DNA of 64,000 nt from Variovorax sp. PCZ-1 (GTDB taxonomy: Bacteria; Pseudomonadota; Gammaproteobacteria; Burkholderiales; Burkholderiaceae_C). Below are positions 1 through 64,000 of the stretch, one piece after another. Each line of letters begins with the position of its first letter. Positions within the stretch are counted from its first letter, which is position 1. The translations under genes were made by a program, and so were the position numbers. Below the pieces are notes generated by a model. It was given only the letters and a program-made list of their open reading frames with translations. It searched no databases and was not told where the DNA came from. The DNA lies in the NCBI RefSeq assembly GCF_018413605.1, contig NZ_JAHCDN010000001.1, positions 1,240,001 to 1,304,000 of the forward strand, written 5' to 3'.

Positions 1-219
1 GCAGATGCCTTTGTAATCACGCGCCAAGCCGAAATTCAGGCAAATGCTTTTGGCATGGCCGATGTGCAGATAGCCATTGGGCTCGGGCGGGAAGCGGGTG
101 ACGATTTGAGAATGCTTGCCGCTGGCCAAATCTGATTCGATGATTTGGCGCAGGAAATTGCTGGGCTTGGTGGCGTCAGATGCCGAGGCAGGAGAATTTG
201 TAGAGTTTGAAACTGTCAT
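1..219 (-). CDS. glnS: Glutamine--tRNA ligase, N-terminal part (cut by window edge)
   Basis: From the ATG at 217-219 the minus strand stays open for 73 codons to the left edge. After about 20 Ser/Ala/Thr-rich residues it reads [14 protein letters not shown] and then [18 protein letters not shown] (about residues 43-60), which is the class I HIGH signature in the form used by glutaminyl-tRNA synthetase. The enzyme charges tRNA-Gln with glutamine in the cytoplasm. Only the start of the Rossmann catalytic domain is in the window, so the KMSKS loop and the anticodon-binding barrels cannot be checked. The next gene is divergent. Confidence 0.95.
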
Positions 220-339
220 GCCTTGATTTTAGAGGGCTAGGCGCTGTGTTTACAGCTTGATACTGCATTTGCAATGCAGATGACAACTGCAGCTAGGCGC
301 AGGGCGTTGAGGTTGTACTGCTTTTCAAAGGAGATCATT

Positions 340-687
340 ATGAAAGCATGGATGACGGCTGTTGTTGCGACCGCAGCTTTGGCGGCTGGCGCTGCGCAGG
401 CAAACGATGTGAGCTGGACGATTACTGTGGGCTCGCCCCGCCCCGCGCCGAGGGTGATTTACGCGCCGCCTCCTGTGGTGTATTCGCCCGCGCCCGTGGT
501 TTACCAGCCAGCGCCTGTGGTGGTTCAGCGCGTCTATCAGCCCGTTTACCAACCTGTCTATCAAGCCGCGCCAGTGGTGTATCACATGCCGCATGGCCAT
601 TGGAAGCATGGGCATAAGCATGGCTGGAAACATGCCTACAAACATGGCTACCACCAAGGCTATCGCCATGGTCGGCATGACGATTGA
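340..687 (+). CDS. Small secreted Pro/Tyr/Val- and His-rich protein, function unknown
   Basis: The frame is open from 274, but the ATG at 340 has an ideal ribosome-binding site (AAGGAG at 328-333) and directly begins a signal peptide (MKAWMTAVVATAALAAGAAQA). The mature part of about 93 residues has two low-complexity zones. The first has repeated PVVY / QPVYQPVYQ units. The C-terminal 35 residues are rich in His, Gly and Lys, with GHWKHGHKHGWKHAYKHG-type spacing. Similar small His-rich exported proteins occur widely in Burkholderiales. Metal binding in the envelope is an inference from composition only. I do not recognise a named family. Confidence 0.75.
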   Translation: MKAWMTAVVATAALAAGAAQANDVSWTITVGSPRPAPRVIYAPPPVVYSPAPVVYQPAPVVVQRVYQPVYQPVYQAAPVVYHMPHGHWKHGHKHGWKHAYKHGYHQGYRHGRHDD

Positions 688-723
688 TAGAGCTGAGGGT
701 GTGCATTGATCTGCGTGGGCAGA

Positions 724-1554
724 TCATGCCGCCATGCGGCGCGGCTGCGGCGGTTGCCGCCGCATGCCGATAAAGCGCTGAAATGCGTGTGCGCAGGCCT
801 CAGGCTCAGCCAGTAGGTTCAGGTGGCCGCAAGGCAGATCGACAAAATGCGATTGCGTGATTTCGGCGACTGTGCGCTGATCGCGCGGGAGCACGATGCG
901 ATCATATCTGCCGCAGAGGATGAGCATAGGCGGTGGCTGGGTGCGCAGCTTATCAAAAACCCTGCGAACGCTCGCGCCATCCAGCGGGCGCATCAGGATG
1001 ATGTTTTTAGGGGTGATGAGCTCTAAGGTTTTGCGCAAATAAGCGCTGATCAGCGATCTTTCGTCTGAATCGGCAAAGCCGATCTCTTTCGTGCCGCGTG
1101 AGGCTAGCAAATGGCGACCTAGGCGCGAGCTAGCCAGCATTGCGGTGGATGCAGCCAAATGGAGTTTGAATCGGCCTTGGCTGAGCATGGGGGCAGAGGC
1201 CAGGGTGAGGGTTTGGATACGCTCGGGAAAGGTGGTGTAAAGCACAGCGCCTATCACGCCGCCTGCGCCATGGCCTATCCAGTGGCAGCGCGTGATCTGT
1301 AATTTCTGCAGCACACGATGCGCGTAGTAGGCCAGATCGTTGATGGTGCAGGTGTATGGCAAATGTTGATTCTGCCCAACGGCTGGTGGATCACAAATCA
1401 CCACTCGAAACTGCAGAGACAGCATGCGCGCGAAATCTAGCATGCTGTCGTAGCCATTGAATTGCGCAGGCCAGCAGACTACCCAATCACCGCGCTCACC
1501 CAAAAGCTGTACTGCGAAGTGACCCTGTTCTGTGGCAATCTGAATGGTTTTCAA
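724..1554 (-). CDS. Alpha/beta-hydrolase-fold protein lacking the nucleophile serine
   Basis: A 276-residue protein with the order of an alpha/beta hydrolase: an early strand with VVICDPPAVGQ (about 51-61), a nucleophile elbow at WIGHGAGG (92-99), a cap region, an acid-loop aspartate in CGRYDRI (D218) and a histidine in PCGHLNL (H244). In active members the elbow is G-x-S-x-G. Here the serine position (96) is Gly, so the usual acyl-enzyme chemistry should be absent although the Asp and His remain. The frame is intact and not otherwise degraded. It may be a non-catalytic or repurposed member of the fold; no substrate is suggested by the neighbours. Confidence 0.8.
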   Translation of the reverse strand: MKTIQIATEQGHFAVQLLGERGDWVVCWPAQFNGYDSMLDFARMLSLQFRVVICDPPAVGQNQHLPYTCTINDLAYYAHRVLQKLQITRCHWIGHGAGGVIGAVLYTTFPERIQTLTLASAPMLSQGRFKLHLAASTAMLASSRLGRHLLASRGTKEIGFADSDERSLISAYLRKTLELITPKNIILMRPLDGASVRRVFDKLRTQPPPMLILCGRYDRIVLPRDQRTVAEITQSHFVDLPCGHLNLLAEPEACAHAFQRFIGMRRQPPQPRRMAA

Positions 1555-1657
1555 TGGCTGACGTTTGGATTTTGAGTCGCCGTTGTGGCTAATCCAAATC
1601 GTTCAGTATTTGTAACTATTTCCTACTTTTATGTCAAGTAGTCGTGTCAAATTTTTC

Positions 1658-3172
1658 TTATCGCTTGGCTGAGGGCAAGCGTATGTTGGCAGCGAGACCG
1701 CCTGTGGAGGAGTTGTGCAGGCTGAAAGACCCGCCGAGGCGCTGGATCGTCTTTTCAACAATGGCTAAGCCAAGACCGGCGCCAGTGGCTGCGGTGCGAG
1801 CCACATCGCCCCGGAAGAAGGGCTTGGTCATGTGTTTGAGGATGTCTTCGTTGACGCCAGGGCCGTGATCACGCACTTTGAGGAGCACCCAGCCATCGCG
1901 CTCTCGGGCAGCAATGTCGAGCTGGGTGATGCCGGTGGTGATGGTTTTGCCGTATTTGCGGGCGTTTTCCACCAGATTGGTGATCACACGCGTGAGCTCA
2001 ATTTCATCGCCCATCACATGGAAATCAGCAGGCAGATCCAGCTTGACTTTGAGATCATCCGTTTGCTGCACTGCGAGCACACAGGCTTCAACCACATCAT
2101 TGAGCGCTACCGCACGCAGATGCTGTTGATCGGTAGGGCGGGCGTAATCGAGGAATTTATCAATGATGGCATCGAGCTGCTCGAGATCAGAGACCATATG
2201 ATTGCGCGCCACATCATCGGCCACGCTCATCTCCGTTTCAAGGCGCAGGCGTGCCAGCGGTGTGCGCAAGTCATGCGAGATACCGGCGAGCATCACGGCG
2301 CGATCTTGCTCGATTTTGGCGAGCTGCTCGGCCATGCGATTGAAGCCGGCATTGACCTCGCGGATTTCGCTGGTCACGGCATCTTCATTCAAGCGGCTGG
2401 CATCAAAATCGCCATCTTTCACGCGGCTGGCCGCGAAAGAGAGCGCTTTCAGTGGGCGATTGATCAAGCGCGCAATGACGGCTGCGCCAGTCAGTGAGAG
2501 CAGGGCAGCAATAGAGAGCCACACCAGCCATGCGCGGCCAGGCACAGGATTCAGGCGCGAGATATCGGTTTGCAGCCAGAATTTTTCATTCTCAATGCCA
2601 AAGCCGACCCACAAACCTTCTTCGCCATTGACCTTGCGAGCCAGCGTGGCTTTCTCGCCCAAGCGCACGCGTAACTCAACCAGCACGCGCTGCATTTGTG
2701 TATCGCCTTCAAAGCCTTGCACCATATCAATGGCTGTACGAGGCACGACCTTCACACCCTCCAGCTCGGCCAGCTGTTTGATCAGGGAGATGCGCGCGAT
2801 CGCATCGGAGTGCACGAGCGCAGCGCGCGAGAGATTGACGATGGAGGCGATCTGCTGTGCAGTTTGCGCGGCGCGTGGCTCGGATTCGAGCATGCGAAAG
2901 GTTTGCAGCCAAGCCACCACGGAGCCCACCAGCAGCAGCGCCAGCAGAAAGAAGGTGCGCCAGAAGAGGCTGAAGCGCACTTTGCTGATCGTGCCCGTGG
3001 GGCGAGCATCCAGCGGGGCAGGCATGGTCTCCAGCGGAGCGGGGCCAGTGGGTATGGGGTGGCCAGCCATGCCGGAGGGTAAATGCGAATAACGGCCTTC
3101 CGGCGTGGTGGGAGCGCCCATGCGACCATCCATACCGCTACCGCCGAGGATGTGTTCGTTGGCTGAATTCAT
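1658..3172 (-). CDS. envZ: Sensor histidine kinase, EnvZ type
   Basis: The 504-residue protein has a Pro/Gly-rich cytoplasmic N-terminus of about 65 residues, one transmembrane segment (about 68-90), a periplasmic sensor region of about 120 residues, a second membrane segment (about 214-234), a HAMP linker, a dimerisation domain with the phospho-accepting histidine in GISHDLRTPLARLRLE (H300) and an ATPase domain with NLVENARKYG, RDHGPGV and TGAGLGLAIV boxes. It should autophosphorylate and pass phosphate to the OmpR-type regulator encoded just upstream. EnvZ fits by domain plan and pairing; the signal is unknown. No strong ribosome-binding site precedes the chosen ATG, and an ATG 13 codons in is possible. 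Confidence 0.88.
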   Translation of the reverse strand: MNSANEHILGGSGMDGRMGAPTTPEGRYSHLPSGMAGHPIPTGPAPLETMPAPLDARPTGTISKVRFSLFWRTFFLLALLLVGSVVAWLQTFRMLESEPRAAQTAQQIASIVNLSRAALVHSDAIARISLIKQLAELEGVKVVPRTAIDMVQGFEGDTQMQRVLVELRVRLGEKATLARKVNGEEGLWVGFGIENEKFWLQTDISRLNPVPGRAWLVWLSIAALLSLTGAAVIARLINRPLKALSFAASRVKDGDFDASRLNEDAVTSEIREVNAGFNRMAEQLAKIEQDRAVMLAGISHDLRTPLARLRLETEMSVADDVARNHMVSDLEQLDAIIDKFLDYARPTDQQHLRAVALNDVVEACVLAVQQTDDLKVKLDLPADFHVMGDEIELTRVITNLVENARKYGKTITTGITQLDIAARERDGWVLLKVRDHGPGVNEDILKHMTKPFFRGDVARTAATGAGLGLAIVEKTIQRLGGSFSLHNSSTGGLAANIRLPSAKR

Positions 3173-3199
3173 GGCTTGGTTGCTGAGAGCATGGGCTAG

Positions 3200-3245
3200 A
3201 AAAAGGCGGTGTTATTGGATACGAGCATACCCAATAACGCCGCCT
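3200..3245 (-). terminator. Terminator-like hairpin between ompR and envZ
   Basis: Arms 3204-3218 and 3231-3245 can form a 15-bp stem with one G-T pair and a 12-nt loop. Read on the minus strand, the direction of ompR-envZ transcription, the stem is followed by five T (complement of 3200-3204). It lies after the ompR stop (3281) and before the envZ start (3172), so it may lower envZ expression relative to ompR. Confidence 0.7.
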
Positions 3246-3280
3246 AGCGTGTGATTTTTCGATTTAATCAGCGCAATAGA

Positions 3281-4012
3281 TCAACTCTTACCATCCGGCA
3301 CAAACACATAGCCTACGCCCCACACGGTTTGGATATAACGCGGCTGGGCCACATCGTTTTCGATCATTTTGCGCAGGCGAGAGATTTGCACATCCAAGCT
3401 GCGGTCAAACGGCTCGAACTCGCGGCCACGCGCCAGCTGCGCCAGCTTCTCGCGAGACAAAGGTTGACGCGGATGGCGAACCAGGGCTTTGAGCATGGCG
3501 AATTCACCCGTGGTGAGTGCGATTTCTTCGCCGCTTTTCTTCAGCGTTCTCTGTCCGAGATCAAAGTCGAAAGGGCCAAAATTCACATTCTCACTCTCGC
3601 TCGAAGGCGCACCCGGCGCTTCCAGAGCAGGGCGGCGGCGCAGCACAGCATGCACGCGCGCCAGCAGCTCGCGGGGATTGAAGGGCTTGCCCAAATAATC
3701 ATCCGCGCCCACTTCGAGGCCAACGATGCGATCCACATCTTCGCCTTTGGCTGTGAGCATGATAATGGGTGTGCGATCGCCAGAAGCGCGCAGGCGGCGG
3801 CAAATCGAGAGGCCATCTTCGCCGGGCAGCATCAGATCAAGCACGATGAGATTGATCGGCTCGCGGATCATGGCGCGGGACAGAGCCTTACCGTCTTCTG
3901 CCACGATGACTTCAAAACCCTCTTGCGTGAGATAACGGCGCAGCAGATCGCGGATGCGGGCATCATCATCAACGACCATGATGCGGTCTGCAGATTTCAC
4001 AGCTTGATTCAT
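3281..4012 (-). CDS. ompR: DNA-binding response regulator, OmpR family
   Basis: A 243-residue regulator. The receiver domain has the acidic pair in IMVVDDDARI, the phosphorylated aspartate in LIVLDLMLPGEDG (D59), the threonine in IIMLTAKGED and the lysine in YLGKPFNPREL. A linker is followed by a winged-helix domain (about 145-240) ending in FDRSLDVQISRLRKMIE...YIQTVWGVGYVFVP, typical of OmpR/PhoB regulators. The EnvZ-type kinase gene lies 108 bp downstream on the same strand. The upstream 259 bp, shared with the divergent SIMPL gene, contain TGTAACA (4041) and TGTTACA (4110), possible autoregulatory sites. Confidence 0.93.
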   Translation of the reverse strand: MNQAVKSADRIMVVDDDARIRDLLRRYLTQEGFEVIVAEDGKALSRAMIREPINLIVLDLMLPGEDGLSICRRLRASGDRTPIIMLTAKGEDVDRIVGLEVGADDYLGKPFNPRELLARVHAVLRRRPALEAPGAPSSESENVNFGPFDFDLGQRTLKKSGEEIALTTGEFAMLKALVRHPRQPLSREKLAQLARGREFEPFDRSLDVQISRLRKMIENDVAQPRYIQTVWGVGYVFVPDGKS

Positions 4013-4271
4013 TTAAGGCTCCTTGTGCACAGCACTGAGTTGTAACATGAACGGAATTTACACGTATTTTTCAGAAAAAAGGTGTGAAAAATGTCCGAAA
4101 AGCCTCTTCTGTTACATATCTTGCGGGTTTTGTACAGTTTGAATGTCGTTTGGAAGGCTTTTTAACCCCGTTTGTGCCTTGGCTGCGTTTGATGAAGTGT
4201 CGATTGCGTATCAGCCGCGGCTGGGGCGCAGTCGATTTGGACAAAAACGCTTAGCTTGTTAGGATGTCACT
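4013..4271. promoter_or_regulatory. Divergent promoter region of ompR and the SIMPL-domain gene
   Basis: 259 bp without a credible gene, with ompR leaving on the minus strand and the SIMPL gene on the plus strand. It has AT-rich stretches and the mutually inverted heptamers TGTAACA at 4041-4047 and TGTTACA at 4110-4116. These could bind OmpR, but no strict box was established. No clear sigma-70 hexamers could be fixed by eye. Confidence 0.3.
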
Positions 4272-5015
4272 ATGAATGCACTTTTTTCTTCCTCTTCCAC
4301 TCGCCTGAAAAATGCTATTTTTTCGATAGCACTCTGCGCAGGTCTGATGCCGGCTACTGCCGTTTTTTCTCAAAATATTCGTATGGAAACACCTCAAAAC
4401 GTCGTCTCGCTTCAAGCTCAAGGCAGCCTCGAAGTACAGCAAGATCTGCTCACCATCAGTATGAACAGCACGAAAGACGGCTCAGATGCAGCTACAGTGC
4501 AAACCCAGCTCAAAGCCGCGCTCGATGCCGCGCTGACGGAAGCCAAAAAAGTCGCCCAACCCGGCCAGCTCGATGTGCGCACCGGGGCATTCTCGCTTTA
4601 CCCACGCTATGGGCGTGACGGCAAGATCAATGGCTGGCAGGGCACCACCGAGCTGGTGCTTGAAGGCCGCGATTTCGCTCGCATCAGCGCGCTGGCTGGC
4701 AAGATCAATACCCTGACTTTGGGCAATGTGAGCTTCGGGCTCTCGCGCGAAGCACGTGCTCGCGTGGAAGCCGAGGTGACGGCGCAGGCGATTGAGCGCT
4801 TCAAAGCCAAAGCGCAAGAGATCAGCAAAGGCTTTGGTTTTGGCGGCTACACGGTGCGTGAGGTGAATGTGCAGGCCAACGATCAAGGCTTTGCGCACCG
4901 TGGGCGCATGGAGATGATGCAGGCCAAATCGATGTCAGCTGACGCGGCAGTGCCTGTGGAAGCTGGGCGTAGCACGGTGGTGGTGACTGTGGCTGGCGCT
5001 GTGCAGATGAAGTGA
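4272..5015 (+). CDS. Secreted SIMPL-domain (DUF541) protein
   Basis: A 247-residue exported protein. Residues about 1-35 form a signal peptide ending near AVFSQ. The mature part follows the SIMPL plan: VVSLQAQGSLEVQQDLLTIS at the start (the usual sequence is 'sGeg.v...pD.a.i'), a central GWQGTTELVLEGRDFARIS, then LSREARARVEAEVTAQAIERFKAKA and a C-terminal STVVVTVAGAVQMK. SIMPL proteins are periplasmic or outer-membrane associated and their biochemistry is poorly defined. Odd point: codons 14-33, the signal-peptide core, coincide with a copy of the dispersed repeat (4312-4372). Confidence 0.85.
   Translation: MNALFSSSSTRLKNAIFSIALCAGLMPATAVFSQNIRMETPQNVVSLQAQGSLEVQQDLLTISMNSTKDGSDAATVQTQLKAALDAALTEAKKVAQPGQLDVRTGAFSLYPRYGRDGKINGWQGTTELVLEGRDFARISALAGKINTLTLGNVSFGLSREARARVEAEVTAQAIERFKAKAQEISKGFGFGGYTVREVNVQANDQGFAHRGRMEMMQAKSMSADAAVPVEAGRSTVVVTVAGAVQMK
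4312..4372 (+). repeat. Dispersed ~50-bp repeat, copy inside the SIMPL signal peptide
   Basis: Matches the family pattern: GATAGCACTCTGCGCAGG, then a degenerate TCTGATGCCGGC, then TACTGCCGTTTTTTCTCA. It is translated as SIALCAGLMPATAVFS, the same frame used by the copy at 29455-29510. Confidence 0.7.
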
Positions 5016-5036
5016 TTTTTTATGCTTTTTGAGCAA

Positions 5037-5083
5037 GTAGCCGGCATGATTATTGCGCAAAGTGCTATTGAATTAATAGTGCT
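5037..5083 (-). repeat. Dispersed ~50-bp repeat, intergenic copy
   Basis: On the minus strand it reads AATAGCACTTTGCGCAATAA followed by TCATGCCGGCTAC, fitting the family core. It lies 22 bp after the SIMPL stop codon. Confidence 0.65.
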
Positions 5084-5116
5084 CTGAAGATTTCTGTTGG
5101 GATAGACCGGCAACGT

Positions 5117-5165
5117 GGCAAGAGGCTGCGCTGCGAAAAATCGGCAGCCACCGCAGCCCCTTGCC
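5117..5165. repeat. Inverted repeat in the SIMPL-MFS intergenic region
   Basis: GGCAAGAGGCTGCG (5117-5130) and CGCAGCCCCTTGCC (5152-5165) pair over 14 bp with one mismatch around a 21-nt centre. There is no T-run, so it is not a classical terminator. The rest of the 5016-5392 gap holds the repeat copy at 5037, the tandem repeat at 5270 and no convincing gene. Confidence 0.55.
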
Positions 5166-5269
5166 TCGCGGCCTATTGGCTACCCTTGAGAGCCAAGTGC
5201 GCTCACCGCTCCCACAGGCCATAAGCGCGCCAGCAACATAAACCGAATCTGTAAGCGACCGTTCAGTCA

Positions 5270-5311
5270 CGCGCAAGCTCCCGTTGGTTTCGCGCAAGCC
5301 TGCGTTGGTTT
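5270..5311 (+). repeat. Two tandem 21-bp repeats upstream of the MFS gene
   Basis: CGCGCAAGCTCCCGTTGGTTT is followed directly by CGCGCAAGCCTGCGTTGGTTT, 18 of 21 positions identical. The units lie 81 bp before the MFS start, where an operator could sit. Whether a regulator binds them is unknown. Confidence 0.55.
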
Positions 5312-5392
5312 GGAGAAAGTAGCAGGTAAGAGCAGTTTTCCACAATCACACCACGCCCCATTTAGGGCGCAGACAAGATGGAGACTGCTGAT

Positions 5393-7195
5393 ATGGCAAC
5401 AGATATGACAAACAACATTCGGGAACGATCCCGCCCCATGACGCAGGAAGAGAAAAAGGTGATTGCCGCCTCTTCTGCAGGTACGATTTTTGAGTGGTAC
5501 GACTTTTATCTTTATGGCGCGCTCGCCGCCATCATTGGTGCGCAGTTCTTCACTGCCTTCCCTGAAAACACCCGCAACGTGTTTGCATTGCTCGCCTTCG
5601 CTGCTGGCTTCATCGTGCGCCCGTTTGGCGCCTTGGTGTTTGGCATGCTGGGCGACATGATCGGCCGCAAATACACTTTCTTGATGACCATCGTGATCAT
5701 GGGCGTTTCGACCTTCTTGGTCGGCGTGTTGCCCAATTACGAAAGCTGGGGCGTTGCGGCTCCCATCATTCTGATCCTGCTGCGCATGGCGCAAGGTTTG
5801 GCTTTGGGTGGTGAATACGGTGGTGCTGCGATTTATGTGGCTGAGCATGCACCTGCCAATCAGCGCGGTTACTTCACGGCGTTCATCCAAACCACGGCCA
5901 CGCTGGGCTTGCTGCTCTCGTTGATCGTGATTCTTTCAGTGCAAGGCTATGTCAACGGTAACTACCCAGACGTACCATTGATGAAAGACGGCGTGGCCGT
6001 GTTGCTCGCCGATGGCAAACCGACCATGGTCAAAGCGTTTAACGCTTGGGGCTGGCGCGTTCCCTTCATTGGCTCGATCTTCCTCTTGGCTATTTCTCTC
6101 TACATCCGTTTGCAGATGAACGAGAGCCCCGCTTTCAAGAAAATGAAAGAAGAAGGCCGCACATCCAAAGCACCGCTCTCAGAAGCGTTTGGCAATTGGA
6201 AAAACGGCAAGATCGCACTCATTGCTTTGCTCGGCCTCGTGGCTGGCCAAGCGGTGGTTTGGTACACAGGCCAGTTCTACGCGCTCTTCTTCATGCAAAA
6301 CGTGATCAAGATCGACAGCTTCACCGCCAACGTGATGGTGGCTTGGTCGCTCATCTTGGGCACAGGCGGCTTCCTGTTCTTTGGTGCACTGTCAGACCGC
6401 ATTGGCCGCAAGCCGATCATCTTGGTGGGCTGCTTGTTGGCCGCGGTGACCTTCCTGCCCGTGTTCAATTTGCTCACCAAAACCGCTAACCCAGCGATTC
6501 ATGCAGCACACCAGACGCCGGTTTCTGTGAAAGTGTTTGCTGAAGATTGCTCCTTCCAGTTCAACCCAACTGGCACGGTCAAGTTCAGTTCGTCTTGCGA
6601 TATCGCCAAGGCGCAACTCGCACGCACTTCGGTGAACTATTCCACCATTGAAGGCGCAGCACCCGGCACTTTGGCCGTGGTGAAAGTGGGCGATACGGAA
6701 ATCCAATCGTACGACGCTGGCAAACTCACTGGTGATGAACTGAAAAAAGCCAAGGCTACTTTTGATGGCGCGCTCAATGCTGCGCTGAAAAAAGCTGGCT
6801 ATCCGATGGTTGCCGCAGACAACACCACGATTGCCAAGGCACAACACTTCTTTGACATCTTCAATGCGCAGAAGATCACCATCATCGTCATCTTGACGTA
6901 TTTGGTGTTGCTGGTGACGATGGTTTATGGCCCGATTGCAGCGATGTTGGTCGAGATGTTCCCCACCCGCATCCGCTACTCTGGATTGTCTTTGCCTTAT
7001 CACATCGGTAACGGCTGGTTCGGCGGCCTGATGCCTGCAACCGCATTTGCGATCTCCGCGCAAACGGGCAACATCTACTCCGGCCTGTGGTACGCGATTG
7101 TGATTGCCGTGATGACCGTGGTGATCGGCACGATCTTTGTTCCGAACGGTACGCACAAGAAGGACATCTTCGAAGGCGATACGGGCAAGAAATAA
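5393..7195 (+). CDS. MFS transporter, metabolite:H+ symporter (MHS) type with periplasmic insertion
   Basis: The ATG at 5393 is preferred over 5378 because GGAG (5380-5383) sits 9 nt before it. The 600-residue product has MHS/ProP-like landmarks: GTIFEWYDFYLYG in TM1, GMLGDMIGRKYTF in loop 2-3, LGGEYGGAAIYVAEHAP in TM4-5 and GALSDRIGRKP in loop 8-9. MHS proteins usually have about 430-500 residues. The excess is a soluble stretch of about 130 residues (about 363-493) between TM9 and TM10, which topology places in the periplasm. It holds two cysteines (EDCSF and SSCDI) that could form a disulfide. The substrate is unknown. A strong terminator follows. Confidence 0.88.
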   Translation: MATDMTNNIRERSRPMTQEEKKVIAASSAGTIFEWYDFYLYGALAAIIGAQFFTAFPENTRNVFALLAFAAGFIVRPFGALVFGMLGDMIGRKYTFLMTIVIMGVSTFLVGVLPNYESWGVAAPIILILLRMAQGLALGGEYGGAAIYVAEHAPANQRGYFTAFIQTTATLGLLLSLIVILSVQGYVNGNYPDVPLMKDGVAVLLADGKPTMVKAFNAWGWRVPFIGSIFLLAISLYIRLQMNESPAFKKMKEEGRTSKAPLSEAFGNWKNGKIALIALLGLVAGQAVVWYTGQFYALFFMQNVIKIDSFTANVMVAWSLILGTGGFLFFGALSDRIGRKPIILVGCLLAAVTFLPVFNLLTKTANPAIHAAHQTPVSVKVFAEDCSFQFNPTGTVKFSSSCDIAKAQLARTSVNYSTIEGAAPGTLAVVKVGDTEIQSYDAGKLTGDELKKAKATFDGALNAALKKAGYPMVAADNTTIAKAQHFFDIFNAQKITIIVILTYLVLLVTMVYGPIAAMLVEMFPTRIRYSGLSLPYHIGNGWFGGLMPATAFAISAQTGNIYSGLWYAIVIAVMTVVIGTIFVPNGTHKKDIFEGDTGKK

Positions 7196-7213
7196 TTTCG
7201 TGATTTCTACATA

Positions 7214-7252
7214 GCCAGAGTCTTGCCAGCCAAGACTCTGGCTTTGTTTTTT
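7214..7252 (+). terminator. Rho-independent terminator after the MFS gene
   Basis: GCCAGAGTCTTG (7214-7225) and CAAGACTCTGGC (7231-7242) form a perfect 12-bp stem with a 5-nt loop, followed by TTTGTTTTTT. It lies 18 bp after the stop codon. Confidence 0.93.
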
Positions 7253-7287
7253 GCGATACTGCAAGCCAGCATATTGGCTTATTTGTT

Positions 7288-7587
7288 TTGAATTTATCAA
7301 GTATTGGAAATCAATTGATCGATCTCGTCTTGTCTCAATTGACTGACCCTTTTCGCATTGGCTTGCTCATTGCCTTGGTTGTCACCATGCAGCGAACGGC
7401 GACTGTGACTGGCCGCGTTATTCCACTGGTTTTGGGCGTCGTGTTCGTGGCAGTGATGCTTCCATCGACGATGCCGAGCACCTCGGTGAGTCTCAAAGAT
7501 GCGATCCTTGCTGGCCTCGTCTCCAACCTGATCATTTTGATTCCCGTGCTGGCATTCGCTTGGTTGATCATGCGAATGCGCCGCTGA
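7288..7587 (+). CDS. Small hydrophobic membrane protein, function unknown
   Basis: An open frame of up to 99 codons from a TTG. Three hydrophobic stretches are visible (about 22-34, 44-60 and 76-94), ending in the positive tail LIMRMRR, so a small inner-membrane protein is likely. The start is uncertain: 7288 has no good ribosome-binding site, while the TTG at 7315 has GGA upstream, and the first ATG is at 7388. It lies between a strong terminator and the convergent fumarylacetoacetase operon and would need its own promoter. No family recognised. Confidence 0.5.
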   Translation: MNLSSIGNQLIDLVLSQLTDPFRIGLLIALVVTMQRTATVTGRVIPLVLGVVFVAVMLPSTMPSTSVSLKDAILAGLVSNLIILIPVLAFAWLIMRMRR

Positions 7588-7611
7588 TACGGCTTCTCGT
7601 AGAAAAATGCG

Positions 7612-7668
7612 ATGCTACCAAAATAGTAGCATTTCGCGCAGATTCTACGTCGGCTGACAGGCTAAAAC
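7612..7668 (+). repeat. Dispersed ~50-bp repeat, intergenic copy
   Basis: Contains TAGTAGCATTTCGCGCAGAT, then TCTACGTCGGC and a tail with AGGCTAAAAC. Its left end also forms a short hairpin, ATGCTAC-N7-GTAGCAT. It lies between two convergent genes. Confidence 0.7.
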
Positions 7669-7669
7669 A

Positions 7670-8992
7670 TCAAGAAATGGCGGGGAGTACCGTCCCTGAA
7701 CACGAGCCGAAACCAATGCGCGCAAAGCCAGTCTTCTCGCACCAGCCTTGAAAGATCACGGCATCGCCATCCAGCAGGAAGGTGCGTTGTTCGCCTGTCT
7801 CATGCAAAGGCACTTGCACACGCCCGCCTTGCGACAACTCCACAATCGCGCCGGCCTCAGAAGCCGTGGGCCCAGAGATGGTGCCCGTGCCAATCAAATC
7901 GCCACTTTGCAAGTTGCAACCGCCCACGGTATGCTGCGTGAGCATTTGCGCAGTGGTCCAGTATTGGTGTTTAAAACTCGTGGCCGATATGCGGCTCGCT
8001 GGCTTAGATGCTGTGCGGTGTGCAACAGACTCAATAGCTACGCTGAGCTGAATATCTAGGCTGCCTGCAGCGCGATTGCTGGCTTCATCGAGATACGCCA
8101 AGGGCTGCGGATGATCTGCTGGGCGTTCAAAAGGCTGTCGGAAAGGCGCGAGTGCCTCCATCGTCACGATCCACGGCGAGATGCTGGTGCAGAAATTCTT
8201 GCCGAGGAAGGGGCCGAGCGGGTTCATTTCCCAGAATTGATGATCGCGTGCGCTCCAATCGTTGAGCAAACACATGCCAAAGATATGCGAGGGCGCATCT
8301 TTCAAGGCGACGGGTTCGCCCAGCGCATTGCTTGGACCGACGAAGAACCCCATCTCCAATTCAAAATCCAATCGCGCGCATGCGCCATACACAGGTGCCT
8401 TTGTACCCGGAGGCATAGCTTGCCCCATCGGGCGACGGAAAGGCGTGCCGCTGATCACCACGCTGGACGCGCGGCCATGGTAGGCGATCGGGAGCCACTG
8501 GAAATTGGGTGTGAGTGGATCATCTGGGCGGATGATGCGCCCCACATTTTCTGCATGGTAAATCGAGGTATAGAAATCGGTGTAATTGCCGATCTGCGTT
8601 GGCAAGTTGTATCGCACTTCGGTTTGCGGTACGAGGCAATTGCGTACAGCGTTTTGTGTGGCTTCACTCGCTGAGCTTGACAGCAAATCAAACAGGGCTA
8701 TCCGCAAAGCATGCCAAGCCTCATGCCCCATTGCCATGAAAGCATTGAGTGTGCTTTGGCTGGCTTCATGCAAAGCTTGAGCAGCCAAACCACTGAGCAA
8801 GCCCTTCGCCTGCAAAGCTGCGAGGTCGAGCACTTCGTCGCCGATGGCCACGCCGCCGCGCCAAGCCTCATGACCAGACTTTCGGCAAAACACCGCATAG
8901 GGCAAGTTTTGAATCGGAAAGTCTGCGTGGCCTTGTGCGCTGGCCACCCAGCTCTTGGCTGCTGCCTCATGCGTGTGATTGAGTGTGTTCAT
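7670..8992 (-). CDS. fahA: Fumarylacetoacetase
   Basis: A 440-residue protein with the two-part plan of fumarylacetoacetate hydrolase: a small N-terminal SH3-like domain (about 1-130) and the mixed beta-roll catalytic domain. Expected metal and catalytic residues are visible: D139 and H146 in YTDFYTSIYHAENVG, E211 and E213 in DFELEMGFF, D245 in LLNDWSARD and K265 in PFLGKNF. The enzyme splits fumarylacetoacetate to fumarate and acetoacetate, the last step of tyrosine/homogentisate breakdown. It is the last gene of the TetR-ABC-cyclase operon, starting 10 bp after the cyclase stop. No homogentisate dioxygenase gene is nearby, so a related ring-cleavage product is also possible. Confidence 0.9.
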   Translation of the reverse strand: MNTLNHTHEAAAKSWVASAQGHADFPIQNLPYAVFCRKSGHEAWRGGVAIGDEVLDLAALQAKGLLSGLAAQALHEASQSTLNAFMAMGHEAWHALRIALFDLLSSSASEATQNAVRNCLVPQTEVRYNLPTQIGNYTDFYTSIYHAENVGRIIRPDDPLTPNFQWLPIAYHGRASSVVISGTPFRRPMGQAMPPGTKAPVYGACARLDFELEMGFFVGPSNALGEPVALKDAPSHIFGMCLLNDWSARDHQFWEMNPLGPFLGKNFCTSISPWIVTMEALAPFRQPFERPADHPQPLAYLDEASNRAAGSLDIQLSVAIESVAHRTASKPASRISATSFKHQYWTTAQMLTQHTVGGCNLQSGDLIGTGTISGPTASEAGAIVELSQGGRVQVPLHETGEQRTFLLDGDAVIFQGWCEKTGFARIGFGSCSGTVLPAIS

Positions 8993-9002
8993 AGGCCAGC
9001 CT

Positions 9003-9812
9003 TCAAGCGGTTGTTGCCATCAAGGCATCGTCGAAAATCGCCACAGCACGCGTCCAGCCTGCAGATGCGCCGCGAATTTTGTGGGGGAAGCAGGAGATGA
9101 AGAAACCGCTGGGGGGCAGGGCTTCGAGGTTGTGCATTTTCTCGATATGGCAGTAGCCGATATCGCGCCCCGCTTTATGGCCTTCCCAAATGAGGGAGGC
9201 ATCTTTGCTTGCATCGTATTTCTGAGCAGTGTGCACGAAGGGCGCATCCCAGCTCCAAGCGTCTGTGCCAGTGAGACGAATGCCGCGCTCCAGTAAATAC
9301 ATCGTGGCCTCGTAGCCCATGCCCGCACCAGAAGCCACGTAATCCGAATGGCCATAGCGTGAGCCTGCTCGGGTGTTGATGACAACGATCTCCAGTGGCT
9401 TGAGCGTATGGTTGATGCGTTTGAGCTCATCTTCTACATCTTGCGCAGTGACCACATAGCCATCAGGCTTGCTGCGAAAATCCAGCTTCACGCCGGGCTG
9501 GAAGCACCATTCGAGTGGCACATCATGAATCGCAATCGCGGGTTTCTTCTCGCCATTTTTTGCATCCATCGTGGAATGAAAATGGTAGGGAGCATCCAGG
9601 TGTGTGCCATTGTGTGTGGACAGTTGCACCAGCTCTACCGCCCAGCCTTCGCCATCGGGCAGATCTTCTTTCTTGAGGCCTGGAAAGAAAGGCTCAATTT
9701 GCGCGAAAGTATTGTCATGCGTGAAGTATTCAATCTTCGGCGCAAAAGCGGGAGGGTCACTGATCACATCGTTTTCAAGATAGATGGAAAGATCTACAAA
9801 TTTGCGAGGCAT
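9003..9812 (-). CDS. Cyclase-family (KynB-like) metal-dependent hydrolase
   Basis: 269 residues with the signature of the cyclase family (Pfam PF04199): LSTHNGTHLDAPYHF at about 64-78, with the His-x-Gly-Thr-His-x-Asp metal-binding pattern, plus a later GTDAWSWDAPF and a C-terminal HNLEALPPSGFFISCFPHKI. Known relatives include kynurenine formamidase and other amidohydrolases that use divalent metals. It is longer than KynB (about 210 residues) and belongs to a broader group of unknown substrate. It lies between an ABC importer and fumarylacetoacetase with gaps of 24 and 10 bp, so a role in catabolism of the imported compound is likely. Confidence 0.82.
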   Translation of the reverse strand: MPRKFVDLSIYLENDVISDPPAFAPKIEYFTHDNTFAQIEPFFPGLKKEDLPDGEGWAVELVQLSTHNGTHLDAPYHFHSTMDAKNGEKKPAIAIHDVPLEWCFQPGVKLDFRSKPDGYVVTAQDVEDELKRINHTLKPLEIVVINTRAGSRYGHSDYVASGAGMGYEATMYLLERGIRLTGTDAWSWDAPFVHTAQKYDASKDASLIWEGHKAGRDIGYCHIEKMHNLEALPPSGFFISCFPHKIRGASAGWTRAVAIFDDALMATTA

Positions 9813-9836
9813 GGTGTGCTCCTGATGAAGAGGGAT

Positions 9837-10598
9837 TCAGCGACGTTGGTATGTCAAAAAATGCTGCTCGGCGAGTGCCAGCAGCGCATTGCTGGCAAAG
9901 CCAATGGCACCCAGCAGCACGATGCCTGCAAACAGCTCGCTCGCGCGGAATGAGCGAGCAGCCAGCAAGATAGATTGGCCCAAGCCTGGCTGCGATGCGA
10001 GCATCTCGCCCACCACAGCCACGATGAGCGCGATAGTCATCGATAAGCGCATGGCCGCCAAAATATCGGGCATGGCATTGGGCAGGCCAATTTTTAGCAC
10101 GAAAGACGTAGGAGAAAGCTGCAGGGCTTGGCTCACTTCACGCAAGCGCACGTGTACGTTCGCAAGGCCGTGCATGGTGGCGAGCAAGACCGGCCACATC
10201 GCGCCAAATGCCACCACGGTAAGCACCATCGTGCTAGAGAGTCCGAAGATGGCAATGGCCAGCGGCAAAACGGCAGAGGCGGGAAGAGGGCGAATGAACT
10301 CCAAAGTGGGGCCAATCCAGCTGCGCAGTGCAGATGACGAGCCGATGAGCGCGCCCAGTGCAATACCTGCAGCACTGGCCAGCACCCAGCCCCAAAACAT
10401 GCGCTGAATCGTTTCGCCCGTGAAGGCGAGCAGATCTCCCTTTTGCATGCCTTCCATCAGGCTGCCCCAAGTCGCTTCGGGTGTGGGCAAAAACACTTTG
10501 CTCACCCATTGTGCATGGCTGGCCAGCCACCACAGCGCAATCAATGCTAAGAGCAAGGCTACAGAAGGTAGCGCTGAGGTCAAACGTATGGGTTTCAT
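9837..10598 (-). CDS. ABC transporter permease (SsuC/TauC-like), second copy
   Basis: A 253-residue inner-membrane protein with about six hydrophobic segments. The cytoplasmic loop that contacts the ATPase reads EVSQALQLSPTSFVLKIGLPNAMPDILAAMR, matching the EAA motif of nitrate/sulfonate/taurine-type permeases. Its start overlaps the previous permease stop by 4 bp (ATGA), so the two are translationally coupled and probably form a heterodimeric channel. Confidence 0.88.
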   Translation of the reverse strand: MKPIRLTSALPSVALLLALIALWWLASHAQWVSKVFLPTPEATWGSLMEGMQKGDLLAFTGETIQRMFWGWVLASAAGIALGALIGSSSALRSWIGPTLEFIRPLPASAVLPLAIAIFGLSSTMVLTVVAFGAMWPVLLATMHGLANVHVRLREVSQALQLSPTSFVLKIGLPNAMPDILAAMRLSMTIALIVAVVGEMLASQPGLGQSILLAARSFRASELFAGIVLLGAIGFASNALLALAEQHFLTYQRR

Positions 10599-11368
10599 GC
10601 TGCGCCTTTCGCTGCATCAGGCTGCACGCCCATGCGCAGTGCAGCCCAAGCTTGTAGCTTCACGGCCAGTGCATTGATCACAAAACCGATCAGCCCAATC
10701 CATAGCAGCCAAGCCATCATCAAAGCCGGATCGAGGCTCTGCTGTGCAATCACCAGCGCATAGCCCATGCCATGTGGATTGGCTGCGATTTCTACAGTCA
10801 CTGCGACGACCAAAGCAATCGCCACGCCGAGTCGCAGTGCCACAAACAAGCGAGGCAGCATGGCAGGCAAGATGATGCTCCAAAAGCGTTGAAAAGCAGA
10901 CAGTTCCAATGATTGCGCCACTTCCAAAAGCTGAGGCTCCACTTGTTTCGCCGCTGCTTGCGTGAGCACAAGTATCGGCCAGAAGCAGGCAAAGGCAATC
11001 ACTGCCAGCTCCATGCGCAGACCAAAACCAAACACCAGCATGGACAGCGGAATCAAAGCAACCGAGGGCACAGGCCGCAGTACCTCAACACTTAAAAAAC
11101 TCCAGCGCGCGATGCGTGGCGATAAGCCCAGGAGCGTGCCGCAAACGATGCCCAGTAGACTTGCAATCAGCAGCCCCAGAGCAGCGCTGCCCAATGTGAA
11201 ACCCGTGGCCTGCCAGAGCGAGCCATCCATTCCCGCTTTGAACAATGCGACAAGTGCGGCACTGGGCGGCGCAACCGCATCGCTGCTGCTACCCACCGTG
11301 CGCGCCCAAGCTTCTATCATCGACAGCAGTGTGAGTGGAAAAACAAAAGGGCGAAGGATCTGAAGCAC
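10595..11368 (-). CDS. ABC transporter permease (SsuC/TauC-like), first copy
   Basis: A 257-residue integral membrane protein, homologous to the next gene. The EAA-type coupling loop is LEVAQSLELSAFQRFWSIILPAMLPRLFVALR. It begins 9 bp after the ATPase stop and ends in an ATGA overlap with the second permease. Two non-identical permease genes are somewhat unusual for this family, where one permease gene giving a homodimer is common. Confidence 0.88.
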   Translation of the reverse strand: MLQILRPFVFPLTLLSMIEAWARTVGSSSDAVAPPSAALVALFKAGMDGSLWQATGFTLGSAALGLLIASLLGIVCGTLLGLSPRIARWSFLSVEVLRPVPSVALIPLSMLVFGFGLRMELAVIAFACFWPILVLTQAAAKQVEPQLLEVAQSLELSAFQRFWSIILPAMLPRLFVALRLGVAIALVVAVTVEIAANPHGMGYALVIAQQSLDPALMMAWLLWIGLIGFVINALAVKLQAWAALRMGVQPDAAKGAA

Positions 11369-11377
11369 AGCAGCCTC

Positions 11378-12154
11378 TCAATGCCCAAGAAACTGATACA
11401 ACTCGCGCCGCAGTCGCAAGAATTCAGGATGTTCTTTGGTCGCTAATTGCTCACGTGGGCGAGGAATTTTCACGTCGAGCATCGCCGCAATGCTAGGTTG
11501 AGATGCAGTCGGATTCGTACGCAACGCGATCACGCGATCACCTAAATAAATCGCTTCCTCCAGGTCGTGGGTAACGAACATCACGGTGAGCCCTTGCTCG
11601 CGCACCAGGCGAGAAAGCTCATCTTGCAGGCTTTCGCGCGTCATCGCATCCAGCGCACCGAAAGGCTCATCCATCAACATCAGCTCGGGCTGCTGCGCCA
11701 AGCAGCGTGCGATTTGCACCCGCTGCTGCATGCCACCTGAGAGCTGCGCGGGGAATTTTTGCGCATGTACGGCTAGCCCCACGGTCTCAAGTACCTTGAC
11801 GATACGCGCAGGCCGATCTGAGGCAGGCACTTGCGCAGCTTCTAATGCAAGGCTGATATTGCCCTCTACTGTGCGCCAAGGCAACAGTGCACGCCCATAG
11901 TCTTGAAAAACGAAAGCCACCTCGCGCGAAGGCGCGCTCACCACCTGCCCATTACGCAGCACGCGTCCGCCCGAGGGCTGTACGAAGCCCGCAGCCGCGC
12001 GTAGCAAAGTCGTCTTGCCGCAGCCAGAAGGCCCAATGATGCAAACGAACTCGCCTCGCTTGAGCTCTAGCGAGCTGGGCGAAACGATCTCTCGCCCGCC
12101 CAGATGCACGCTGACCTGCTCAAAGGCCAGAGGCGCAAGATTGCTCATACTCAT
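11378..12154 (-). CDS. ABC transporter ATP-binding protein (SsuB/TauB-like)
   Basis: A 258-residue ATPase. Walker A is GPSGCGKTTLL, the signature motif is LSGGMQQRVQIARCL, Walker B is LMLMDEPFGALD and the switch histidine is in MFVTHDLEEAI. The ATG at 12152-12154 overlaps the stop of the binding-protein gene as ATGA, so it is preferred over the longer open frame beginning at 12223. The last part (KIPRPREQ) resembles ATPases of the nitrate/sulfonate/taurine family. It should power the two permeases encoded downstream. Confidence 0.92.
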   Translation of the reverse strand: MSMSNLAPLAFEQVSVHLGGREIVSPSSLELKRGEFVCIIGPSGCGKTTLLRAAAGFVQPSGGRVLRNGQVVSAPSREVAFVFQDYGRALLPWRTVEGNISLALEAAQVPASDRPARIVKVLETVGLAVHAQKFPAQLSGGMQQRVQIARCLAQQPELMLMDEPFGALDAMTRESLQDELSRLVREQGLTVMFVTHDLEEAIYLGDRVIALRTNPTASQPSIAAMLDVKIPRPREQLATKEHPEFLRLRRELYQFLGH

Positions 12155-13113
12155 TTCGCGATCAAGCTGGCGACATTTGGCGTGCTTTTGAGCATTTCTT
12201 GGTCTTTCATCAAGCCGACCCAATAGTTGAGTTGCTTTTCAGAGACCACGGGGCCAGGAGGCGAGATTTGCGCTTTGGCCAACACTTCAGGTGGCAATTT
12301 GATGTATTTGCCGATGGCTTCACGAACTTTGTCATTGTTTTTCGGTTGGAAAATAAAGGCCGCTGCCTCCTGCACAGCTTCGCGGAAAGCCTTGACCTGA
12401 GCTGCATTTTTCTGCGCCCACTCTCGCTTCGCGGTATAGATGATCGTGGGATTGCCCTCGCTCAAGAAAGTGGAGTAATAAGAAGCCACATAGCCCGCGC
12501 CTGAATCCGTGATGCGTGTCATGAAAGGGTCTGCCGTCACCACTGCATCCACTGAGCCACCGCGCAGCACATCGCCATGCTGAGGGAAAGACACTTCCAC
12601 AAAATTCACCTGCTTGTGGTCTACGCCGTTTTGCTTGAGCCAAGCGCGGAACGTCACGTGCAAGAAAGCGCCCAAGCCCGGCACGCCTACTTTTTTGCCT
12701 ACACAATCTTTGGCCGAGCGGATACCACTTCCCGCTTTAGCTACCAAGCCAAAGCCTGTGATGGTCTTGGATGTCACGCCACCGCCAGCCACCACCACAT
12801 GATCGAGGCCACCATCGACCGCTTGCAAGTAGACCTAAGGTGTGGGGCCGCCGATTTGCAAGGAATCGGCTTGAATCGCAGCGGGAATCGTAGAGTTCAG
12901 TGGAATGAATTTCAACTCGACATCGAGGTTGCGCTTCTTAAACATGCCTTCCTCTGCAGCCACAAAGACGGAGGTGAAATCTGTCACTGCTGTAAAGCCA
13001 AAGACGATTTTTCCGCTTTGAGCAAAGCTTGGCAGCGAAGCCGTTGCAGCGCTGGCTGCTGCAGTGACCAGCACTTGGCGGCGAGAAAGAGCGGATAGGG
13101 AAAGTTTGCGCAT
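12151..13113 (-). pseudogene. ABC transporter substrate-binding protein (NMT1/SsuA-like) interrupted by an in-frame amber codon
   Basis: The start at 13113 has GGAGA upstream. The product begins with an export signal ending near SLPSFAQS. It continues as KIVFGFTAVTDFTSVFVAAE, typical of NMT1-type binding proteins, to LQIGGPTP, where a TAG (12835-12837) stops it. The same frame resumes at once with VYLQAVDGGLDHVVVAGG and stays open to the TGA at 12151, with no frame change and no missing domain. The full 320 positions match the family length. This is either a recent nonsense mutation, a sequencing error, or a suppressed codon. If inactive, the importer lacks its ligand receptor although all other operon genes are intact. 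Confidence 0.85.
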
Positions 13114-13163
13114 GGTTGTCTCCGGTTGAAATAGTGAAAGCAAAAAGCAGATGAATTGGCGGT

Positions 13164-13835
13164 TCACGGTTTGGGCAGCGCAGCACGAATACCGCCTGCG
13201 ATGAAGCGAGCGAGTAGCGTTTGCGCCTCTGGATCGTTGGCTTGAACCTCACTCAAGGAGAGGCGTTCAATACGCTTGTCGCTGATGTGATTGAGCAAGC
13301 ACCCCAAAGAAAATTGATAGGCCCAAGCCACATCGCTGCGGCGGGCATGTGGCAAAGTGCTGTTGAGTGCATCAATGAAGGCATGCGCCAAAGGGTCGAA
13401 GTAATCCCGCAAGACGCGATCTGCCTCTGGGCTGGCATTCATCAGCTCGCGTGCAACCAAGAGTGCATAGTATTCGCCTTCTTCGCTGGCACGAAGCTCC
13501 AGCACTGGGCCGATGAAAGCCTCCACGATGGCTACCAAACGCCGGCTCGGAGCTTGCTCCAAGGCCTCCGATAAAGCGGCAAGTCGCGCATCAATCGTGC
13601 CAGACCAGTGCTCAAAAATCGCATGAAAAAGCTCTTGCTTGGCACCGTAGTAATAACCCACCAAGGCCAGTGGCACACCGGCTTCCTGCGCAATTTGCCG
13701 AATCGTCACGGCGTGATAACCCTGCTGCGCAAACAATTTTTCTGCGGCTAGCAAGATGGCCTGCTTGCGATCAGGGCGATCTGTGATCGCTGTTGAAGCG
13801 GTGATATTTGCGGATAGGGAAGCTGAGCGAAGCAT
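13164..13835 (-). CDS. TetR-family transcriptional regulator
   Basis: 223 residues. The helix-turn-helix lies at about residues 25-70: ILLAAEKLFAQQGYHAVTIR, QIAQEAGVPLALVGYYYGAK, then QELFHAIFEHW. The C-terminal ligand domain has the helical pattern of TetR regulators with a dimerisation four-helix bundle. It is the first gene of the minus-strand operon, 50 bp before the binding-protein start. Two TTGTACAA palindromes just upstream of its start are likely operators, implying autoregulation and ligand-controlled expression of the transporter-hydrolase operon. Confidence 0.88.
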   Translation of the reverse strand: MLRSASLSANITASTAITDRPDRKQAILLAAEKLFAQQGYHAVTIRQIAQEAGVPLALVGYYYGAKQELFHAIFEHWSGTIDARLAALSEALEQAPSRRLVAIVEAFIGPVLELRASEEGEYYALLVARELMNASPEADRVLRDYFDPLAHAFIDALNSTLPHARRSDVAWAYQFSLGCLLNHISDKRIERLSLSEVQANDPEAQTLLARFIAGGIRAALPKP

Positions 13836-13849
13836 GCTGTATTAGACAG

Positions 13850-13878
13850 TTGTACAAAATACTTGTACAACCGTACAA
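13850..13878. promoter_or_regulatory. Probable TetR operator: paired TTGTACAA palindromes
   Basis: Perfect 8-bp palindromes TTGTACAA at 13850-13857 and 13863-13870, 13 bp centre to centre, are followed by a partial copy CCGTACAA (13871-13878). They lie 15 bp upstream of the TetR start codon. Confidence 0.6.
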
Positions 13879-13960
13879 ACCCTAGATGCATTTGCCTGCA
13901 TCTCGCACTTGAATTGAAAGGAACAGCGCTGATTCAGCACTCAATGCACATCTTGAAGAC

Positions 13961-13989
13961 AAAAAAGGCGCTACGAAAAACGTAGCGCC
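13961..13989 (-). terminator. Rho-independent terminator of the ggt gene
   Basis: GGCGCTACG (13967-13975) and CGTAGCGCC (13981-13989) form a 9-bp stem with an AAAAA loop. On the minus strand the stem is followed by six T (complement of 13961-13966). It lies 46 bp after the ggt stop codon. Confidence 0.85.
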
Positions 13990-14032
13990 TTGCGCAGATT
14001 CTACGCCGGCAAAGTGCCGAAAATGCTTAAAA
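13990..14032 (+). repeat. Dispersed ~50-bp repeat, intergenic copy
   Basis: TTGCGCAGATTCTACGCCGG, then CAAAGTGCCGAAAATGCTTAAAA. This is the core and tail of the family. The upstream half of the repeat seems to be replaced by, or merged with, the ggt terminator hairpin, which contains AACGTAGCGCC. Confidence 0.7.
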
Positions 14033-14034
14033 AT

Positions 14035-15897
14035 TTAATCGCCGCGAACCACGCCTTCACGCCGTGGATCTGCGCCGCCAAACCAGCCTGAGCCGCCGCC
14101 GGAAGCCGGGTTCAGGTTAGCGCGGCCAATGGCTTGCAGGCCGCTGACCATGGCTTGCTCGCGGGCATCGTGGCCACGGGCTTTGAGGCTATCGACCGTG
14201 CTGGCTGGGAAGCGCTTTTCTTCGAGCAAGGTAGGCGCGCCCAGTGCTGCGAAGTTAGGCAGGTTGATGGCTTGCTGTGCGTTCAGACCCCAATTGAGCA
14301 TGCCGTAGATCGTCTTGGCGGTGAAGTGGATGATGAGCGCGCCGCCGGGGCTGCCGCCCGTCAGTACGACTTTGCCATCGGCTTTGTCAAACACGATGGT
14401 TGGGCTCATCGAGCTGCGTGGGCGCTTGTTGGGCTGCACGCGATTGGCGGTGGGCTTGCCGGCTGCGTCGTTGGGTGCGAAGTTGAAGTCAGTCAACTCG
14501 TTATTCAGCAAGAAGCCGCCGCCTGCAGTGGGGTTGCTGGGGTTGACCATCTGGCGTGAGCCGAAGGCTGCTTCAATGGTGGTGGTCATCGAGAGGGCGT
14601 TGCCATAGGCATCGACAATGCTGATGTGGCTGGTACCGTATTCAGGTTGATCAGCAGCTTTGCCGAAGGCTGAGCGCATGGCGGAGGGCTCGCCAGGCTT
14701 GGCATCGCCTTTCATACTAGTGGCTTTGATCAGGCTGGCGCGTTGAGCAAGGTAGGCGGGGGCGAGCATAGCGCTCCAGTTGCCGCCGATCTTGCCGTCA
14801 GGAGCGGGCACGAAATCTGGGTCACCCAAATACTGCGCACGGTCTGCGAATGCAAGGCGGGAGGCTTCGGTGTAGAGATGCAGCCAGCCTGGGCCGGGCA
14901 AGCCATCGGGCTCGAGCTGGATGTTGCCAGCATTGGTAGCGCCAAGCGTACCGAGGATTTGGCCGACGGCAATCATGCCCGATGATGGGGGTGGCATACC
15001 GCAGATCACGTATTCTTTGCCAGTGGAGGCTTTGTAGTCGGCGCAGATTGGATCGCGTTTTTTCGGTTGGTAGCCCGCCATATCTGCCATGGTGAGCTTG
15101 CCGGGGTTGGTCGGGTGCTTTTGCACTTTATCGACGATGGCTTGTGCAATCGGGCCTTCGTGCATGACTTTGCTGCCTTGTGCGGCCATGGCTTTCAAGA
15201 CATCGGCGTAGGCTTGGTTGCGCACGTTAAAGCCCACATCGCGTGCATCGCCATCGGCTTTGTAGAAGTAAGCTGTAGCGACAGGATCTTTCTTCAAATG
15301 CGCATCGGCTTTCACGAGCGTGTTCAGGCGCGGGCTGACCTTGAAGCCACCTTCAGCCAGAGCAATCGCAGGCTCAAACAACTTGGCCCATGGCAGCTTG
15401 CCGTATTGCTTATGCGCCATCTCCAGCATGCGCATCACGCCTGGCACGCCTACAGAGCGGCCGCCGACCAAGCCCTCATCGAAAGTCATGGGTTTGCCAT
15501 CTTTCATGAAGAGGTTTTCGTCTGCTGCGGCGGGCGCGGTTTCGCGGCCATCAAAAGCCTCTGTCTTTTTGCCATCATGGTGCAAAAGGAAAGCGCCGCC
15601 TGCAATACCGCTGGATTGCGGCTCCACCAGCCCGAGCACGAGCTGCACGGCAATCGCGGCATCAACTGCGCTGCCGCCGGCTTTGAGCACTTGGTAGCCC
15701 GCATCGGTGGCCAGCGGGTTGGCAGCGGCTACGGCGAATTTGCTGGTTGCCCAGCCTGGCTTGTCGGTGATACCAGAGGCGCCTTCGGGTTGCTGATAAG
15801 GCTGATAGCTGAAGTTGGTGGGGGCTGTGACGCAGGCTGCCAGTAGGGCGGCGCTGGCGAGGGTGGAGAGGGTGAAGCTGCGGCGAAGGATGGTCAT
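14035..15897 (-). CDS. ggt: Gamma-glutamyltransferase, lipoprotein form
   Basis: The start at 15897 is chosen over a longer frame to 15939 because GGAGCAT precedes it and a lipoprotein signal follows at once (RRSFTLSTLASAALLAAC, with Cys as the lipidation site). The 620-residue precursor has the large-subunit pattern (ATDAGYQVLKAGGSAVDAAI, QSSGIAGGAFLLHH, AFDGRETAP). The autoprocessing threonine is at GTSHISIVDAYGNALSMT, which begins the small subunit, followed by RPRSSMSPTIV and TGGSPGGALI. The enzyme cleaves gamma-glutamyl bonds, for example in glutathione, in the periplasm. A terminator on each side suggests a single-gene unit. Confidence 0.94.
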   Translation of the reverse strand: MTILRRSFTLSTLASAALLAACVTAPTNFSYQPYQQPEGASGITDKPGWATSKFAVAAANPLATDAGYQVLKAGGSAVDAAIAVQLVLGLVEPQSSGIAGGAFLLHHDGKKTEAFDGRETAPAAADENLFMKDGKPMTFDEGLVGGRSVGVPGVMRMLEMAHKQYGKLPWAKLFEPAIALAEGGFKVSPRLNTLVKADAHLKKDPVATAYFYKADGDARDVGFNVRNQAYADVLKAMAAQGSKVMHEGPIAQAIVDKVQKHPTNPGKLTMADMAGYQPKKRDPICADYKASTGKEYVICGMPPPSSGMIAVGQILGTLGATNAGNIQLEPDGLPGPGWLHLYTEASRLAFADRAQYLGDPDFVPAPDGKIGGNWSAMLAPAYLAQRASLIKATSMKGDAKPGEPSAMRSAFGKAADQPEYGTSHISIVDAYGNALSMTTTIEAAFGSRQMVNPSNPTAGGGFLLNNELTDFNFAPNDAAGKPTANRVQPNKRPRSSMSPTIVFDKADGKVVLTGGSPGGALIIHFTAKTIYGMLNWGLNAQQAINLPNFAALGAPTLLEEKRFPASTVDSLKARGHDAREQAMVSGLQAIGRANLNPASGGGSGWFGGADPRREGVVRGD

Positions 15898-15937
15898 GGG
15901 ATGCTCCAAAAAATTGTTATTAGCATGCAGTCTAAAC

Positions 15938-15970
15938 AAAAAAGCCCAACAGAGCGAATCTGATGGGCTT
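15938..15970 (-). terminator. Terminator after the FecR-domain gene
   Basis: Arms 15942-15953 and 15959-15970 pair over 12 bp with one mismatch and a 5-nt loop. On the minus strand a run of T (complement of 15938-15943) follows. It separates the FecR-domain gene from ggt. Confidence 0.82.
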
Positions 15971-15992
15971 GAGCCGAGGGGAATTACCCTGA

Positions 15993-16751
15993 TTAACGGG
16001 GCGGGGTTGCGGCTGGGTGGACATTGGTAGGCGCAGCGTCCATATAGCCTTTGCCGTCATACACACCTTTTTTCCCAGCTATCTGCCAAGCGGTGCGCTG
16101 ATCTACAAGGCGGGCGAGTACCTCCAGCTCTTCGTCGGTGTGATTGATGGCTCCTGCAGGGGTGAGCAATTTGCCGTTCACAGGCGCTGCTTCTCCCCAG
16201 AAGGATTGGTGATACTCTGCGCGGGAGAGGGCGCGGTCTGTGCCTGCAGCCACATCCACCGTGCCGTAGCAGTTGCAGAAATAAGTGCGGAAATTTTGCT
16301 GAGGGCGCACTTCGGTGTAGACACCTGTGCCGCGAATACCTGCAGTGAGCGTTGGCGTGACGATCTGGCGGTTGCTGCCTTTGCCCCATACGCTGGCGAT
16401 GGCGCCAGTGAGCAAACGCAGCACGCTCACTGCATTCAATGTGGCACCACGCTCCACTGTGAAGCGCGTGTTTTGGCGCACTTGGAAAGAGGCATTGCCC
16501 ACCACGAAGATCAGATTGGAGCCCGGCCCGGTTTCCAGGCGGTCACCGGTTTGGATGATGGTTTGTGGCGTGAGGCGACTACCATTGACTTGCGCATCGC
16601 CTTGCAATTCCACGATATTGCTGCGCTGCTGAGCATGGGCAGCGCTTGCGCCGCCCATAGCCGTCCAAGCAGCAGCAGCGCTCAAAAAGCTGCGGCGTTG
16701 AAACCAGAGCACTTCATCTTCAGTGCGACCTTGCAGGATGTGTTGAGTCAT
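15993..16751 (-). CDS. FecR-domain secreted protein
   Basis: 252 residues. An N-terminal QRRSFLSAAAAWTAMGGASA followed by AHAQ looks like a Tat-type signal peptide. The FecR-like beta domain then follows: NIVELQGDAQVNGSRLTPQT, IIQTGDRLETGPGSNLIFVV, NASFQVRQNTRFTVER and TPTLTAGIRGTGVYTEV. Unlike FecR anti-sigma regulators it has no cytoplasmic anti-sigma domain, so it is a free exported FecR domain, as in many proteobacterial cell-envelope proteins. The C-terminal part has an FCNCYGTVDV pair of cysteines and a PAGAINHTDEE stretch. No sigma-factor gene is adjacent and the role is unknown. Confidence 0.82.
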   Translation of the reverse strand: MTQHILQGRTEDEVLWFQRRSFLSAAAAWTAMGGASAAHAQQRSNIVELQGDAQVNGSRLTPQTIIQTGDRLETGPGSNLIFVVGNASFQVRQNTRFTVERGATLNAVSVLRLLTGAIASVWGKGSNRQIVTPTLTAGIRGTGVYTEVRPQQNFRTYFCNCYGTVDVAAGTDRALSRAEYHQSFWGEAAPVNGKLLTPAGAINHTDEELEVLARLVDQRTAWQIAGKKGVYDGKGYMDAAPTNVHPAATPPR

Positions 16752-16783
16752 GTTGTCTCCTAATGTGGAAGCTAGATACGAAT

Positions 16784-17584
16784 TTAAACCGCGGGGGGAG
16801 GCGCTTCAGTAGGTGTTTCTTCTGTATGCACAAAACTATCTCGAAAAGTGAAATACACCGAGGTGAAAAACATGGCCGCTACTGTCAGCACCATGGGCAC
16901 CATCAATGCAGCAGCGATCGCTGGCGAGCCCAGCAGCACGGAAATACTGGTGATGACCACGCCGCCAAAGGCGAAAACAGCAAACCAACCCAGGCCGTAG
17001 ACAAGGTAAGCCCAGAAGTTTTTCATGCAGGCGATCAGGCTGAAAAAGATCGCCTTGGTCGGCGGGACACCATGCCAATGCACGAGCGCTGGGGCATGCC
17101 AAAACATGAGCGAGAGCGGGATATACAAACCCATGCCGATGAAGGCGGCCGTTTGGAAGTCACTTTGCTCCAGCATTTCCCGGTTGAGCTTGCCGCCGAC
17201 GATATACAGCTTGGCGAACTGCCCGCCATCAAACAATGTCGTGAAGCCCATCACCAGAAAAAAGCCCAGCGCATACATCGCGCCGAGCACAATCATGGCG
17301 CGTAAGCGCTGCTGGCCTGCGCGAAAAGCTGTGGCCAGAACCGATGGCATCGGGAATTTACCGCGCAGCGCCTCTAGCGTGGCCACCATCAAACCCAGCG
17401 TGGCTGCAGGCACGATGGCCAATGCCAGTGCGCCGCCAATCAGTGGCAAGATAGAAGCCACCGAAACCAGTGCCATAAACATGAAAAACAGTCCGCCGAG
17501 CGCTAAGGGCTGCTTGAAAAATGTTTTGACACCCAGCTTGACCCAGGTGATGCCGGTGCTGGCAGGGAGGATTTGGAGTTTCAT
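16784..17584 (-). CDS. BPSS1780-family inner-membrane protein
   Basis: 266 residues, mostly hydrophobic. An N-terminal MKLQILPASTGITWVKLGVK is followed by about six membrane segments and a hydrophilic C-terminal tail ending in TEAPPPAV. The N-terminal pattern and the position beside thrB-polA match the conserved BPSS1780 group of Burkholderiales. The biochemical role is unknown. It lies 64 bp after the thrB stop on the same strand and is probably cotranscribed with thrB. Confidence 0.78.
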   Translation of the reverse strand: MKLQILPASTGITWVKLGVKTFFKQPLALGGLFFMFMALVSVASILPLIGGALALAIVPAATLGLMVATLEALRGKFPMPSVLATAFRAGQQRLRAMIVLGAMYALGFFLVMGFTTLFDGGQFAKLYIVGGKLNREMLEQSDFQTAAFIGMGLYIPLSLMFWHAPALVHWHGVPPTKAIFFSLIACMKNFWAYLVYGLGWFAVFAFGGVVITSISVLLGSPAIAAALMVPMVLTVAAMFFTSVYFTFRDSFVHTEETPTEAPPPAV

Positions 17585-17648
17585 GTGCTTGTGATTTTGA
17601 GGCGGGTGAAACAGATCAGTTCAAAACGAGGCTGTGAACTTGTTCACA

Positions 17649-18602
17649 TTAAAGGTGAATGGCGAGCTTGCTGATGCGCTCGCGCAGCACACGCTCGAAA
17701 TGCGAGGGGTCATGCGCTTTGAGCAAGCTGGCTTCGCGTGGGAGGTGGAAATCCCACAGGCGAGATATCCAAAAGCGCAGTGCGCCAGCGCGTAGCATGG
17801 CGGGAAGAAGTTGCTGCTCAGCGGCTTCGAACGGGCGCTCAGACTGATAGGCTTGCAGGAAAGCGCTTTGTCTCTCGGTGTTTGTAGAGCCTGTCTCCAA
17901 GTCAATGCACCAATCATTCAAGCACACCGCGATGTCGAACAAGAAACTATCGACGCCAGCAAAATAAAAATCAAAGAACCCAGTGAGCTCGCCAGCTTCA
18001 AACATCACATTGTCTCGAAACAGATCCGCATGCACCGGGCCACAGGGCAGGGCTTTGTATGCGCTGCTGCTTGCCACATGATTTTGATAGGCAAGCTCGC
18101 TTTTGATGAGTTGAGTTTGATCTGGCGTCAAGTACGGTAATACAACGGGAATGGTCTCATTCCACCAAGACAAGCTGCGCAAATTGGGCTGGATTCGCGC
18201 GTAGTCGCGCCCAGCTACATGCATGCGTGCGAGCATCGCACCCACGGTGGCGCAATGCGCGGCAGTAGGAGAGAGCTCGCTGCCACCACGCAAGCAATTC
18301 ACCACGCAGGCTGGTTTACCTTGCACCGTGAGCAAAATATCGCCAGTTTTGTCGGCTTGCGGGTCCGGTACAGGAATGCCGCGCTGCGCGAGGTGCTTCA
18401 TCAAATACAGATAAAACGGCAGCTGCTCATGAGTCAGGCGCTCAAACAGAGTGAGCACGTAGCGCCCAGTGTCTGCGTCAACGAAGTAATTGGTGTTTTC
18501 AATGCCGCCTTTGCAGCCTTGGAGATCGGTGACTTGGCCCAGGCCGAGCTGGGTGAAGAGGTTTTGCGTTTCGTCGAGGGAAACTTCGGTGTAAACAGCC
18601 AT
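17649..18602 (-). CDS. thrB: Homoserine kinase (ThrB, aminoglycoside-phosphotransferase fold)
   Basis: 317 residues of the APH-type homoserine kinase used by beta- and many alphaproteobacteria. It starts MAVYTEVSLDETQNLFTQLG, with KGGIENTNYFV near residue 31, catalytic LPCGPVHADLFRDNVMFEAG (the H-x-D-x-x-x-x-N loop at about 195) and GFFDFYFAGVDSFLFDIA as the metal-binding DFG-like segment. It phosphorylates homoserine in threonine biosynthesis. It is divergent from polA, with only 44 bp between the starts. Confidence 0.93.
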   Translation of the reverse strand: MAVYTEVSLDETQNLFTQLGLGQVTDLQGCKGGIENTNYFVDADTGRYVLTLFERLTHEQLPFYLYLMKHLAQRGIPVPDPQADKTGDILLTVQGKPACVVNCLRGGSELSPTAAHCATVGAMLARMHVAGRDYARIQPNLRSLSWWNETIPVVLPYLTPDQTQLIKSELAYQNHVASSSAYKALPCGPVHADLFRDNVMFEAGELTGFFDFYFAGVDSFLFDIAVCLNDWCIDLETGSTNTERQSAFLQAYQSERPFEAAEQQLLPAMLRAGALRFWISRLWDFHLPREASLLKAHDPSHFERVLRERISKLAIHL

Positions 18603-18646
18603 TTTTGTATCAAATCAATTGGCTCAGATTGTAGAGGGTACACAAT

Positions 18647-21424
18647 ATGCCTATGAATTCCTCACCAGAAAACCGCCTCCTCCTCGTAGATGGCTCGAGC
18701 TACCTTTATCGTGCCTTCCACGCCATGCCCGATCTGCGCGCTGTGCCCGGCGATCCGAGCAGCCCCGCCACGGGTGCGATTCGCGGCATGATCAATATGA
18801 TGGCTTCGCTGCGTACGCAGTTTCCGTCCATGTATGCCGTGTGTATTTTTGATGCCAGCGGCCCCACCTTCCGCGATGCGCTTTATCCCGAATACAAAGC
18901 CAATCGCTCGCCCATGCCCGATGATTTGCGCACCCAGATCGCGCCGATTCATGAGGTGATGCGCCTACAAGGCTGGCCAGTAGTGGCTGTTCCTGGCGTG
19001 GAGGCTGATGATGTGATCGGCACGATGGCGCGCATTGGCGCAGAGCAGGGCATGGAGGTCATCATCTCCAGTGGGGATAAAGACCTCTCTCAACTGGTGA
19101 ATGAGCACATCACCATCATCGACACGATGAATGGCAAAAAGCGCGATGTGGCGGGTGTGACCGCTGAGTTTGGCGTACCGCCCTCGCTCATGCTCGACTA
19201 TCAAAACCTCGTGGGCGATACGGTGGACAACGTACCCGGCGTGGAAAAAGTGGGGCCAAAAACGGCTGCGAAATGGCTCACCGAATTTGGATCGCTGGAA
19301 AATTTGCTGGCAAGAGCCGATGAGATCAAGGGCGTGGCTGGAGAGAATTTGCGCAAGGCGCGCGAGTGGCTGCCCAAAGGGCGTGAGCTGCTCAAGATCA
19401 AGACGGATTGTGATTTGGCAGGACATATTGACGGTCTACCTGCTATGAATTCAGTAGCTGTTCGCGCAGATGATACGGAGGCTTTGAGTACTTTTTATCT
19501 GAAATATGGCTTCAAGGGACTGGCTGCAAGCTTAGGTAAAAAATCCACTACACCTGCACCTGTGCAAAGCGTCATGGACGATTTGTTTGCAGATGCTGAG
19601 CCTGCAGTTTCGAAAGTCAGTGATAAGAAATACGACACGATTTTTACCTGGGAAGCATTTGATGCGTGGTTAGAAAAAATCAAAGCGGCCTCACTCACCG
19701 CACTCGACACAGAAACCAACTCCATCGACGAGATGCAAGCCCAGATCGTTGGCATCAGCTTCAGCATACAGCCCGGCGAGGCGGCCTACATTCCGCTGGC
19801 GCACAGCTACCCAGATGCGCCCGAGCAGTTGCCGCTCAATGAAGTGCTCGCCAAGCTCAAACCTTGGCTAGAAGACGCGAAATACAAAAAGCTCGGCCAA
19901 CACGTCAAGTACGACCGTCATGTGTTTGCTAACCACGGCATCGAAGTGCAGGGCTATGTGCACGACACGATGCTGCAAAGCTACGTGCTGGAAGTGCACA
20001 AACCCCATAACCTCACGAGTTTGGCTGAGCGCCATGTGGGGCGCAAAGGCATCAGCTATGAAGATTTGTGCGGCAAAGGCGCGCACCAAATCTCGTTTGC
20101 GCAAGTCGATGTGGCCAAGGCTTCTGAATACTCTTGCGAAGACTCTGATCAAACGCTGGATGTGCATCTCGCTCTTTGGCCAAAGCTGGAAGCCAACGAG
20201 AAGCTGCGCGGCATCTATGAACTTGAAATAGAAAGCTCAGAAAGCCTGTATCGCATCGAGCGCAACGGTGTGATGATCGACGCGCAGCAACTGGCCACGC
20301 AAAGCCATGAGCTGGGTCAGCGCATCATGCAGTTGGAAACGCAGGCGCATGATTTGGCCGGGCAGCCATTTAACCTCGCTTCGCCTAAGCAAATCGGAGA
20401 GATTTTCTTCACCAAGCTGGGTTTGCCAGTCATCAAGAAAACCGCCACTGGCGCGCCGAGCACCGATGAAGAGGTGCTAGAAAAACTCGCTGAAGACTAC
20501 CCGCTGCCCGCCAAAATCTTGGAGCATCGCGGCCTCTCCAAACTCAAGGGCACGTATACCGACAAGCTGGCTCAGCTCGCGCACCCACGCACAGGTCGCG
20601 TGCACACACATTACGCGCAAGCCGTGGCCGTCACAGGCCGCTTATCCAGCAACGATCCTAATTTACAAAACATCCCCGTCAAAACAGCTGAAGGCCGCCG
20701 CGTGCGCGAGGCTTTCGTCGCACCTGCTGGCTCGTTGATTGCCAGCGCTGATTATTCCCAAATTGAGCTGCGCATCATGGCGCATATCAGCGGCGATGAA
20801 GCGCTCATCAAAGCCTTCACCGATGGCATTGACGTTCACCGCGCTACAGCTGCTGAAGTGTTTGGCCTGCCCGCCAGCGAAGTCAGCAGCGAGCAGCGCC
20901 GCTATGCCAAGGTGATCAACTTCGGGCTCATCTATGGCATGAGCGCCTTCGGCTTGGCGCGAGCACTGAGCATCGACAACACCGCTGCGAAGAACTACAT
21001 CGAGCGATACTTTCAGCGCTTCGCAGGTGTGAAAACCTATATGGACGAAACGCGACTCGCCGCCAAGAGCAAAGGCTATGTAGAAACCGTGCTCGGCCGT
21101 CGCCTCTATCTTCCCGAAATCAACAGCCCCAACGGGCCACGCCGAGCTGGCGCAGAGCGTGCCGCGATCAACGCGCCCATGCAAGGTACAGCGGCTGATT
21201 TGATCAAACTTAGTATGAATGCTGTACAACGCGAGCTCGATACGAAAGCCTTGAAAACCAAGATGATCATGCAAGTGCACGACGAACTGGTGTTTGAAGT
21301 GCCTTCAGACGAACTCGATTGGCTCAAGGTAGAAATCCCCCGCATCATGGCCAGCGTGGCCCAGCTGAAAGTGCCTCTGGTGGCTGAAGTCGGGGTTGGC
21401 GAGAACTGGGATAAGGCGCACTAA
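18647..21424 (+). CDS. polA: DNA polymerase I
   Basis: 925 residues with all three domains. The 5'-3' exonuclease has LLLVDGSSYLYRAFHAMPDL at the start, VEADDVIGTMA and SGDKDLSQLV. The 3'-5' exonuclease begins near SLTALDTETNSIDEMQAQIV and keeps DTE, KYDRHVF and the later SCEDSDQT. The polymerase has motif A SADYSQIELRIMAHISGD, motif B RRYAKVINFGLIYGMSAFG and motif C MQVHDELVFEVP. The proofreading residues appear intact. It repairs DNA and processes Okazaki fragments. The ATG two codons later (18653) is an alternative start. Confidence 0.97.
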   Translation: MPMNSSPENRLLLVDGSSYLYRAFHAMPDLRAVPGDPSSPATGAIRGMINMMASLRTQFPSMYAVCIFDASGPTFRDALYPEYKANRSPMPDDLRTQIAPIHEVMRLQGWPVVAVPGVEADDVIGTMARIGAEQGMEVIISSGDKDLSQLVNEHITIIDTMNGKKRDVAGVTAEFGVPPSLMLDYQNLVGDTVDNVPGVEKVGPKTAAKWLTEFGSLENLLARADEIKGVAGENLRKAREWLPKGRELLKIKTDCDLAGHIDGLPAMNSVAVRADDTEALSTFYLKYGFKGLAASLGKKSTTPAPVQSVMDDLFADAEPAVSKVSDKKYDTIFTWEAFDAWLEKIKAASLTALDTETNSIDEMQAQIVGISFSIQPGEAAYIPLAHSYPDAPEQLPLNEVLAKLKPWLEDAKYKKLGQHVKYDRHVFANHGIEVQGYVHDTMLQSYVLEVHKPHNLTSLAERHVGRKGISYEDLCGKGAHQISFAQVDVAKASEYSCEDSDQTLDVHLALWPKLEANEKLRGIYELEIESSESLYRIERNGVMIDAQQLATQSHELGQRIMQLETQAHDLAGQPFNLASPKQIGEIFFTKLGLPVIKKTATGAPSTDEEVLEKLAEDYPLPAKILEHRGLSKLKGTYTDKLAQLAHPRTGRVHTHYAQAVAVTGRLSSNDPNLQNIPVKTAEGRRVREAFVAPAGSLIASADYSQIELRIMAHISGDEALIKAFTDGIDVHRATAAEVFGLPASEVSSEQRRYAKVINFGLIYGMSAFGLARALSIDNTAAKNYIERYFQRFAGVKTYMDETRLAAKSKGYVETVLGRRLYLPEINSPNGPRRAGAERAAINAPMQGTAADLIKLSMNAVQRELDTKALKTKMIMQVHDELVFEVPSDELDWLKVEIPRIMASVAQLKVPLVAEVGVGENWDKAH

Positions 21425-21436
21425 TCGAGTCATCTA

Positions 21437-21500
21437 GTCCGTTCACTTTGAGCTGGCCGAAGGGTAGGCTGGGCTTCAACAAGCTCACCCAGAACGGGAT
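21437..21500. repeat. REP-type inverted pair between polA and the sox regulator
   Basis: CCGTTCACTTTGAGCTGGCC (then GAAGGG) and, inverted, GGCTTCAACAAGCTCACCCA (then GAACGG) are degenerate copies of a REP-like unit. A single better-preserved unit lies at 30666-30690 (GCTTCGACAGGCTCAGCCCG, then AACGG). Confidence 0.6.
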
Positions 21501-21535
21501 GAGGGTTTATCCTCTTTGAGCGAAGTTGAGTCCAT

Positions 21536-21567
21536 ATTCAAATATAAGAAATTGCTTATATTTGAAT
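21536..21567. promoter_or_regulatory. Operator palindrome of the sox cluster
   Basis: ATTCAAATATAAG (21536-21548) and CTTATATTTGAAT (21555-21567) are perfect 13-bp inverted arms with a 6-bp centre. It ends 6 bp before the ATG of the ArsR-type regulator, so bound repressor would block transcription or initiation of the whole cluster. ArsR dimers typically bind such AT-rich palindromes. Confidence 0.8.
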
Positions 21568-21573
21568 GTTTGT

Positions 21574-21933
21574 ATGCCTACAACGACGGAAATCGACGAA
21601 TCAAAGCTCGTATTTGAACGCGCAGCCGAGCTGTTTAGTTTGATGGGTTCGCCCACGCGCTTGCAGATTTTGAGCGCTCTGTGCGATACCGAGCGCACGG
21701 TGTCTGATCTGCTTTCGCGCATTGACACCACGCAGCCGAATCTTTCTCAGCATCTCTCTGTGCTGTATCAATCCGGCATCTTGGCCAAACGCAAAGAGGG
21801 TGCGCAGGTGTTTTACCGGGTGCAGAGCGAGAAGGCAGTGGCGCTGTGTCGCAGCGTCTGCACGCAGGTAGCGATTGAGTTGGATGAGCCGATGCTTCTT
21901 CCCGCGTCTGAGCGGCTGCTGGCGAGGGTTTGA
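21574..21933 (+). CDS. ArsR-family sox regulator, probable persulfide sensor (BigR/SqrR-like)
   Basis: The ATG at 21574 gives 119 residues and leaves the operator outside the gene. The winged helix is at about residues 20-85: ELFSLMGSPTRLQILSALCD, VSDLLSRIDTTQPNLSQHLS, VLYQSGILAKRKEGAQVFYR. Cysteines C37 (ILSALCDTE) and C92/C96 (ALCRSVCTQ) lie where the BigR/SqrR/SoxR group has its two redox cysteines, which in known members form a di- to tetrasulfide bond on exposure to reactive sulfur and release DNA. The arsenic-binding ELCVCDL box of ArsR is absent. Position and cysteines suggest it represses the sox genes until sulfur compounds are present. Confidence 0.85.
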   Translation: MPTTTEIDESKLVFERAAELFSLMGSPTRLQILSALCDTERTVSDLLSRIDTTQPNLSQHLSVLYQSGILAKRKEGAQVFYRVQSEKAVALCRSVCTQVAIELDEPMLLPASERLLARV

Positions 21934-21935
21934 AG

Positions 21936-23300
21936 ATGCTGAATCGATTTTTGCAAAAAGCGCCTGAAAATTTCATAGCGCGGCAAGATATTCCTCAGGC
22001 GCGTGCTGAGTTGAAAGCAGGGCGACGCGGATTTATTTCCTCTGCATTTGCTACTGCTTTTGTAGCTGCTGGCGCAGCATCTACGGGCGCTAGAGCCCAA
22101 TCTAATCCAGTATCTGGCCAAGGCGATCCAAATATCTTGGAGCTGCCTGCACACAGCAAAGCCCTTGGCCAAGCCGTGGCAGCGCGTGGCTACGGCGTGC
22201 CGAGCGCCTATGAGAAAAACCTGCAGCGCCGCGAAAGCCCAGGGCTCACGCGCGTGAGTCAAGCCAGCGTGAGCTTCACGCCGCTGCAAGGGCTCTTTGG
22301 CATCATCACGCCCAGCGGCCTGCATTTTGAGCGGCATCATCAAGGCTGGTGGGATATTGAGCCGGACAAACATCGATTCATGGTGAATGGCAGCGATCAG
22401 ACGATGCTGAAAACGCCGATGGTCTTCACGATGGATGACCTGATGCGCTTGCCCAGCGTGAGCCGGATTCATTTCATCGAATGCGGTGCGAACACCGGCA
22501 TGGAGTGGGGCAATGTGGCTGTGCCGACGGTGCAATACACGCACGGCATGATTTCTTGCAGCGAGTTCACTGGCGTGCCGCTACGCTTGCTGCTGGAGAT
22601 GTGTGGTGCAGATTTCAAGCGCGGAAAATTCGTGCTGGCTGAAGGTGCTGATGGCTCGGGCATGACGCGTACGATCCCCATAAGCCTCGTGATGAACGAC
22701 GAAGTGCTGGTAGCTTATGGACAAAACGGTGAAATGCTGCGGCCTGAAAATGGCTACCCGCTGCGCTTGGTCGTCCCCGGTGCGCAGGGCGTGAGCTGGG
22801 TGAAATACCTGCGTCGCATTGAGCTGGGCGATCAGCCTTATGGCGCGAAGGATGAGGTGCTGCATTATGTGGATTTGATGCCCGATGGCACGCATCGGCA
22901 GTATTCGAGCATTCAAGAAGTGAAATCTGTGATCACATCGCCCAGTGGCGGGCAGGTGCTGCTGGATAAAGGCACGCATCAGATCACGGGCCTCGCTTGG
23001 AGCGGGCGAGGGAAGATTCGCAAAGTGGATGTGAGTGTGGATGGTGGGCGCAACTGGATGCCCGCGCAGATGCAAACGCCCGTGCTCTCCAAATGCCTGA
23101 CGCGCTTTAACTTGCCCTGGAATTGGAATGGCAAGCCCGCTTTGCTCATGAGCCGAGCGACCGATGAGACTGGGCATATCCAACCCACGTATTCTGAGCT
23201 GCGCAAAGTGCGTGGGGCTAGGAGCATTTATCACAACAACGCGATCCAAACATGGTTGATCGAAGAAAGCGGCGAGGTGAAAAATGTTCAGCTTTCTTGA
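21936..23300 (+). CDS. soxC: Sulfane dehydrogenase SoxC (molybdopterin subunit)
   Basis: The ATG at 21936 is 2 bp after the regulator stop. 454 residues: an N-terminal Tat signal (GRRGFISSAFATAFVAAGAA, cleaved near ARA-Q), the sulfite-oxidase-type Mo-cofactor domain with the Mo-ligand cysteine in IHFIECGANTGMEWG (C183), and the C-terminal dimerisation domain (GLAWSGRGKIRKVDVSVDGG). With SoxD it oxidises the sulfane sulfur bound to SoxY in the periplasm, allowing full oxidation of thiosulfate without sulfur globules. Its signal-peptide codons (22049-22100) resemble the dispersed repeat. The gene overlaps soxD by 17 bp. Confidence 0.94.
   Translation: MLNRFLQKAPENFIARQDIPQARAELKAGRRGFISSAFATAFVAAGAASTGARAQSNPVSGQGDPNILELPAHSKALGQAVAARGYGVPSAYEKNLQRRESPGLTRVSQASVSFTPLQGLFGIITPSGLHFERHHQGWWDIEPDKHRFMVNGSDQTMLKTPMVFTMDDLMRLPSVSRIHFIECGANTGMEWGNVAVPTVQYTHGMISCSEFTGVPLRLLLEMCGADFKRGKFVLAEGADGSGMTRTIPISLVMNDEVLVAYGQNGEMLRPENGYPLRLVVPGAQGVSWVKYLRRIELGDQPYGAKDEVLHYVDLMPDGTHRQYSSIQEVKSVITSPSGGQVLLDKGTHQITGLAWSGRGKIRKVDVSVDGGRNWMPAQMQTPVLSKCLTRFNLPWNWNGKPALLMSRATDETGHIQPTYSELRKVRGARSIYHNNAIQTWLIEESGEVKNVQLS
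22049..22100 (+). repeat. Possible dispersed-repeat copy inside the soxC signal peptide (degenerate)
   Basis: GCTACTGCTTTTGTAGCTGC, then TGGCGCAGCATCTACGGGCG and CTAGAGCCCAA resemble a related form of the repeat (compare 35147-35196). It is translated as ATAFVAAGAASTGARA. It is more degenerate than the other copies, so chance similarity in an Ala-rich signal is possible. Confidence 0.4.
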
Positions 23301-24576
23301 AAATCTTGCGTTATTGGCGAACCAACCAATAGAACGCAAAATTCGCAAAATAAACGTAAAATTCGCAGAAGATTTTGAATTAAAACTTCATTTTCTTTTT
23401 TTGCGTCTTTTGCGTTCCCTCTGTGTCTTTTGCGTTCTCATTTCCAGTATCACGATAACCTCAGCCCAAACAAAGTTCGAAGGCATAGGAAGAGCAGCCA
23501 CGCCAGCCGAGGTCAAAGCTTGGGATATTGATGTTCGACCCGATTTCAAAGGCTTGCCGCCCGGCAAAGGCTCAGTCATTCAAGGCGAGAAAATTTGGGA
23601 AGCGCAATGCGCTGGTTGCCATGGCAGTTTTGGCGAGAGCAATGAAGTATTCACGCCCATCGCTGGCAACACGACCGCGAAAGACATTGAGACTGGCCGC
23701 GTTGCTTCACTCCTGCCCGGTGCCAACACCCCTCAGCGCACGACGCTGATGAAGCTCTCTAGCATTTCCACGCTATGGGATTACGTCAACCGCGCTATGC
23801 CTTGGACTGCACCTAAATCCATGACGGCAGATGAGGTCTACGCAGTCACGGCTTATATGCTGAATTTAGGCAATATCGTGCCCGGTGACTTTACCCTGAG
23901 CGATCAAAACATCCGTGACGTGCAAAACCGCTTGCCCAATCGAAACGGCAAAACTACCGCTCATGCGATGTGGCCTGGCAATGAGCTAGGTGGCATGAAA
24001 AAGCCCGATGTGCAAGGCTCGGCCTGCATGAAAGATTGCAAGCAAGAGCCCAAGGTGGCTAGTTTCTTGCCAGCCCATGCGCGCGATGCGCATGGCAATT
24101 TGGCCGAGCAATCTCGCGGTTTGGGTGGTTCGCGCGGTGCGGATACCACCCAGCCCGCCGCAGTATCTGCAGCGCTGGTTTCTAAGCCAAATCAGGCACT
24201 CACTGGCAAGGAATCTGCGCTGAGTGCTACGAATTCAGGAGCGTCTGTTGCGGCTGCTCCCGTCGTAGCAACGCCGAACACGATGCCTTCATCACCCGCT
24301 GCGTCTGCCGCGCTCAAGTCTGCTGATGTGATGCCCACGTTGCAAAAATATGCCTGCATCGCATGCCACGGCATGGACAACAAACTCGTGGGGCCGAGCT
24401 TCAAAGAAATCGTCGCCAAGCAGGGCAAGCGCGTCGATGCGCAAGCCTATCTCGCTGCAAAAATCAAAAATGGCGGGCAGGGCGTGTATGGACAAATCCC
24501 CATGCCAGCGCAGAGCATCAGCGAGGCCGAGAGCTCACGGGTCGCACAATGGTTGGTACAAGGGGCTCAAAGGTGA
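23284..24576 (+). CDS. soxD: SoxD, di-heme c-type cytochrome subunit of sulfane dehydrogenase
   Basis: 430 residues with two heme c sites: CAGCH (109-113) and CIACH (358-362). Between the heme domains lies an Ala/Ser/Pro-rich linker (about 285-345). The start at 23284 has GAGGTG upstream, and no closer in-frame start was found. As a result the signal-peptide core FLRLLRSLCVFCVLISSITI lies unusually deep (about 40-58), after about 35 polar residues. This stretch is encoded by a palindromic repeat (23331-23438) that seems to have been inserted at the front of the gene. It accepts electrons from SoxC and passes them to the respiratory chain. Confidence 0.9.
   Translation: MFSFLENLALLANQPIERKIRKINVKFAEDFELKLHFLFLRLLRSLCVFCVLISSITITSAQTKFEGIGRAATPAEVKAWDIDVRPDFKGLPPGKGSVIQGEKIWEAQCAGCHGSFGESNEVFTPIAGNTTAKDIETGRVASLLPGANTPQRTTLMKLSSISTLWDYVNRAMPWTAPKSMTADEVYAVTAYMLNLGNIVPGDFTLSDQNIRDVQNRLPNRNGKTTAHAMWPGNELGGMKKPDVQGSACMKDCKQEPKVASFLPAHARDAHGNLAEQSRGLGGSRGADTTQPAAVSAALVSKPNQALTGKESALSATNSGASVAAAPVVATPNTMPSSPAASAALKSADVMPTLQKYACIACHGMDNKLVGPSFKEIVAKQGKRVDAQAYLAAKIKNGGQGVYGQIPMPAQSISEAESSRVAQWLVQGAQR
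23331..23438. repeat. GCGTTTT-type palindromic repeat inside soxD
   Basis: The left arm AGAACGCAAAATTCGCAAAA (23331-23350) is inverted relative to TTGCGTCTTTTGCGTT (23401-23416) and TCTTTTGCGTTCT (23426-23438). It is the same element as at 25564-25660, and here it encodes the soxD N-terminus and signal peptide. Confidence 0.75.
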
Positions 24577-24581
24577 GAAGC

Positions 24582-24746
24582 ATGGAAAATAAGCTTATTG
24601 CCAATGAATTGAAACCGGCGGGCATGCTGTGTCCTCTAAATGAATTCGCTTTACGTTCAAGGTATAGGGATGATTCCAATGCAAACAACGCGCTGGGCAT
24701 CTACAATTTTCTGATTGCAATAGGAGTGTTTTATGAAACGTCGTGA
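24582..24746 (+). CDS. Possible 54-codon small ORF between soxD and soxY
   Basis: An ATG 5 bp after the soxD stop, preceded by GGTGAGAAGC, opens a frame of 54 codons (MENKLIANELKPAGMLCPLN...) that overlaps the soxY start by 14 bp. No domain or family is recognised. It may be a translational coupler or simply intergenic sequence; without it the soxD-soxY gap is 156 bp, large for this cluster. Confidence 0.25.
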   Translation: MENKLIANELKPAGMLCPLNEFALRSRYRDDSNANNALGIYNFLIAIGVFYETS

Positions 24747-25197
24747 TTTGAACCAAAAAGGCGCAGCCGTGATCGCCTTGGCTGCTGGCGCAGGCTGGCT
24801 GCCGGCCGTGAGTTTTGCGCAAGCCGCTGGCTGGAACAAAGCCGCTTTTGACACCAAGAGCTTGGCAGATGCTGTCAAAGCCATGGGCGGTAGCTCAGCT
24901 GCCACAGTGAGCGCCGATGTGCAGCTCACCGCGCCTGAGATCGCTGAAAACGGCAACGTTGTGCGTATCGGTGTGGCTACGACCAATCCCGCTGTCACGC
25001 AGATTGCCTTGCTCGTTGAGAAAAATCCCAACGCAGTGAGCGCCGTGTTTGATGTGATCCCTGGCACGGATGCCAACTTCGCGACCAATATCAAGATGGG
25101 GCAATCGAGCAATGTGATCGCATTGGCGAAAGCGGGCGACAAATTCTTGTATGCGCAAAAAGAAGTCAAAGTCACGCTCGGCGGCTGCGGCGGTTGA
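24733..25197 (+). CDS. soxY: Sulfur carrier protein SoxY
   Basis: 154 residues. The N-terminus MKRRDLNQKGAAVIALAAG is a Tat-type signal ending near VSFAQA. The C-terminus VTLGGCGG carries the conserved swinging arm, whose cysteine (C152) covalently holds thiosulfate and its oxidation intermediates. Tat export of a folded SoxYZ pair is typical, since SoxZ has no signal of its own. GGAG lies 8 nt before the ATG. SoxZ follows after 27 bp. Confidence 0.96.
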   Translation: MKRRDLNQKGAAVIALAAGAGWLPAVSFAQAAGWNKAAFDTKSLADAVKAMGGSSAATVSADVQLTAPEIAENGNVVRIGVATTNPAVTQIALLVEKNPNAVSAVFDVIPGTDANFATNIKMGQSSNVIALAKAGDKFLYAQKEVKVTLGGCGG

Positions 25198-25224
25198 TCT
25201 TGGGCAAACTTTAGGAGAATTAAC

Positions 25225-25536
25225 ATGACAGATCCAATGAGAATCCGTGCCCAAGTTCAGGGCGACAAAACCACTGTTCGCGTGCTCGTGAGCCACGAAA
25301 TGGAAACCGGCCAGCGCCGTGGTGCTGACGGCAAAAACGTGCCCGCGCACTTCATCCAAACCATCAAAGCCGAATACGCCGGCAAACCCGTCTTCAGCGC
25401 CCAATGGGGGCCTGCGGTTTCGAAGAACCCATTCACGCAGTTCACCTTCAAAGGTGGCAAAGCGGGTGACAAGGTGAAAGTCACTTGGGTGGACAACAAA
25501 GGCGAAACGCGGACTGACGAAGCGGCGATTGCTTGA
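25225..25536 (+). CDS. soxZ: Sulfur carrier partner SoxZ
   Basis: 103 residues without a signal peptide, as expected for SoxZ, which is carried out with SoxY. Typical sequence: PMRIRAQVQGDKTTVRVLVS, HEMETGQRRGADGKNVPAHF and PFTQFTFKGGKAGDKVKVTW. It forms the SoxYZ heterodimer that shuttles the substrate between SoxXA, SoxB and SoxCD. GGAGAATTAAC precedes the ATG. Confidence 0.96.
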   Translation: MTDPMRIRAQVQGDKTTVRVLVSHEMETGQRRGADGKNVPAHFIQTIKAEYAGKPVFSAQWGPAVSKNPFTQFTFKGGKAGDKVKVTWVDNKGETRTDEAAIA

Positions 25537-25563
25537 GGTTAGGTTGTTTGAACGCTAAATAAA

Positions 25564-25660
25564 AGAACGCAAAAGGCGCAAAACCACGCAAACAGCGCAA
25601 AATTTAATTCATTGAATTCTCTTTTGCGTCTTCTGTGTGGTTTTGCGTCTTTTGCGTTCT
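25564..25660. repeat. GCGTTTT-type palindromic repeat between soxZ and soxA
   Basis: Arms 25564-25587 and 25637-25660 are inverted copies matching at 23 of 24 positions (left begins AGAACGCAAAAGGCGCAAAA). The centre is AT-rich with further internal inverted segments. The RNA could form a long hairpin just before soxA. There is no T-run typical of a terminator. Confidence 0.8.
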
Positions 25661-25684
25661 ATTCGTAGAACATTGGAGACGAAA

Positions 25685-26509
25685 TTGAAGAAAAAAACAC
25701 GATTCGCCGGCGTATCTATTGCGCTAGCAGCTATATTTTTTGTAGCATCCCCTGCGCAAGCGCAGCAAAAATCTGCGCAAGATGCGATCAACGAATACCG
25801 CCAATCCTTGCAAGATGGCAACCCTGCTGACTTAAATGCAGCTCGCGGCGAAGGCATTTGGAATGCCAAGCGCGGCGGTAAATCGCTTGCCGAAAGCTGC
25901 GATCTGGGCTTAGGTATTGGCAAAGTCAAAGGCGCAGTGGCACAACTGCCCAAGTACTTTGGCGATGTGAAAAAAGTGATGGATATAGAGTCCCGCCTCG
26001 TGCATTGCATGGTGACTTTCCAGGGTGCGAAGCGGGAAGACTTCACGCCGCGTACGGTATTCAGCGGCGAAGGCCAGCGCGCCACGATGATTGAAGACCT
26101 CGTAGCCTTTGTGTACGACGAATCACGCGGCGAGACGATCAAAGTGCCGCAAGGCCATGCGCTGGAGAAAGCTTCTTTTGAGCGCGGCAAGCAAGCCTTC
26201 TATTTCAAAGGCGGTCCGTACGATTTTTCTTGCGCCGCTTGCCACAGTGAAGATGGCAAGCGCATCCGCCTGCAAGATCTGCCTAACCTCACCAAAACCG
26301 CCCCGGCTCAAGCCGCCTTCAGCCAATGGCCTGCCTATCGCGTGAGCCAAGGCGCGGTGCGCACCATGCAATGGCGCTTGTACGATTGCTTCCGCCAGCA
26401 GCGCTTTCCTGAGCTGCAATACCTCTCGCAAACCTCGGTCGATCTCATCACCTTCATGGGCGTGAACGCCAATGGCGGCAAGATGGCTGCACCTGCTATT
26501 AAGCGTTAA
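25685..26509 (+). CDS. soxA: SoxA, heme-containing subunit of L-cysteine S-thiosulfotransferase
   Basis: The best start is the TTG at 25685 (GGAG at 25675-25678, 6-nt spacing). It directly begins a signal peptide, MKKKTRFAGVSIALAAIFFV, cleaved near AQA-Q; the frame upstream runs into the palindromic repeat. 274 residues. One heme site, CAACH (183-187), is present. The first heme site of two-heme SoxA proteins is replaced by cysteines C72 and C108, a known one-heme form. The active-site cysteine is C235 in YDCFRQQRFPE, which ligates heme and carries persulfide. With SoxX it joins thiosulfate to SoxY. Signal-peptide codons coincide with a dispersed repeat (25702-25746). Confidence 0.93.
   Translation: MKKKTRFAGVSIALAAIFFVASPAQAQQKSAQDAINEYRQSLQDGNPADLNAARGEGIWNAKRGGKSLAESCDLGLGIGKVKGAVAQLPKYFGDVKKVMDIESRLVHCMVTFQGAKREDFTPRTVFSGEGQRATMIEDLVAFVYDESRGETIKVPQGHALEKASFERGKQAFYFKGGPYDFSCAACHSEDGKRIRLQDLPNLTKTAPAQAAFSQWPAYRVSQGAVRTMQWRLYDCFRQQRFPELQYLSQTSVDLITFMGVNANGGKMAAPAIKR
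25702..25746 (-). repeat. Dispersed ~50-bp repeat inside the soxA signal peptide
   Basis: ATTCGCCGGCGTATCTATTG, then CGCTAGCAGCTATA is the family core in reverse. It is translated as FAGVSIALAA, aligning frame for frame with IAGVFTARAA in soxX. Confidence 0.75.
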
Positions 26510-26523
26510 AACGGGAGATTTCA

Positions 26524-27189
26524 ATGAAAAAACAGCATATCGCCGGCGTATTTACTGCGCGAGCAGCTATCACTTTAGTAGCAACTACTGCGACCTTACT
26601 TATTGCAGGCTGCACCACTTTGCCCAGTGCAGAAGAGTCCCTCGCCGCCATCAAAAGCAGCTTCAGCGAGCGCGGCATCGCCAAACTCGATCGCCTCGAT
26701 CAAACCGAAATCCAGCGCCTCTGCTCCGAAGCCAACATGACCGGCAAAGACATCGACAAGAAAACCGCCGATAAAATCCAGACCGCGCTCTACGACAAAA
26801 TCCCGTATCCGAAAGACGGTTTCATCGGTGATTGGCGTGAAGGCGAGCGCATCGCGCAAAACGGCCGAGGCATGCAATTCACAGATGCAGCTGGCGTGCC
26901 CAATGGCGCCAACTGCTACGCCTGCCACCAAATCAGCCCGCAAGAGATCAGCTACGGCAACCAAGGCCCCAGCCTCTTGAAATACGGCGCGATCCGTCAA
27001 GTCAAAGATGCCAACAGCAAAGAAGCCGAGCCCATCGTGAAATACACATGGGCCCGCATCTGGAACACCCACAGCGTCAACCTCTGCAGCAACATGCCCC
27101 GCTTCGGCGATGCAGGCATCTTGACCGAGCAACAGATCAAGCATGTGATGGCGCTATTGTTGTCGCCTGATTCACCAGTTAATAAGTGA
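26524..27189 (+). CDS. soxX: SoxX, c-type cytochrome subunit of L-cysteine S-thiosulfotransferase (lipoprotein form)
   Basis: 221 residues. The N-terminus ends in a lipobox LLIAGC (C30), so this SoxX is probably membrane-anchored. A helical region of about 80 residues is followed by the heme domain with CYACH (131-135), GPSLLKYG and the methionine ligand in LCSNMPRFG. SoxXA starts the cycle by coupling thiosulfate to SoxY. The first codons (26535-26584) are a dispersed-repeat copy, giving IAGVFTARAAITLVATTATL as the hydrophobic core. The gene lies 14 bp after soxA and overlaps the next gene by 4 bp. Confidence 0.93.
   Translation: MKKQHIAGVFTARAAITLVATTATLLIAGCTTLPSAEESLAAIKSSFSERGIAKLDRLDQTEIQRLCSEANMTGKDIDKKTADKIQTALYDKIPYPKDGFIGDWREGERIAQNGRGMQFTDAAGVPNGANCYACHQISPQEISYGNQGPSLLKYGAIRQVKDANSKEAEPIVKYTWARIWNTHSVNLCSNMPRFGDAGILTEQQIKHVMALLLSPDSPVNK
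26535..26584 (-). repeat. Dispersed ~50-bp repeat inside the soxX signal peptide
   Basis: CATATCGCCGGCGTATTTAC, then TGCGCGAGCAGCTATCAC is the family core in reverse, followed by TTTAGTAGCA. It forms the h-region of the SoxX lipoprotein signal. Confidence 0.8.
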
Positions 27190-27656
27190 ACTTGACGCTA
27201 TTTACCGTAAAGGCAGGGGTGCTATTGATTGCATCTGTAGTAATGTCTTCGGCGTTTGCAAATGCGCCAGCTGACTTCTCAGGTACGAGTTGCAAATTAG
27301 AAGCGCCGCCGAGCGATTCGGGTGAAGAGGCCATGCATAGCAACAAGTTGCTGATTTACCCTCGTGCTTCACAAATCAATCGGAGTTTTACTGGCTGTCA
27401 ATCCATGTGGTATCAAGACACTGATAAGTGGCTGCTGGTATCTAAGACGCATGTTGTCAAAGGAGAGGCCGTCGCTATTTGGTCTGCTGATCGTTCTGGC
27501 GGTGTAGTTTGTAGGTATGAGAAAGGTAAGGCCTTAGGAGACAAGACTGGTAAATGCCCTGACTATCGTCTAGTAATTGCGAAATCATTGCCTTTAGGAT
27601 GCTTTGCAAAAATCAAAGCCTCGGGGCAATTCCCCAAAGAATGTGATTACGACTAA
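27186..27656 (+). CDS. Unidentified Cys-rich secreted protein between soxX and soxB
   Basis: 156 residues from a GTG that overlaps the soxX stop by 4 bp, which supports real translation. A signal peptide (TVKAGVLLIASVVMSSAFAN) leads to a mature part with six cysteines (GTSCKL, TGCQSM, VVCRYE, GKCPDY, LGCFAK, KECDYD), enough for three disulfides. No heme motif is present. It is not one of the named Sox proteins I know (not SoxE, F, G, H, V, W, S or T). Base composition appears slightly more AT-rich than the flanking sox genes. A gap of only 5 bp to soxB suggests cotranscription. Confidence 0.7.
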   Translation: MNLTLFTVKAGVLLIASVVMSSAFANAPADFSGTSCKLEAPPSDSGEEAMHSNKLLIYPRASQINRSFTGCQSMWYQDTDKWLLVSKTHVVKGEAVAIWSADRSGGVVCRYEKGKALGDKTGKCPDYRLVIAKSLPLGCFAKIKASGQFPKECDYD

Positions 27657-27661
27657 CGTAT

Positions 27662-29377
27662 ATGAATCTCACCCGCCGCGAATTTTCTTCTGTCCTCACT
27701 GCCGCCGCCGTCGCAGGCTTCCCTTTGTCAAGAGAGGCTAACGCCCAAGAAGCGCAGCGCCTGTATGACGTTCCTAAAACCGGCAATGTGCATCTGCTGC
27801 ACATGACCGATTGCCATGCGCAGCTCTTGCCGATTTACTTTCGCGAGCCGGATGCGAATATTGGAATTGGGAGCATGTGGGGCAAGGTGCCGCATCTCGT
27901 GGGTGAGCATTTGCTGAAATATGCGGGATTGAAGGCGGGTAGCGCGGAGGCGCATGCGCATACTTATCTCGACTTTGAGCGGGCGTCGAAGCAGTATGGC
28001 AAGGTAGGTGGGTTTGCGCATTTGGCTACTCTGGTGAAGCGCCTGAAGGCCTCGCGGCCTGGCTGCTTGTTGCTCGATGGGGGCGACACTTGGCAGGGCA
28101 GCGCGACATCGCTGTGGACGAATGCACAAGACATGGTGGACGCTTGCAAACTGCTTGGCGTAGATGTGATGACGGCGCACTGGGAATTCACCTATGGTGA
28201 AGAGCGCGTCAAGCAGATCATTGAAGGTGACTTCAAAGGCAAGATCGATTTCGTCGCGCAAAACGTGAAGACGAAAGACTTTGAAGATCCAGTCTTCAAG
28301 CCTTTCGTGATCAAAGAAATGAATGGCGCGAAAGTGGCCATCATTGGCCAAGCCTTTCCCTACACGCCGATTGCGAACCCGAGCTGGCAGGTGCCGAGCT
28401 GGACGTTTGGCATCCAAGAGGCAGAGCTGCAAAAGCAGGTGAACCAGGCCAAGGCGCAGGGCGCGCAGGCGGTGGTGCTGCTCAGCCACAACGGCATGGA
28501 TGTGGATCTGAAGCTGGCTGGCCGCGTCACTGGCATTGATGCGATTCTGGGTGGGCATACGCATGATGGCGTGCCTAAGCCAACGATGATCACGCGCACG
28601 GATGGGCAAACGCTGGTGACCAATGCCGGCAGCAATGGCAAATTTCTCGGCGTGCTGGATATTGATGTGCAGCAGGGAAAAGTGAAGGCTGTGAACTACC
28701 GCTTGCTGCCCGTGTTTGCCAATATGCTGCCGGCTGATCGCGAGATGCAGGCCTACATCGACAAAGTGCGCGCGCCATTCAAAGCGAAGCTGGAAGAGCC
28801 TCTGGCGGTTACGGAAGGCTTGCTCTACAGACGCGGCAATTTCGCAGGCAGTGTGGATCAGGTGATCATGGATGCACTCATGCAAGTGCGCGGCGCGGAG
28901 ATCGCGTTCTCGCCCGGCTTCCGCTGGGGCACATCGCTGCTGCCCGGCCAGCAGATCACGCGCGAGCATGTGATGGATCAAACCGCCATCACCTACCCGT
29001 GGACGACCGTGACCGACATCAAAGGCGACATGCTCAAGATCATTTTGGAAGACGTGTGCGACAACCTCTTCAACCCCGATCCGTATTACCAACAAGGCGG
29101 CGACATGGTGCGCGTGGCCGGCATGAGCTACACCTGCGCGCCGGGTGCGAAAAGCGGTGAGCGTATCTCCGAGATGCGGCTCAAAGGCCAGCTGATTGAT
29201 CCCAATAAGACTTACAAAGTGGCAGGCTGGGCGCCCGTGCAAGAAGCCAGCAAAAACGCCGGGCCACCGGTCTGGGATGTGGTGGAGACCTACCTCAAAA
29301 GCCAAAAAGTGCTCAAACCCGTGCGCGTGAACAATCCGAAACTTCTCGGATTAGACGGCAACCCCGGAATCGTGTGA
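27662..29377 (+). CDS. soxB: Thiosulfohydrolase SoxB
   Basis: 571 residues. A Tat signal (LTRREFSSVLTAAAVAGFPL) is followed by the metallophosphoesterase-fold domain with the metal ligands of the di-manganese centre: MTDCHAQ (D50, H52), LLLDGGDTWQGSAT, AHWEFTYG, VVLLSHNGMDVDL and GGHTHDG. The C-terminal 5'-nucleotidase-type domain includes SPGFRWGTSLLPGQ. SoxB hydrolyses sulfate from the SoxY-bound thiosulfonate. It is the last core gene of the cluster. Confidence 0.97.
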   Translation: MNLTRREFSSVLTAAAVAGFPLSREANAQEAQRLYDVPKTGNVHLLHMTDCHAQLLPIYFREPDANIGIGSMWGKVPHLVGEHLLKYAGLKAGSAEAHAHTYLDFERASKQYGKVGGFAHLATLVKRLKASRPGCLLLDGGDTWQGSATSLWTNAQDMVDACKLLGVDVMTAHWEFTYGEERVKQIIEGDFKGKIDFVAQNVKTKDFEDPVFKPFVIKEMNGAKVAIIGQAFPYTPIANPSWQVPSWTFGIQEAELQKQVNQAKAQGAQAVVLLSHNGMDVDLKLAGRVTGIDAILGGHTHDGVPKPTMITRTDGQTLVTNAGSNGKFLGVLDIDVQQGKVKAVNYRLLPVFANMLPADREMQAYIDKVRAPFKAKLEEPLAVTEGLLYRRGNFAGSVDQVIMDALMQVRGAEIAFSPGFRWGTSLLPGQQITREHVMDQTAITYPWTTVTDIKGDMLKIILEDVCDNLFNPDPYYQQGGDMVRVAGMSYTCAPGAKSGERISEMRLKGQLIDPNKTYKVAGWAPVQEASKNAGPPVWDVVETYLKSQKVLKPVRVNNPKLLGLDGNPGIV

Positions 29378-29450
29378 AACTGTATTGATTGAACGCACTC
29401 AAACGCTAGGTCGTAAGCGTATCCTGCGTTTTCTTGAGAGGGATATCACT

Positions 29451-29765
29451 ATGAATTCAATAGCACTCCGCGCAGATTCTATGCCGGCGATATGCCGTTT
29501 TTCTCATAAATTATTGGCTTTAATGAGCATTGCAGTCCTGCTCACCGCCTGCGCGGGTGTGAGCCCAAGCATTGGCATCAGCTTGCCCGTCGGCAAAATA
29601 GGTGGCGTAGGTGTAAGCATCGGTGGTGGCGGTACAGTCTCTGGCTCAGTAGGCGTTGGCGCAGGTGGCGGCTCAGTGAGCGTGGGCGCTTCTGGGCAAT
29701 TGCCTAAACCTCCCGAGACAAAGCCTGAAGTTGAGCCCGAGAAAAAAGAAGAGAAGAAGCCCTGA
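29451..29765 (+). CDS. Small Gly-rich lipoprotein downstream of soxB
   Basis: The ATG at 29451 has GAGAGGG upstream, and an in-frame ATG at 29523 is a shorter alternative. The hydrophobic stretch LLALMSIAVLLTAC is a lipobox. The mature part is a Gly/Val/Ser repeat region (GVSIGGGGTVSGSVGVGAGG) and a Pro/Glu/Lys tail ending in KKEEKKP. The first 20 codons are a dispersed-repeat copy. No known function; such low-complexity lipoproteins are common in Burkholderiales. It may be cotranscribed with sox but is not a known Sox component. Confidence 0.65.
   Translation: MNSIALRADSMPAICRFSHKLLALMSIAVLLTACAGVSPSIGISLPVGKIGGVGVSIGGGGTVSGSVGVGAGGGSVSVGASGQLPKPPETKPEVEPEKKEEKKP
29455..29510 (+). repeat. 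Dispersed ~50-bp repeat at the 5' end of the lipoprotein gene
   Basis: CAATAGCACTCCGCGCAGAT, then TCTATGCCGGCGATATGCCG and TTTTTCTCATAAA. It is translated as SIALRADSMPAICRFS, the same frame as in the SIMPL gene (SIALCAGLMPATAVFS). Confidence 0.8.
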
Positions 29766-29806
29766 GCTTTTCTTAACTTGTTTGTTGAGTTAGCGCGCTT
29801 CGCGTC

Positions 29807-29977
29807 TCACACCACCCGCTCGCCTGCCATGTGACGTGCCCGAAAAAGCCGAGGCCTTTCTTCGTGAGGCGCTCTTGCCCGCAAGCGACGAGCTGCGATC
29901 TTTTGTAGCGATGATTGCATGGTTGGCCGCGCCCGACCAGCGAAAGGCTTCGTTTTTTCAGACCCATCACGTAGCGG
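29807..29977 (+). repeat. Left 171-bp inverted repeat of an accessory cassette
   Basis: Pairs as an inverted copy with 30467-30637 over the full length at roughly 85-90% identity by eye. It contains GACGTGCCCGAAAAAGCCGA and TTCGTTTTTTCAGACCCATC. On the plus strand it stays open as a frame including VPEKAEAFLREALLPASDEL, and the mirror frame of the right copy is open too. Confidence 0.85.
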
Positions 29978-29995
29978 GTGGATATTCTTGGCACT

Positions 29996-30343
29996 TTACG
30001 AAATGATTGCATCGAATCGCTTGCGGAGCTCATCGAGTTCATCGAGCGCACTAGCGATAGTTCTCGCTGCAGAAGGGCTTTCAGGGTTCCCGTATTTGTT
30101 GCAAGTATCTTCGTAGGTTGACACGAGCGTTCTAATCTCAGCGCAAAGTAGTTTCAGGCTAGGGTGAGTGCTAGAAATGGGATTGACGTCAATTTCCGCA
30201 AGCACGCCTGAAAGTACGCGGTCAAGGTGAGCGATGTAGTTTGGCTCAAGAATAACTGACGGACCCCCTTGTCCGCTAATGGACACGATTGCGCCGTCGT
30301 CACCCTGTTCCAGTACAGCAAGTTCTTCAAATTGCTTCAACAT
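29996..30343 (-). CDS. Hypothetical 115-residue protein enclosed by inverted repeats
   Basis: The start has GGAG 7 nt upstream (AGGAGCGGCCAATG), supporting translation. The protein is soluble and acidic, with no signal peptide: MLKQFEELAVLEQGDDGAIV, then SISGQGGPSVILEPNYIAHL and a helical C-terminal half ending in LDELDELRKRFDAII. I do not recognise a family. It is the only likely gene between the two 171-bp inverted repeats, so it may travel with them as a cassette. Its composition looks less GC-rich than the housekeeping genes. Confidence 0.6.
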   Translation of the reverse strand: MLKQFEELAVLEQGDDGAIVSISGQGGPSVILEPNYIAHLDRVLSGVLAEIDVNPISSTHPSLKLLCAEIRTLVSTYEDTCNKYGNPESPSAARTIASALDELDELRKRFDAIIS

Positions 30344-30466
30344 TGGCCGCTCCTGCTAAGACATATCCCAGCCAGAAATGGCGTGGAGAAGAAGTTTGAT
30401 AGTGCGTAAGATTGATTTATAACCCAATCTTCCCGGAGCGGGGAACGATGCGTCAACAACCTAAAT

Positions 30467-30637
30467 CCGCTACGTGATGGGTCTGAAAAAACGAAGCCTT
30501 TCTTTGGTCGGGCGCGGCAAACCATCTCATCATTGCTAAAAATGGTGGGAGCTCGTCGCTTGCGGGCAAGAGCGCTACACGAAGAAAGGCCTCGGCTTTT
30601 TCGGGCACGTCACGTGGCAGGTGAGCGGGTGGTGTGA
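30467..30637 (-). repeat. Right 171-bp inverted repeat of an accessory cassette
   Basis: Inverted partner of 29807-29977. Differences cluster in the middle (positions corresponding to about 29893-29922 on the left). The 30344-30466 stretch between the hypothetical gene and this arm shows no gene. Confidence 0.85.
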
Positions 30638-30665
30638 AACGGTTGAGTACTAGCAATACGATGAG

Positions 30666-30690
30666 GCTTCGACAGGCTCAGCCCGAACGG
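30666..30690 (+). repeat. Single REP-like unit
   Basis: GCTTCGACAGGCTCAGCCCG followed by AACGG. It resembles the REP pair at 21437-21500 and lies between the cassette and the thioesterase remnant. Confidence 0.6.
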
Positions 30691-30709
30691 TATATTGGAG
30701 ATCAACAGT

Positions 30710-31112
30710 TCAGAGCAATGCGTAAGTCGTCGTCGCGCGGCAAACGCTTTTGCCATCTGCGCCGCGAATATCGATTTCACCGAAAGCTAAGTTCTTTCCG
30801 GCGCGCAAAACGCTGGCCGTGATCAAGCCATCTTGACCACTCAGGGGTTTTAAGAAGCTGGTGTTCATCTGCACGGTGGTGCAGGGGCGGAATTCGCCGA
30901 GGTGTTGCATGAGGGCGAGCACACATGGCTGTGTCTGCGGCGGCCATCATGGATTGGCCGCAGACCATGCCGCCTACTCGGCAGAGATCTTGCGAGAAGG
31001 GCAGGCGCAATAGCACTTGGCTGGCTTCGCTGCTTTCAACTTTGAGATTTAAAGCTTGCACCCAGGGGGCGAAGTATTCGGGGAGGGCGGCTTGGAGAGT
31101 TGGTGCATCCAT
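30710..31112 (-). pseudogene. PaaI-type hotdog thioesterase broken by a frameshift
   Basis: The first 63 codons (MDAPTLQAALPEYFAPWVQA ... LCRVGGMVCGQSMMAAADTA M) and a second frame (VLALMQHLGEFRPCTTVQMN, TSFLKPLSGQDGLITASVLR, ...SVCRATTTYALL) join into one hotdog thioesterase of about 133 residues if a single extra base near 30923 (ATG-T-GTGCTC) is ignored. The GGMVCGQSMMAAADTAM helix and the TVQMNTSFLKP strand are typical of PaaI-like acyl-CoA thioesterases. As sequenced the product ends early in a nonsense tail. A real mutation and a sequencing error cannot be separated here. Confidence 0.82.
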
Positions 31113-31190
31113 CGATTGAGAATAACACTGTTGATGCAGGATACTTTTAACTCCTGTCGCATCAGGCCTTCATGGCGATGCTCAATAGCT

Positions 31191-31595
31191 TCAATGAACG
31201 TATGTCTTTTGCCCAAACATGCTGTCGGGCATCAAGCCGTGAAACAGGCGAGTGATACGCTCGATTTTGATGCGTGCCTCGCGCTCATCGGTTTCACTGC
31301 TGAGCAGGGCCATCAGATCGCTGCGCAGGTACCACAAATCCTGCACATCGCGTGCAAAGTGAATACGCCGCCCAACCGTAAGAGCTGCTGGAGTGGGTAA
31401 TTCACAGACACAGCGTTGCATCTCTTGGCGTATGAGTTTCACGCGTCCTGCGATGTATTGCGCATCATCTGTTGTCAATATGCTGGCCTCAGGCTCAAGG
31501 TCCATTTCGCTGCTGGTTCTTGAAAGACTCAGGCTTTTAGCCCATGCAATGCCGATGCTGGCAATGTTTTTAGGTAAAAGATTGATCATCTTCAT
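31191..31595 (-). CDS. Hypothetical 134-residue protein
   Basis: The frame is open from 31688, but that would overlap the DUF4382 gene. The ATG at 31595 (MKMINLLPKNIASIGIAWAK) leaves 58 bp between the genes, although no good ribosome-binding site is visible. The protein has no membrane segment and no motif I recognise; it has a helical, charged C-terminal half (DEREARIKIERITRLFHGLM). Possibly cotranscribed with the DUF4382 lipoprotein upstream. Function unknown. Confidence 0.5.
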   Translation of the reverse strand: MKMINLLPKNIASIGIAWAKSLSLSRTSSEMDLEPEASILTTDDAQYIAGRVKLIRQEMQRCVCELPTPAALTVGRRIHFARDVQDLWYLRSDLMALLSSETDEREARIKIERITRLFHGLMPDSMFGQKTYVH

Positions 31596-31653
31596 AGGAG
31601 AGTTTCTGGTGAGATTGGCTTGAAACAATGGGGTGCTTGTGCTCGGGTTGCGC

Positions 31654-32982
31654 TCAAGGAAACACAAAACCTTGGGATACATCGCCACTGCTCACATTGA
31701 CCGGAGCGACTTGAGTCGAACCCAGGGCTTGCGCAGTGATGCGATAGTTGCCGGCTGCAGCGTTGTCGGCACTCAGTAGTGCTGGTTTGGTGGTTGTTGA
31801 ATAAACCCCGAGCTGAGGTGCCAAACGAGGCAAGCTGATACCGTAGGTGGCGCTGACGGAATCGACCGATAGCTGCGCCAAGCTGACCGTGCCGGCGCTC
31901 GTTAAGACTTGTGTGATGCCAATCGTTGCAGTAGTCGCTGGGGCACCAGCCAATGTCACCGTGCCGCTGACAGCACTCATCGATGATGCGCCGAGTGCAA
32001 ACGGGCTGGCGCTACTGCTCACGGTTGTATTGCCCGCTGCAGTCGCTACTGGAATGCCTGTGATCACTCCGGTTGAGTAGCCCGTACTGTTGATCACCAG
32101 GGTGTAGGTGCCTGCGGGTAGAAAACTGAGGATAAATTGTCCACTGGTGTTGGGCACGGTAGAGCGAATAGACACACCGTTTTGCTGCGCTGACACGATG
32201 GTGTTGCTATTGGCCAGAGGCAAGGCCACATAGCCTTCGATCCCGGTATTGCCGCGTTTGAATACCGACAGCACAGGCTTGAGCTGGTACTTTCCGGAGT
32301 TGCCCGCTTTCACGACTGATTTGCAGGCGTCAAAGTCGATCACCATGTTGGTTTGCTGACTGGCTGCCACATCGAAATCTGTTTTCAACTTCAAGCCGCT
32401 TTGTTGTGCGCTAGGCGTATCAAGAGCGACCTGGCTGCCACCGGTAGGCACCACTGCATTGGCAAATGGGTTGGCTGTGGTGTTGGATGCCAATACCAAG
32501 CGAAGTTGCCTGTATTTACCTGCGGGCAAATTGGTGCTGCCCAGTGGCTCAACGACACCGTTGGTCAGGGTCAGCAAGTCGATGCGTTTTGGCGCGGGCA
32601 GAGCAATCTCACTCCAGCCTGCATCTGCGTCAGAAGCAGTATCGCTCAGATTCACACGCACTTTTTCCACGGTCACATACACATGGTTGTAGCCGCAGGC
32701 AGGCGCATCGGTGAGCCCAACTGACAACGAGCCACTTGGCGCGCCTGTTCCGCCGCTGCCTCCACCGACACCGCCAACACTCGTATTAACCCCGCCGTCC
32801 TCGACGCCACTTACATCGCCGCTAGTAACTCCTGCGCCGCCTACTATGCCGCCTACCGCGCCGGTGCCGCCCCCACCACAAGCAACTAAGAAGGAGGCCA
32901 CCAACCATGCCAACAAACAGGCATTAACTCTGCCAAGCAAGCTGGGCCTTTTAGTTAACTGCGAAGTTGTTGAGCATTGCAT
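31654..32982 (-). CDS. DUF4382-domain lipoprotein
   Basis: The ATG at 32982 is preferred over the frame start at 33045 because AAAAGGG precedes it and a lipoprotein signal follows (LLAWLVASFLVAC, then GGGG). After a Gly/Val-rich spacer of about 45 residues comes the DUF4382-type domain (SLSVGLTDAPACGYNHVYVT, then VEKVRVNLS and LLTLTNGVVEPLG, LPAGKYRQLRLVL). A carboxypeptidase-regulatory-like beta domain follows (GIEGYVALPLANSNTIVSAQ, FLPAGTYTLVINSTGYS). It should sit on the outer membrane or periplasmic face. Its function is unknown. It is divergent from the DUF6502-like gene. Confidence 0.8.
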   Translation of the reverse strand: MQCSTTSQLTKRPSLLGRVNACLLAWLVASFLVACGGGGTGAVGGIVGGAGVTSGDVSGVEDGGVNTSVGGVGGGSGGTGAPSGSLSVGLTDAPACGYNHVYVTVEKVRVNLSDTASDADAGWSEIALPAPKRIDLLTLTNGVVEPLGSTNLPAGKYRQLRLVLASNTTANPFANAVVPTGGSQVALDTPSAQQSGLKLKTDFDVAASQQTNMVIDFDACKSVVKAGNSGKYQLKPVLSVFKRGNTGIEGYVALPLANSNTIVSAQQNGVSIRSTVPNTSGQFILSFLPAGTYTLVINSTGYSTGVITGIPVATAAGNTTVSSSASPFALGASSMSAVSGTVTLAGAPATTATIGITQVLTSAGTVSLAQLSVDSVSATYGISLPRLAPQLGVYSTTTKPALLSADNAAAGNYRITAQALGSTQVAPVNVSSGDVSQGFVFP

Positions 32983-33017
32983 TGATTGCACCCTTTTACC
33001 TGTATACAGGGAGTATA

Positions 33018-33032
33018 TGGGAATTTTTCCCA
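33018..33032. promoter_or_regulatory. Palindrome between the divergent DUF4382 and DUF6502-like genes
   Basis: TGGGAA-TTT-TTCCCA is a perfect 6-bp inverted repeat, 36 bp upstream of the lipoprotein start and about 90 bp upstream of the divergent gene. It is a candidate operator or promoter element. Confidence 0.4.
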
Positions 33033-33122
33033 AAAGCAAGTACAATCAACAAAAAGATTGAAAATGATTAGCGGCGACGAGTGTCATTTTTTACAGTGTT
33101 GCGGAATACTTTATGCAAAATC

Positions 33123-33962
33123 ATGCAGCAAAAAATTGAACTGGTTCAACTGGCGATACTGAAATTGCTCAAACCCGTCGTAAGGCTGGCGCTGAAAACG
33201 GGTTTGAAGTACGCAGAGTTGGATCACTTAATGCGAACCGTCTTGCTTGATGAAGCCAAACTGGTTTTAAGCGAAACTGACCGTCGCGGCAACGTGAGCC
33301 AGCTTGCTTCTGTGACTGGACTGCATCGTAAAGATCTGAGTGTTCGCGTCAAGCAAGCTCAGGCTTCGTTGGTGGATACGCAAATGTCGGTGCCCAGTCG
33401 CGTCTATACACGTTGGCTTCAACTCGCGCGCGAGCATGCGGATTTAGCTCAGTTGACGGTTGCACAAGATGCCGAACAAGAGATTTGCTTTGAGAGTCTC
33501 GTGCTTCAAGAAACAAAAGGCGATGTTCACTACAAAACAGTGCTGGATGAGCTTGAACGTTTAGGTGTGGTGCAGGTGAGCGAGGGAACGGTCGAAATCG
33601 ATCCTAAGGGCTTTGTTCCCAGCAATGACTATCAACTGATGATGTCCTTCCTCGCTGATAACACCAGCGACCACCTCCTTGCGGCTGTGCACAATATTAC
33701 ACAGGCACCCTTGTTTTTGGAGCGCTCGGTATTTGCTGACGGATTGACCGAACAGGCCTGTCAGCAATTGCAGAAAGCCACCCGAGAACGATGGAATGAC
33801 ACACACAGCATCTTGTTTGACAACATTTTGAAAGCTGAAGAAGCGTCTGCGGCGAGCGGTAGCCACCGTATGCGCATCGGCATCTACACATACTATGAGC
33901 CAATGCAAGCGTCGACCCAAGCTGATGCGGTAGGCGAGAGAGCGACAAGCGAAGCGAGTTAA
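33123..33962 (+). CDS. DUF6502-like protein (possible regulator)
   Basis: The ATG at 33123 gives 279 residues; a GTG start at 33081 is possible. The N-terminal half reads ILKLLKPVVRLALKTGLKYA, ELDHLMRTVLLDEAKLVLSE, then SQLASVTGLHRKDLSVRVKQ, which looks like a helix-turn-helix and matches the DUF6502 pattern. The C-terminal half is acidic and helical, with a tail IGIYTYYEP. Members of this group often neighbour DUF4382/DUF5666-type secreted proteins, as here, so a regulatory or partner role is plausible but not shown. Confidence 0.65.
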   Translation: MQQKIELVQLAILKLLKPVVRLALKTGLKYAELDHLMRTVLLDEAKLVLSETDRRGNVSQLASVTGLHRKDLSVRVKQAQASLVDTQMSVPSRVYTRWLQLAREHADLAQLTVAQDAEQEICFESLVLQETKGDVHYKTVLDELERLGVVQVSEGTVEIDPKGFVPSNDYQLMMSFLADNTSDHLLAAVHNITQAPLFLERSVFADGLTEQACQQLQKATRERWNDTHSILFDNILKAEEASAASGSHRMRIGIYTYYEPMQASTQADAVGERATSEAS

Positions 33963-34010
33963 AAGCTAGTTTTGATTTGGATGGTCGCCGCCTAGCGATG
34001 CATGGCCATC

Positions 34011-35060
34011 TCAAATTCCTGCCGGCTTGCGCATCGTGCTCATGCGATCCACTGCTTTCAGCGTGATCGTCTTCAAATCCGCGCCTTGCAGCACGGTGAG
34101 CTTGATCTCGCCTTCAGGTGAAGCACGATCCCAGATTTTTTTGTAGAAGGTCTCAAGTGTGGCGACCTTTGCATCATCCACCGCGAGCACCACATCGCCT
34201 ACTTTCAGGCCTGCGGCTTGTGCGGGGCTGTCTGCGTTGATGCGCATGATTTGTACGCGGCCGCCTTGCTCGGCAGAGGTGAGGCCCAGCCAAGGGCGCT
34301 TGGAGAGTTTGCTGCTGCCGGTTTGCAGCATCTCGGCCATGATGGGCTTGAGCAGGTCAACAGGGACGAACATGTTGCCGGGCAGGCGCACGTTTTGACC
34401 CATCGCATCCATCACGAAGAGGCTGCCGATGCCCAGCAGCTCGCCTTTTTGATTGAAGAGCGGTGCGCCGGAATGGTTTTGCATGGGTGGGCTGGTGAAG
34501 AGGGCGTTTTCGATGTGGTATTCCCAGTAGCCGGAGAAGGCGCGCTTGCTCACTAGCTGGGTCATGTTCACATCGGCATCTTCATCGCGCGATGCGCCGG
34601 TGCTGGCCATGAGGGCTTCGCCGGTTTTGATGTCTGCAGAGCCACCTAGCGCGACGGGGGAGATGCCGCGCAGGGGGACGACAGGGCGGATGAGGCCGAA
34701 GCCGGTGGCGAGGTCGTAAGCGACGACGCGGGCGGGCACGGTTTTTCTGTCGGGTGTGGTGATCTGCACATCATCCGCTTCCAAGATGAGATAGCCGATC
34801 GTGACCACCAAGCCATCTGCGCCGATGACGACGCCGGAGCCGCTGCGACTTGCCCCTAGCGTTTGCGCAGAGCGCGCGCCTTCTGCGGCGGTGACCTGCA
34901 CGCCGACGACGGCGGATTGCGCTTTGGTGAGGGCGTTGATCGTGTCTTGTGCGCTGGCTGGCGAAGTGGTTGATGCAGGAGGGGTGGCGGCTTGCAGCGG
35001 CAATATGAGGAGCGATGCTGATGCTGCTAGCAGGAGTGAAGGGAGTGAATTCAGGCGCAT
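34011..35060 (-). CDS. Trypsin-like (S1C/HtrA-type) PDZ protein with degenerate catalytic site
   Basis: The ATG at 35060 has GGAGATTCATC upstream and begins a signal peptide (MRLNSLPSLLLAASASLLIL, cleaved near LQA). It is preferred over a frame reaching 35285. 349 residues: a protease domain (about 45-240) and one PDZ domain (about 255-335, GGRVQIMRINADSPAQAAGL). The usual catalytic His motif TNxHV reads TIGYLI (Y90), the catalytic Asp region TDLA reads TGFG (G120), and only the Ser remains, in QNHSGAPLFN (S197). It is therefore probably a non-proteolytic binding or sensing protein of the periplasm. Confidence 0.85.
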   Translation of the reverse strand: MRLNSLPSLLLAASASLLILPLQAATPPASTTSPASAQDTINALTKAQSAVVGVQVTAAEGARSAQTLGASRSGSGVVIGADGLVVTIGYLILEADDVQITTPDRKTVPARVVAYDLATGFGLIRPVVPLRGISPVALGGSADIKTGEALMASTGASRDEDADVNMTQLVSKRAFSGYWEYHIENALFTSPPMQNHSGAPLFNQKGELLGIGSLFVMDAMGQNVRLPGNMFVPVDLLKPIMAEMLQTGSSKLSKRPWLGLTSAEQGGRVQIMRINADSPAQAAGLKVGDVVLAVDDAKVATLETFYKKIWDRASPEGEIKLTVLQGADLKTITLKAVDRMSTMRKPAGI

Positions 35061-35146
35061 GATGAATCTCCAGAAGATGAAGATATCTTGCTCTTTAACG
35101 CCGAGGCTTGCAAGCAGATTGCAGCTATTGGAGTCGAATTTTTCAG

Positions 35147-35196
35147 AGCTATATATTTGATAGCTGCTTGCGCAATAAATACGCCGGCTAGAGACC
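35147..35196 (+). repeat. Dispersed ~50-bp repeat, intergenic copy
   Basis: AGCTATATATTTGATAGCTG, then CTTGCGCAATAAATACGCCG and GCTAGAG. A family copy with the variant start GATAGCTGC. It lies upstream of the trypsin-like gene, in the 680-bp gap that runs to lepA. Confidence 0.8.
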
Positions 35197-35448
35197 GTTT
35201 TCCTTTGAGAAATTCGTTTGTCAAGGCATTTTTTGATCAGTCTGATCAAGGCCACAATCGACGTAAGGTTTTGGTGCAAATACAACTTGCTACAAATTCC
35301 TCAAAAGCCTTAGATAAGTTAGTGAGAACCAACAAGACGGGTGTTCTTAGATCGAAAACCGCTAAAATCTAGGTATTGGTTCAATAGTTTTGGGTATATC
35401 AGAGGCTTTGGAATTCATGATGCGGGATGCGCACAGGCCATCCACCTG

Positions 35449-35515
35449 CTATCCACAGGCCTTCCCCAAACCATCCCTGAAACATCCACAAATTTTGTGA
35501 ATAACTTGTTGATAA
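35449..35515. other. Cluster of DnaA-box-like 9-mers
   Basis: Within 67 bp: CTATCCACA (35449-35457, one mismatch to TTWTNCACA), ACATCCACA (35482-35490, two mismatches), TGTGAATAA (35496-35504, a perfect box on the minus strand) and TGTTGATAA (35507-35515, one mismatch). The stretch looks like a piece of a DnaA-binding region, but no dnaA, dnaN or AT-rich unwinding element accompanies it. Confidence 0.4.
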
Positions 35516-35632
35516 CTTCGCGTTGCAAGCCCGCAACGAAGAAAAATTAGAGAATTTTCCCGTGTACCCAAGACGCGCTTGCCCTACAATGAAAGTCCAA
35601 CTATCGCAGTTGCCAATTGATTGTTGGTTTAC

Positions 35633-35663
35633 AGGGCGCGTCACACAACGACGCGCCCTTTTT
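35633..35663 (+). terminator. Strong intrinsic terminator in the lepA upstream region
   Basis: AGGGCGCGTC (35633-35642) and GACGCGCCCT (35650-35659) form a perfect 10-bp stem with a 7-nt loop, then TTTTT. It lies 78 bp before the lepA ATG. No gene ends upstream on this strand, so it may end a short leader or small RNA. A TACAAT at 35585-35590 is a possible -10 element, but no good -35 was found. Confidence 0.85.
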
Positions 35664-35740
35664 CTTGCGCGCTAGTAAATGCACTCTGCTAACTGCCATA
35701 CAGATCAAGCACTTAAAGAAATAGTTTGAGAATTTTGTTG

Positions 35741-37567
35741 ATGAAGCACATTAGAAATTTTTCCATCATCGCGCACATCGATCACGGCAAATCCACGCTC
35801 GCTGATCGTTTGATTCATCGCTGCGGTGGCCTCACAGATCGCGAAATGAGCGAGCAAGTTTTGGATTCGATGGACATCGAGAAAGAGCGTGGGATAACTA
35901 TCAAGGCGCAGACCGCTGCGCTGCAATACAAAGCGCGCGATGGGCAAATTTATAACTTGAATTTGATCGACACACCGGGCCATGTGGACTTCTCTTACGA
36001 AGTCTCTCGCTCACTCTCCGCATGCGAAGGCGCGCTGCTCGTGGTGGATGCATCGCAAGGTGTGGAAGCGCAGACGGTGGCGAACTGCTACACCGCGCTT
36101 GATCTCGGCGTGGAAGTTTCGTGCGTACTGAACAAAATGGATTTGCCGCAGGCTGATCCGGATTCTGCGAAAAAAGAAATCGAAGAAGTGATCGGCTTGG
36201 ATGCCAGCGATGCGATTCCAATTTCGGCGAAGACGGGCATGGGCATCGATGATGTGCTTGAGCTTGTCGTGGCCAAAGTGCCGCCACCGCGTGGAAACCC
36301 GGATGCACCGCTGCGCGCGATGATTGTGGACAGCTGGTTTGATGCTTATGTGGGCGTGGTGATGCTGGTGCGCGTGGTGGACGGGCGCTTGCTCAAGGGC
36401 GACAAGATTCACTTGATGGCGACCGAGACGCAGTACAACGCAGACAGCATTGGTGTGTTCACGCCATCGAACTCGCCGCGCCAATCTCTGGAAGCGGGCG
36501 AGGTGGGCTACATCATTGCGGGCATCAAGGAATTGAAATCGGCTCGCGTGGGCGATACAGTCACGCGCGTGGTCACACGCGGCGAGCTGGGCATGATGAA
36601 TATTGCGCCAGCTTCCGAGCCGCTGCCTGGTTTTAAGGAGATTCAGCCGCAGGTGTTTGCCGGTTTGTACCCAAGCGAATCTAGCCAGTATGAGCAATTG
36701 CGTGATGCGTTGACGAAGCTCCAGCTCAATGATTCCGCGCTGCGCTTTGAGCCGGAAGTCTCGCAGGCGCTGGGCTTTGGTTTCCGCTGCGGTTTCTTGG
36801 GGCTGTTGCACATGGAAATCGTGCAGGAGCGTTTAGAGCGTGAGTTTGACCAAGACCTGATCACCACCGCGCCGAGCGTGGTGTATGAAGTAGTGACCGG
36901 CGGGAAAGATCCTGAGACGCTTCTGGTGGAAAACCCATCGAAGATGCCGGAAGTCTCGCGCATCGAAGAAATCCGCGAGCCGATTGTGGAGGTGCATATT
37001 TATGTGCCGCAAGAATATGTGGGCTCGGTGATGACGCTAGCCAACCAGAAGCGCGGTGTGCAGCTGAATATGGCTTACAAAGGCCGCCAAGTGGTGTTGA
37101 CTTACGACATGCCTTTGGGCGAGATCGTGCTAGATTTCTTTGACAAGCTCAAATCGGTAAGCCGTGGCTATGCCTCGATGGATTACGAATTCAAGGAATA
37201 CCGCGCTTCCGATGTGGTGAAGGTGGATATGCTGCTGAACTCCGACAAGGTGGATGCTTTGTCGATCATCGTTCACCGCACACAGGCGACCTACCGTGGC
37301 CGAGCAGTAGCCGCCAAAATGCGCGAGATCATCAGCCGCCAAATGTATGACGTGATCATTCAAGCGGCGATTGGCGGCAACATCATTGCGCGTGAGACAA
37401 TCAAAGCCTTGCGCAAAAACGTGCTCGCGAAATGCTACGGCGGCGACATCACGCGTAAGAAAAAGCTCTTGGAAAAGCAGAAGGCGGGTAAAAAACGCAT
37501 GAAGCAAATCGGCACGGTGGAAGTGCCGCAAGAAGCGTTTTTGGCTATTTTGCAGGTGGAAGATTAA
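35741..37567 (+). CDS. lepA: Elongation factor 4 (LepA)
   Basis: The ATG at 35741 gives the standard [20 protein letters not shown]; a frame extension to 35726 is ignored. 608 residues. G1 is [10 protein letters not shown]2 is [11 protein letters not shown]3 is DTPGHVDF and G4 is NKMDLP. The LepA-specific C-terminal domain ([20 protein letters not shown], then [20 protein letters not shown]) is complete, ending in [18 protein letters not shown]. It is a ribosome-binding GTPase. It is the first gene of the lepA-lepB-rnc-era-recO cluster; its stop and the lepB start overlap by one base (TAATG). Confidence 0.97.
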
Positions 37568-38571
37568 TGTCTGAGAAGCTTTTGAAACTGATGCCAAGTA
37601 TCACCACGGTGGTGCTTGCAGCTTTTGTGGCCTACGCTGCTGCTTGGTATTTCAATGCCTTGGAAGGCAATTTTTCGTTGCTGCTCTTCATCGCCACTGT
37701 GGTGACGGGTGTGTATTGGCTGCTGGAGCGCTTTATCTTTTTGCCGGGGCGCGCTCAAGCCGCCGCTCTGATTGAGAGCCAAGCTGTGGCTCGCCAAGAA
37801 GAGCTCACGAAAATGGGTATCACGAAGACGGAAGTACACCAGCAGGAGATGGCGGCTTCTAAAGATGCTGTGCTGCAGCAACCTTGGTGGCTGGATTGGA
37901 CAGCGGGGCTGTTTCCCGTGATCTGCATCGTGTTTTTGCTACGCTCGTTCTTGTTTGAGCCTTTCAAGATTCCGACCGGCTCCATGATCCCGACGCTGTG
38001 GGTCGGCGATCTGATCCTGGTGAACAAATTCACCTACGGCGTGCGTTTGCCAGTGATCAACAAGAAGATCATCGATATGAACAACCCCCAGCGCGGGGAT
38101 GTGATGGTGTTTCGCTATCCGCCGAATCCTAATGTGGATTACATCAAGCGCGTGGTGGGTATTCCGGGTGATCAGGTCAGCTACTTGAACAAAGAGCTGC
38201 GCATCAATGGCGAGCTGGTCAAGCGCACGACCTTGCCAGAATTCTTTGACGAAACGCAAACCACCTATATTCCGCAGTTTGAGGAGCAACTGCCAGGCCA
38301 AGCCAAGCCGCATAAGCTGCTGATTTATCCTGGCGGCTCGATGGGCAACACGCCGATGATGCAGTTCCCCAACTTCCAAAATTGCAACTACAGCATCGAA
38401 GGCGTGAGCTGCAAAGTGCCAGCAGGCCATTACTTCATGATGGGTGACAATCGCGATAATTCCCAAGATTCCCGCTTCTGGGGTTTCGTGCCCGAGCAGA
38501 ATATCGTGGGCAAGGCCTTTTATGTGTGGATGAATTTTGGTAATCTACGCAGAATCGGTTCTTTCCACTGA
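37567..38571 (+). CDS. lepB: Signal peptidase I
   Basis: 334 residues with membrane segments at about 13-56 and 115-130. The catalytic serine is S139 in IPTGSMIPTLWVGDLIL and the catalytic lysine is K194 in DYIKRVVGIPGDQV. Box E, GHYFMMGDNRDNSQDSRFWG, lies near residue 285. It removes signal peptides from exported proteins at the periplasmic face of the inner membrane. It is coupled to lepA by a one-base overlap. Confidence 0.97.
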   Translation: MSEKLLKLMPSITTVVLAAFVAYAAAWYFNALEGNFSLLLFIATVVTGVYWLLERFIFLPGRAQAAALIESQAVARQEELTKMGITKTEVHQQEMAASKDAVLQQPWWLDWTAGLFPVICIVFLLRSFLFEPFKIPTGSMIPTLWVGDLILVNKFTYGVRLPVINKKIIDMNNPQRGDVMVFRYPPNPNVDYIKRVVGIPGDQVSYLNKELRINGELVKRTTLPEFFDETQTTYIPQFEEQLPGQAKPHKLLIYPGGSMGNTPMMQFPNFQNCNYSIEGVSCKVPAGHYFMMGDNRDNSQDSRFWGFVPEQNIVGKAFYVWMNFGNLRRIGSFH

Positions 38572-38600
38572 TCTTTCGTGAATTTATAACAAGGTTAACT

Positions 38601-38945
38601 ATGAAAACTCATCAACGTGGCATCTCTCTGATTGGCTTGCTCTTCGTGGGCGGCGTATTGGCTTTTTGCGGGGTGATTGGCGCGCAGGTTGTGCCGACCT
38701 TGATTGAATATCAGGCCATCGGGAAAGCAGTTAACAAAGTCGCATCGCAAGGTGGTAGCGTTTTGGAGATTCGTAATAGCTTCGATAAGGCGCAGCAGAT
38801 CGACGATTTCAAAGCGATCGCCGGCAAAGATTTGGAGATCAGCAAAAACGGCGACAAAGTCGTCATCAGTTTCGCCTACCAAAAAGAAATCCATCTCGGT
38901 GGCCCTGCTTATCTGACCCTCAAATACGCTGGCAAGAGCAAGTGA
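38601..38945 (+). CDS. DUF4845 membrane protein
   Basis: 114 residues, starting MKTHQRGISLIGLLFVGGVL with a pseudopilin-like N-terminal membrane helix, then a small periplasmic domain (QVVPTLIEYQAIGKAVNKVA) of DUF4845. This family sits between lepB and rnc in most Betaproteobacteria. The role is unknown. It starts 29 bp after lepB. Confidence 0.88.
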   Translation: MKTHQRGISLIGLLFVGGVLAFCGVIGAQVVPTLIEYQAIGKAVNKVASQGGSVLEIRNSFDKAQQIDDFKAIAGKDLEISKNGDKVVISFAYQKEIHLGGPAYLTLKYAGKSK

Positions 38946-38987
38946 TTCAGATGCGTTCGATGGTTCTGGCTGTCAGGGGTAGGGCGC

Positions 38988-39668
38988 ATGTCTGAAGCCT
39001 TGGCGCCTTTGCAAAAGCGCCTGCAACACACTTTTGCCAAACCCGCTTTGCTCACCCAGGCGCTCACGCATCGCAGCTACAGCGCGGATCACAATGAGCG
39101 CTTGGAGTTTTTGGGTGATTCGGTGCTCAATCTCGCTGTCTCTGGGATGCTTTATCAAGCCTTAGGTAGCTTGCATGAAGGCGAGCTCTCGCGGGTACGA
39201 GCCAATTTGGTCAAGCAAGGCACCCTGCATGCCATCGCACAAGAGCTGCATTTGGGCAATTTGATCCGCTTGGGCGAGGGCGAGTTACGCTCAGGGGGCG
39301 CAAAGCGCCCATCAATTCTTGCGGATGCCTTGGAAGCTGTTATTGGCGCTGTGTATCTGGATGCCGGATTTGATAAGGCCGCAGCCCTGGTTCATCGCTT
39401 GTTCGACAAAGTGGAAATCAATCCCGACATGCCAGCCGCAGCCAAGGATGCCAAGACAGAATTGCAAGAATGGCTGCAAGGGCGCAAAATGAAATTGCCT
39501 GCTTATAACGTGATGAGCATCACCGGCGCGGCGCATCGGCAGACCTTTGAAGTGCAATGCAAGATCGAAGAGATGCAACATGAAGCGCGCGGCTTTGGCA
39601 ACTCACGCCGTGCAGCAGAGCAAGAAGCCGCAGCGGCTATGCTCAAGCTGCTGGCGCTGGCTGTTTGA
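38988..39668 (+). CDS. rnc: Ribonuclease III
   Basis: 226 residues. The RNase III domain has the signature [20 protein letters not shown] (about 31-50), the second acidic cluster [20 protein letters not shown], and a C-terminal double-stranded-RNA-binding domain (about 150-225: [20 protein letters not shown] ... [10 protein letters not shown]). It cleaves double-stranded RNA in rRNA and mRNA maturation. GGGTAGGGCGC precedes the ATG. Confidence 0.97.
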
Positions 39669-39691
39669 AGCCCTCTACCGAAGCAAGATCT

Positions 39692-39742
39692 TTGCTACTG
39701 ATTTAATAGCGTTGGGTGTAGTATCCATCCCGGCTACTTGCC
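39692..39742 (+). repeat. Degenerate dispersed repeat between rnc and era
   Basis: GCTACTGATTTAATAGCGTT, then GGGTGTAGTATCCATCCCGG and CTACTTGCC. It has the flanks and spacing of the family but a diverged core. Confidence 0.45.
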
Positions 39743-39758
39743 AAAAAAGCTCAAAATT

Positions 39759-40886
39759 ATGAACAAACCAGTCAAACCAGCCAGCTCCAATGATCCGTTG
39801 CTGGATGCTTTCTTCCAAAAGACGGGCGGCTCCGAAGCAGCGCAGCCCGAGCAAGAGCAGGCCGCGCAGCGCTGCGGCATGATCGCCATCGTTGGCAAAC
39901 CCAACGTCGGCAAAAGCACCTTGCTCAACGCCTTGGTCGGCCAAAAAGTCAGCATCACCTCGCGCAAAGCGCAAACCACTCGCCATCGCATCTTGGGCAT
40001 ACGCACGCAAGGCGCAGCGCAATTCGTGTTTGCTGATACGCCTGGCTTCCAAACCCGCCACGGCACGGCGCTGAATCGCTCGCTGAATAAAACCGTCACC
40101 GGCGCTGTGAGCGGCGTGGATTTGATTTTGCTCATCGTGGAAGCGGGGCGCTTGTCGGGTGCAGATGCCAAAGTGCTCTCGCTCTTGGGCAAGCAAGCCA
40201 AAGGCGTGCCTGTCGTTTTGGTGGCCAACAAGCTCGATACCGTGAACCGACGTGCCGATATTGCGCCTTGGTTGCAAGAGGTGCATGCCAAGGGCATGGG
40301 TGCGATCAAGATCGAAGAAGCTGAAAGCGCGGAGGCAGAAGAGGGCGCTGAGGCTGGAGAAGCCGATGAAGGCGATGAAGGCGATGCAGCAGAGATCGAA
40401 GCGATAAAAACCATCCAGTTCGCCGAAATCATCCCCATGAGCGCCAAGCAGAAGAAAGACATCGAGCGCCTGCTCGTCATCTGCGAAAAATATCTCCCCG
40501 AGCAGCCGTGGATTTACACCCAAGACGAAATCACCGACAAATCCGAGCGCTTCATGGCTGGTGAAGTCGTACGCGAAAAGCTCTTTCGCTTCACCGGCGA
40601 TGAGCTGCCCTACACCAGCACCGTCATCATTGATCAATTCAAAGAAGAGCCGGGTAAAACTGCAGGAAGATTTGTCAAAATCGCCGCAACCATCATCGTT
40701 GAGCGCGATTCCCACAAAGCCATGGTCATCGGCGCTGGCGGCGAAGGCTTAAAGCGCATGGGCACCGAAGCCCGCCAAGAACTCGAGCGCCTGATGGATG
40801 CCAAAGTCTTCCTCCAACTCTGGGTCAAAGTGCAAGGTGGCTGGGCGGATAACGCGGAGCGGGTTAAGAGCTTCGGCTACGAATGA
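39759..40886 (+). CDS. era: GTPase Era with N-terminal extension and acidic insertion
   Basis: 375 residues against about 300 for typical Era. Extra parts are a 39-residue N-terminal extension ([20 protein letters not shown]...) and an acidic stretch at about 178-219 ([20 protein letters not shown] and on) between G4 and G5. The rest is normal: G1 [10 protein letters not shown]2 [10 protein letters not shown]3 DTPG, G4 NKLD, G5 PMSAK, and a C-terminal KH domain with [20 protein letters not shown]. Era binds 16S rRNA in 30S assembly. The insertion stays in frame and the reading frame is clean. It is 90 bp after rnc, and the start of recO overlaps its stop by 4 bp. Confidence 0.93.
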
Positions 40887-41641
40887 AACGCATCCTCCAC
40901 GAGCCTGCTTTCGTCTTGCATCGCTACGATTGGAGCGAGAGCAGCTTGATCTTGGAGGTGCTGACTCGGCATCATGGCCGCGTGGCGATGGTGGCGAAGG
41001 GGGTGAAGCGGCCTAGCTCGCAGTTTCGGGCGATTTTGTTGCCGCTACAGATGCTCTCGATCAGTTATTCGGGGGATGCAGAGGTGCATACGCTCAAAGG
41101 GGCGGAGTGGCAAGGCGGCTTGACGATGCCTTCGGGCGATGCGCTGCTCTCGGGCTATTACCTCAATGAGCTGATGATGAAACTGCTGGCGCGGGATGAT
41201 CCGCATGAGCTGCTGTTTGATGCTTATGCGCAGGCGACTGCGTGGCTGCGCGATGCAAAGCTGCTGGATGCTTCTCTGAGAGCGTTTGAGTTGGTGCTGC
41301 TGCGCGAGATTGGTTTGCTGCCTGCATTGGACGCAGACAGTTTTTCTTCGGGCGCGCTGCAGGACGATGTGCTTTACAGCTTGATTCCTGAAGTGGGGCT
41401 GCGTGAGGCTTCGGGTAGCTCAAGTGATGAGGCGGCTCTAAGTGCGAAGGCTTGGCAGAGTTTGCAAACGGCGCTGGATCAGCGAGCAGCAATTTTTCCT
41501 GCACGCGAGGCAGTGATCGCCATGGGCGCAACGGACAAAACCTCACTCAAGCAATTGCTGCGCAGCTTGCTAAACTATCACGCAGGCAGTCGGGGCTTTC
41601 GCACGCGTCAGCTCATGATGGATGCGCAGGCTTTGGCTTGA
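40883..41641 (+). CDS. recO: DNA repair protein RecO
   Basis: 252 residues. The N-terminal OB fold reads [20 protein letters not shown], then [20 protein letters not shown]; a helical domain follows with [20 protein letters not shown], and the C-terminal part ends [20 protein letters not shown]. The zinc-binding cysteines of some RecO proteins are not seen. It loads RecA with RecR in recombinational repair. ATGA overlap with era. Confidence 0.93.
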
Positions 41642-41648
41642 ACTGACG

Positions 41649-41712
41649 TACTATTAATATGGTAGCACTCTGCGCAGTATTTACGCCGCCAAAGTGCTGA
41701 AAAGGCTTAAAA
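41649..41712 (+). repeat. Dispersed ~50-bp repeat, intergenic copy
   Basis: TACTATTAATATGGTAGCAC, then TCTGCGCAGTATTTACGCCG and CCAAAGTGCTGAAAAGGCTT. A near-consensus copy. It fills the recO-pdxJ gap almost completely and ends 3 bp before the pdxJ start codon, so it also holds the ribosome-binding region. Confidence 0.85.
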
Positions 41713-41715
41713 TCC

Positions 41716-42471
41716 ATGAACAATTCAGGTCATACGCTGCTCTCCGTCAATGTGAACAAAGTCGCTCTCGTGCGCAACACGCGCCATGTGGGCTACCCGA
41801 GCGTCACGCGAGCGGCTGAGCTCTGCTTGAAGGCAGGTGCGGCAGGTATCACGGTACATCCACGCCCCGATGAGCGGCATATTCGCAAAGGTGATGTGTT
41901 TGAAATCGCTGAGCTGATGCGCTTGTGGCCGAATCGAGAGTACAACATTGAAGGCAATCCATTTCATAACCTGATGGATTTCATCCGTGCAGTGAAGCCG
42001 CATCAAGCCACCTTCGTACCGGATAGCGAAGGCCAGAGCACCTCCGATCACGGCTGGAGTTTTCCGCAAGATGCAGCGCGCTTGAAGCCTTTGATCGATG
42101 AGTGTCATGCGCTGGGTGTGCGTGTGAGCTTGTTTATGGATCCTGTGCCCGAGCAGATGGCGGCTTGCAAAGCCGTGGGCGCAGATCGCGTGGAGCTTTA
42201 CACCGAGACTTGGGCGAGTGCATTTGGTACAGCCACTGAGGTGAAGGTGCTCGCGCAATTCAAAGCGACAGCAGAGGCGGCACGCGATGCAGGCTTAGGT
42301 GTGAATGCTGGCCACGATTTGACGCAAGCCAATCTCACGCGCTTTATCGCCGCCATGCCCTTCATCGCAGAAGTCTCTATTGGCCACGCCTTTGTCTCTG
42401 ATGCGCTTGAAATGGGTTACACGCAAGCAATCATGGCCTACCAAGCGAGCATCGAGAAAGCCTACGCGTGA
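41716..42471 (+). CDS. pdxJ: Pyridoxine 5'-phosphate synthase
   Basis: 251 residues of a TIM barrel: [91 protein letters not shown] and [15 protein letters not shown]. These are the PdxJ conserved boxes. The enzyme condenses 3-amino-2-oxopropyl phosphate with deoxyxylulose 5-phosphate to make vitamin B6. It overlaps acpS by 4 bp. Confidence 0.96.
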
Positions 42472-42863
42472 TCTACGGCATCGGCACAGATATTTGCGAC
42501 ATTCGCCGCATCAAAGCCAGCTTGGATAAGCATGGCGAGCGCTTTGCGCAAAAGATTTTGTGCGAGCAGGAGATCATTACTTGGAAGCAGCGCAGTGCCC
42601 GCTGGCCAGAGCGCGGCGTGCGCTATCTAGCGACGCGCTTTTCTGCGAAGGAGGCCTTCTCCAAAGCGATTGGCCTAGGCATGCGCATGCCCATGACCTG
42701 GCGCTTGTGTGAAATCGCCAAACTACCTTCAGGTGAGCCGCGCATCGTGTTGCATGGTGGCCTGAAAGAATGGTTTGAGACCAAGCAGCTCAAAGCGTAT
42801 ATCACGGTGACAGATGAATCGGATTATGCCGCATCGTTTTGCGTGGTTGAACGTACAAACTAA
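42468..42863 (+). CDS. acpS: Holo-[acyl-carrier-protein] synthase
   Basis: 131 residues from a GTG overlapping the pdxJ stop. [20 protein letters not shown] holds the metal-binding aspartate of the G-x-D motif, and [20 protein letters not shown] is the second signature (F-S-x-K-E-A). It transfers the phosphopantetheine arm to acyl carrier protein. It is the last gene of the lepA-acpS cluster. Confidence 0.95.
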
Positions 42864-42955
42864 GTCCGGCGAGCGCCCAGTTTGGCGCAATTATTCAATA
42901 CCCTTGCTGTAAAAACCTCTACATTGGCGCTACGGTCAATCTTGTGGAGCGTGTC

Positions 42956-43432
42956 ATGAGTGTGCAATTGCAGGTGAATGGTCAGGCGGTAAATGTGCCG
43001 CAGGCCTCTGGCGAAGAGCCTTTGCTTTGGGTGCTGCGGGAAGATTTGGGGCTGGTCGGCACGAAGTTTGGCTGCGGCCAAGCGGCTTGCGGGGCTTGCA
43101 CGGTGCATGTGGACGGCGTGGCACAGCGCTCGTGTGTGACGCCTTGCTCGGCTGTGCAAGGCAAGCAAGTCACGACGATTGAAGGCTTATCCACCGCGCC
43201 GCAATGGCATCCGGTGCAGCAGGCTTGGCAGGAATTGCAGGTGGCGCAATGCGGCTATTGCCAAGCGGGGCAGATGATGAGTGCAGCGAGTTTGCTGCGC
43301 ACCACGCCCAAACCTACTGATGCGCAAATTGATGAGGCGATGAGTGGCAATCTCTGCCGCTGTGGTACGTATCCGCGTATTCGAGCGGCGGTGCATCGCG
43401 CCGCTGAAATCGCGCAAGGAGGGAAGGTATGA
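42956..43432 (+). CDS. Aldehyde/isoquinoline oxidoreductase, [2Fe-2S] subunit (IorA type)
   Basis: The ATG at 42956 has GGAG 6 nt upstream. 158 residues with two 2Fe-2S clusters: plant-ferredoxin type at C40-C45-C48 and C60 ([13 protein letters not shown] ... RSC), and the helical type at C99-C102 and C134-C136 ([10 protein letters not shown] ... [10 protein letters not shown]). It passes electrons from the molybdenum subunit encoded by the next gene, which overlaps by 4 bp. No separate FAD subunit follows, matching the two-subunit IorAB type. Confidence 0.93.
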
Positions 43433-45666
43433 GCGCCAAGCTTTCTCGCCGCGGCTTTCTTGTCGCCTCTGGGATCACGGCCACCTTCCTTGTGGGCTGC
43501 TCGAGCATCCCAGCGATCCCCAAGCGCCCCGCGCCAACGGCAGAAGCTGCGATGGGCTGGATCACGCTCTTGCCCTCTGGCCAATGGCGTTTGTTCAGTC
43601 CGCGCATGGAGATGGGGCAAAACATTTTGAGCAGCTTGCGCGAAGTGGCCGCGCTGGAGCTGGGTGTGGATGCTGCTCATATTCAGGTGCAATTGCCGAG
43701 CACGAAAGACATTGCCTTGGTGAAAGCCACAGTGGGCAGCGATAGCTTGCGCGAGCTGTGCCTGCCGCTCGCGCGGGCTTGCCATGCGCTGCGAGTTGAG
43801 CTGATGCGCCGCGCTGCTTTGCGCTTGCCCAATGCTTCTGCGGATAAGCTACAGATTCAAGATGATGCTGTGCAAGATGGCGCTGGCGCGCGTGTGAGCT
43901 TGAGCGAGCTGGCCTTGCCTGCTCTTGCAATCGAAGCGAAAGACACGCCTGTCGAGCAATTGCGGTTTTTCAAAACACCGCTGTCTCAAGCCAGAAGCTC
44001 CAAGCCTTTTGCACAAACTGAAGCCATCGCGCGCGGGCAAGCTCTGTATGCGAGCGATGTGCGCTTGCCCGGCATGTTGTATGCCATTGTGCTGCGCTCG
44101 CCTTGGGCAGACCGTGAGCTTGCGCCGAGCAGCTTGGCAAGCTGGAATGAGGCCGCCGTGCGCGCCGTGCCGGGCTTTCACACAATAGTGCAGCATCCCT
44201 CGTTGGCCGGGCCTGCGCTGGTGGCCAAGCGCATGAGCGCGGTGGAGCTGATGCGCAGCGCAGCCGATGCCAAATGGATCGAGCCTGCTTCAGCTACCGC
44301 TGATCCCATGAAAATCGTGGATGTAGACAAGACTTTAGCTTCGGGCAGCTTCACCAAAAGCAAAGGCAGCGTGGAGCAGGGCACATGGGCGGTAGACATG
44401 CGACTGGATGTACCGCTGGCAAGTCACGCCTTCATCGAGCCGCGCTGCGCTGTGGCGCAGCCGCAAGAGGGCGGCGGCATGAAGCTGTGGTGTGGAACGC
44501 AAGATGTGTTTTATGTGCGCGATGTGGTGCGCCGTGATTTGAATGTGGCGGCAGAAAAAGTCGAAGTGCAGGCTATGCGCATCGGCGGTGGCTTTGGCGG
44601 TAAAACCATTGCTAGCGTAGAGCGTGAAGCCGCGCTGATTGCCAAAGCAGTAGGCCAAGCGGTGAAAGTCCAATGGTCTCGCGCTGATGAATTTCAAGCG
44701 GGCTTTCATCGCCAGCCTGCCTCGCAGCGCATTCGCGCGCGCTTGGATGCGCAAGGCATGATCAGCGATTGGCAGCACAGCCTTTCCACATCGCATGTGC
44801 TGTTCACCAATGCCGTTGCGCCGCCATGGATGCAGCGCATCACCAACAGCTTCATCGGCGATGATGGTGCGGCGCGTGGCCAAGCGCCTGTTTATGGCTT
44901 CAAACGCCAGCGCTTGGATATACAACTCACACGATTGCCAGTGCTCACAGGCCCATGGCGCGGCCTGGGTGCGGGGCCTAACGTGCTCGCGATTGAAATG
45001 GCGATGGATGCAGCTGCTCTTGCTGCAAAAAAAGATCCCGTGGACTTCAGATTGGCGCACTTGAAAGCCAGCGCAGCAGACAATCCGGCAGGCGATGCAA
45101 TGCGCATCGCTCAATGCTTAGAAAAAGCAGTACGTTTATCGAAGAACAAGCCAATCGCCGTCATAGAATCTGCGCGAGCAGCTCCTGAAAATATAGCAAG
45201 GCGCATCGTGACCCAAGGCGTGGCCTGCGGTGCTTACAAAGCCATGGCCTACGCGGCAGCAGTGGCTGAAGTGGAGGTGGTGCTAGGTGCCGGAAACAAA
45301 CTGCGGAGCATTCGTGTGAGAAAAATCTGGTGCACCCATGATTGCGGCCGCATGATTGATGCGCAAGGCGTTCTCGCGCAGGTGCAAGGCAATCTGGTGT
45401 GGACGATTGGCATGGTGCTCACCGAGCAACTCAATGCACCACGCGGCACAGCTGAAGCCTTGAATTTTTCCAGCTACAGCATTCCTCGCCTGACGGATAC
45501 ACCACCGATGGAGATCGAATTGATTGAATCTAACGCTTCGCCCACAGGCGCAGGCGAGACGGCGATGGTGGCCGGTGCGGGAGCGATTGCCAATGCCGTG
45601 GTGCGAGCGCTGCGGGAGGCTGGTTTGCCTGTGCCGCAAAGTGTGCCCTTCAAAATCTCTGCTTAA
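43429..45666 (+). CDS. Molybdopterin-dependent hydroxylase, large subunit (IorB type)
   Basis: 745 residues. The N-terminus is a Tat signal with a possible lipid-accepting cysteine ([20 protein letters not shown], then C), so the complex is probably exported. Molybdopterin-binding landmarks include [47 protein letters not shown], and near the end [20 protein letters not shown] with the catalytic glutamate in GAGE. The substrate (an N-heterocycle or aldehyde) cannot be read from sequence. Codons for [15 protein letters not shown] (45155-45197) coincide with a dispersed-repeat copy. Confidence 0.9.
45155..45197 (-). repeat. Dispersed ~50-bp repeat inside the IorB-type gene
   Basis: ATCGCCGTCATAGAATCTGC, then GCGAGCAGCTCCTGAAAATA aligns with the copy at 62381-62439 (CGCCGGCATAGAATCTGCGC). 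It is carried in the coding sequence without breaking the frame. Confidence 0.65.
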
Positions 45667-45675
45667 ATCGACGGC

Positions 45676-46620
45676 ATGAGTGATTTCGCCAGTGCAGCCA
45701 TGCTCCGCGTCTTGCATGCGGGGATGCGACGCATGGGTTTGCAAAGCCCCGCGCAGCAATGGCTGGAGCAGGCCACCGTGCCTCTGGATACCAAGCAGCA
45801 GCTCGTGATGCAGGTGCTGCAACAACGCGGGATTCAAGCGCTGCTGCAATTGGGGCAGGGCTTGCACGATATGCAGCATGACAGCCTGATGCCCATGCTC
45901 ATTCATAAAGGCCAGCCCCTGCGTGCCCTACAAGCTTGGCTGCGGCTGGAGCGCTATTTGCATTCCAAGCACCGCATTGAGCAAACGCTGCTGTCGCAAC
46001 AAGCGGTTCAGCATCGCCATTACTCGATCAAAGCAGGCACATGCCCAAGCGCTGCTGAAGATTGGGTGGTGCTTGGGGTGTTGATTGCCTTGCTGCAAAG
46101 CACAGGCTGTGCGCAGATCAAGGCAAGTATGGTCAACGGCCTCCAGCTTTGGCCCTGGCCAGACTCAGCAAGGCAGCAGGCCGCTTTGCATGAGATTTTT
46201 GTGAAAGCGCAAACCCACGAATGGCGTCTGCACTGGGCAGCTGCGAGCCAGGAGCTTTCCCCAAACCCAACACTGACATATACCGATACCGATGAATCCG
46301 CCCCTTTGAGTGCACACATTCAGCAGTTGACATCACGGACTTTAGGCGAGTGTTCATCACTGGATGGCATCGCACAGAGTCTGGGGCACAGCACACGCTC
46401 TTTGCAGCGCAAACTGAAGGCGGAAGGCACCCGGTACGTGGATATCCTTGCTAACGCGCGAGCAGAGCGCGCTTCGCTGATGCTCTCTAATGATCAAGGT
46501 GGATTGGCCGAAATCGGCTTTGCCTGCGGTTACACCGATCAAGCGCATTTCTGTCGTGATTTCAAACGTCGCGTGGGCATGAGCCCGCTGCGCTACAGGG
46601 AATATGCTGCAGCGTTGTAA
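45676..46620 (+). CDS. AraC-family transcriptional regulator
   Basis: 314 residues. The N-terminal 200 residues form the sensor part typical of the arabinose-binding-domain type of AraC regulators. The C-terminal two helix-turn-helix motifs are SLDGIAQSLGHSTRSLQRKL and GLAEIGFACGYTDQAHFCRD followed by FKRRVGMSPLRYRE. It follows the IorAB-type genes by 9 bp on the same strand and is probably their regulator; the inducer is unknown. Confidence 0.9.
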   Translation: MSDFASAAMLRVLHAGMRRMGLQSPAQQWLEQATVPLDTKQQLVMQVLQQRGIQALLQLGQGLHDMQHDSLMPMLIHKGQPLRALQAWLRLERYLHSKHRIEQTLLSQQAVQHRHYSIKAGTCPSAAEDWVVLGVLIALLQSTGCAQIKASMVNGLQLWPWPDSARQQAALHEIFVKAQTHEWRLHWAAASQELSPNPTLTYTDTDESAPLSAHIQQLTSRTLGECSSLDGIAQSLGHSTRSLQRKLKAEGTRYVDILANARAERASLMLSNDQGGLAEIGFACGYTDQAHFCRDFKRRVGMSPLRYREYAAAL

Positions 46621-46659
46621 AGGCTTCGCCTACTGCGGGCTCAACACAGAAGCAAATTC

Positions 46660-46720
46660 ACTATTAAATTAATAGCATTCTGCGCAATAAGTACGCCGGC
46701 GATAAGGCTAAAACGCTTAT
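46660..46720 (+). repeat. Dispersed ~50-bp repeat, intergenic copy
   Basis: ACTATTAAATTAATAGCATT, then CTGCGCAATAAGTACGCCGG and CGATAAGGCTAAAACGCTTA. A well-preserved copy upstream of the patatin gene. Confidence 0.85.
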
Positions 46721-46731
46721 AAAATCACAGC

Positions 46732-47799
46732 ATGCAAGCTCTTCGAATCTACGCTGGCGCTGGGGCGTTGGCACATCTTCAGCAACAAGGTCTTTCGCCC
46801 TCGCATGTGCGAACCATTCCCGGTGCAGCAGGAGGACCTAAGGGCTTGATCCTGGGGCCCTTGGATCGATTCATTTTTGGGCCGTGGTTATCGCAATCCA
46901 AGCAAACCGTGGATCTGGTGGGCGCGAGTATCGGTGCTTGGCGCATGGCGACAGCTTGTTTGCATGACTCGGTGAGCGCTTTTCAGCGCCTGGAGAAGGA
47001 CTACATTCACCAAGATTACGCGTTAGAGCCTGGCAAAAAATTCCCCACGCCAGAGCGCATCAGCGCGGATTTCGGGGCTTCGCTGGAAGCGTTTTATGGT
47101 GGACGGGTGCAGGAGGTGCTCTCGCACCCGCGCTATCGGCTGCACATCGTGACATCGCGCGGGCGGCACATTTTGGGGCGAGAGGGCAAGCTGCGCGCGC
47201 CGCTGGGCTATGCGGGGGCGTTTTTCACCAATGTGGCACGGCGCAAAGCGATGGGTGCTTGGCTGGAGCGGGTCGTGTTTTCTACCCATCATGAGTTGCC
47301 ATTTCATGCAAATGATTACCGCACTCGTCAAATCGCGCTGAAAGAAAACAACTTCAATCCCGCGCTGCAGGCCAGCTGTTCGATCCCTTTTGTACTGCGC
47401 GCCGTACACGATATTCCAGGCGCGCCGCGCGGCGCGTACTGGGATGGCGGCATCACCGACTATCACTTGCATCTCGACTACAAAACGGACGACGGCATCG
47501 TGCTTTACCCGCATTTTCAGCAGGCGGTCGTACCCGGTTGGTTGGATAAGTCGCTCAAATGGCGGCATGGCTCCAGCAAATTCTTAGATCGCATGATCGT
47601 GCTCGCACCCAGCGAAGAGTGGATCAAAAAGCTGCCACGCAGCAAGTTGCCAGATCGCACAGACTTTGCGCATCACGGCACGAATTTGGCGGCGCGTGTG
47701 GCGCAGTGGCGTGGGGCGACGAGCATGGCACAGCAGTTAGCCGATGAATTTGCGCGATGGCTTGAGAAGCCAGATTTATCACTCGTGCGAGCACTGTAA
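46732..47799 (+). CDS. Patatin-like phospholipase
   Basis: 355 residues with the patatin fold: an oxyanion region at GAAGGPKGLILGPLD, the nucleophile serine in LVGASIGAWRMA (G-x-S-x-G, about residue 65) and the catalytic aspartate in YWDGGITDYHL (DGG, about residue 240). The enzyme should cleave acyl chains from lipids. It is followed closely (3 bp) by a racemase-family gene, so the two may be cotranscribed. Confidence 0.88.
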   Translation: MQALRIYAGAGALAHLQQQGLSPSHVRTIPGAAGGPKGLILGPLDRFIFGPWLSQSKQTVDLVGASIGAWRMATACLHDSVSAFQRLEKDYIHQDYALEPGKKFPTPERISADFGASLEAFYGGRVQEVLSHPRYRLHIVTSRGRHILGREGKLRAPLGYAGAFFTNVARRKAMGAWLERVVFSTHHELPFHANDYRTRQIALKENNFNPALQASCSIPFVLRAVHDIPGAPRGAYWDGGITDYHLHLDYKTDDGIVLYPHFQQAVVPGWLDKSLKWRHGSSKFLDRMIVLAPSEEWIKKLPRSKLPDRTDFAHHGTNLAARVAQWRGATSMAQQLADEFARWLEKPDLSLVRAL

Positions 47800-47801
47800 A
47801 A

Positions 47802-48578
47802 ATGAGCGGGATTCATATCCTCGGCCAAACGCCCTCCGTGCTCGGCATCATCATGCTGGATACGCAGTTTCCCCGGCCTCTGGGCGATGTGGGGCACGAT
47901 GAGACCTTCGGTGTGAGCGTGCATCACGATAAAGTTAGGGGCGTGTGGCCTGCGAAAGTTGTTACCTCTGCGGCCAGTTTGCGGCAAGCGCGGCTCTTGC
48001 CCAGTTTTCAAAGTATCGTGCGCAGCATGCAATTGCGAGGCGTACAAGCCATCACCACCAGCTGCGGCTTTCTCGTGTTGCTGCAAAAAGAACTGCAATC
48101 CGTCACCAAGCTGCCTGTGGTGACATCTAGTTTGCTGCAACTGCCCGCTCTCTTGGCGAAAGAGCAAAAAGTGGGAGTGCTCACGATCAGCGCAAACAGT
48201 TTAGGTAGCGAGCATCTGCGCGCAGCCGGCGTACCTAAAGAGCGCTTGAAGGATGTGATCATTCAAGGCATGCCACCGCAGGGCGAATTTGCCACCAAGA
48301 TTTTGGGTAATCAGCCGACACTTGACCTTGCGAAGGCTTCCGAGGAAGCCGTGGCCGCTGCGTTGGCGCTGAAAGCGCGCGCACCCGAGCTGAAATCATT
48401 GGTGCTCGAATGCACCAATTTGCCGCCTTATCAAGCGGCGATCGAAGCGGCCACGGGCTGGACAATCTTTAGCCTTAAAACCGATCCGCGTCTGCGTAAA
48501 GTCATTGATGCGACTCTGGCCAAAGCCGCTCCCGCCGTTGAGGCTCAAAATACAGCAACTTCAGGAGAAAACCCATGA
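47802..48578 (+). CDS. Aspartate/glutamate racemase-family protein
   Basis: 258 residues of the Asp/Glu racemase fold. The two active-site cysteines are in ITTSCGFLVLLQ and LVLECTNLPPYQ, which carry out proton transfer in the family. There is no signal peptide. The family includes racemases, hydantoin racemases and decarboxylases, so the substrate is open. It overlaps the next gene by 4 bp. Confidence 0.82.
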   Translation: MSGIHILGQTPSVLGIIMLDTQFPRPLGDVGHDETFGVSVHHDKVRGVWPAKVVTSAASLRQARLLPSFQSIVRSMQLRGVQAITTSCGFLVLLQKELQSVTKLPVVTSSLLQLPALLAKEQKVGVLTISANSLGSEHLRAAGVPKERLKDVIIQGMPPQGEFATKILGNQPTLDLAKASEEAVAAALALKARAPELKSLVLECTNLPPYQAAIEAATGWTIFSLKTDPRLRKVIDATLAKAAPAVEAQNTATSGENP

Positions 48579-49762
48579 GCAGCAAAGAATTTGACATTGT
48601 GATTCACGGCGCGACCGGCTTCACAGGCCGCTTGGTCGCCGAATACATGATGGCGCGCTATCCGAACGGCAGTAATGCCGAAGGTATTCGTTGGGCGATG
48701 GGTGGCAGGAGCGCGGAGAAGCTCGCCGCCGTGCGCGACGAAATCGGTGCACCGAAAGACACGCCCCTTGTGGTCACAGACACTGCGAATACTGCCAGCT
48801 TGCAAGCGCTCATGGCGCGCACCCGCCTCGTGCTCACCACCGTCGGCCCTTATCAACTCTACGGCAATGAAATGGTCGCAGCCTGCGCAGCCAGCGGCGT
48901 GGACTATGTGGATCTCTGTGGCGAGCCTGCATGGATGCGCAAGATGATCGACGCCCACGAAGCACAGGCCAAGGCCAGCGGCGCGCGCATCGTCTTCTCC
49001 TGTGGCTTCGATTCCGTGCCGTTTGACATGGGCGTTTTCATGCTGCAAAGCGAATTCAAAACCAAATTCGGCCACGCCGCCTCCCGCGTGCGTGGTCGCG
49101 TGCGCAAGATGAAAGGCACGTTCTCCGGAGGAACGGCGGCAAGCTTGAAAGCCACGATGGCCGCTGCAGGCTCTGACCCAACGGTGCTTGATTTGCTGCG
49201 TAACCCTTTCTCGCTCACTCCCGGCTTCACCGGCCCCAAGCAGCCTAGTGGTGGCAAGCCGATGATTGATGAGGCTTTGGGTGCAGACATGTGGGTTGCT
49301 CCTTTCGTGATGGCAGCGATCAACACTCGCAACATTCACCGTTCCAACTTCCTGATGGCGCACACCTACGGCCAAGACTTCGTGTACGACGAAATGATGA
49401 TCACCGGCAGCGGCGAAAAAGGCCAAGCGATTGCGAATCATGTGGCGAACGACAAATCCCTCGGCGGCGAAGGTGGCCCTAAGCCCGGCGAAGGCCCGAG
49501 CAAAGAAGAGCGCGAAACCGGCTTCTACGATGTGCTCTTCCTCGCTGAAGACGCGCAAGGCAACAAAGCACGCGTCAGCGTCAAAGGCGACAAAGATCCG
49601 GGCTATGGATCAACCAGCAAGATGATTACGGAGTGTGCTGTTTGTTTACTGACCCAATCCAAAGAAACCTCTGGTGGCCTTTGGACGCCAGCGCCAGCAT
49701 TGGGCAAAGACATCATTACAAGATTGCAGGCAAATGCTGGATTGACGTTTGCTATTGAGTAA
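48575..49762 (+). CDS. Saccharopine-dehydrogenase-like / trans-acting enoyl reductase-type oxidoreductase
   Basis: 395 residues. The N-terminal Rossmann fold starts with FDIVIHGATGFTGRLVAEYM (the G-x-x-G-x-x-G dinucleotide motif). TTVGPYQLYGNEMVAACAAS follows, then YVDLCGEPAWMRKMID and SCGFDSVPFDMGVFML, all typical of this group, which includes eukaryotic and mycobacterial enoyl-reductase-type proteins. It probably uses NAD(P)H. The physiological substrate is unknown. The upstream patatin-racemase genes are tightly linked. Confidence 0.87.
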   Translation: MSSKEFDIVIHGATGFTGRLVAEYMMARYPNGSNAEGIRWAMGGRSAEKLAAVRDEIGAPKDTPLVVTDTANTASLQALMARTRLVLTTVGPYQLYGNEMVAACAASGVDYVDLCGEPAWMRKMIDAHEAQAKASGARIVFSCGFDSVPFDMGVFMLQSEFKTKFGHAASRVRGRVRKMKGTFSGGTAASLKATMAAAGSDPTVLDLLRNPFSLTPGFTGPKQPSGGKPMIDEALGADMWVAPFVMAAINTRNIHRSNFLMAHTYGQDFVYDEMMITGSGEKGQAIANHVANDKSLGGEGGPKPGEGPSKEERETGFYDVLFLAEDAQGNKARVSVKGDKDPGYGSTSKMITECAVCLLTQSKETSGGLWTPAPALGKDIITRLQANAGLTFAIE

Positions 49763-49776
49763 GTAGGTGGGGCGCG

Positions 49777-50061
49777 GGATCACACTACCTGCGCGTTTTG
49801 CTCCGTGTCCCCCGGCGGCGTTGAGTTTTAGTTTCTCTCCGGCAAGTTAGTTTCGCCGCCTCCTCCTTTACCAAGGGGAAGCTGTGAACAAGTCCTCGGG
49901 CGAAGCAGACTCGCTTTCGGGCGATCTGCGTCGTTGAAAAGCCTCGCTTTAGCACCGCTAAAGCTACGTTTTTCGCCTAGCATCTCATCCCGAAATCAAG
50001 CCTGCTTCATCCCGAAGACTTATTCACAGCTTCCCCTCAAAACGCACAGGTAGCGCGATCC
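49777..50061. repeat. Long imperfect palindrome (285 bp) between convergent genes
   Basis: Centred at 49955 on GCTTTAGC-ACC-GCTAAAGC (49946-49964). Outer arms pair in order: 49777-49800 with 50038-50061 (21 of 24), 49875-49900 with 50011-50036 (24 of 26), and a weaker pair near 49902-49925 with 49982-50008. The left arm carries an extra 74 bp (49801-49874), parts of which are again inverted relative to 50140-50170 (GTGTCCCCC and GGGGGACAC). No gene is seen in 49763-50240. Confidence 0.8.
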
Positions 50062-50240
50062 TGCAAGCGTGTTGGCGTTCAGTAGGAACTTAAAACCAGC
50101 CTTTCGCAGCCATCAGCGCGGCGCATCCACCGCAGTGAGGTAAGAGGAGGAGCCGCAGGCGGGGGACACGAACGGAGGTGGGTGCGCCGTGATGATGGTG
50201 GGCTCAGCAAAGGTCTCTGCACGAAACATGCAGATGAACT

Positions 50241-51665
50241 TCAACTCAATGCAGCTAATTGCACAGCCAGTCGATTGTGCTTTTCGATCAGCACAGGTAA
50301 ATCCACAGTCGTCAATTGCCCTCGACGCACAACGATACGGCCATTGACAATGGTGTATGCAGCTTGTGGACTGGCGCAGAGCAGGAGGCTTGCTAAGGGA
50401 TCGTGCACCGCGCCACCTGCGAAGCTGAGTGTTCGCAAATCAAACAAAGCTAAATCAGCGCACATCCCGGGCGCGATGTGACCAATATCTTGACGGCCCA
50501 GCACCTGCGCTCCGCCACGCGTGGCGAGTTTTAAGGCATCACGGGCGGTCATCTCGGCGGGGCCGAGGTCGCAGCCGAAGAAGGTTTTTCCGTTGCGCAC
50601 TTCAGGCGGCTGCATCGCGCGGCCTACTCGGGCGAGCAGCATGGCTTGGCGGGCTTCATTGACCATGTGCGCGGCATCGTTGCTGGCGCTGCCGTCTACA
50701 CCTAGGCCGATAGGAACGCCTGCATCGAGCATCTTGCGAACGGGAGCGATGCCGCTGGCCAGGCGCATATTGCTGCAAGGGCAGTGCGCGATGCCTGTGC
50801 GCGTTGCGGCGAAGAGGCTGATGCCCTCGTCATCGAGCTTCACGCAGTGGGCATGCCACACGTCAGCGCCTGTCCATCCGAGATCATGGGCGTATTGCGC
50901 GGGGGTGCAGCCGAATTTCTCTAGGCTGTAGGCGATGTCGTGATCGTTTTCTGCGAGGTGAGTATGCAGACGCACGCCATATTTGCGAGCGAGCAAAGCA
51001 GATTCGCGCATCAAATCACGGCTCACGCTAAAAGGGGAGCAGGGCGCAACAGCGATGTGGAGCATGCTGCCATGCGAAGCATCGTGGTATTGCTCAATCA
51101 GGCGCTGGGTGTCTTGGAGAATGGCGTCTTCTTTTTCGACGACGCGATCTGGCGGCAAGCCCCCCGCGCTTTGCCCCACGCTCATGCTGCCGCGCGTGGC
51201 CGTGAAGCGCATGCCGATCTCTTGGGCGGCTTCAATACTGTCGTCTAGCTTTGTTCCATTCGGATAAATGTAGAGATGATCGCTGGAGGTGGTGCAGCCC
51301 GAGAGCAAGAGCTCGGCCATCGCGGTTAGCGTGGAGACTTGGATCATCTCGGGGGTGAGATTCGCCCAAATCGGATACAGGCCGCGCAGCCAGCTGAAGA
51401 GCTCCGCATTTTGTACTGCTGGAATCGCCCGTGTGAGCGATTGGTACATGTGGTGATGTGTGTTGATCATGCCGGGCATCACGAGATGGCCACGCGCATC
51501 AATCACTTCGTCCACCTTGCCGCCAGCCCTCTGAAGCAAATCTTGCGCAGAGCCCATGGCCTCGATCGCATAGCCTCTAATCAGCACACTTGTATCCCGT
51601 AACTCGCTGCCCGCATCGTCCATCGTAGCGATACAAGTGGCGTTTTGGATGAGTAAGGTGCGCAT
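50241..51665 (-). CDS. 8-oxoguanine deaminase-type amidohydrolase
   Basis: 474 residues of the amidohydrolase TIM barrel: MPGMINTHHHMYQSLTRAIP near residue 64 (metal-binding HxH), VRLHTHLAENDHD, ADVWHAHCVKLDDE and GLGVDGSASNDAAHMVNEAR with the catalytic aspartate. The WLRGLYPIWANLTPEMI segment and length match bacterial 8-oxoguanine deaminases and the related atrazine-chlorohydrolase group. It would deaminate an oxidised purine to uric acid. The neighbours give no direct support for the substrate. Confidence 0.85.
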   Translation of the reverse strand: MRTLLIQNATCIATMDDAGSELRDTSVLIRGYAIEAMGSAQDLLQRAGGKVDEVIDARGHLVMPGMINTHHHMYQSLTRAIPAVQNAELFSWLRGLYPIWANLTPEMIQVSTLTAMAELLLSGCTTSSDHLYIYPNGTKLDDSIEAAQEIGMRFTATRGSMSVGQSAGGLPPDRVVEKEDAILQDTQRLIEQYHDASHGSMLHIAVAPCSPFSVSRDLMRESALLARKYGVRLHTHLAENDHDIAYSLEKFGCTPAQYAHDLGWTGADVWHAHCVKLDDEGISLFAATRTGIAHCPCSNMRLASGIAPVRKMLDAGVPIGLGVDGSASNDAAHMVNEARQAMLLARVGRAMQPPEVRNGKTFFGCDLGPAEMTARDALKLATRGGAQVLGRQDIGHIAPGMCADLALFDLRTLSFAGGAVHDPLASLLLCASPQAAYTIVNGRIVVRRGQLTTVDLPVLIEKHNRLAVQLAALS

Positions 51666-51671
51666 ATGATT

Positions 51672-51726
51672 TACTATCTATTTGATAGCATTTCGCGCAG
51701 TATATATGCCGGCAAAATGCTGTTTT
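51672..51726 (+). repeat. Dispersed ~50-bp repeat, intergenic copy
   Basis: ACTATCTATTTGATAGCATT, then TCGCGCAGTATATATGCCGG and CAAAATGC. A near-consensus copy, 7 bp upstream of the divergent deaminase start. Confidence 0.85.
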
Positions 51727-51766
51727 CATCATTTTTTCTTCATGGAAGAGGTTTGCTCAGCACCAT

Positions 51767-51803
51767 AAAAATTGACCGAGACCAGCATGCTGATCTCGGT
51801 CAA
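51767..51803 (-). terminator. Terminator after the first TRAP binding-protein gene
   Basis: On the minus strand TTGACCGAGATCAGCA pairs with TGCTGGTCTCGGTCAA (plus-strand 51772-51803), a 16-bp arm with a single G-T pair and a minimal loop, then TTTTT (complement of 51767-51771). It lies 55 bp after the dctP stop. Confidence 0.85.
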
Positions 51804-51857
51804 AGTTGTTGGCTTCCTACGCATGCATTGCGAACAATGCACCGGGCGAATTAAGTC

Positions 51858-52826
51858 TTACTTCTGGAAAGCATCCAGCATTTGTTTGCCTTCAGGGCCG
51901 GCTTTTTCCAGCCATTCTTTGATCATCGTGTCACCAATTTTCTTCATGTCAGCCTTGAGCGCCGCACTGGGCTGCAAGATTTGCATGCCGCCGCCTTTGA
52001 GTTTGTCCAGCGTCTCGCCATTGGCTTTCTTGCTAGCTGCGAAGCCACGCACTTCGGCATCAGCTGCGGCTTTGAGCACAGCGGCTTTGGTTGGTGCGTC
52101 CAATGCATCGAAAGCAGCTTTGTTCACGATCACGGCATTCTTGGGCAACCATGCTTGCAAGTCATACCACTGCTTCACAGTCTCGTGCAGCTTGGCATCC
52201 CAGCCGGTGGAGCCAGAGCTCATCATGCTGTCTGCCACGCCGGTGGCGAAGGCTTGGCTCACTTCAGCGGCTTGCACGGTGACGGGTTGCGCGCCGAGCA
52301 ATTCAGCCATACGAGCGGTGGCAGGGCTGTAGGCGCGCCATTTGTAACCCTTCAAATCTGCGCCGGAGTTGATCGGCTTTTTGGAGTACAAGCCTTGTGG
52401 GGGCCATGGCACCGAATACAGCACGCTCATACCTTGCTCGCCCAGTTTCTTCTCAATCATAGGCTTTTGTACTTTCCAGAGCTTGGCAGCTTCGTCATAG
52501 CTGTCGGCGAGGAAAGGCAGGCCGTCTGCACCATAGATTTGCCATTCGTTAGCGAGGTTTGCCAGCAATACTTCGCCCAGCTGAGCTTGGTTGCTTTGTA
52601 CGGCCCGTTTGATCTCTTGCGCTTTGAACAGCGACGCACCTGGGTGCACCGTGATCTTGAGCTTGCCAGAGGTCGCTGTGTCCACATCTTTGGCGAACTG
52701 CACCAAGTTCTCGGTATGAAAATTGGTGGCTGGGTAAGCAGAGGGCAAATCCCACTTCACTTGCGCGAGCGCGCTGCCTGCGGCCATCGCCGACAAACTC
52801 ACCAGCAAAGCAATCTTTTTAAACAT
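51858..52826 (-). CDS. TRAP transporter substrate-binding protein (DctP type), divergent copy
   Basis: 322 residues. The signal peptide is MFKKIALLVSLSAMAAGSAL (cleaved at ALAQ). The mature protein has the DctP pattern: HPGASLFKAQEIKRAVQSNQ, LFKAQ.. and VLYSVPWPPQGLYSKKPINS, with an SGSTGWDAKLHETVKQWYDL segment near residue 210 forming part of the ligand site. It is clearly a paralogue of the two other binding proteins in this window. It lies divergent from a LysR gene and has its own terminator, with no DctQM beside it, so it may use the pair at 55754-57676. Confidence 0.92.
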   Translation of the reverse strand: MFKKIALLVSLSAMAAGSALAQVKWDLPSAYPATNFHTENLVQFAKDVDTATSGKLKITVHPGASLFKAQEIKRAVQSNQAQLGEVLLANLANEWQIYGADGLPFLADSYDEAAKLWKVQKPMIEKKLGEQGMSVLYSVPWPPQGLYSKKPINSGADLKGYKWRAYSPATARMAELLGAQPVTVQAAEVSQAFATGVADSMMSSGSTGWDAKLHETVKQWYDLQAWLPKNAVIVNKAAFDALDAPTKAAVLKAAADAEVRGFAASKKANGETLDKLKGGGMQILQPSAALKADMKKIGDTMIKEWLEKAGPEGKQMLDAFQK

Positions 52827-52936
52827 GGCAACTCCTGTGGAAGAATGAGAGGAATGAAAGAATCAAGGATATAGCAAATCATGTGCCGCACACCACTCTG
52901 GCGTACCCGTAGATTCCCGATGCGGGGGGCTTGGGT

Positions 52937-53806
52937 ATGAATCTGCGCTTTGTTGAAGCTTTTTACTGGGTGGCCACGCTCAAATCTGTGTCGCGAGCGG
53001 CAGAGAAATTGTTCCTCACGCAATCGGCGATGAGTGCGCGCGTGGCGGCGTTGGAGGAGGAATTGGGCGTGTTGCTGCTCGATCGCCGCGATAAGCAGTT
53101 TCGCCTGACGGTAGCTGGCGGGCGGTTTGTGTCTTATGCGCAAAAGCTCTTGGAGCTGCAGCGCGAGGTGAAAGCGGAGATGGGCTCTGGCATGGCGCTC
53201 TCCGCTTCGCTTCGGATTGGTGCGATTGAATCGGTGTTGCATTCATGGCTGATCCCGTGGATTGAGCAATTGCGTGTCGAGCAGCCTGCTCTTGAGCTGG
53301 AGCTCACTGTGGAGACCACGCCGGTGCTGATGGATCAGGTGCAGCGCGGCGCGCAAGATATCGTGTTTGCAGCTTTGCCTGCGGGCGGGGAGGGCGTGCG
53401 TACCAAGACACTGCCTGCGATGCCGATGTGCTTTGTTGGCCAAGCTGCGCAGCACCGAAAGCGTGCGTACACGCTCTCTGATTTGGCCAAAGGCGAGTTG
53501 CTCACCTTTCAGCGTGGCTCGCAGCCGCATGTGGCGCTGCTGGATGCACTGCGCATGGCTAAGGTGGAGCAGAAGAAGGTTCATACGATTTCATCGATCT
53601 CTGCCATGGCGCAGTTGGTTCAAGGTGGCTTTGGAGTAGCTACGCTACCCCTGGCTGCTGCTGAGCGCTTTGTGGAGGTGCAGGGCCTGCGTGTGCTCAA
53701 GTGCAATGCGCAACTGCCTCCGCTGCCAATCCACGCGAGCTACCGCAGCGATCCAGCCACGGGATTGGTGGATGGGGTGCTGAAATCTGCACTCGCCTTC
53801 ATTTGA
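52937..53806 (+). CDS. LysR-family transcriptional regulator
   Basis: The ATG at 52937 gives 289 residues. The N-terminal helix-turn-helix is typical: MNLRFVEAFYWVATLKSVSR, AAEKLFLTQSAMSARVAALE, EELGVLLLDRRDK. A substrate-binding domain follows (SASLRIGAIESVLHSWLIPW...). It is divergent from the TRAP binding-protein gene with 110 bp between the starts, the classical arrangement for a LysR regulator controlling the neighbour, and it is upstream of the TRAP/oxoprolinase operon on the same strand. Confidence 0.92.
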   Translation: MNLRFVEAFYWVATLKSVSRAAEKLFLTQSAMSARVAALEEELGVLLLDRRDKQFRLTVAGGRFVSYAQKLLELQREVKAEMGSGMALSASLRIGAIESVLHSWLIPWIEQLRVEQPALELELTVETTPVLMDQVQRGAQDIVFAALPAGGEGVRTKTLPAMPMCFVGQAAQHRKRAYTLSDLAKGELLTFQRGSQPHVALLDALRMAKVEQKKVHTISSISAMAQLVQGGFGVATLPLAAAERFVEVQGLRVLKCNAQLPPLPIHASYRSDPATGLVDGVLKSALAFI

Positions 53807-53965
53807 GATGGAAGAAAAGCGTCGGAATTTCCTAGGGTTTACCTGCATCGCTCTTCTGAGCAGTTATCAAAAAAATTGATGAGATAAGCAAAAAATTTTG
53901 AGTTTGCTTCTTGATGGCATCGTGTTCACAATCCGATTCATGTTGAATCTATCTGTGGAATTGAT

Positions 53966-54766
53966 GTGAACGCTTTGGATTTTCCTGCTGGTCAATCAGC
54001 GCAAGCTGCAAGAGCCGCCATCCGCCAAGGCCAATGGACAGGGCACACCAGTGGCTTGGCCGATAGCCATGTGCAAGGCAATGTGGTGATCTTGCCTGAG
54101 GCGCAGGCCAATGATTTTCTGCGCTTTTGCCAGCGCAATCCCAAGCCTTGCCCCTTACTTGCTGTGAGCGAGCCAGGCGAAGCGAAATTGCCAGCCCTGG
54201 GCAATGACATTGACATCTGCACCGATGTGCCTCGCTATCGGGTTTGGCGCGATGGTGCCTTGGTCGAAGAGCCCACCGATATCAGCCACCTGTGGCGTAA
54301 AGATCTGGTCACCTTCATCATCGGTTGCTCTTTCTCCTTCGAGCAAGCGCTGATGGATGCCGGTTTGCGCATCGCACACATCGAGCAAAACGTGAATGTG
54401 CCAATGTTTCGCACCAATATTTCCACGGAGGCCGCAGGTGTATTTCATGGCCCCTTGGTGGTGACGATGCGGCCATTCAAAGCCAAGGATGCGATCCGCG
54501 CGATTCAAATCACCTCGCGTTTTCCCAATGTGCATGGCGCGCCTGTATATATGGGTGATCCATCTCTCATTGGGATTGCTGATCTTTCTAAGCCAGATTA
54601 TGGCGATGCAGTCAAAGTGGCGGCTGATGAGATTCCCGTGTTTTGGGCATGCGGTGTCACACCCCAAGCCGCGATCACCCAAGCTAAGCCCGCTTTTTGC
54701 ATCACACATTCCCCCGGCGCGATGCTGATCACTGATTTACTCAACCACCAACTTGCCACCTTCTAA
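53966..54766 (+). CDS. D-glutamate cyclase-family (DUF1445) putative hydro-lyase
   Basis: 266 residues from a GTG. The family pattern is clear: [80 protein letters not shown] and [13 protein letters not shown]. This DUF1445 family includes mammalian D-glutamate cyclase, which makes 5-oxo-D-proline from D-glutamate, and bacterial YcsI-type proteins of unproven function. Here it is the first gene of an operon that ends in 5-oxoprolinase, which makes a cyclase or racemisation role in 5-oxoproline metabolism plausible. Confidence 0.85.
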
Positions 54767-54778
54767 TTTGGAGAAACT

Positions 54779-55744
54779 ATGAAAAAACTGCTTTTATCTT
54801 TTGCCGCCACACTCGCTGTAGGCTCGGCATTCGCACAAACCAAATGGGATCTTCCCTCTGGCTACGGCGCAAACACCTTCCAAGTGCAAAACTTGGTGCA
54901 ATTCGCTGAAGGCGTGGACAAAGCCACTGCCGGCAAACTCAAAATTACCGTGCATCCCGGTGCATCGCTCTTCAAAGCGAATGAAATCAAGCGCGCTGTG
55001 CAATCTGCGCAAACGCCAATTGGTGAATTCATTCTGTCGGGTGCATCCAACGAATCGCCGATCTTCGGTGTGGATTCGATTCCCTTCTTGGCCACCAGCT
55101 ATGCAGAATCCAAAAAACTTGATACCGCTTCACGCGCTGTGCTCACCAAAACGCTAGCTGCCCAAGGCATGAAGTTGCTCTACACCGTGCCATGGCCACC
55201 GCAGGGCTTGTATTCCAAAAAGGCTATCGCTTCGATGGCGGATTTGAAAGGCACCAAGATGCGCGCCTACAACCCTGCCACCTCGTTCATTGCCACTGCA
55301 GCAGGCGCGCAACCTGTGACGATTCAACTCGCCGAGCTGCCAGCAGCGCTCGCTACCGGCGGCGTAGATAACTTCCTCACATCCAGCGCCAGCGGTGTGG
55401 ACAGCAAGCTGTACGAATCTGTGAAATTCTTTTATGACGTGAATGCATGGTTACCTCGCAACGCGGTGGTGGTGAATCAAAAAGCTTTCGATGGGCTTGA
55501 CAAAGCTTCTCAAGACGCCGTGCTGCAACAAGCCAGCGCAGCCGAGCAACGCGGCTGGGCCATCAGCGAGAAAAAGGATGATGAATACCTCAAAGAGCTG
55601 GCCGCCAAAGGCATGAAGATTGATACCACCAGCGCTGGCCTGAAGCGCGAGCTGAAAGTTATTGGCGATCAAATGACCGCCGATTGGCTCAAGCTGGCAG
55701 GCGATGATGGCAAGGCTATCATTGACGCCTTCAACAAAAAATAA
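54779..55744 (+). CDS. TRAP transporter substrate-binding protein (DctP type), second copy
   Basis: 321 residues with signal peptide MKKLLLSFAATLAVGSAFAQ. It is a close paralogue of the divergent copy at 51858: HPGASLFKANEIKRAVQSAQ, PWPPQGLYSKKAIASMADLK and SASGVDSKLYESVKFFYDVN. It captures the ligand in the periplasm for the DctQM pair that follows directly (9 bp gap). GGAG precedes the ATG. Confidence 0.93.
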   Translation: MKKLLLSFAATLAVGSAFAQTKWDLPSGYGANTFQVQNLVQFAEGVDKATAGKLKITVHPGASLFKANEIKRAVQSAQTPIGEFILSGASNESPIFGVDSIPFLATSYAESKKLDTASRAVLTKTLAAQGMKLLYTVPWPPQGLYSKKAIASMADLKGTKMRAYNPATSFIATAAGAQPVTIQLAELPAALATGGVDNFLTSSASGVDSKLYESVKFFYDVNAWLPRNAVVVNQKAFDGLDKASQDAVLQQASAAEQRGWAISEKKDDEYLKELAAKGMKIDTTSAGLKRELKVIGDQMTADWLKLAGDDGKAIIDAFNKK

Positions 55745-55753
55745 GGCCAACAG

Positions 55754-56341
55754 ATGACACACCCTCCTGAAGCTACTTCCATGCAAACAGCTTCTCACGA
55801 TTCAATTCTCAGACGCTGGCTAGAACGCATCTATCTCGGTGCGGCAGTCTTGGGGGCGGTGTGCATCGCTTTGATTTGTATCTTGATGGTCGGGCAAACA
55901 CTGGCTCGCGAAATTGGTATTGCTACTGGTGCAGTGAACGATATCGTGGCTTGGCTTTGTGCTGCTGCCGCTTTCTTCACGATGGCGCATGCCTTCAAGC
56001 ATGGTGATTTTGTGAGAGTGACCCTGTTTCTTGAAAAGATGGGTGAGGCTACGCGCCGTAAGTTTGAAATCTTCAGTTTGTTCGTGGCCACAGCAGCCGT
56101 GGCATATCTGGCTTTCTGGGCTTGCCGATTTACTTACCAAAGCTGGCAGTTCAACGAATTGGCGCAAGGTCTTTTGCCTTTGCCCATCTGGATTCCGCAA
56201 ATGAGTTTTGCTTTTGGCTCGATCTTGCTTCTAGTCGCTGTGCTCGATGAGCTGTTGATCGTTCTTCGCGGTGGTGTACCCACCTTTGTACGGCTGGCGC
56301 AAGAGCGGCATGCCAAAGGCGATTTCTCTTCTGATGTCTAA
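55754..56341 (+). CDS. TRAP transporter small permease (DctQ type)
   Basis: 195 residues with four hydrophobic segments (about 22-48, 55-75, 96-120 and 142-165), the plan of DctQ. Motifs: RWLERIYLGAAVLGAVCIAL and IVAWLCAAAAFFTMAHAFKH, FVRVTLFLEKM. It bridges the binding protein and the large DctM subunit. The gaps to its neighbours are 9 and 24 bp. Confidence 0.9.
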   Translation: MTHPPEATSMQTASHDSILRRWLERIYLGAAVLGAVCIALICILMVGQTLAREIGIATGAVNDIVAWLCAAAAFFTMAHAFKHGDFVRVTLFLEKMGEATRRKFEIFSLFVATAAVAYLAFWACRFTYQSWQFNELAQGLLPLPIWIPQMSFAFGSILLLVAVLDELLIVLRGGVPTFVRLAQERHAKGDFSSDV

Positions 56342-56365
56342 ACCTTAAAACTAGAAAAACTCATC

Positions 56366-57676
56366 ATGGATATCTTAGGAATTGGCGCTTTTCTGCTGAT
56401 CTTGATGCTGATGCTGCTCTCGGGCGGCGTCTGGATTGCGATGACTCTGGCGATCTGCGGCTGGGTCGGCCAAGCATTTTTTACAAACACGCAGCCTGGC
56501 TTGAATCTGTTTTCCGCCTTCTGGGAAAGCAACGCGAGCTGGGAGTTGGCGGCTTTGCCACTGTTCATTTGGATGGGCGAAATTCTCTTTCGCACCAAGT
56601 TGAGTGAAGAGATGTTCACGGGCTTGTCGCCATGGCTGGGCAAAGTGCCTGGGCGCTTGTTTCACACCACGATTTTAGGCTGCGGCATTTTTGGCTCGGT
56701 CTCTGGATCATCCGCAGCCACTTGCGCAACGATTGCCAAAGTGTCTCTGCCTGAACTGAAAAAGCGCGGCTACAACGAAACGATCACGCTGGGTTCTTTA
56801 GCCGCAGCGGGCACATTGGGCATCTTGATTCCGCCTTCCATCACTATGGTGGTCTATGCCGTCGCCGCAGAAGCCTCCATCATCCGTATCTTCTTGGCTG
56901 GTTTTCTTCCTGCGGCAGTTCTGATTGGCTTGTTCTCTGGTTACATTGCATGGTGGTCCATCCGCAACAAGCATTTGATGCCGGCGCCGGAGGCTCCAGT
57001 GAGCTTCATGGAAAAGCTGCGTTTGTCTAAGAATCTGATCCCCTGCGCTCTGCTGATTGTGTTCATCTGCTGGTCATTGATCGCGGGCTGGGCAACAGCG
57101 ACGGAATGCGCAGCTTATGGCGTAGTGGGTGCGTTGATTTTGGCTATAGCAAGTCGCTCGCTTACTTGGAAGAATTTCACCGAAGGCTTGATGGGCTCAG
57201 CGCGCACAAGCTGCATGATCATGTTCATTCTTGCAGGCGCAGCCTTCCTCACCAAGACCATGGCTTTCACAGGCATTCCGCGTGAGTTGGCAGAGTGGGT
57301 GAATGCCATGCAGCTCTCGCCGTATGCTCTGATTGGTTGCTTGGTCATCGTGTATCTCGTACTCGGAACGGCGCTCGATGGCATCAGCATGATTGTGCTC
57401 ACCGCCGCAGTGGTGATGCCCATGGTGCAAAAAGCTGGCTTTGATTTGATCTGGTTTGGCATCTTCGTGATCTTGTTGGTGGAAATCGCCGAGGTCACGC
57501 CACCCGTTGGTTTCAATCTTTTCGTCTTGCAAAATATGACTGGGAAAGACAGCACTTTGATTGCTAAAGCTGCGATCCCTTTCTTCGTGTGCATGGTGAT
57601 TTGCATTATTTTGATCACCGTGTTTCCGCAGATCGTTACGATCCTGCCTGATACCTTGATGGGGGCTGCTAAATGA
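56366..57676 (+). CDS. TRAP transporter large permease (DctM type)
   Basis: 436 residues with about 12 membrane segments. DctM landmarks are GSVSGSSAATCATIAKVSLP, ELKKRGYNETITLGSLAAAG, TLGILIPPSITMVVYAVAAE, and the C-terminal EIAEVTPPVGFNLFVLQNMT. It forms the Na+-coupled translocation channel together with DctQ. Confidence 0.95.
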   Translation: MDILGIGAFLLILMLMLLSGGVWIAMTLAICGWVGQAFFTNTQPGLNLFSAFWESNASWELAALPLFIWMGEILFRTKLSEEMFTGLSPWLGKVPGRLFHTTILGCGIFGSVSGSSAATCATIAKVSLPELKKRGYNETITLGSLAAAGTLGILIPPSITMVVYAVAAEASIIRIFLAGFLPAAVLIGLFSGYIAWWSIRNKHLMPAPEAPVSFMEKLRLSKNLIPCALLIVFICWSLIAGWATATECAAYGVVGALILAIASRSLTWKNFTEGLMGSARTSCMIMFILAGAAFLTKTMAFTGIPRELAEWVNAMQLSPYALIGCLVIVYLVLGTALDGISMIVLTAAVVMPMVQKAGFDLIWFGIFVILLVEIAEVTPPVGFNLFVLQNMTGKDSTLIAKAAIPFFVCMVICIILITVFPQIVTILPDTLMGAAK

Positions 57677-57702
57677 AGCCCTACCGTACCTAAGGATTCA
57701 TC

Positions 57703-58713
57703 ATGAAACTCTTTGCAATGGCTGCCTTGCTGGCGGCAGGCGCTAGCTTTGCCCAAAATTCAGCATCGACTACTTGGAAGCTTGCGACAGGCTACCGAGC
57801 CGAAAGCTTTCACGGGAAGAACCTGAGCCAATTTGCGGATGAGGTAAAAGCTGCAACACAAGGTCAGTTGTCTATCGAATTGCACCCGAATAACGCGTTG
57901 ATCAAGCTGACAGAGATTCGCGCATCCGTGGAGGCTGGGAAAGTTCAAGCCGGTGAATCCATCATGAGCGGACTCACAAAGGATATTCCCACCAGTGGCG
58001 CAGATTCAGTGCCGTTTGTGGTGAGTACCTATGCCGATGCACAGAGGCTGTGGAAATCGCAGCGCCCTTTGACGGAAAAAGCCTTCGCCCAGCGCGGCCT
58101 CAAAGTGCTCTATGCCGTGCCTTGGCCTCCACAGGGCCTACACAGCAAAAAGCCTATTCTCAGCATGCAAGATTTCAAAGGCACAACCATGCGCACCTAC
58201 AACCCCACCACGCTGCGCATTGCAGAGCTGCTGGGCGCGAAAGGGCAAGATGTGCCGATGGTGGAAGTGGGCAAGGCGCTCAAAGAAGGGCGGATTGACA
58301 GCATGATTACCTCCGCTGTCACAGGCGCTGAAAACAAGGTTTGGGGCGATATCAAGCACTATTACGAGATCAATGCTTGGTTTCCGAAGAACATCGTTTA
58401 TGTGAATGCCAAGGCTTTCACTGCTTTGTCTGCACCTGCCCAAAAAGCTGTGATGGATGCTGCTGCGCAGGCCGAGCAACGCGGCTGGCAAATGAGTCAA
58501 AAGGCAGCTGCCGATTCCACTGAGGAGCTGCGCGCCAATGGCGTAAAAATTGAGCGCATTCCGCGAGAAATCGATGTGGCGCTCAAGCGCTTGGGCGAAA
58601 AATTTTCCCGCGAATGGGTGACCAGCGTTGGCCAAGATGCCACGGCGATCTTCACACCCTATTACTTCGATGGTATTTCCGGTGCACAAACTGCTCAAAG
58701 CCCGTCAAAATAA
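57703..58713 (+). CDS. TRAP transporter substrate-binding protein (DctP type), third copy
   Basis: 336 residues. The signal peptide MKLFAMAALLAAGASFAQNS is shorter than those of its paralogues. The mature part is homologous but more diverged: HPNNALIKLTEIRASVEAGK in place of HPGASLFKA, then VLYAVPWPPQGLHSKKPILS and ITSAVTGAENKVWGDIKHYY. It lies after dctM, so one membrane pair is flanked by two binding proteins, and a third lies divergent. Different ligands for each are possible. Confidence 0.92.
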   Translation: MKLFAMAALLAAGASFAQNSASTTWKLATGYRAESFHGKNLSQFADEVKAATQGQLSIELHPNNALIKLTEIRASVEAGKVQAGESIMSGLTKDIPTSGADSVPFVVSTYADAQRLWKSQRPLTEKAFAQRGLKVLYAVPWPPQGLHSKKPILSMQDFKGTTMRTYNPTTLRIAELLGAKGQDVPMVEVGKALKEGRIDSMITSAVTGAENKVWGDIKHYYEINAWFPKNIVYVNAKAFTALSAPAQKAVMDAAAQAEQRGWQMSQKAAADSTEELRANGVKIERIPREIDVALKRLGEKFSREWVTSVGQDATAIFTPYYFDGISGAQTAQSPSK

Positions 58714-58734
58714 ACTCTTCTCTTTATTGACAAC

Positions 58735-61700
58735 ATGAATTCACAAACAACTCCTTCCCGCTGGCAATTCTGGATCGACCGTGGCGGCACATTCACCGAT
58801 ATCGTGGGCAAGCGGCCTGATGGCTCGCTGGTGACGCACAAGCTGCTTTCTGAAAACCCGGAGCAATACAAAGATGCTGCGGTGGCAGGGATTCGGCATC
58901 TGCTGGGCTTGAAGCCCGGCGAGCTGGTGCGCTCTGAGTTGGTCGAATGCGTGAAGATGGGTACGACTGTAGCCACGAATGCGCTGCTGGAGCGCAAAGG
59001 CGAGCCGACGCTGCTGGTGACGACGCTTGGCTTTCGAGATGCGCTGCGTATCGCGTATCAGAATCGCCCACGCTTATTTGATCGCAACATCATCTTGCCT
59101 GAGCTGCTGTATAGCTCGGTGATCGAGGCGCAAGAGCGTGTGGGTGCAGATGGCAGTATCGTTACGCCACTCGATGAGTCGCTATTAAAAAAGGAGCTGC
59201 TTGCGCAGTATTCTTCTGGGCTACGCTCGGTTTCTATTGTATTTATGCACGGCTACCGCTATACAGCGCATGAGCTGGCAGCAGAGAGGATTGCTAAAGA
59301 AGTCGGCTTTACCCAGATCAGTGTGAGCCACAAAACTTCGCCAATGATGAAGTTTGTGAGCCGTGGGGATACGACTGTCGTTGATGCTTATCTTTCGCCG
59401 ATCTTGAGCCGATACGTGAGCCAAGTTGCGAGCGAGCTGCCTGGCGTGAAGTTGTTTTTCATGCAGTCCTCGGGCGGGCTCACGGATGCACGCGCTTTCC
59501 AAGGCAAGGATGCGATTCTTTCCGGCCCCGCTGGCGGCATCGTCGGCATGGCACGGACTGCGAAGATTGCAGACTTCGACAAAGTGATCGGCTTCGACAT
59601 GGGTGGCACATCGACCGATGTGAGCCATTTCGCGGGCGAATTCGAGCGTGAGTTTGAAACGCGAGTGGCGGGCGTGCGTATGCGTGCGCCGATGATGAGC
59701 ATCCATACTGTGGCAGCAGGTGGTGGCTCGATTTTGGAATTCGATGGCTCGCGCTTTCGCGTGGGCCCCGAGAGCGCGGGCGCGAATCCTGGCCCTGCGA
59801 GCTATCGCCGTGGCGGGCCTTTGGCCGTGACGGATGCGAACGTGATGGTGGGCAAGATTCAGCCGCGCCATTTTCCGAAAGTGTTTGGCGCTGCGGCGAA
59901 TGAGGCGTTGAGCTATGAAGCGGCCTTAGAAAAATTTAATGAAATTTCTGTGAAGACCGGGCGGCAGCCTGAGGTGGTGGCCGAAGGCTTTATCAATATC
60001 GCTGTGCAGCAAATGGCCAATGCGATCAAGAAGATTTCTGTCGCGCGCGGTTATGACGTGACGCGCTACACCCTGCAATGCTTTGGAGGCGCGGGTGGGC
60101 AGCATGCTTGCCTTGTGGCTGATGCTCTGGGCATGACGTGTGTGTTCGTTCATCCGTATGCGGGCGTGCTTTCTGCTTATGGCATGGGTTTGGCTGATCA
60201 GAGCGTGATCCGTGAGCAGGCTGTAGAGCTTCTGCTTGCCAATGATGCGCTGGCAGAGGTGTCAGCTAAGTTAGATGCGCTTGCGCAAACAGCCAGCAAA
60301 GAACTCAAGAGCCAAGAGATGGGGCAGGGCGCAGTGCAAGTGCATCGCCGAGTGCATGTGAAGTATCAAGGCACAGATACCGCCCTGGTCGTTCCCTTTG
60401 GAGATTTAGCAAGCATTGAAGCGGCTTTTGAGAAAGCCTACAAGCAGCGCTTTGCTTTCCTCATGCAAGGTAAAGCCTTTGTCGTGGAAGCCGTCTCAGT
60501 AGAGGCCGTGATCAGTGGCGATGCGCCCGCAGAAAAGCGCCATGCGCTGCACGAGCCTCGCGCTGTGCCCGCGCGCGAGACAATCAAGATGTTCTCTGGC
60601 GGCCAATGGCATGAAGCCTTGCTCGTGGTGCGCGAAGATCTCCGCGCAGGCGATGTGATTCCCGGCCCCGCCATCATTGCTGAGAAAAATGCCACGACGA
60701 TTGTAGAGCCCGGTTGGGAAGCCAATCTCACCGCTTTAGATCATCTCGTCCTTGAGCGCCGTGCGCAGCGTGCGATTAAATTCGCAGCAGGCACAACCGT
60801 CGATCCTGTATTGCTCGAAGTCTTCAATAACCTCTTCATGAACATCGCCGAGCAAATGGGCTTGCAGCTGCAAAACACCGCTTACTCGGTCAACATCAAA
60901 GAACGCCTCGATTTCTCTTGCGCGTTGTTTGATGCAGAAGGCAATTTGATCGCCAACGCACCCCATATGCCCGTTCACTTGGGCTCGATGGGCGAGAGCA
61001 TCAAAACCGTGGTCAATGAAAACCGCGCCACGATGCAGCCGGGCAATGTGTATGTGCTCAACGATCCATATCACGGCGGCACGCATTTGCCCGATGTGAC
61101 GGTGATCACGCCAGTGTATGTAGGTGATTCAAAATCTCCGCTCTTCTACGTTGGTTCACGCGGCCACCAAGCCGATATTGGCGGCACGACGCCCGGCTCC
61201 ATGCCACCGTTTTCCACGCGCATCGAAGAAGAGGGCGTGCAGATCAATAATTTCTTGCTCGTTGAGCGGGGCGTGTTGCGCGAGAAGGAAATGATTGCGC
61301 TGCTGGAAAGCGGGGAATATCCCAGCCGCAATCCCTATCAAAACATGGCTGACCTGAAAGCGCAGATTGCCGCCAACGAAAAAGGCGTACAAGAGCTGCG
61401 TAAGATGGTCGAGCAGTTTGGCCTCGATGTGGTGCAGGCTTATATGGGGCATGTGCAAGATAACGCGGAGGAATCCGTGCGGCGCGCCTTGGTCACACTC
61501 TCATCTCGCCTGAAAGACAGCTCGTTTACGCTGCCGCTAGATAACGGCGCGCAAATCAAAGTAGCCATTCGTGTGGATGGAAAAAACCGCAGTGCCGAAA
61601 TTGATTTCACCGGCACTTCCGCGCAGCAAACCAACAACTTCAACGCCCCCAAAGCCGTGTGTATGGCCGCTGTGCTCTACGTCTTCCGCACTTTGGTGGA

Positions 61701-62370
61701 CGATGATATTCCGCTCAACGCAGGTTGCTTGAAGCCTTTGAAAGTCACAATTCCCGCAGGCTGCATGCTCAACCCCAACCCGCCCGCCAGCGTGGTGGCC
61801 GGCAACGTAGAAACCTCCACCTGCATCACGAATGCACTCTACGGCGCTCTCGGCCTCATGGCCGGCAGCCAGCCCACGATGAACAATTTCACCTTCGGCA
61901 ACGAGCGCCACCAGTACTACGAAACCATCTCCGGCGGCAGCGGCGCAGGTGGCGTGTTTGATGCCAGCGGCAAGCTAGTCGGCGGCTTCAACGGCACCAG
62001 CGTCGTGCAAACCCACATGACCAACTCCCGCCTAACAGACCCCGAAGTCCTAGAATTCCGCTTCCCCGTGCGCCTAGAGAGCTACGAAATCAGAAGCGGC
62101 TCGGGAGGAGAAGGAAAATTCCAAGGCGGCAATGGCGGCATCCGCCGCGTTAAATTCCTCGATGCCATGACAGCTAGTATTCTGAGTAACGGTCGTGAGC
62201 ATCCTGCGTTTGGTATGAATGGCGGCAAAGCTGGAGCTACGGGCATCAATCGCGTGGTGCGAAGCGATGGCAAGATTGAAGAACTTGGACATATCGGCAG
62301 CGCGCCAATGCAACCCGGTGACGTATTCGAAATTCACACTCCGGGTGGTGGTGGATTCGGTCAAACCTAG
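58735..62370 (+). CDS. 5-oxoprolinase / hydantoinase A-B fusion
   Basis: 1211 residues combining both halves in one chain. The HyuA-like ATP-binding half (about 1-690) has [71 protein letters not shown] and [10 protein letters not shown]. The HyuB-like half (about 710-1211) has [75 protein letters not shown] and [13 protein letters not shown]. This is the plan of ATP-dependent 5-oxoprolinase, which opens 5-oxoproline to glutamate. Last gene of the operon, 21 bp after the third dctP. Confidence 0.93.
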
Positions 62371-62380
62371 TATTTAAGGC

Positions 62381-62439
62381 GGAAAATAGCACTTCGCCGG
62401 CATAGAATCTGCGCGTAGTGCTACTATTTTTATAGTGCC
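62381..62439 (-). repeat. Dispersed ~50-bp repeat, intergenic copy
   Basis: AATAGCACTTCGCCGGCATA, then GAATCTGCGCGTAGTGCTAC and TATTTTTATAGTGCC: the family core in reverse, with inverted ends (AGCACT and AGTGCT). It lies just after the 5-oxoprolinase stop. The stretch 62440-62568 shows no gene. Confidence 0.85.
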
Positions 62440-62568
62440 GTCACAGTCTGGTCAAACGCACTGCTCTTTGTTTTGGCTAGCTGAATAGTGCAGTGTGAAT
62501 CCTTGGGACTAATGCGCAATCGTCCCGCCTGTTTTTGGCAGTGCTGTATCTGAACTAAAATTTCAGCG

Positions 62569-64000
62569 ATGAAAATCGCACCACATAAAAATAAATTAAG
62601 CAGCTTTCGTGTGCTCGTCGCTGTTGGTATCGGAATGATGAGTGCACCAGCCTATGCTCATGGTGATTTCCTTCCATTGGTTGTATTTTTCGGCGTTGTG
62701 TTTCTTGTCATCGTTGCGAGTATGGTTGCTGGAATTACTGTACTGGTTCATCGCGCAGCTCGAAAGCGACATGTTGCTCTAGGGCTGTCGCCCGCAACGG
62801 ATCAAGCCAATGAGCGCACGCCTTTTTGGTACGGGCTTGTACTGTTCGTCCTTGTTTCTAATTTACTCCTTGGTGTTGGCGGTTTGATGGGCTTCGTCGC
62901 CGCCTTGGGTCGCGGTACTGGCTTTTCTAAACTATTTTTTCAAGCCCTATTGGTTGTGCTCCAGATCGGACTCTCTTTAACTGCAGTTATTGGTATTGCA
63001 ACTTTTCGTCGATGGGGTTGGTGGGCGGGCATCGCTTTGTTTGCTATGTGTGTGGTGGGCTTGATCGGCAGCATATTTGCTATTTCGACGAGTACGGGCG
63101 GCATTCTGATGTCGCGGGCACTCTTTGCAAGCCTGGGTGCTTACCTTCCGTTAGCGCTGGGTGTGTTGCTATTGCCGTTTGTGCGCGAGAGCTTTTTTGG
63201 GAGACCAACACCGCCAAAAGCAGCTGCTACGAAATTATCGACTTCTGTTGGAGCGGCAACGCATGAAGTAAAACCATCAGCAAAAAGTGAGCAATCTATT
63301 CGTGATGAGGTTGCATTACCCGTGTATCAAGCAAGACTCGCCCGTGCTAGATCCAATTCATGGTCAGATACGATGCCGGGGCTTGCACCTCAACTCAGAG
63401 TTGAATCCTTGGATGGCGGTCATACGGCAGCACCTGAAAAACTTGTAAGAAGTGGCCTCTCTAGTGCTAAGCGTTGGGTTGGTGGTGGCGTAGTCGTAGC
63501 AAGCCTTGCCTATGTCTTGTGGATTTTTGCTTGGCCTTCGCTTAATTCTCTGCGCATTGGCGGGGAAAAGTCTGTTTTGCAGGCGAGCGAGCCAGAAGCC
63601 TTTTTTCAGCCTATTAATCTGCGCCCGCTCTCAAATGATGACTACGCACTTATCGAGCGCTATCCCCCACGTGATTTGCCAGAGCCTGGCCAGCCGCACT
63701 GTCGCATTGGTTTGTATGCGAATTCACAGGCCGATTCGCCGCCTATCTTGACCATTTGGCGCAGCAAGAATGGCGCGCACTTCTTGATTTTTTTGAATGA
63801 TGGCAATGAGCCTTGGCACGGCCAAGCAGTGCAGCCCGATCCTGGGCAACAGACTGCTCGGTTGGGTGGGCAAAATCCCTCGCTACCTTTCACAGTGAAG
63901 TTCAAACTTGCTGAACCCGGCCAACCCTTGGAAAAGAGTGGCCGACGAGAGATCGATATCCAGATCATCTCCAAGCCTGCCTTTGATGAAAACGCGAAGC
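62569..64000 (+). CDS. Membrane protein of unknown function, partial at the right edge
   Basis: From the ATG at 62569 the frame stays open for 477 codons to the window end, with no stop. A signal peptide (FRVLVAVGIGMMSAPAYA, then HGDFLP) is followed by about five hydrophobic segments (about 35-60, 86-115, 124-145, 150-172 and 180-200). A long soluble part follows with one more membrane segment (VGGGVVVASLAYVLWIFAWP, about 306-325) and a C-terminal region containing ERYPPRDLPEPGQPHCRIGL. No family is recognised. The gene is probably monocistronic as far as can be seen. Confidence 0.8.
   Translation, partial: MKIAPHKNKLSSFRVLVAVGIGMMSAPAYAHGDFLPLVVFFGVVFLVIVASMVAGITVLVHRAARKRHVALGLSPATDQANERTPFWYGLVLFVLVSNLLLGVGGLMGFVAALGRGTGFSKLFFQALLVVLQIGLSLTAVIGIATFRRWGWWAGIALFAMCVVGLIGSIFAISTSTGGILMSRALFASLGAYLPLALGVLLLPFVRESFFGRPTPPKAAATKLSTSVGAATHEVKPSAKSEQSIRDEVALPVYQARLARARSNSWSDTMPGLAPQLRVESLDGGHTAAPEKLVRSGLSSAKRWVGGGVVVASLAYVLWIFAWPSLNSLRIGGEKSVLQASEPEAFFQPINLRPLSNDDYALIERYPPRDLPEPGQPHCRIGLYANSQADSPPILTIWRSKNGAHFLIFLNDGNEPWHGQAVQPDPGQQTARLGGQNPSLPFTVKFKLAEPGQPLEKSGRREIDIQIISKPAFDENAK

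Follow-up and report, generated by a model that had tools for sequence, protein, structure and literature searches.

A dispersed repeat of about 50 nucleotides in the signal-peptide codons of exported proteins in Variovorax sp. PCZ-1

Repeat copies over the export signals of the sox locus

We analysed a stretch of 64,000 nucleotides (hereafter the window) that includes soxA (25685-26509, TTG start at 25685) and soxX (26524-27189, ATG start at 26524). Copies of a dispersed repeat of about 49 nt lie over the signal-peptide codons of both genes. One copy (25699..25747, + strand, 27.6 bits) makes up the codons of the SoxA h-region, and another (26535..26583, + strand, 43.0 bits) lies in the lipoprotein-type signal of SoxX; both are shared with the congener G113 and with locus L001. 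The two proteins read the repeat in one frame, giving MKKKTRFAGVSIALAAIFFVASPAQAQQ in SoxA (first codon as M) and MKKQHIAGVFTARAAITLVA...LIAGC in SoxX. This arrangement had been predicted, and it was recovered by repeat finding and by nhmmer.

The original prediction also held that copies in the opposite orientation form the starts of a SIMPL protein and of the lipoprotein encoded after soxB. The signal peptide of the SIMPL protein (gene 4272-5015, + strand) is indeed a copy (4313..4361, - strand, 34.3 bits, shared with G113), and the lipoprotein gene (29451-29765, + strand) takes its start codon and n-region from another (29447..29495, - strand, 55.4 bits, shared with L001). Both proteins use the opposite strand of the repeat in one common frame. 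The hydrophobic core of the lipoprotein, LLALMSIAVLLTAC, is located after the repeat, not within it as had been supposed. The soxC signal, proposed as a diverged copy (22048..22085, - strand), scored 12.9 bits (E 0.004) with our first profile and was absent at E ≤ 0.001 with the refined profile, which leaves the proposal unsupported. At this place soxC has a Tat-like signal.

Comparison with orthologues bore out the expectation that SoxA proteins from outside the genus (20 compared) have other signal-peptide codons. In a profile scan of 36 loci, the repeat lies over soxA only in L001. The SoxX of L002-L004 carries weak related sequence, i.e., 13.1 and 11.0 bits in L002 with two refined profiles, 18.5 bits in L003 with the first profile, and at most 5.4 bits in L003 and L004 with the refined ones. 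A search for the SoxA/SoxX region in G200 (a genome 76% complete) gave only repeat matches.

At a threshold of E ≤ 0.001 with the refined profile, the window contains 16 copies. Intergenic copies lie 18 nt after the SIMPL stop (5033..5081, + strand, 41.6 bits), at 7613..7661 (- strand, 38.7 bits), at 13969..14017 (- strand, 40.9 bits), where the right half is a strong hairpin followed by T (fold z -5.98), upstream of a trypsin-like protease (35147..35195, - strand, 35.3 bits), between recO and pdxJ (41649..41697, - strand, 43.5 bits), upstream of a patatin-like gene (46659..46707, - strand, 41.2 bits), upstream of an amidohydrolase gene (51672..51720, - strand, 48.1 bits), and 19 nt after the oxoprolinase stop (62389..62437, + strand, 46.9 bits). 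Those at 5033, 13969, 35147 and 41649 are shared with G113. We considered the 35147 copy as the signal peptide of the protease (35285) and rejected it, since this protein has its own signal-like start downstream of the repeat.

Within genes, copies are found in polA in the opposite orientation (19441..19489, - strand, 27.9 bits), in soxD (24195..24243, + strand, 30.0 bits; sub-threshold in G113), in a molybdopterin-binding oxidoreductase gene (45150..45198, + strand, 39.8 bits) and, weakly, in a hydantoinase/oxoprolinase gene (59180..59228, - strand, 22.0 bits; shared with G113). The polA copy aligns without gaps to G113, where the score is sub-threshold, and to G010, a genome of another genus. 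A degenerate copy (39691..39741, - strand, 13.2 bits with the first profile) has a strong counterpart in G113 (46.4 bits).

Copy number, sequence and folding of the repeat

The refined profile, trained on copies of the window and of the sampled stretches and then applied to the same copies, identified 241 copies in 864 kb of this genome and 0 in the reversed-sequence control. The count is therefore above chance, as had been anticipated, and corresponds to an estimated 990 copies genome-wide (about a thousand). A strict pattern matched the whole genome 360 times and its reverse 0 times, with no strand bias (187 forward, 173 reverse). Strict matches number 360 and 285 in two congeners, and each of 198 other genomes of the family has at most one. 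The motif holds 50-56 bits of information over 49 nt (profiles are 49-54 nt long), with conserved GCCGGC and TGCGC blocks.

About half of the copies are intergenic and half are coding, in open frames; 119 of the 241 overlap called CDS. The CDS-overlapping copies gave 66 rows in open frames, 51 of them in two phase-2 frames, and copies away from 5' ends used these frames in 66 of 95 rows. The frames read xIAGVxxALAAIxxVA on one strand and SIALxAGFMPAIxAFS on the other. The right half of the repeat, GCNCTAGCAGCTATT, reads ALAAI, which is typical of signal peptides.

Imperfect stem-loops are seen in some copies, and the repeat might be a functional hairpin (a terminator or RNA-stability element, REP-like) maintained by selection, the signal-peptide copies being overflow. 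Many intergenic copies have a stop codon only tens of nt away, and contexts among the first 124 copies were convergent in 15 cases and divergent in three. Among seven folded copies, three had z below -2, which suits a hairpin, but four were above -2, no clear compensatory changes were found among copies in the right hairpin, and the CDS overlap of 119 of the 241 copies departs from the extragenic location of REP-type elements. We consider this explanation quite improbable, and we rejected a structural RNA because folds were mixed and covariation was not clear. The window had 0 Rfam matches at gathering thresholds, and a plasmid collection searched with one copy had no match.

Enrichment in signal-peptide codons

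Coding copies are concentrated in predicted signal-peptide codons at an intergenic-like density, and hydrophobic variants are found there. Genes, their starts and their signal peptides were called with home-made tools. On this basis we counted 1.38 copies per kb over codons 1-30 of predicted signal-peptide genes and 0.99 per kb in intergenic DNA (122 copies in 123 kb), versus 0.14 per kb (0.138) in other coding DNA, ten times below the signal-peptide starts. A copy at the 5' end was present in 15 of 121 strictly predicted signal-peptide genes versus 9 of 689 other genes (Fisher tests). Conversely, a charged n-region, hydrophobic core and cleavage site were predicted in 18 of the 24 genes with a 5'-end copy by the lax predictor (234 of 810 genes overall), whose positives include a DNA ligase and two permeases, and in 15 of the 24 by the stricter one (121 of 810). 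The lax predictor gave 9 of 13 versus 97 of 328 genes in G113. In G010, gene 5' ends accounted for just 2 of the 74 copies counted over the first 400 kb; both are in signal peptides, so the effect may be weaker in this genus.

The copies at 5' ends are in phase 2 in 23 of 24 cases, the sole exception being at the edge of a stretch. Those in signal peptides (7 sense, 11 antisense) exceed in hydrophobicity both the remaining CDS copies of the same frame (P 1e-4 sense, 4e-4 antisense) and translated stop-free intergenic copies (P 4e-4 and 0.024). By our own reading, a quarter of the genome has 16 copies in exported proteins or lipoproteins, in both orientations and with 27.6-55.4 bits, and the hosts include LolA, LolB, BamB, SoxA and SoxX.

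Signal peptides rich in Ala, Leu and Ile might mimic the repeat by codon composition alone. The ALAAI of the right half and the native Cca codons (TINAIA) that match it would suit such convergence, but these 16 copies reach their scores over 49 nt with 0 in the reversed control, the matches extend to both strands and to the GCCGGC and TGCGC blocks, and the 198 other genomes of the family have next to no strict matches, though presumably they have signal peptides. Convergence is thus extremely improbable.

The original prediction went further and saw the repeat as recruited for export because a usable hydrophobic frame exists in both orientations. This idea fits, but a filter for permissive sites explains the density without recruitment. 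Our results suggest that repetitive DNA, worded differently in different genera, is tolerated in signal peptides and at times makes them up. This would show that coding DNA can take up repeats in signal peptides nearly as easily as DNA between genes does, and that bacteria regularly draw functional parts of proteins from dispersed repeats. It also cautions against the use of signal-peptide sequences of this group as phylogenetic characters, for which they may be poorly suited. Among the papers listed in our literature searches, none describes this repeat as a signal peptide.

Conservation of sites within the genus

The copies had been thought mobile. An ordinary mobile palindromic element (a MITE, or RPE-like), still jumping and recently landed in signal-peptide codons, would be dispersed in two orientations, inside and between genes, and would produce in-frame fusions, as seen here. 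The copies at 46659 and 51672 have no repeat at the corresponding places in G113, in regions that are not clearly alignable, so some turnover exists. Yet 45 of 50 directed within-genus comparisons showed a shared copy, and the other five had no element-sized gap. We found neither a clean empty site nor a target duplication in these comparisons, which count each site from both sides and require alignable flanks, so that copies in fast-changing intergenic DNA are under-represented. In six shared intergenic copies, the motif core was 89% conserved versus 53% in the flanks.

In the 3.3-kb locus of the one Y1 transposase gene found (PF01797), no copy reached E ≤ 0.001 (best E 0.096), which counts against a mobile element, and we rejected a RAYT/REP system because this gene is not flanked by copies. 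Since the same sites are occupied in congeners, and some of them in another genus in the same orientation, the copies are not recent jumps. The prediction of mobility is thus unsupported in its simple form, and we judge a still-jumping element improbable, even though the extra codons found at copies (see below) would favour it.

Versions of the repeat in other genera

In the genus of G010, a related repeat occurs that differs in its left half. Comparison with an 800-kb sample of G010 gave 27 pairs, several of them in the same gene, from the 171 coding copies offered; most others had no orthologue in the sample, and we dropped pairs that were less than 45% identical or did not span the copy. 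G010 had a copy of its own version at 8 of these 27 orthologous coding sites (in six genes) and at 0 of 346 control sites, and all eight shared sites had the same orientation. The profile scores are version-specific at Cca and LolA. The LolA site is common to other genera with a different version, SoxX weakly so, whereas neither profile fits clearly at Cca and LolA in G002, G012 and G014.

Of the 27 copies, 17 come with net extra codons; the same is true of 23 of 346 control windows (P 4e-12). The gains were mostly of 4 to 14 amino acids, variable and not equal to one repeat; eight sites (e.g., polA) had no length change and two had a loss. In 16 genomes that lack the motif, Cca has a short loop, but G001, G008 and G009 have a longer loop with no detectable motif, hence length alone is no proof of a repeat. 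The PurL linker is longer in the genus than in most relatives, with G009 (L116) and G209 (L119) also long. Compared with solved structures, one weak LeuRS copy is ungapped and another lies beside a short gain. Judging from protein length alone, the net extra codons indicate that copies probably began as insertions, unlike DNA-uptake sequences. They were probably later rewritten in place as genus 'dialects', although repeated and independent insertion into shared hot spots could instead account for the cross-genus copies.

We think it likely that the repeat is a genus-specific version of a dispersed, partly palindromic family of about 50 nt in this bacterial family. Copies would have entered ancestral genomes as insertions where extra or changed sequence was tolerated. 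All that a signal peptide requires is a charged start, a hydrophobic stretch rich in Ala and a cleavage site, and as two frames of the repeat supply such a stretch, a copy could replace an old signal cheaply and then be tuned to a hydrophobic variant. Some sequence-specific process would then hold copies to the current consensus of the genome, candidates being gene conversion between copies, biased self-DNA uptake, or selection by a DNA-binding factor.

A more specific version is possible, and we advance it tentatively: the family-wide motif may be overwritten in place, coding copies older than the split now matching the consensus of their own genus in the same orientation, because a sequence-specific drive or conversion rewrites coding DNA, with signal peptides as its densest coding home. 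If so, this would be a new dialect system outside Neisseriaceae and Pasteurellaceae, and essential envelope proteins would have their export signals shaped by it. The puzzle is how some 1,000 short copies stay in the dialect of the genus at old sites, inside genes like cca and lolA.

Relation to uptake sequences and other known repeats

Among known systems, those closest to the repeat are Rickettsia palindromic elements, the Yersinia repeat in YPO1552 and the dialects of uptake sequences. The repeat resembles the DUS of Neisseriaceae, which have dialects (PMC3630211), and the USS of Pasteurellaceae (PMC1626085, PMC2346458): hundreds to thousands of copies, lineage dialects, orientation preference in genes, and intragenic as well as intergenic location. 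We also count the bias of Pasteurellaceae USS to gene ends as a likeness. A putative uptake motif of this type, pulled to consensus at existing sites by biased self-DNA uptake and recombination, would give genus dialects, and signal peptides would merely be the most tolerant coding sites. It agrees with the high density, the lack of strand bias, the different versions that genera have at orthologous sites while no indel of element size is seen among congeners, and the better conservation of the core than of the flanks. A ComEC-family gene is present in all four genomes searched, an unspecific trait also found in 10 of 14 control genomes. However, DUS and USS are of 9-12 bp, and the 49 nt and 50-56 bits of the repeat far exceed the length of known uptake motifs. 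USS were shown not to be insertions, with 24% of the alignments around them gapped (PMC1626085), versus a net gain of codons at 17 of 27 sites here. The repeat thus has dialects and no strand bias, but neither a short core nor the pattern of an origin by substitution (17 gains, 8 unchanged). We find an uptake motif rather unlikely.

Rickettsia palindromic elements (Ogata et al. 2000, as described in PMC2229807) are small palindromic repeats that occur in intergenic DNA and as in-frame fusions within conserved proteins, where our repeat also occurs as extra sequence. They are Rickettsia-specific and of 105-146 bp, versus about 50 nt, concentration in signal-peptide codons and genus versions here; we set the two apart by length only. 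The YPAL/RU-2 repeat of Yersinia (Delihas 2007, PMC2759123) is reported in one putative protein, YPO1552, versus 16 exported proteins or lipoproteins here, in both orientations and in a quarter of one genome. The beta-proteobacterial repeat element BRE comes, like our repeat, from betaproteobacteria; it is usually intergenic, with some copies within coding sequences, and its described length (about 90 bp, partial copies 40-60) and number (at most 29 copies) set it apart (PMC3110155).

Spaced motif pairs are described in Acidovorax ebreus and Polaromonas naphthalenivorans as potential novel motifs and left unexplained in the sections seen of PMC5217627. One pair, GCTTAT(N)5AAGCG, with 114 mostly intergenic copies, fits G010 copies, e.g., one in L155, and probably belongs to the same family as our repeat. 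The same sections mention no link to signal peptides, comparison of orthologous sites or genus versions, unlike the present work. They list the most motif pairs, 140, in Rhodoferax ferrireducens.

Abundance and distribution of the repeat

The ~49-nt repeat has the consensus GCATTTCGCCGGCATAGAATCTGCGCAAAGTGCTATTAAATTAATAGCA, written here in the orientation GCCGGC...GCTAT. The original prediction implied counts above chance across the genome, which we found: a strict pattern matched 360 times in the 3.54-Mb genome of Variovorax sp. PCZ-1 (G000; 187 forward, 173 reverse) and its reversed control never. Among 200 genomes of the family, the same pattern had 285 matches in the sister genome G113, the only other genus member drawn, and 0 or 1 in each of the remaining 198. 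A third congener, G200, had 38 copies per 150 kb sampled. Profile searches identified 16 copies within the window (E ≤ 0.001) and 241 in 864 kb of G000 (the window and 40 evenly spaced 20-kb stretches), i.e., ~990 per genome. The profile on which these E-values rest was trained on part of the data later scored, but reversed controls were clean (0 copies in the 864 kb).

With gene starts from a home-made caller, 122 of the 241 copies were intergenic and 86 gene-internal, the rest lying at gene ends (24 5', 9 3'). Density was 0.99/kb in intergenic DNA, 1.38/kb in the first 30 codons of genes passing a strict signal-peptide rule, 0.145/kb at the 5' ends of other genes and 0.138/kb in other coding DNA. 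Two frames, one per strand, accounted for 51 of the 66 rows of coding copies. The window copy at 13969-14017 forms a strong terminator-like hairpin (z -5.98).

Repeat copies in predicted signal peptides

Repeat copies had been noted over the signal-peptide codons of SoxA and SoxX and at the start of SIMPL and of the lipoprotein encoded after soxB. Profile matches and reading frames confirmed this, with sense copies in SoxA and SoxX and the opposite orientation in SIMPL and the lipoprotein. All four copies occur at the same places in G113. As anticipated, the SoxA signal-peptide codons differ in the 20 relatives listed from outside the genus, although the closer of these relatives share the start of the mature protein. 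With the first profile, only L001, taken to be the sox locus of G113, had a soxA match among 36 loci. SoxX of a Polaromonas MAG (L002) matched weakly (13.1 bits with the profile of G010, from another genus of the family, and 11.0 with ours). SoxX of locus L003 scored 18.5 bits with the first profile and ≤4.3 with refined ones, and that of L004 ≤5.4 with refined ones. Two MAGs with sox loci, L020 and L026, are labelled Klebsiella pneumoniae and Bordetella parapertussis, but their sox genes resemble those of betaproteobacterial MAGs and the labels appear wrong.

The use of the repeat in predicted signal-peptide codons is general and extends beyond these cases. By crude predictors, genes with a 5'-end copy were signal-peptide positive in 18/24 cases against 234/810 genes (lax), or 15/24 against 121/810 (stricter rule; odds ratio 10.7, P 7e-8). 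The lax predictor gave 9/13 against 97/328 in G113. Judging from family and N-terminal sequence, 16 of the 24 hosts are probably exported proteins or lipoproteins: SoxA, SoxX, SIMPL, the lipoprotein, LolA, LolB, BamB (PQQ_2), PCuAC, DUF1775, TctC, a GspD-like secretin, DUF547, DUF4124, an aminopeptidase (PF10023), a tannase and Peptidase_S11. The remaining eight are HisD, NusB, DNA ligase, TsaD and two permeases, all six covered by the family scan, plus a stretch-edge case and one more gene. Hydrophobicity was higher in signal-peptide copies (7 sense, 11 antisense) than in coding copies read in that frame elsewhere (P 1e-4 for sense, 4e-4 for antisense), and also higher than in the translations of stop-free intergenic copies (P 4e-4 and 0.024). 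The usual change replaces the charged consensus ADSMP by AVFMP, AVFLP or AGFMP.

The nearest precedent for a role in signal peptides is the Yersinia RU-2 repeat, which forms part of the YPO1552 signal peptide (PMC2759123, PMC2229807). A survey of motif pairs lists Acidovorax and Polaromonas motifs as potential novel motifs; one, GCTTAT(N)5AAGCG, agrees with the version of the repeat in G010 (PMC5217627). Among open-licence PMC papers we found none joining signal-peptide repeats with these motifs.

Conservation among congeners

Within blocks aligned to G113, 18 of 20 G000 copies had a counterpart at that position, and the other two aligned with sub-threshold scores. Of 50 directed comparisons among the three congeners, 45 were shared; in none of the five unshared ones was the difference in length that of an element (0 in four, 21 nt in one). 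The intergenic window copies at 46659 and 51672 lacked a G113 counterpart, in stretches whose alignment is not clear. Identity between congeners was 89% in the motif core, 64% in the spacer and 53% in the flanks for six intergenic shared copies, and 87.5%, 72.5% and 68% for 16 coding ones. Since the core exceeds spacer and flanks, it is held, not merely inherited.

Probable insertion and rewriting of coding copies

The one outgroup genus sampled in depth, represented by G010 (PurL 70% identical), carries a related repeat, AAAATGGCCTCTAGCGCTTGTCGGGCAAGCGCTAGCAGCTATTAAATTAATAGC, with 166 copies per 800 kb (reversed control 1). In its first 400 kb, two of 74 copies lie at 5' ends, both in predicted signal peptides, one per orientation. 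Of 60 genomes of the family, 16 had right-half patterns. The AAGCGC version was sharply genus-dependent in number (G015 436, G010 196, G004 139, G003 27, G000 4; reversed controls 0 to 3).

A G010-version copy occupied the same place in 8 of 27 aligned coding sites of our genus (6 genes), and in all eight the two versions point the same way within the gene; none of the 346 control windows taken from these alignments had such a copy (P 3e-10). Scores were version-specific: the Cca copy had 55.3 bits with the profile of its own genus and 3.8-3.9 with the other, and the G010 Cca copy 15.5 with ours and 35.2 with that of G010. For LolA, scores (ours/G010 profile) were 37.7/15.6 in G000, 35.8/15.7 in G113 and 26.8/3.3 in G200, against 7.8/25.7 in G003, 7.8/23.8 in G004 and 5.3/21.1 in G010. 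Less clear were Cca in G002 (25.7/19.2), G014 (24.5/17.1), G006 (17.1/12.1) and G012 (10.1/10.5), and LolA in G002 (9.9/16.1), G012 (3.6/11.8) and G014 (8.9/4.4); LolA of G006 and G015 matched neither profile. A 1,103-aa gene (L053, 8043-11351), which we take to be recC, has three copies; at two of these sites its orthologue in G010 (L166) likewise carries a G010-version copy.

Relative to G010, our genus had a net gain of more than two residues at 17 of the 27 sites, a loss at 2 and neither at 8; control windows had 23, 16 and 307 of 346 (P 4e-12 for gain), and poorly conserved ones 12 gains in 59 (P 2e-4). In Cca, RRDLTINAIA is followed by a loop that is short in G005, G007, G011, G013 and all 12 other-family genomes listed. 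The loop is longer, with motif-like sequence, in G000, G113, G002, G003, G004, G006, G010, G012, G014 and G015, and longer without detectable motif in G001, G008 and G009. Because of the net gain, the loop lengths and the genus versions at orthologous sites, the coding copies compared with G010 probably began as insertions and have since been rewritten in place. The main alternative to rewriting, for different versions at the same sites, would be reinsertion at hot spots. In a similar gap test on the Haemophilus USS, gaps in 24% of alignments were interpreted as no insertion (PMC1626085).

Other elements

Only one gene for a Y1 (RAYT-type) transposase was found in G000 (L037, 1159-1866, minus strand), and it is not flanked by the ~49-nt repeat. 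Another dispersed repeat (TTTTGCGTCTT...TTTTGCGT) occurs within SoxD and upstream of soxA (23408-23435, 25592-25650), in SoxD inside the predicted hydrophobic N-terminus (FLRLLRSLCVFCVLISS). A single-sequence nhmmer search returned only its self-match; a loose pattern gave 27 matches per 864 kb (1 reversed), while the sample of G113 had 9 and that of G010 none. The 188-nt inverted repeat at 29803-29990 and 30454-30641 (88% complementary), to which many stretches at other places in G113 are related, looks like a separate inverted-repeat element.
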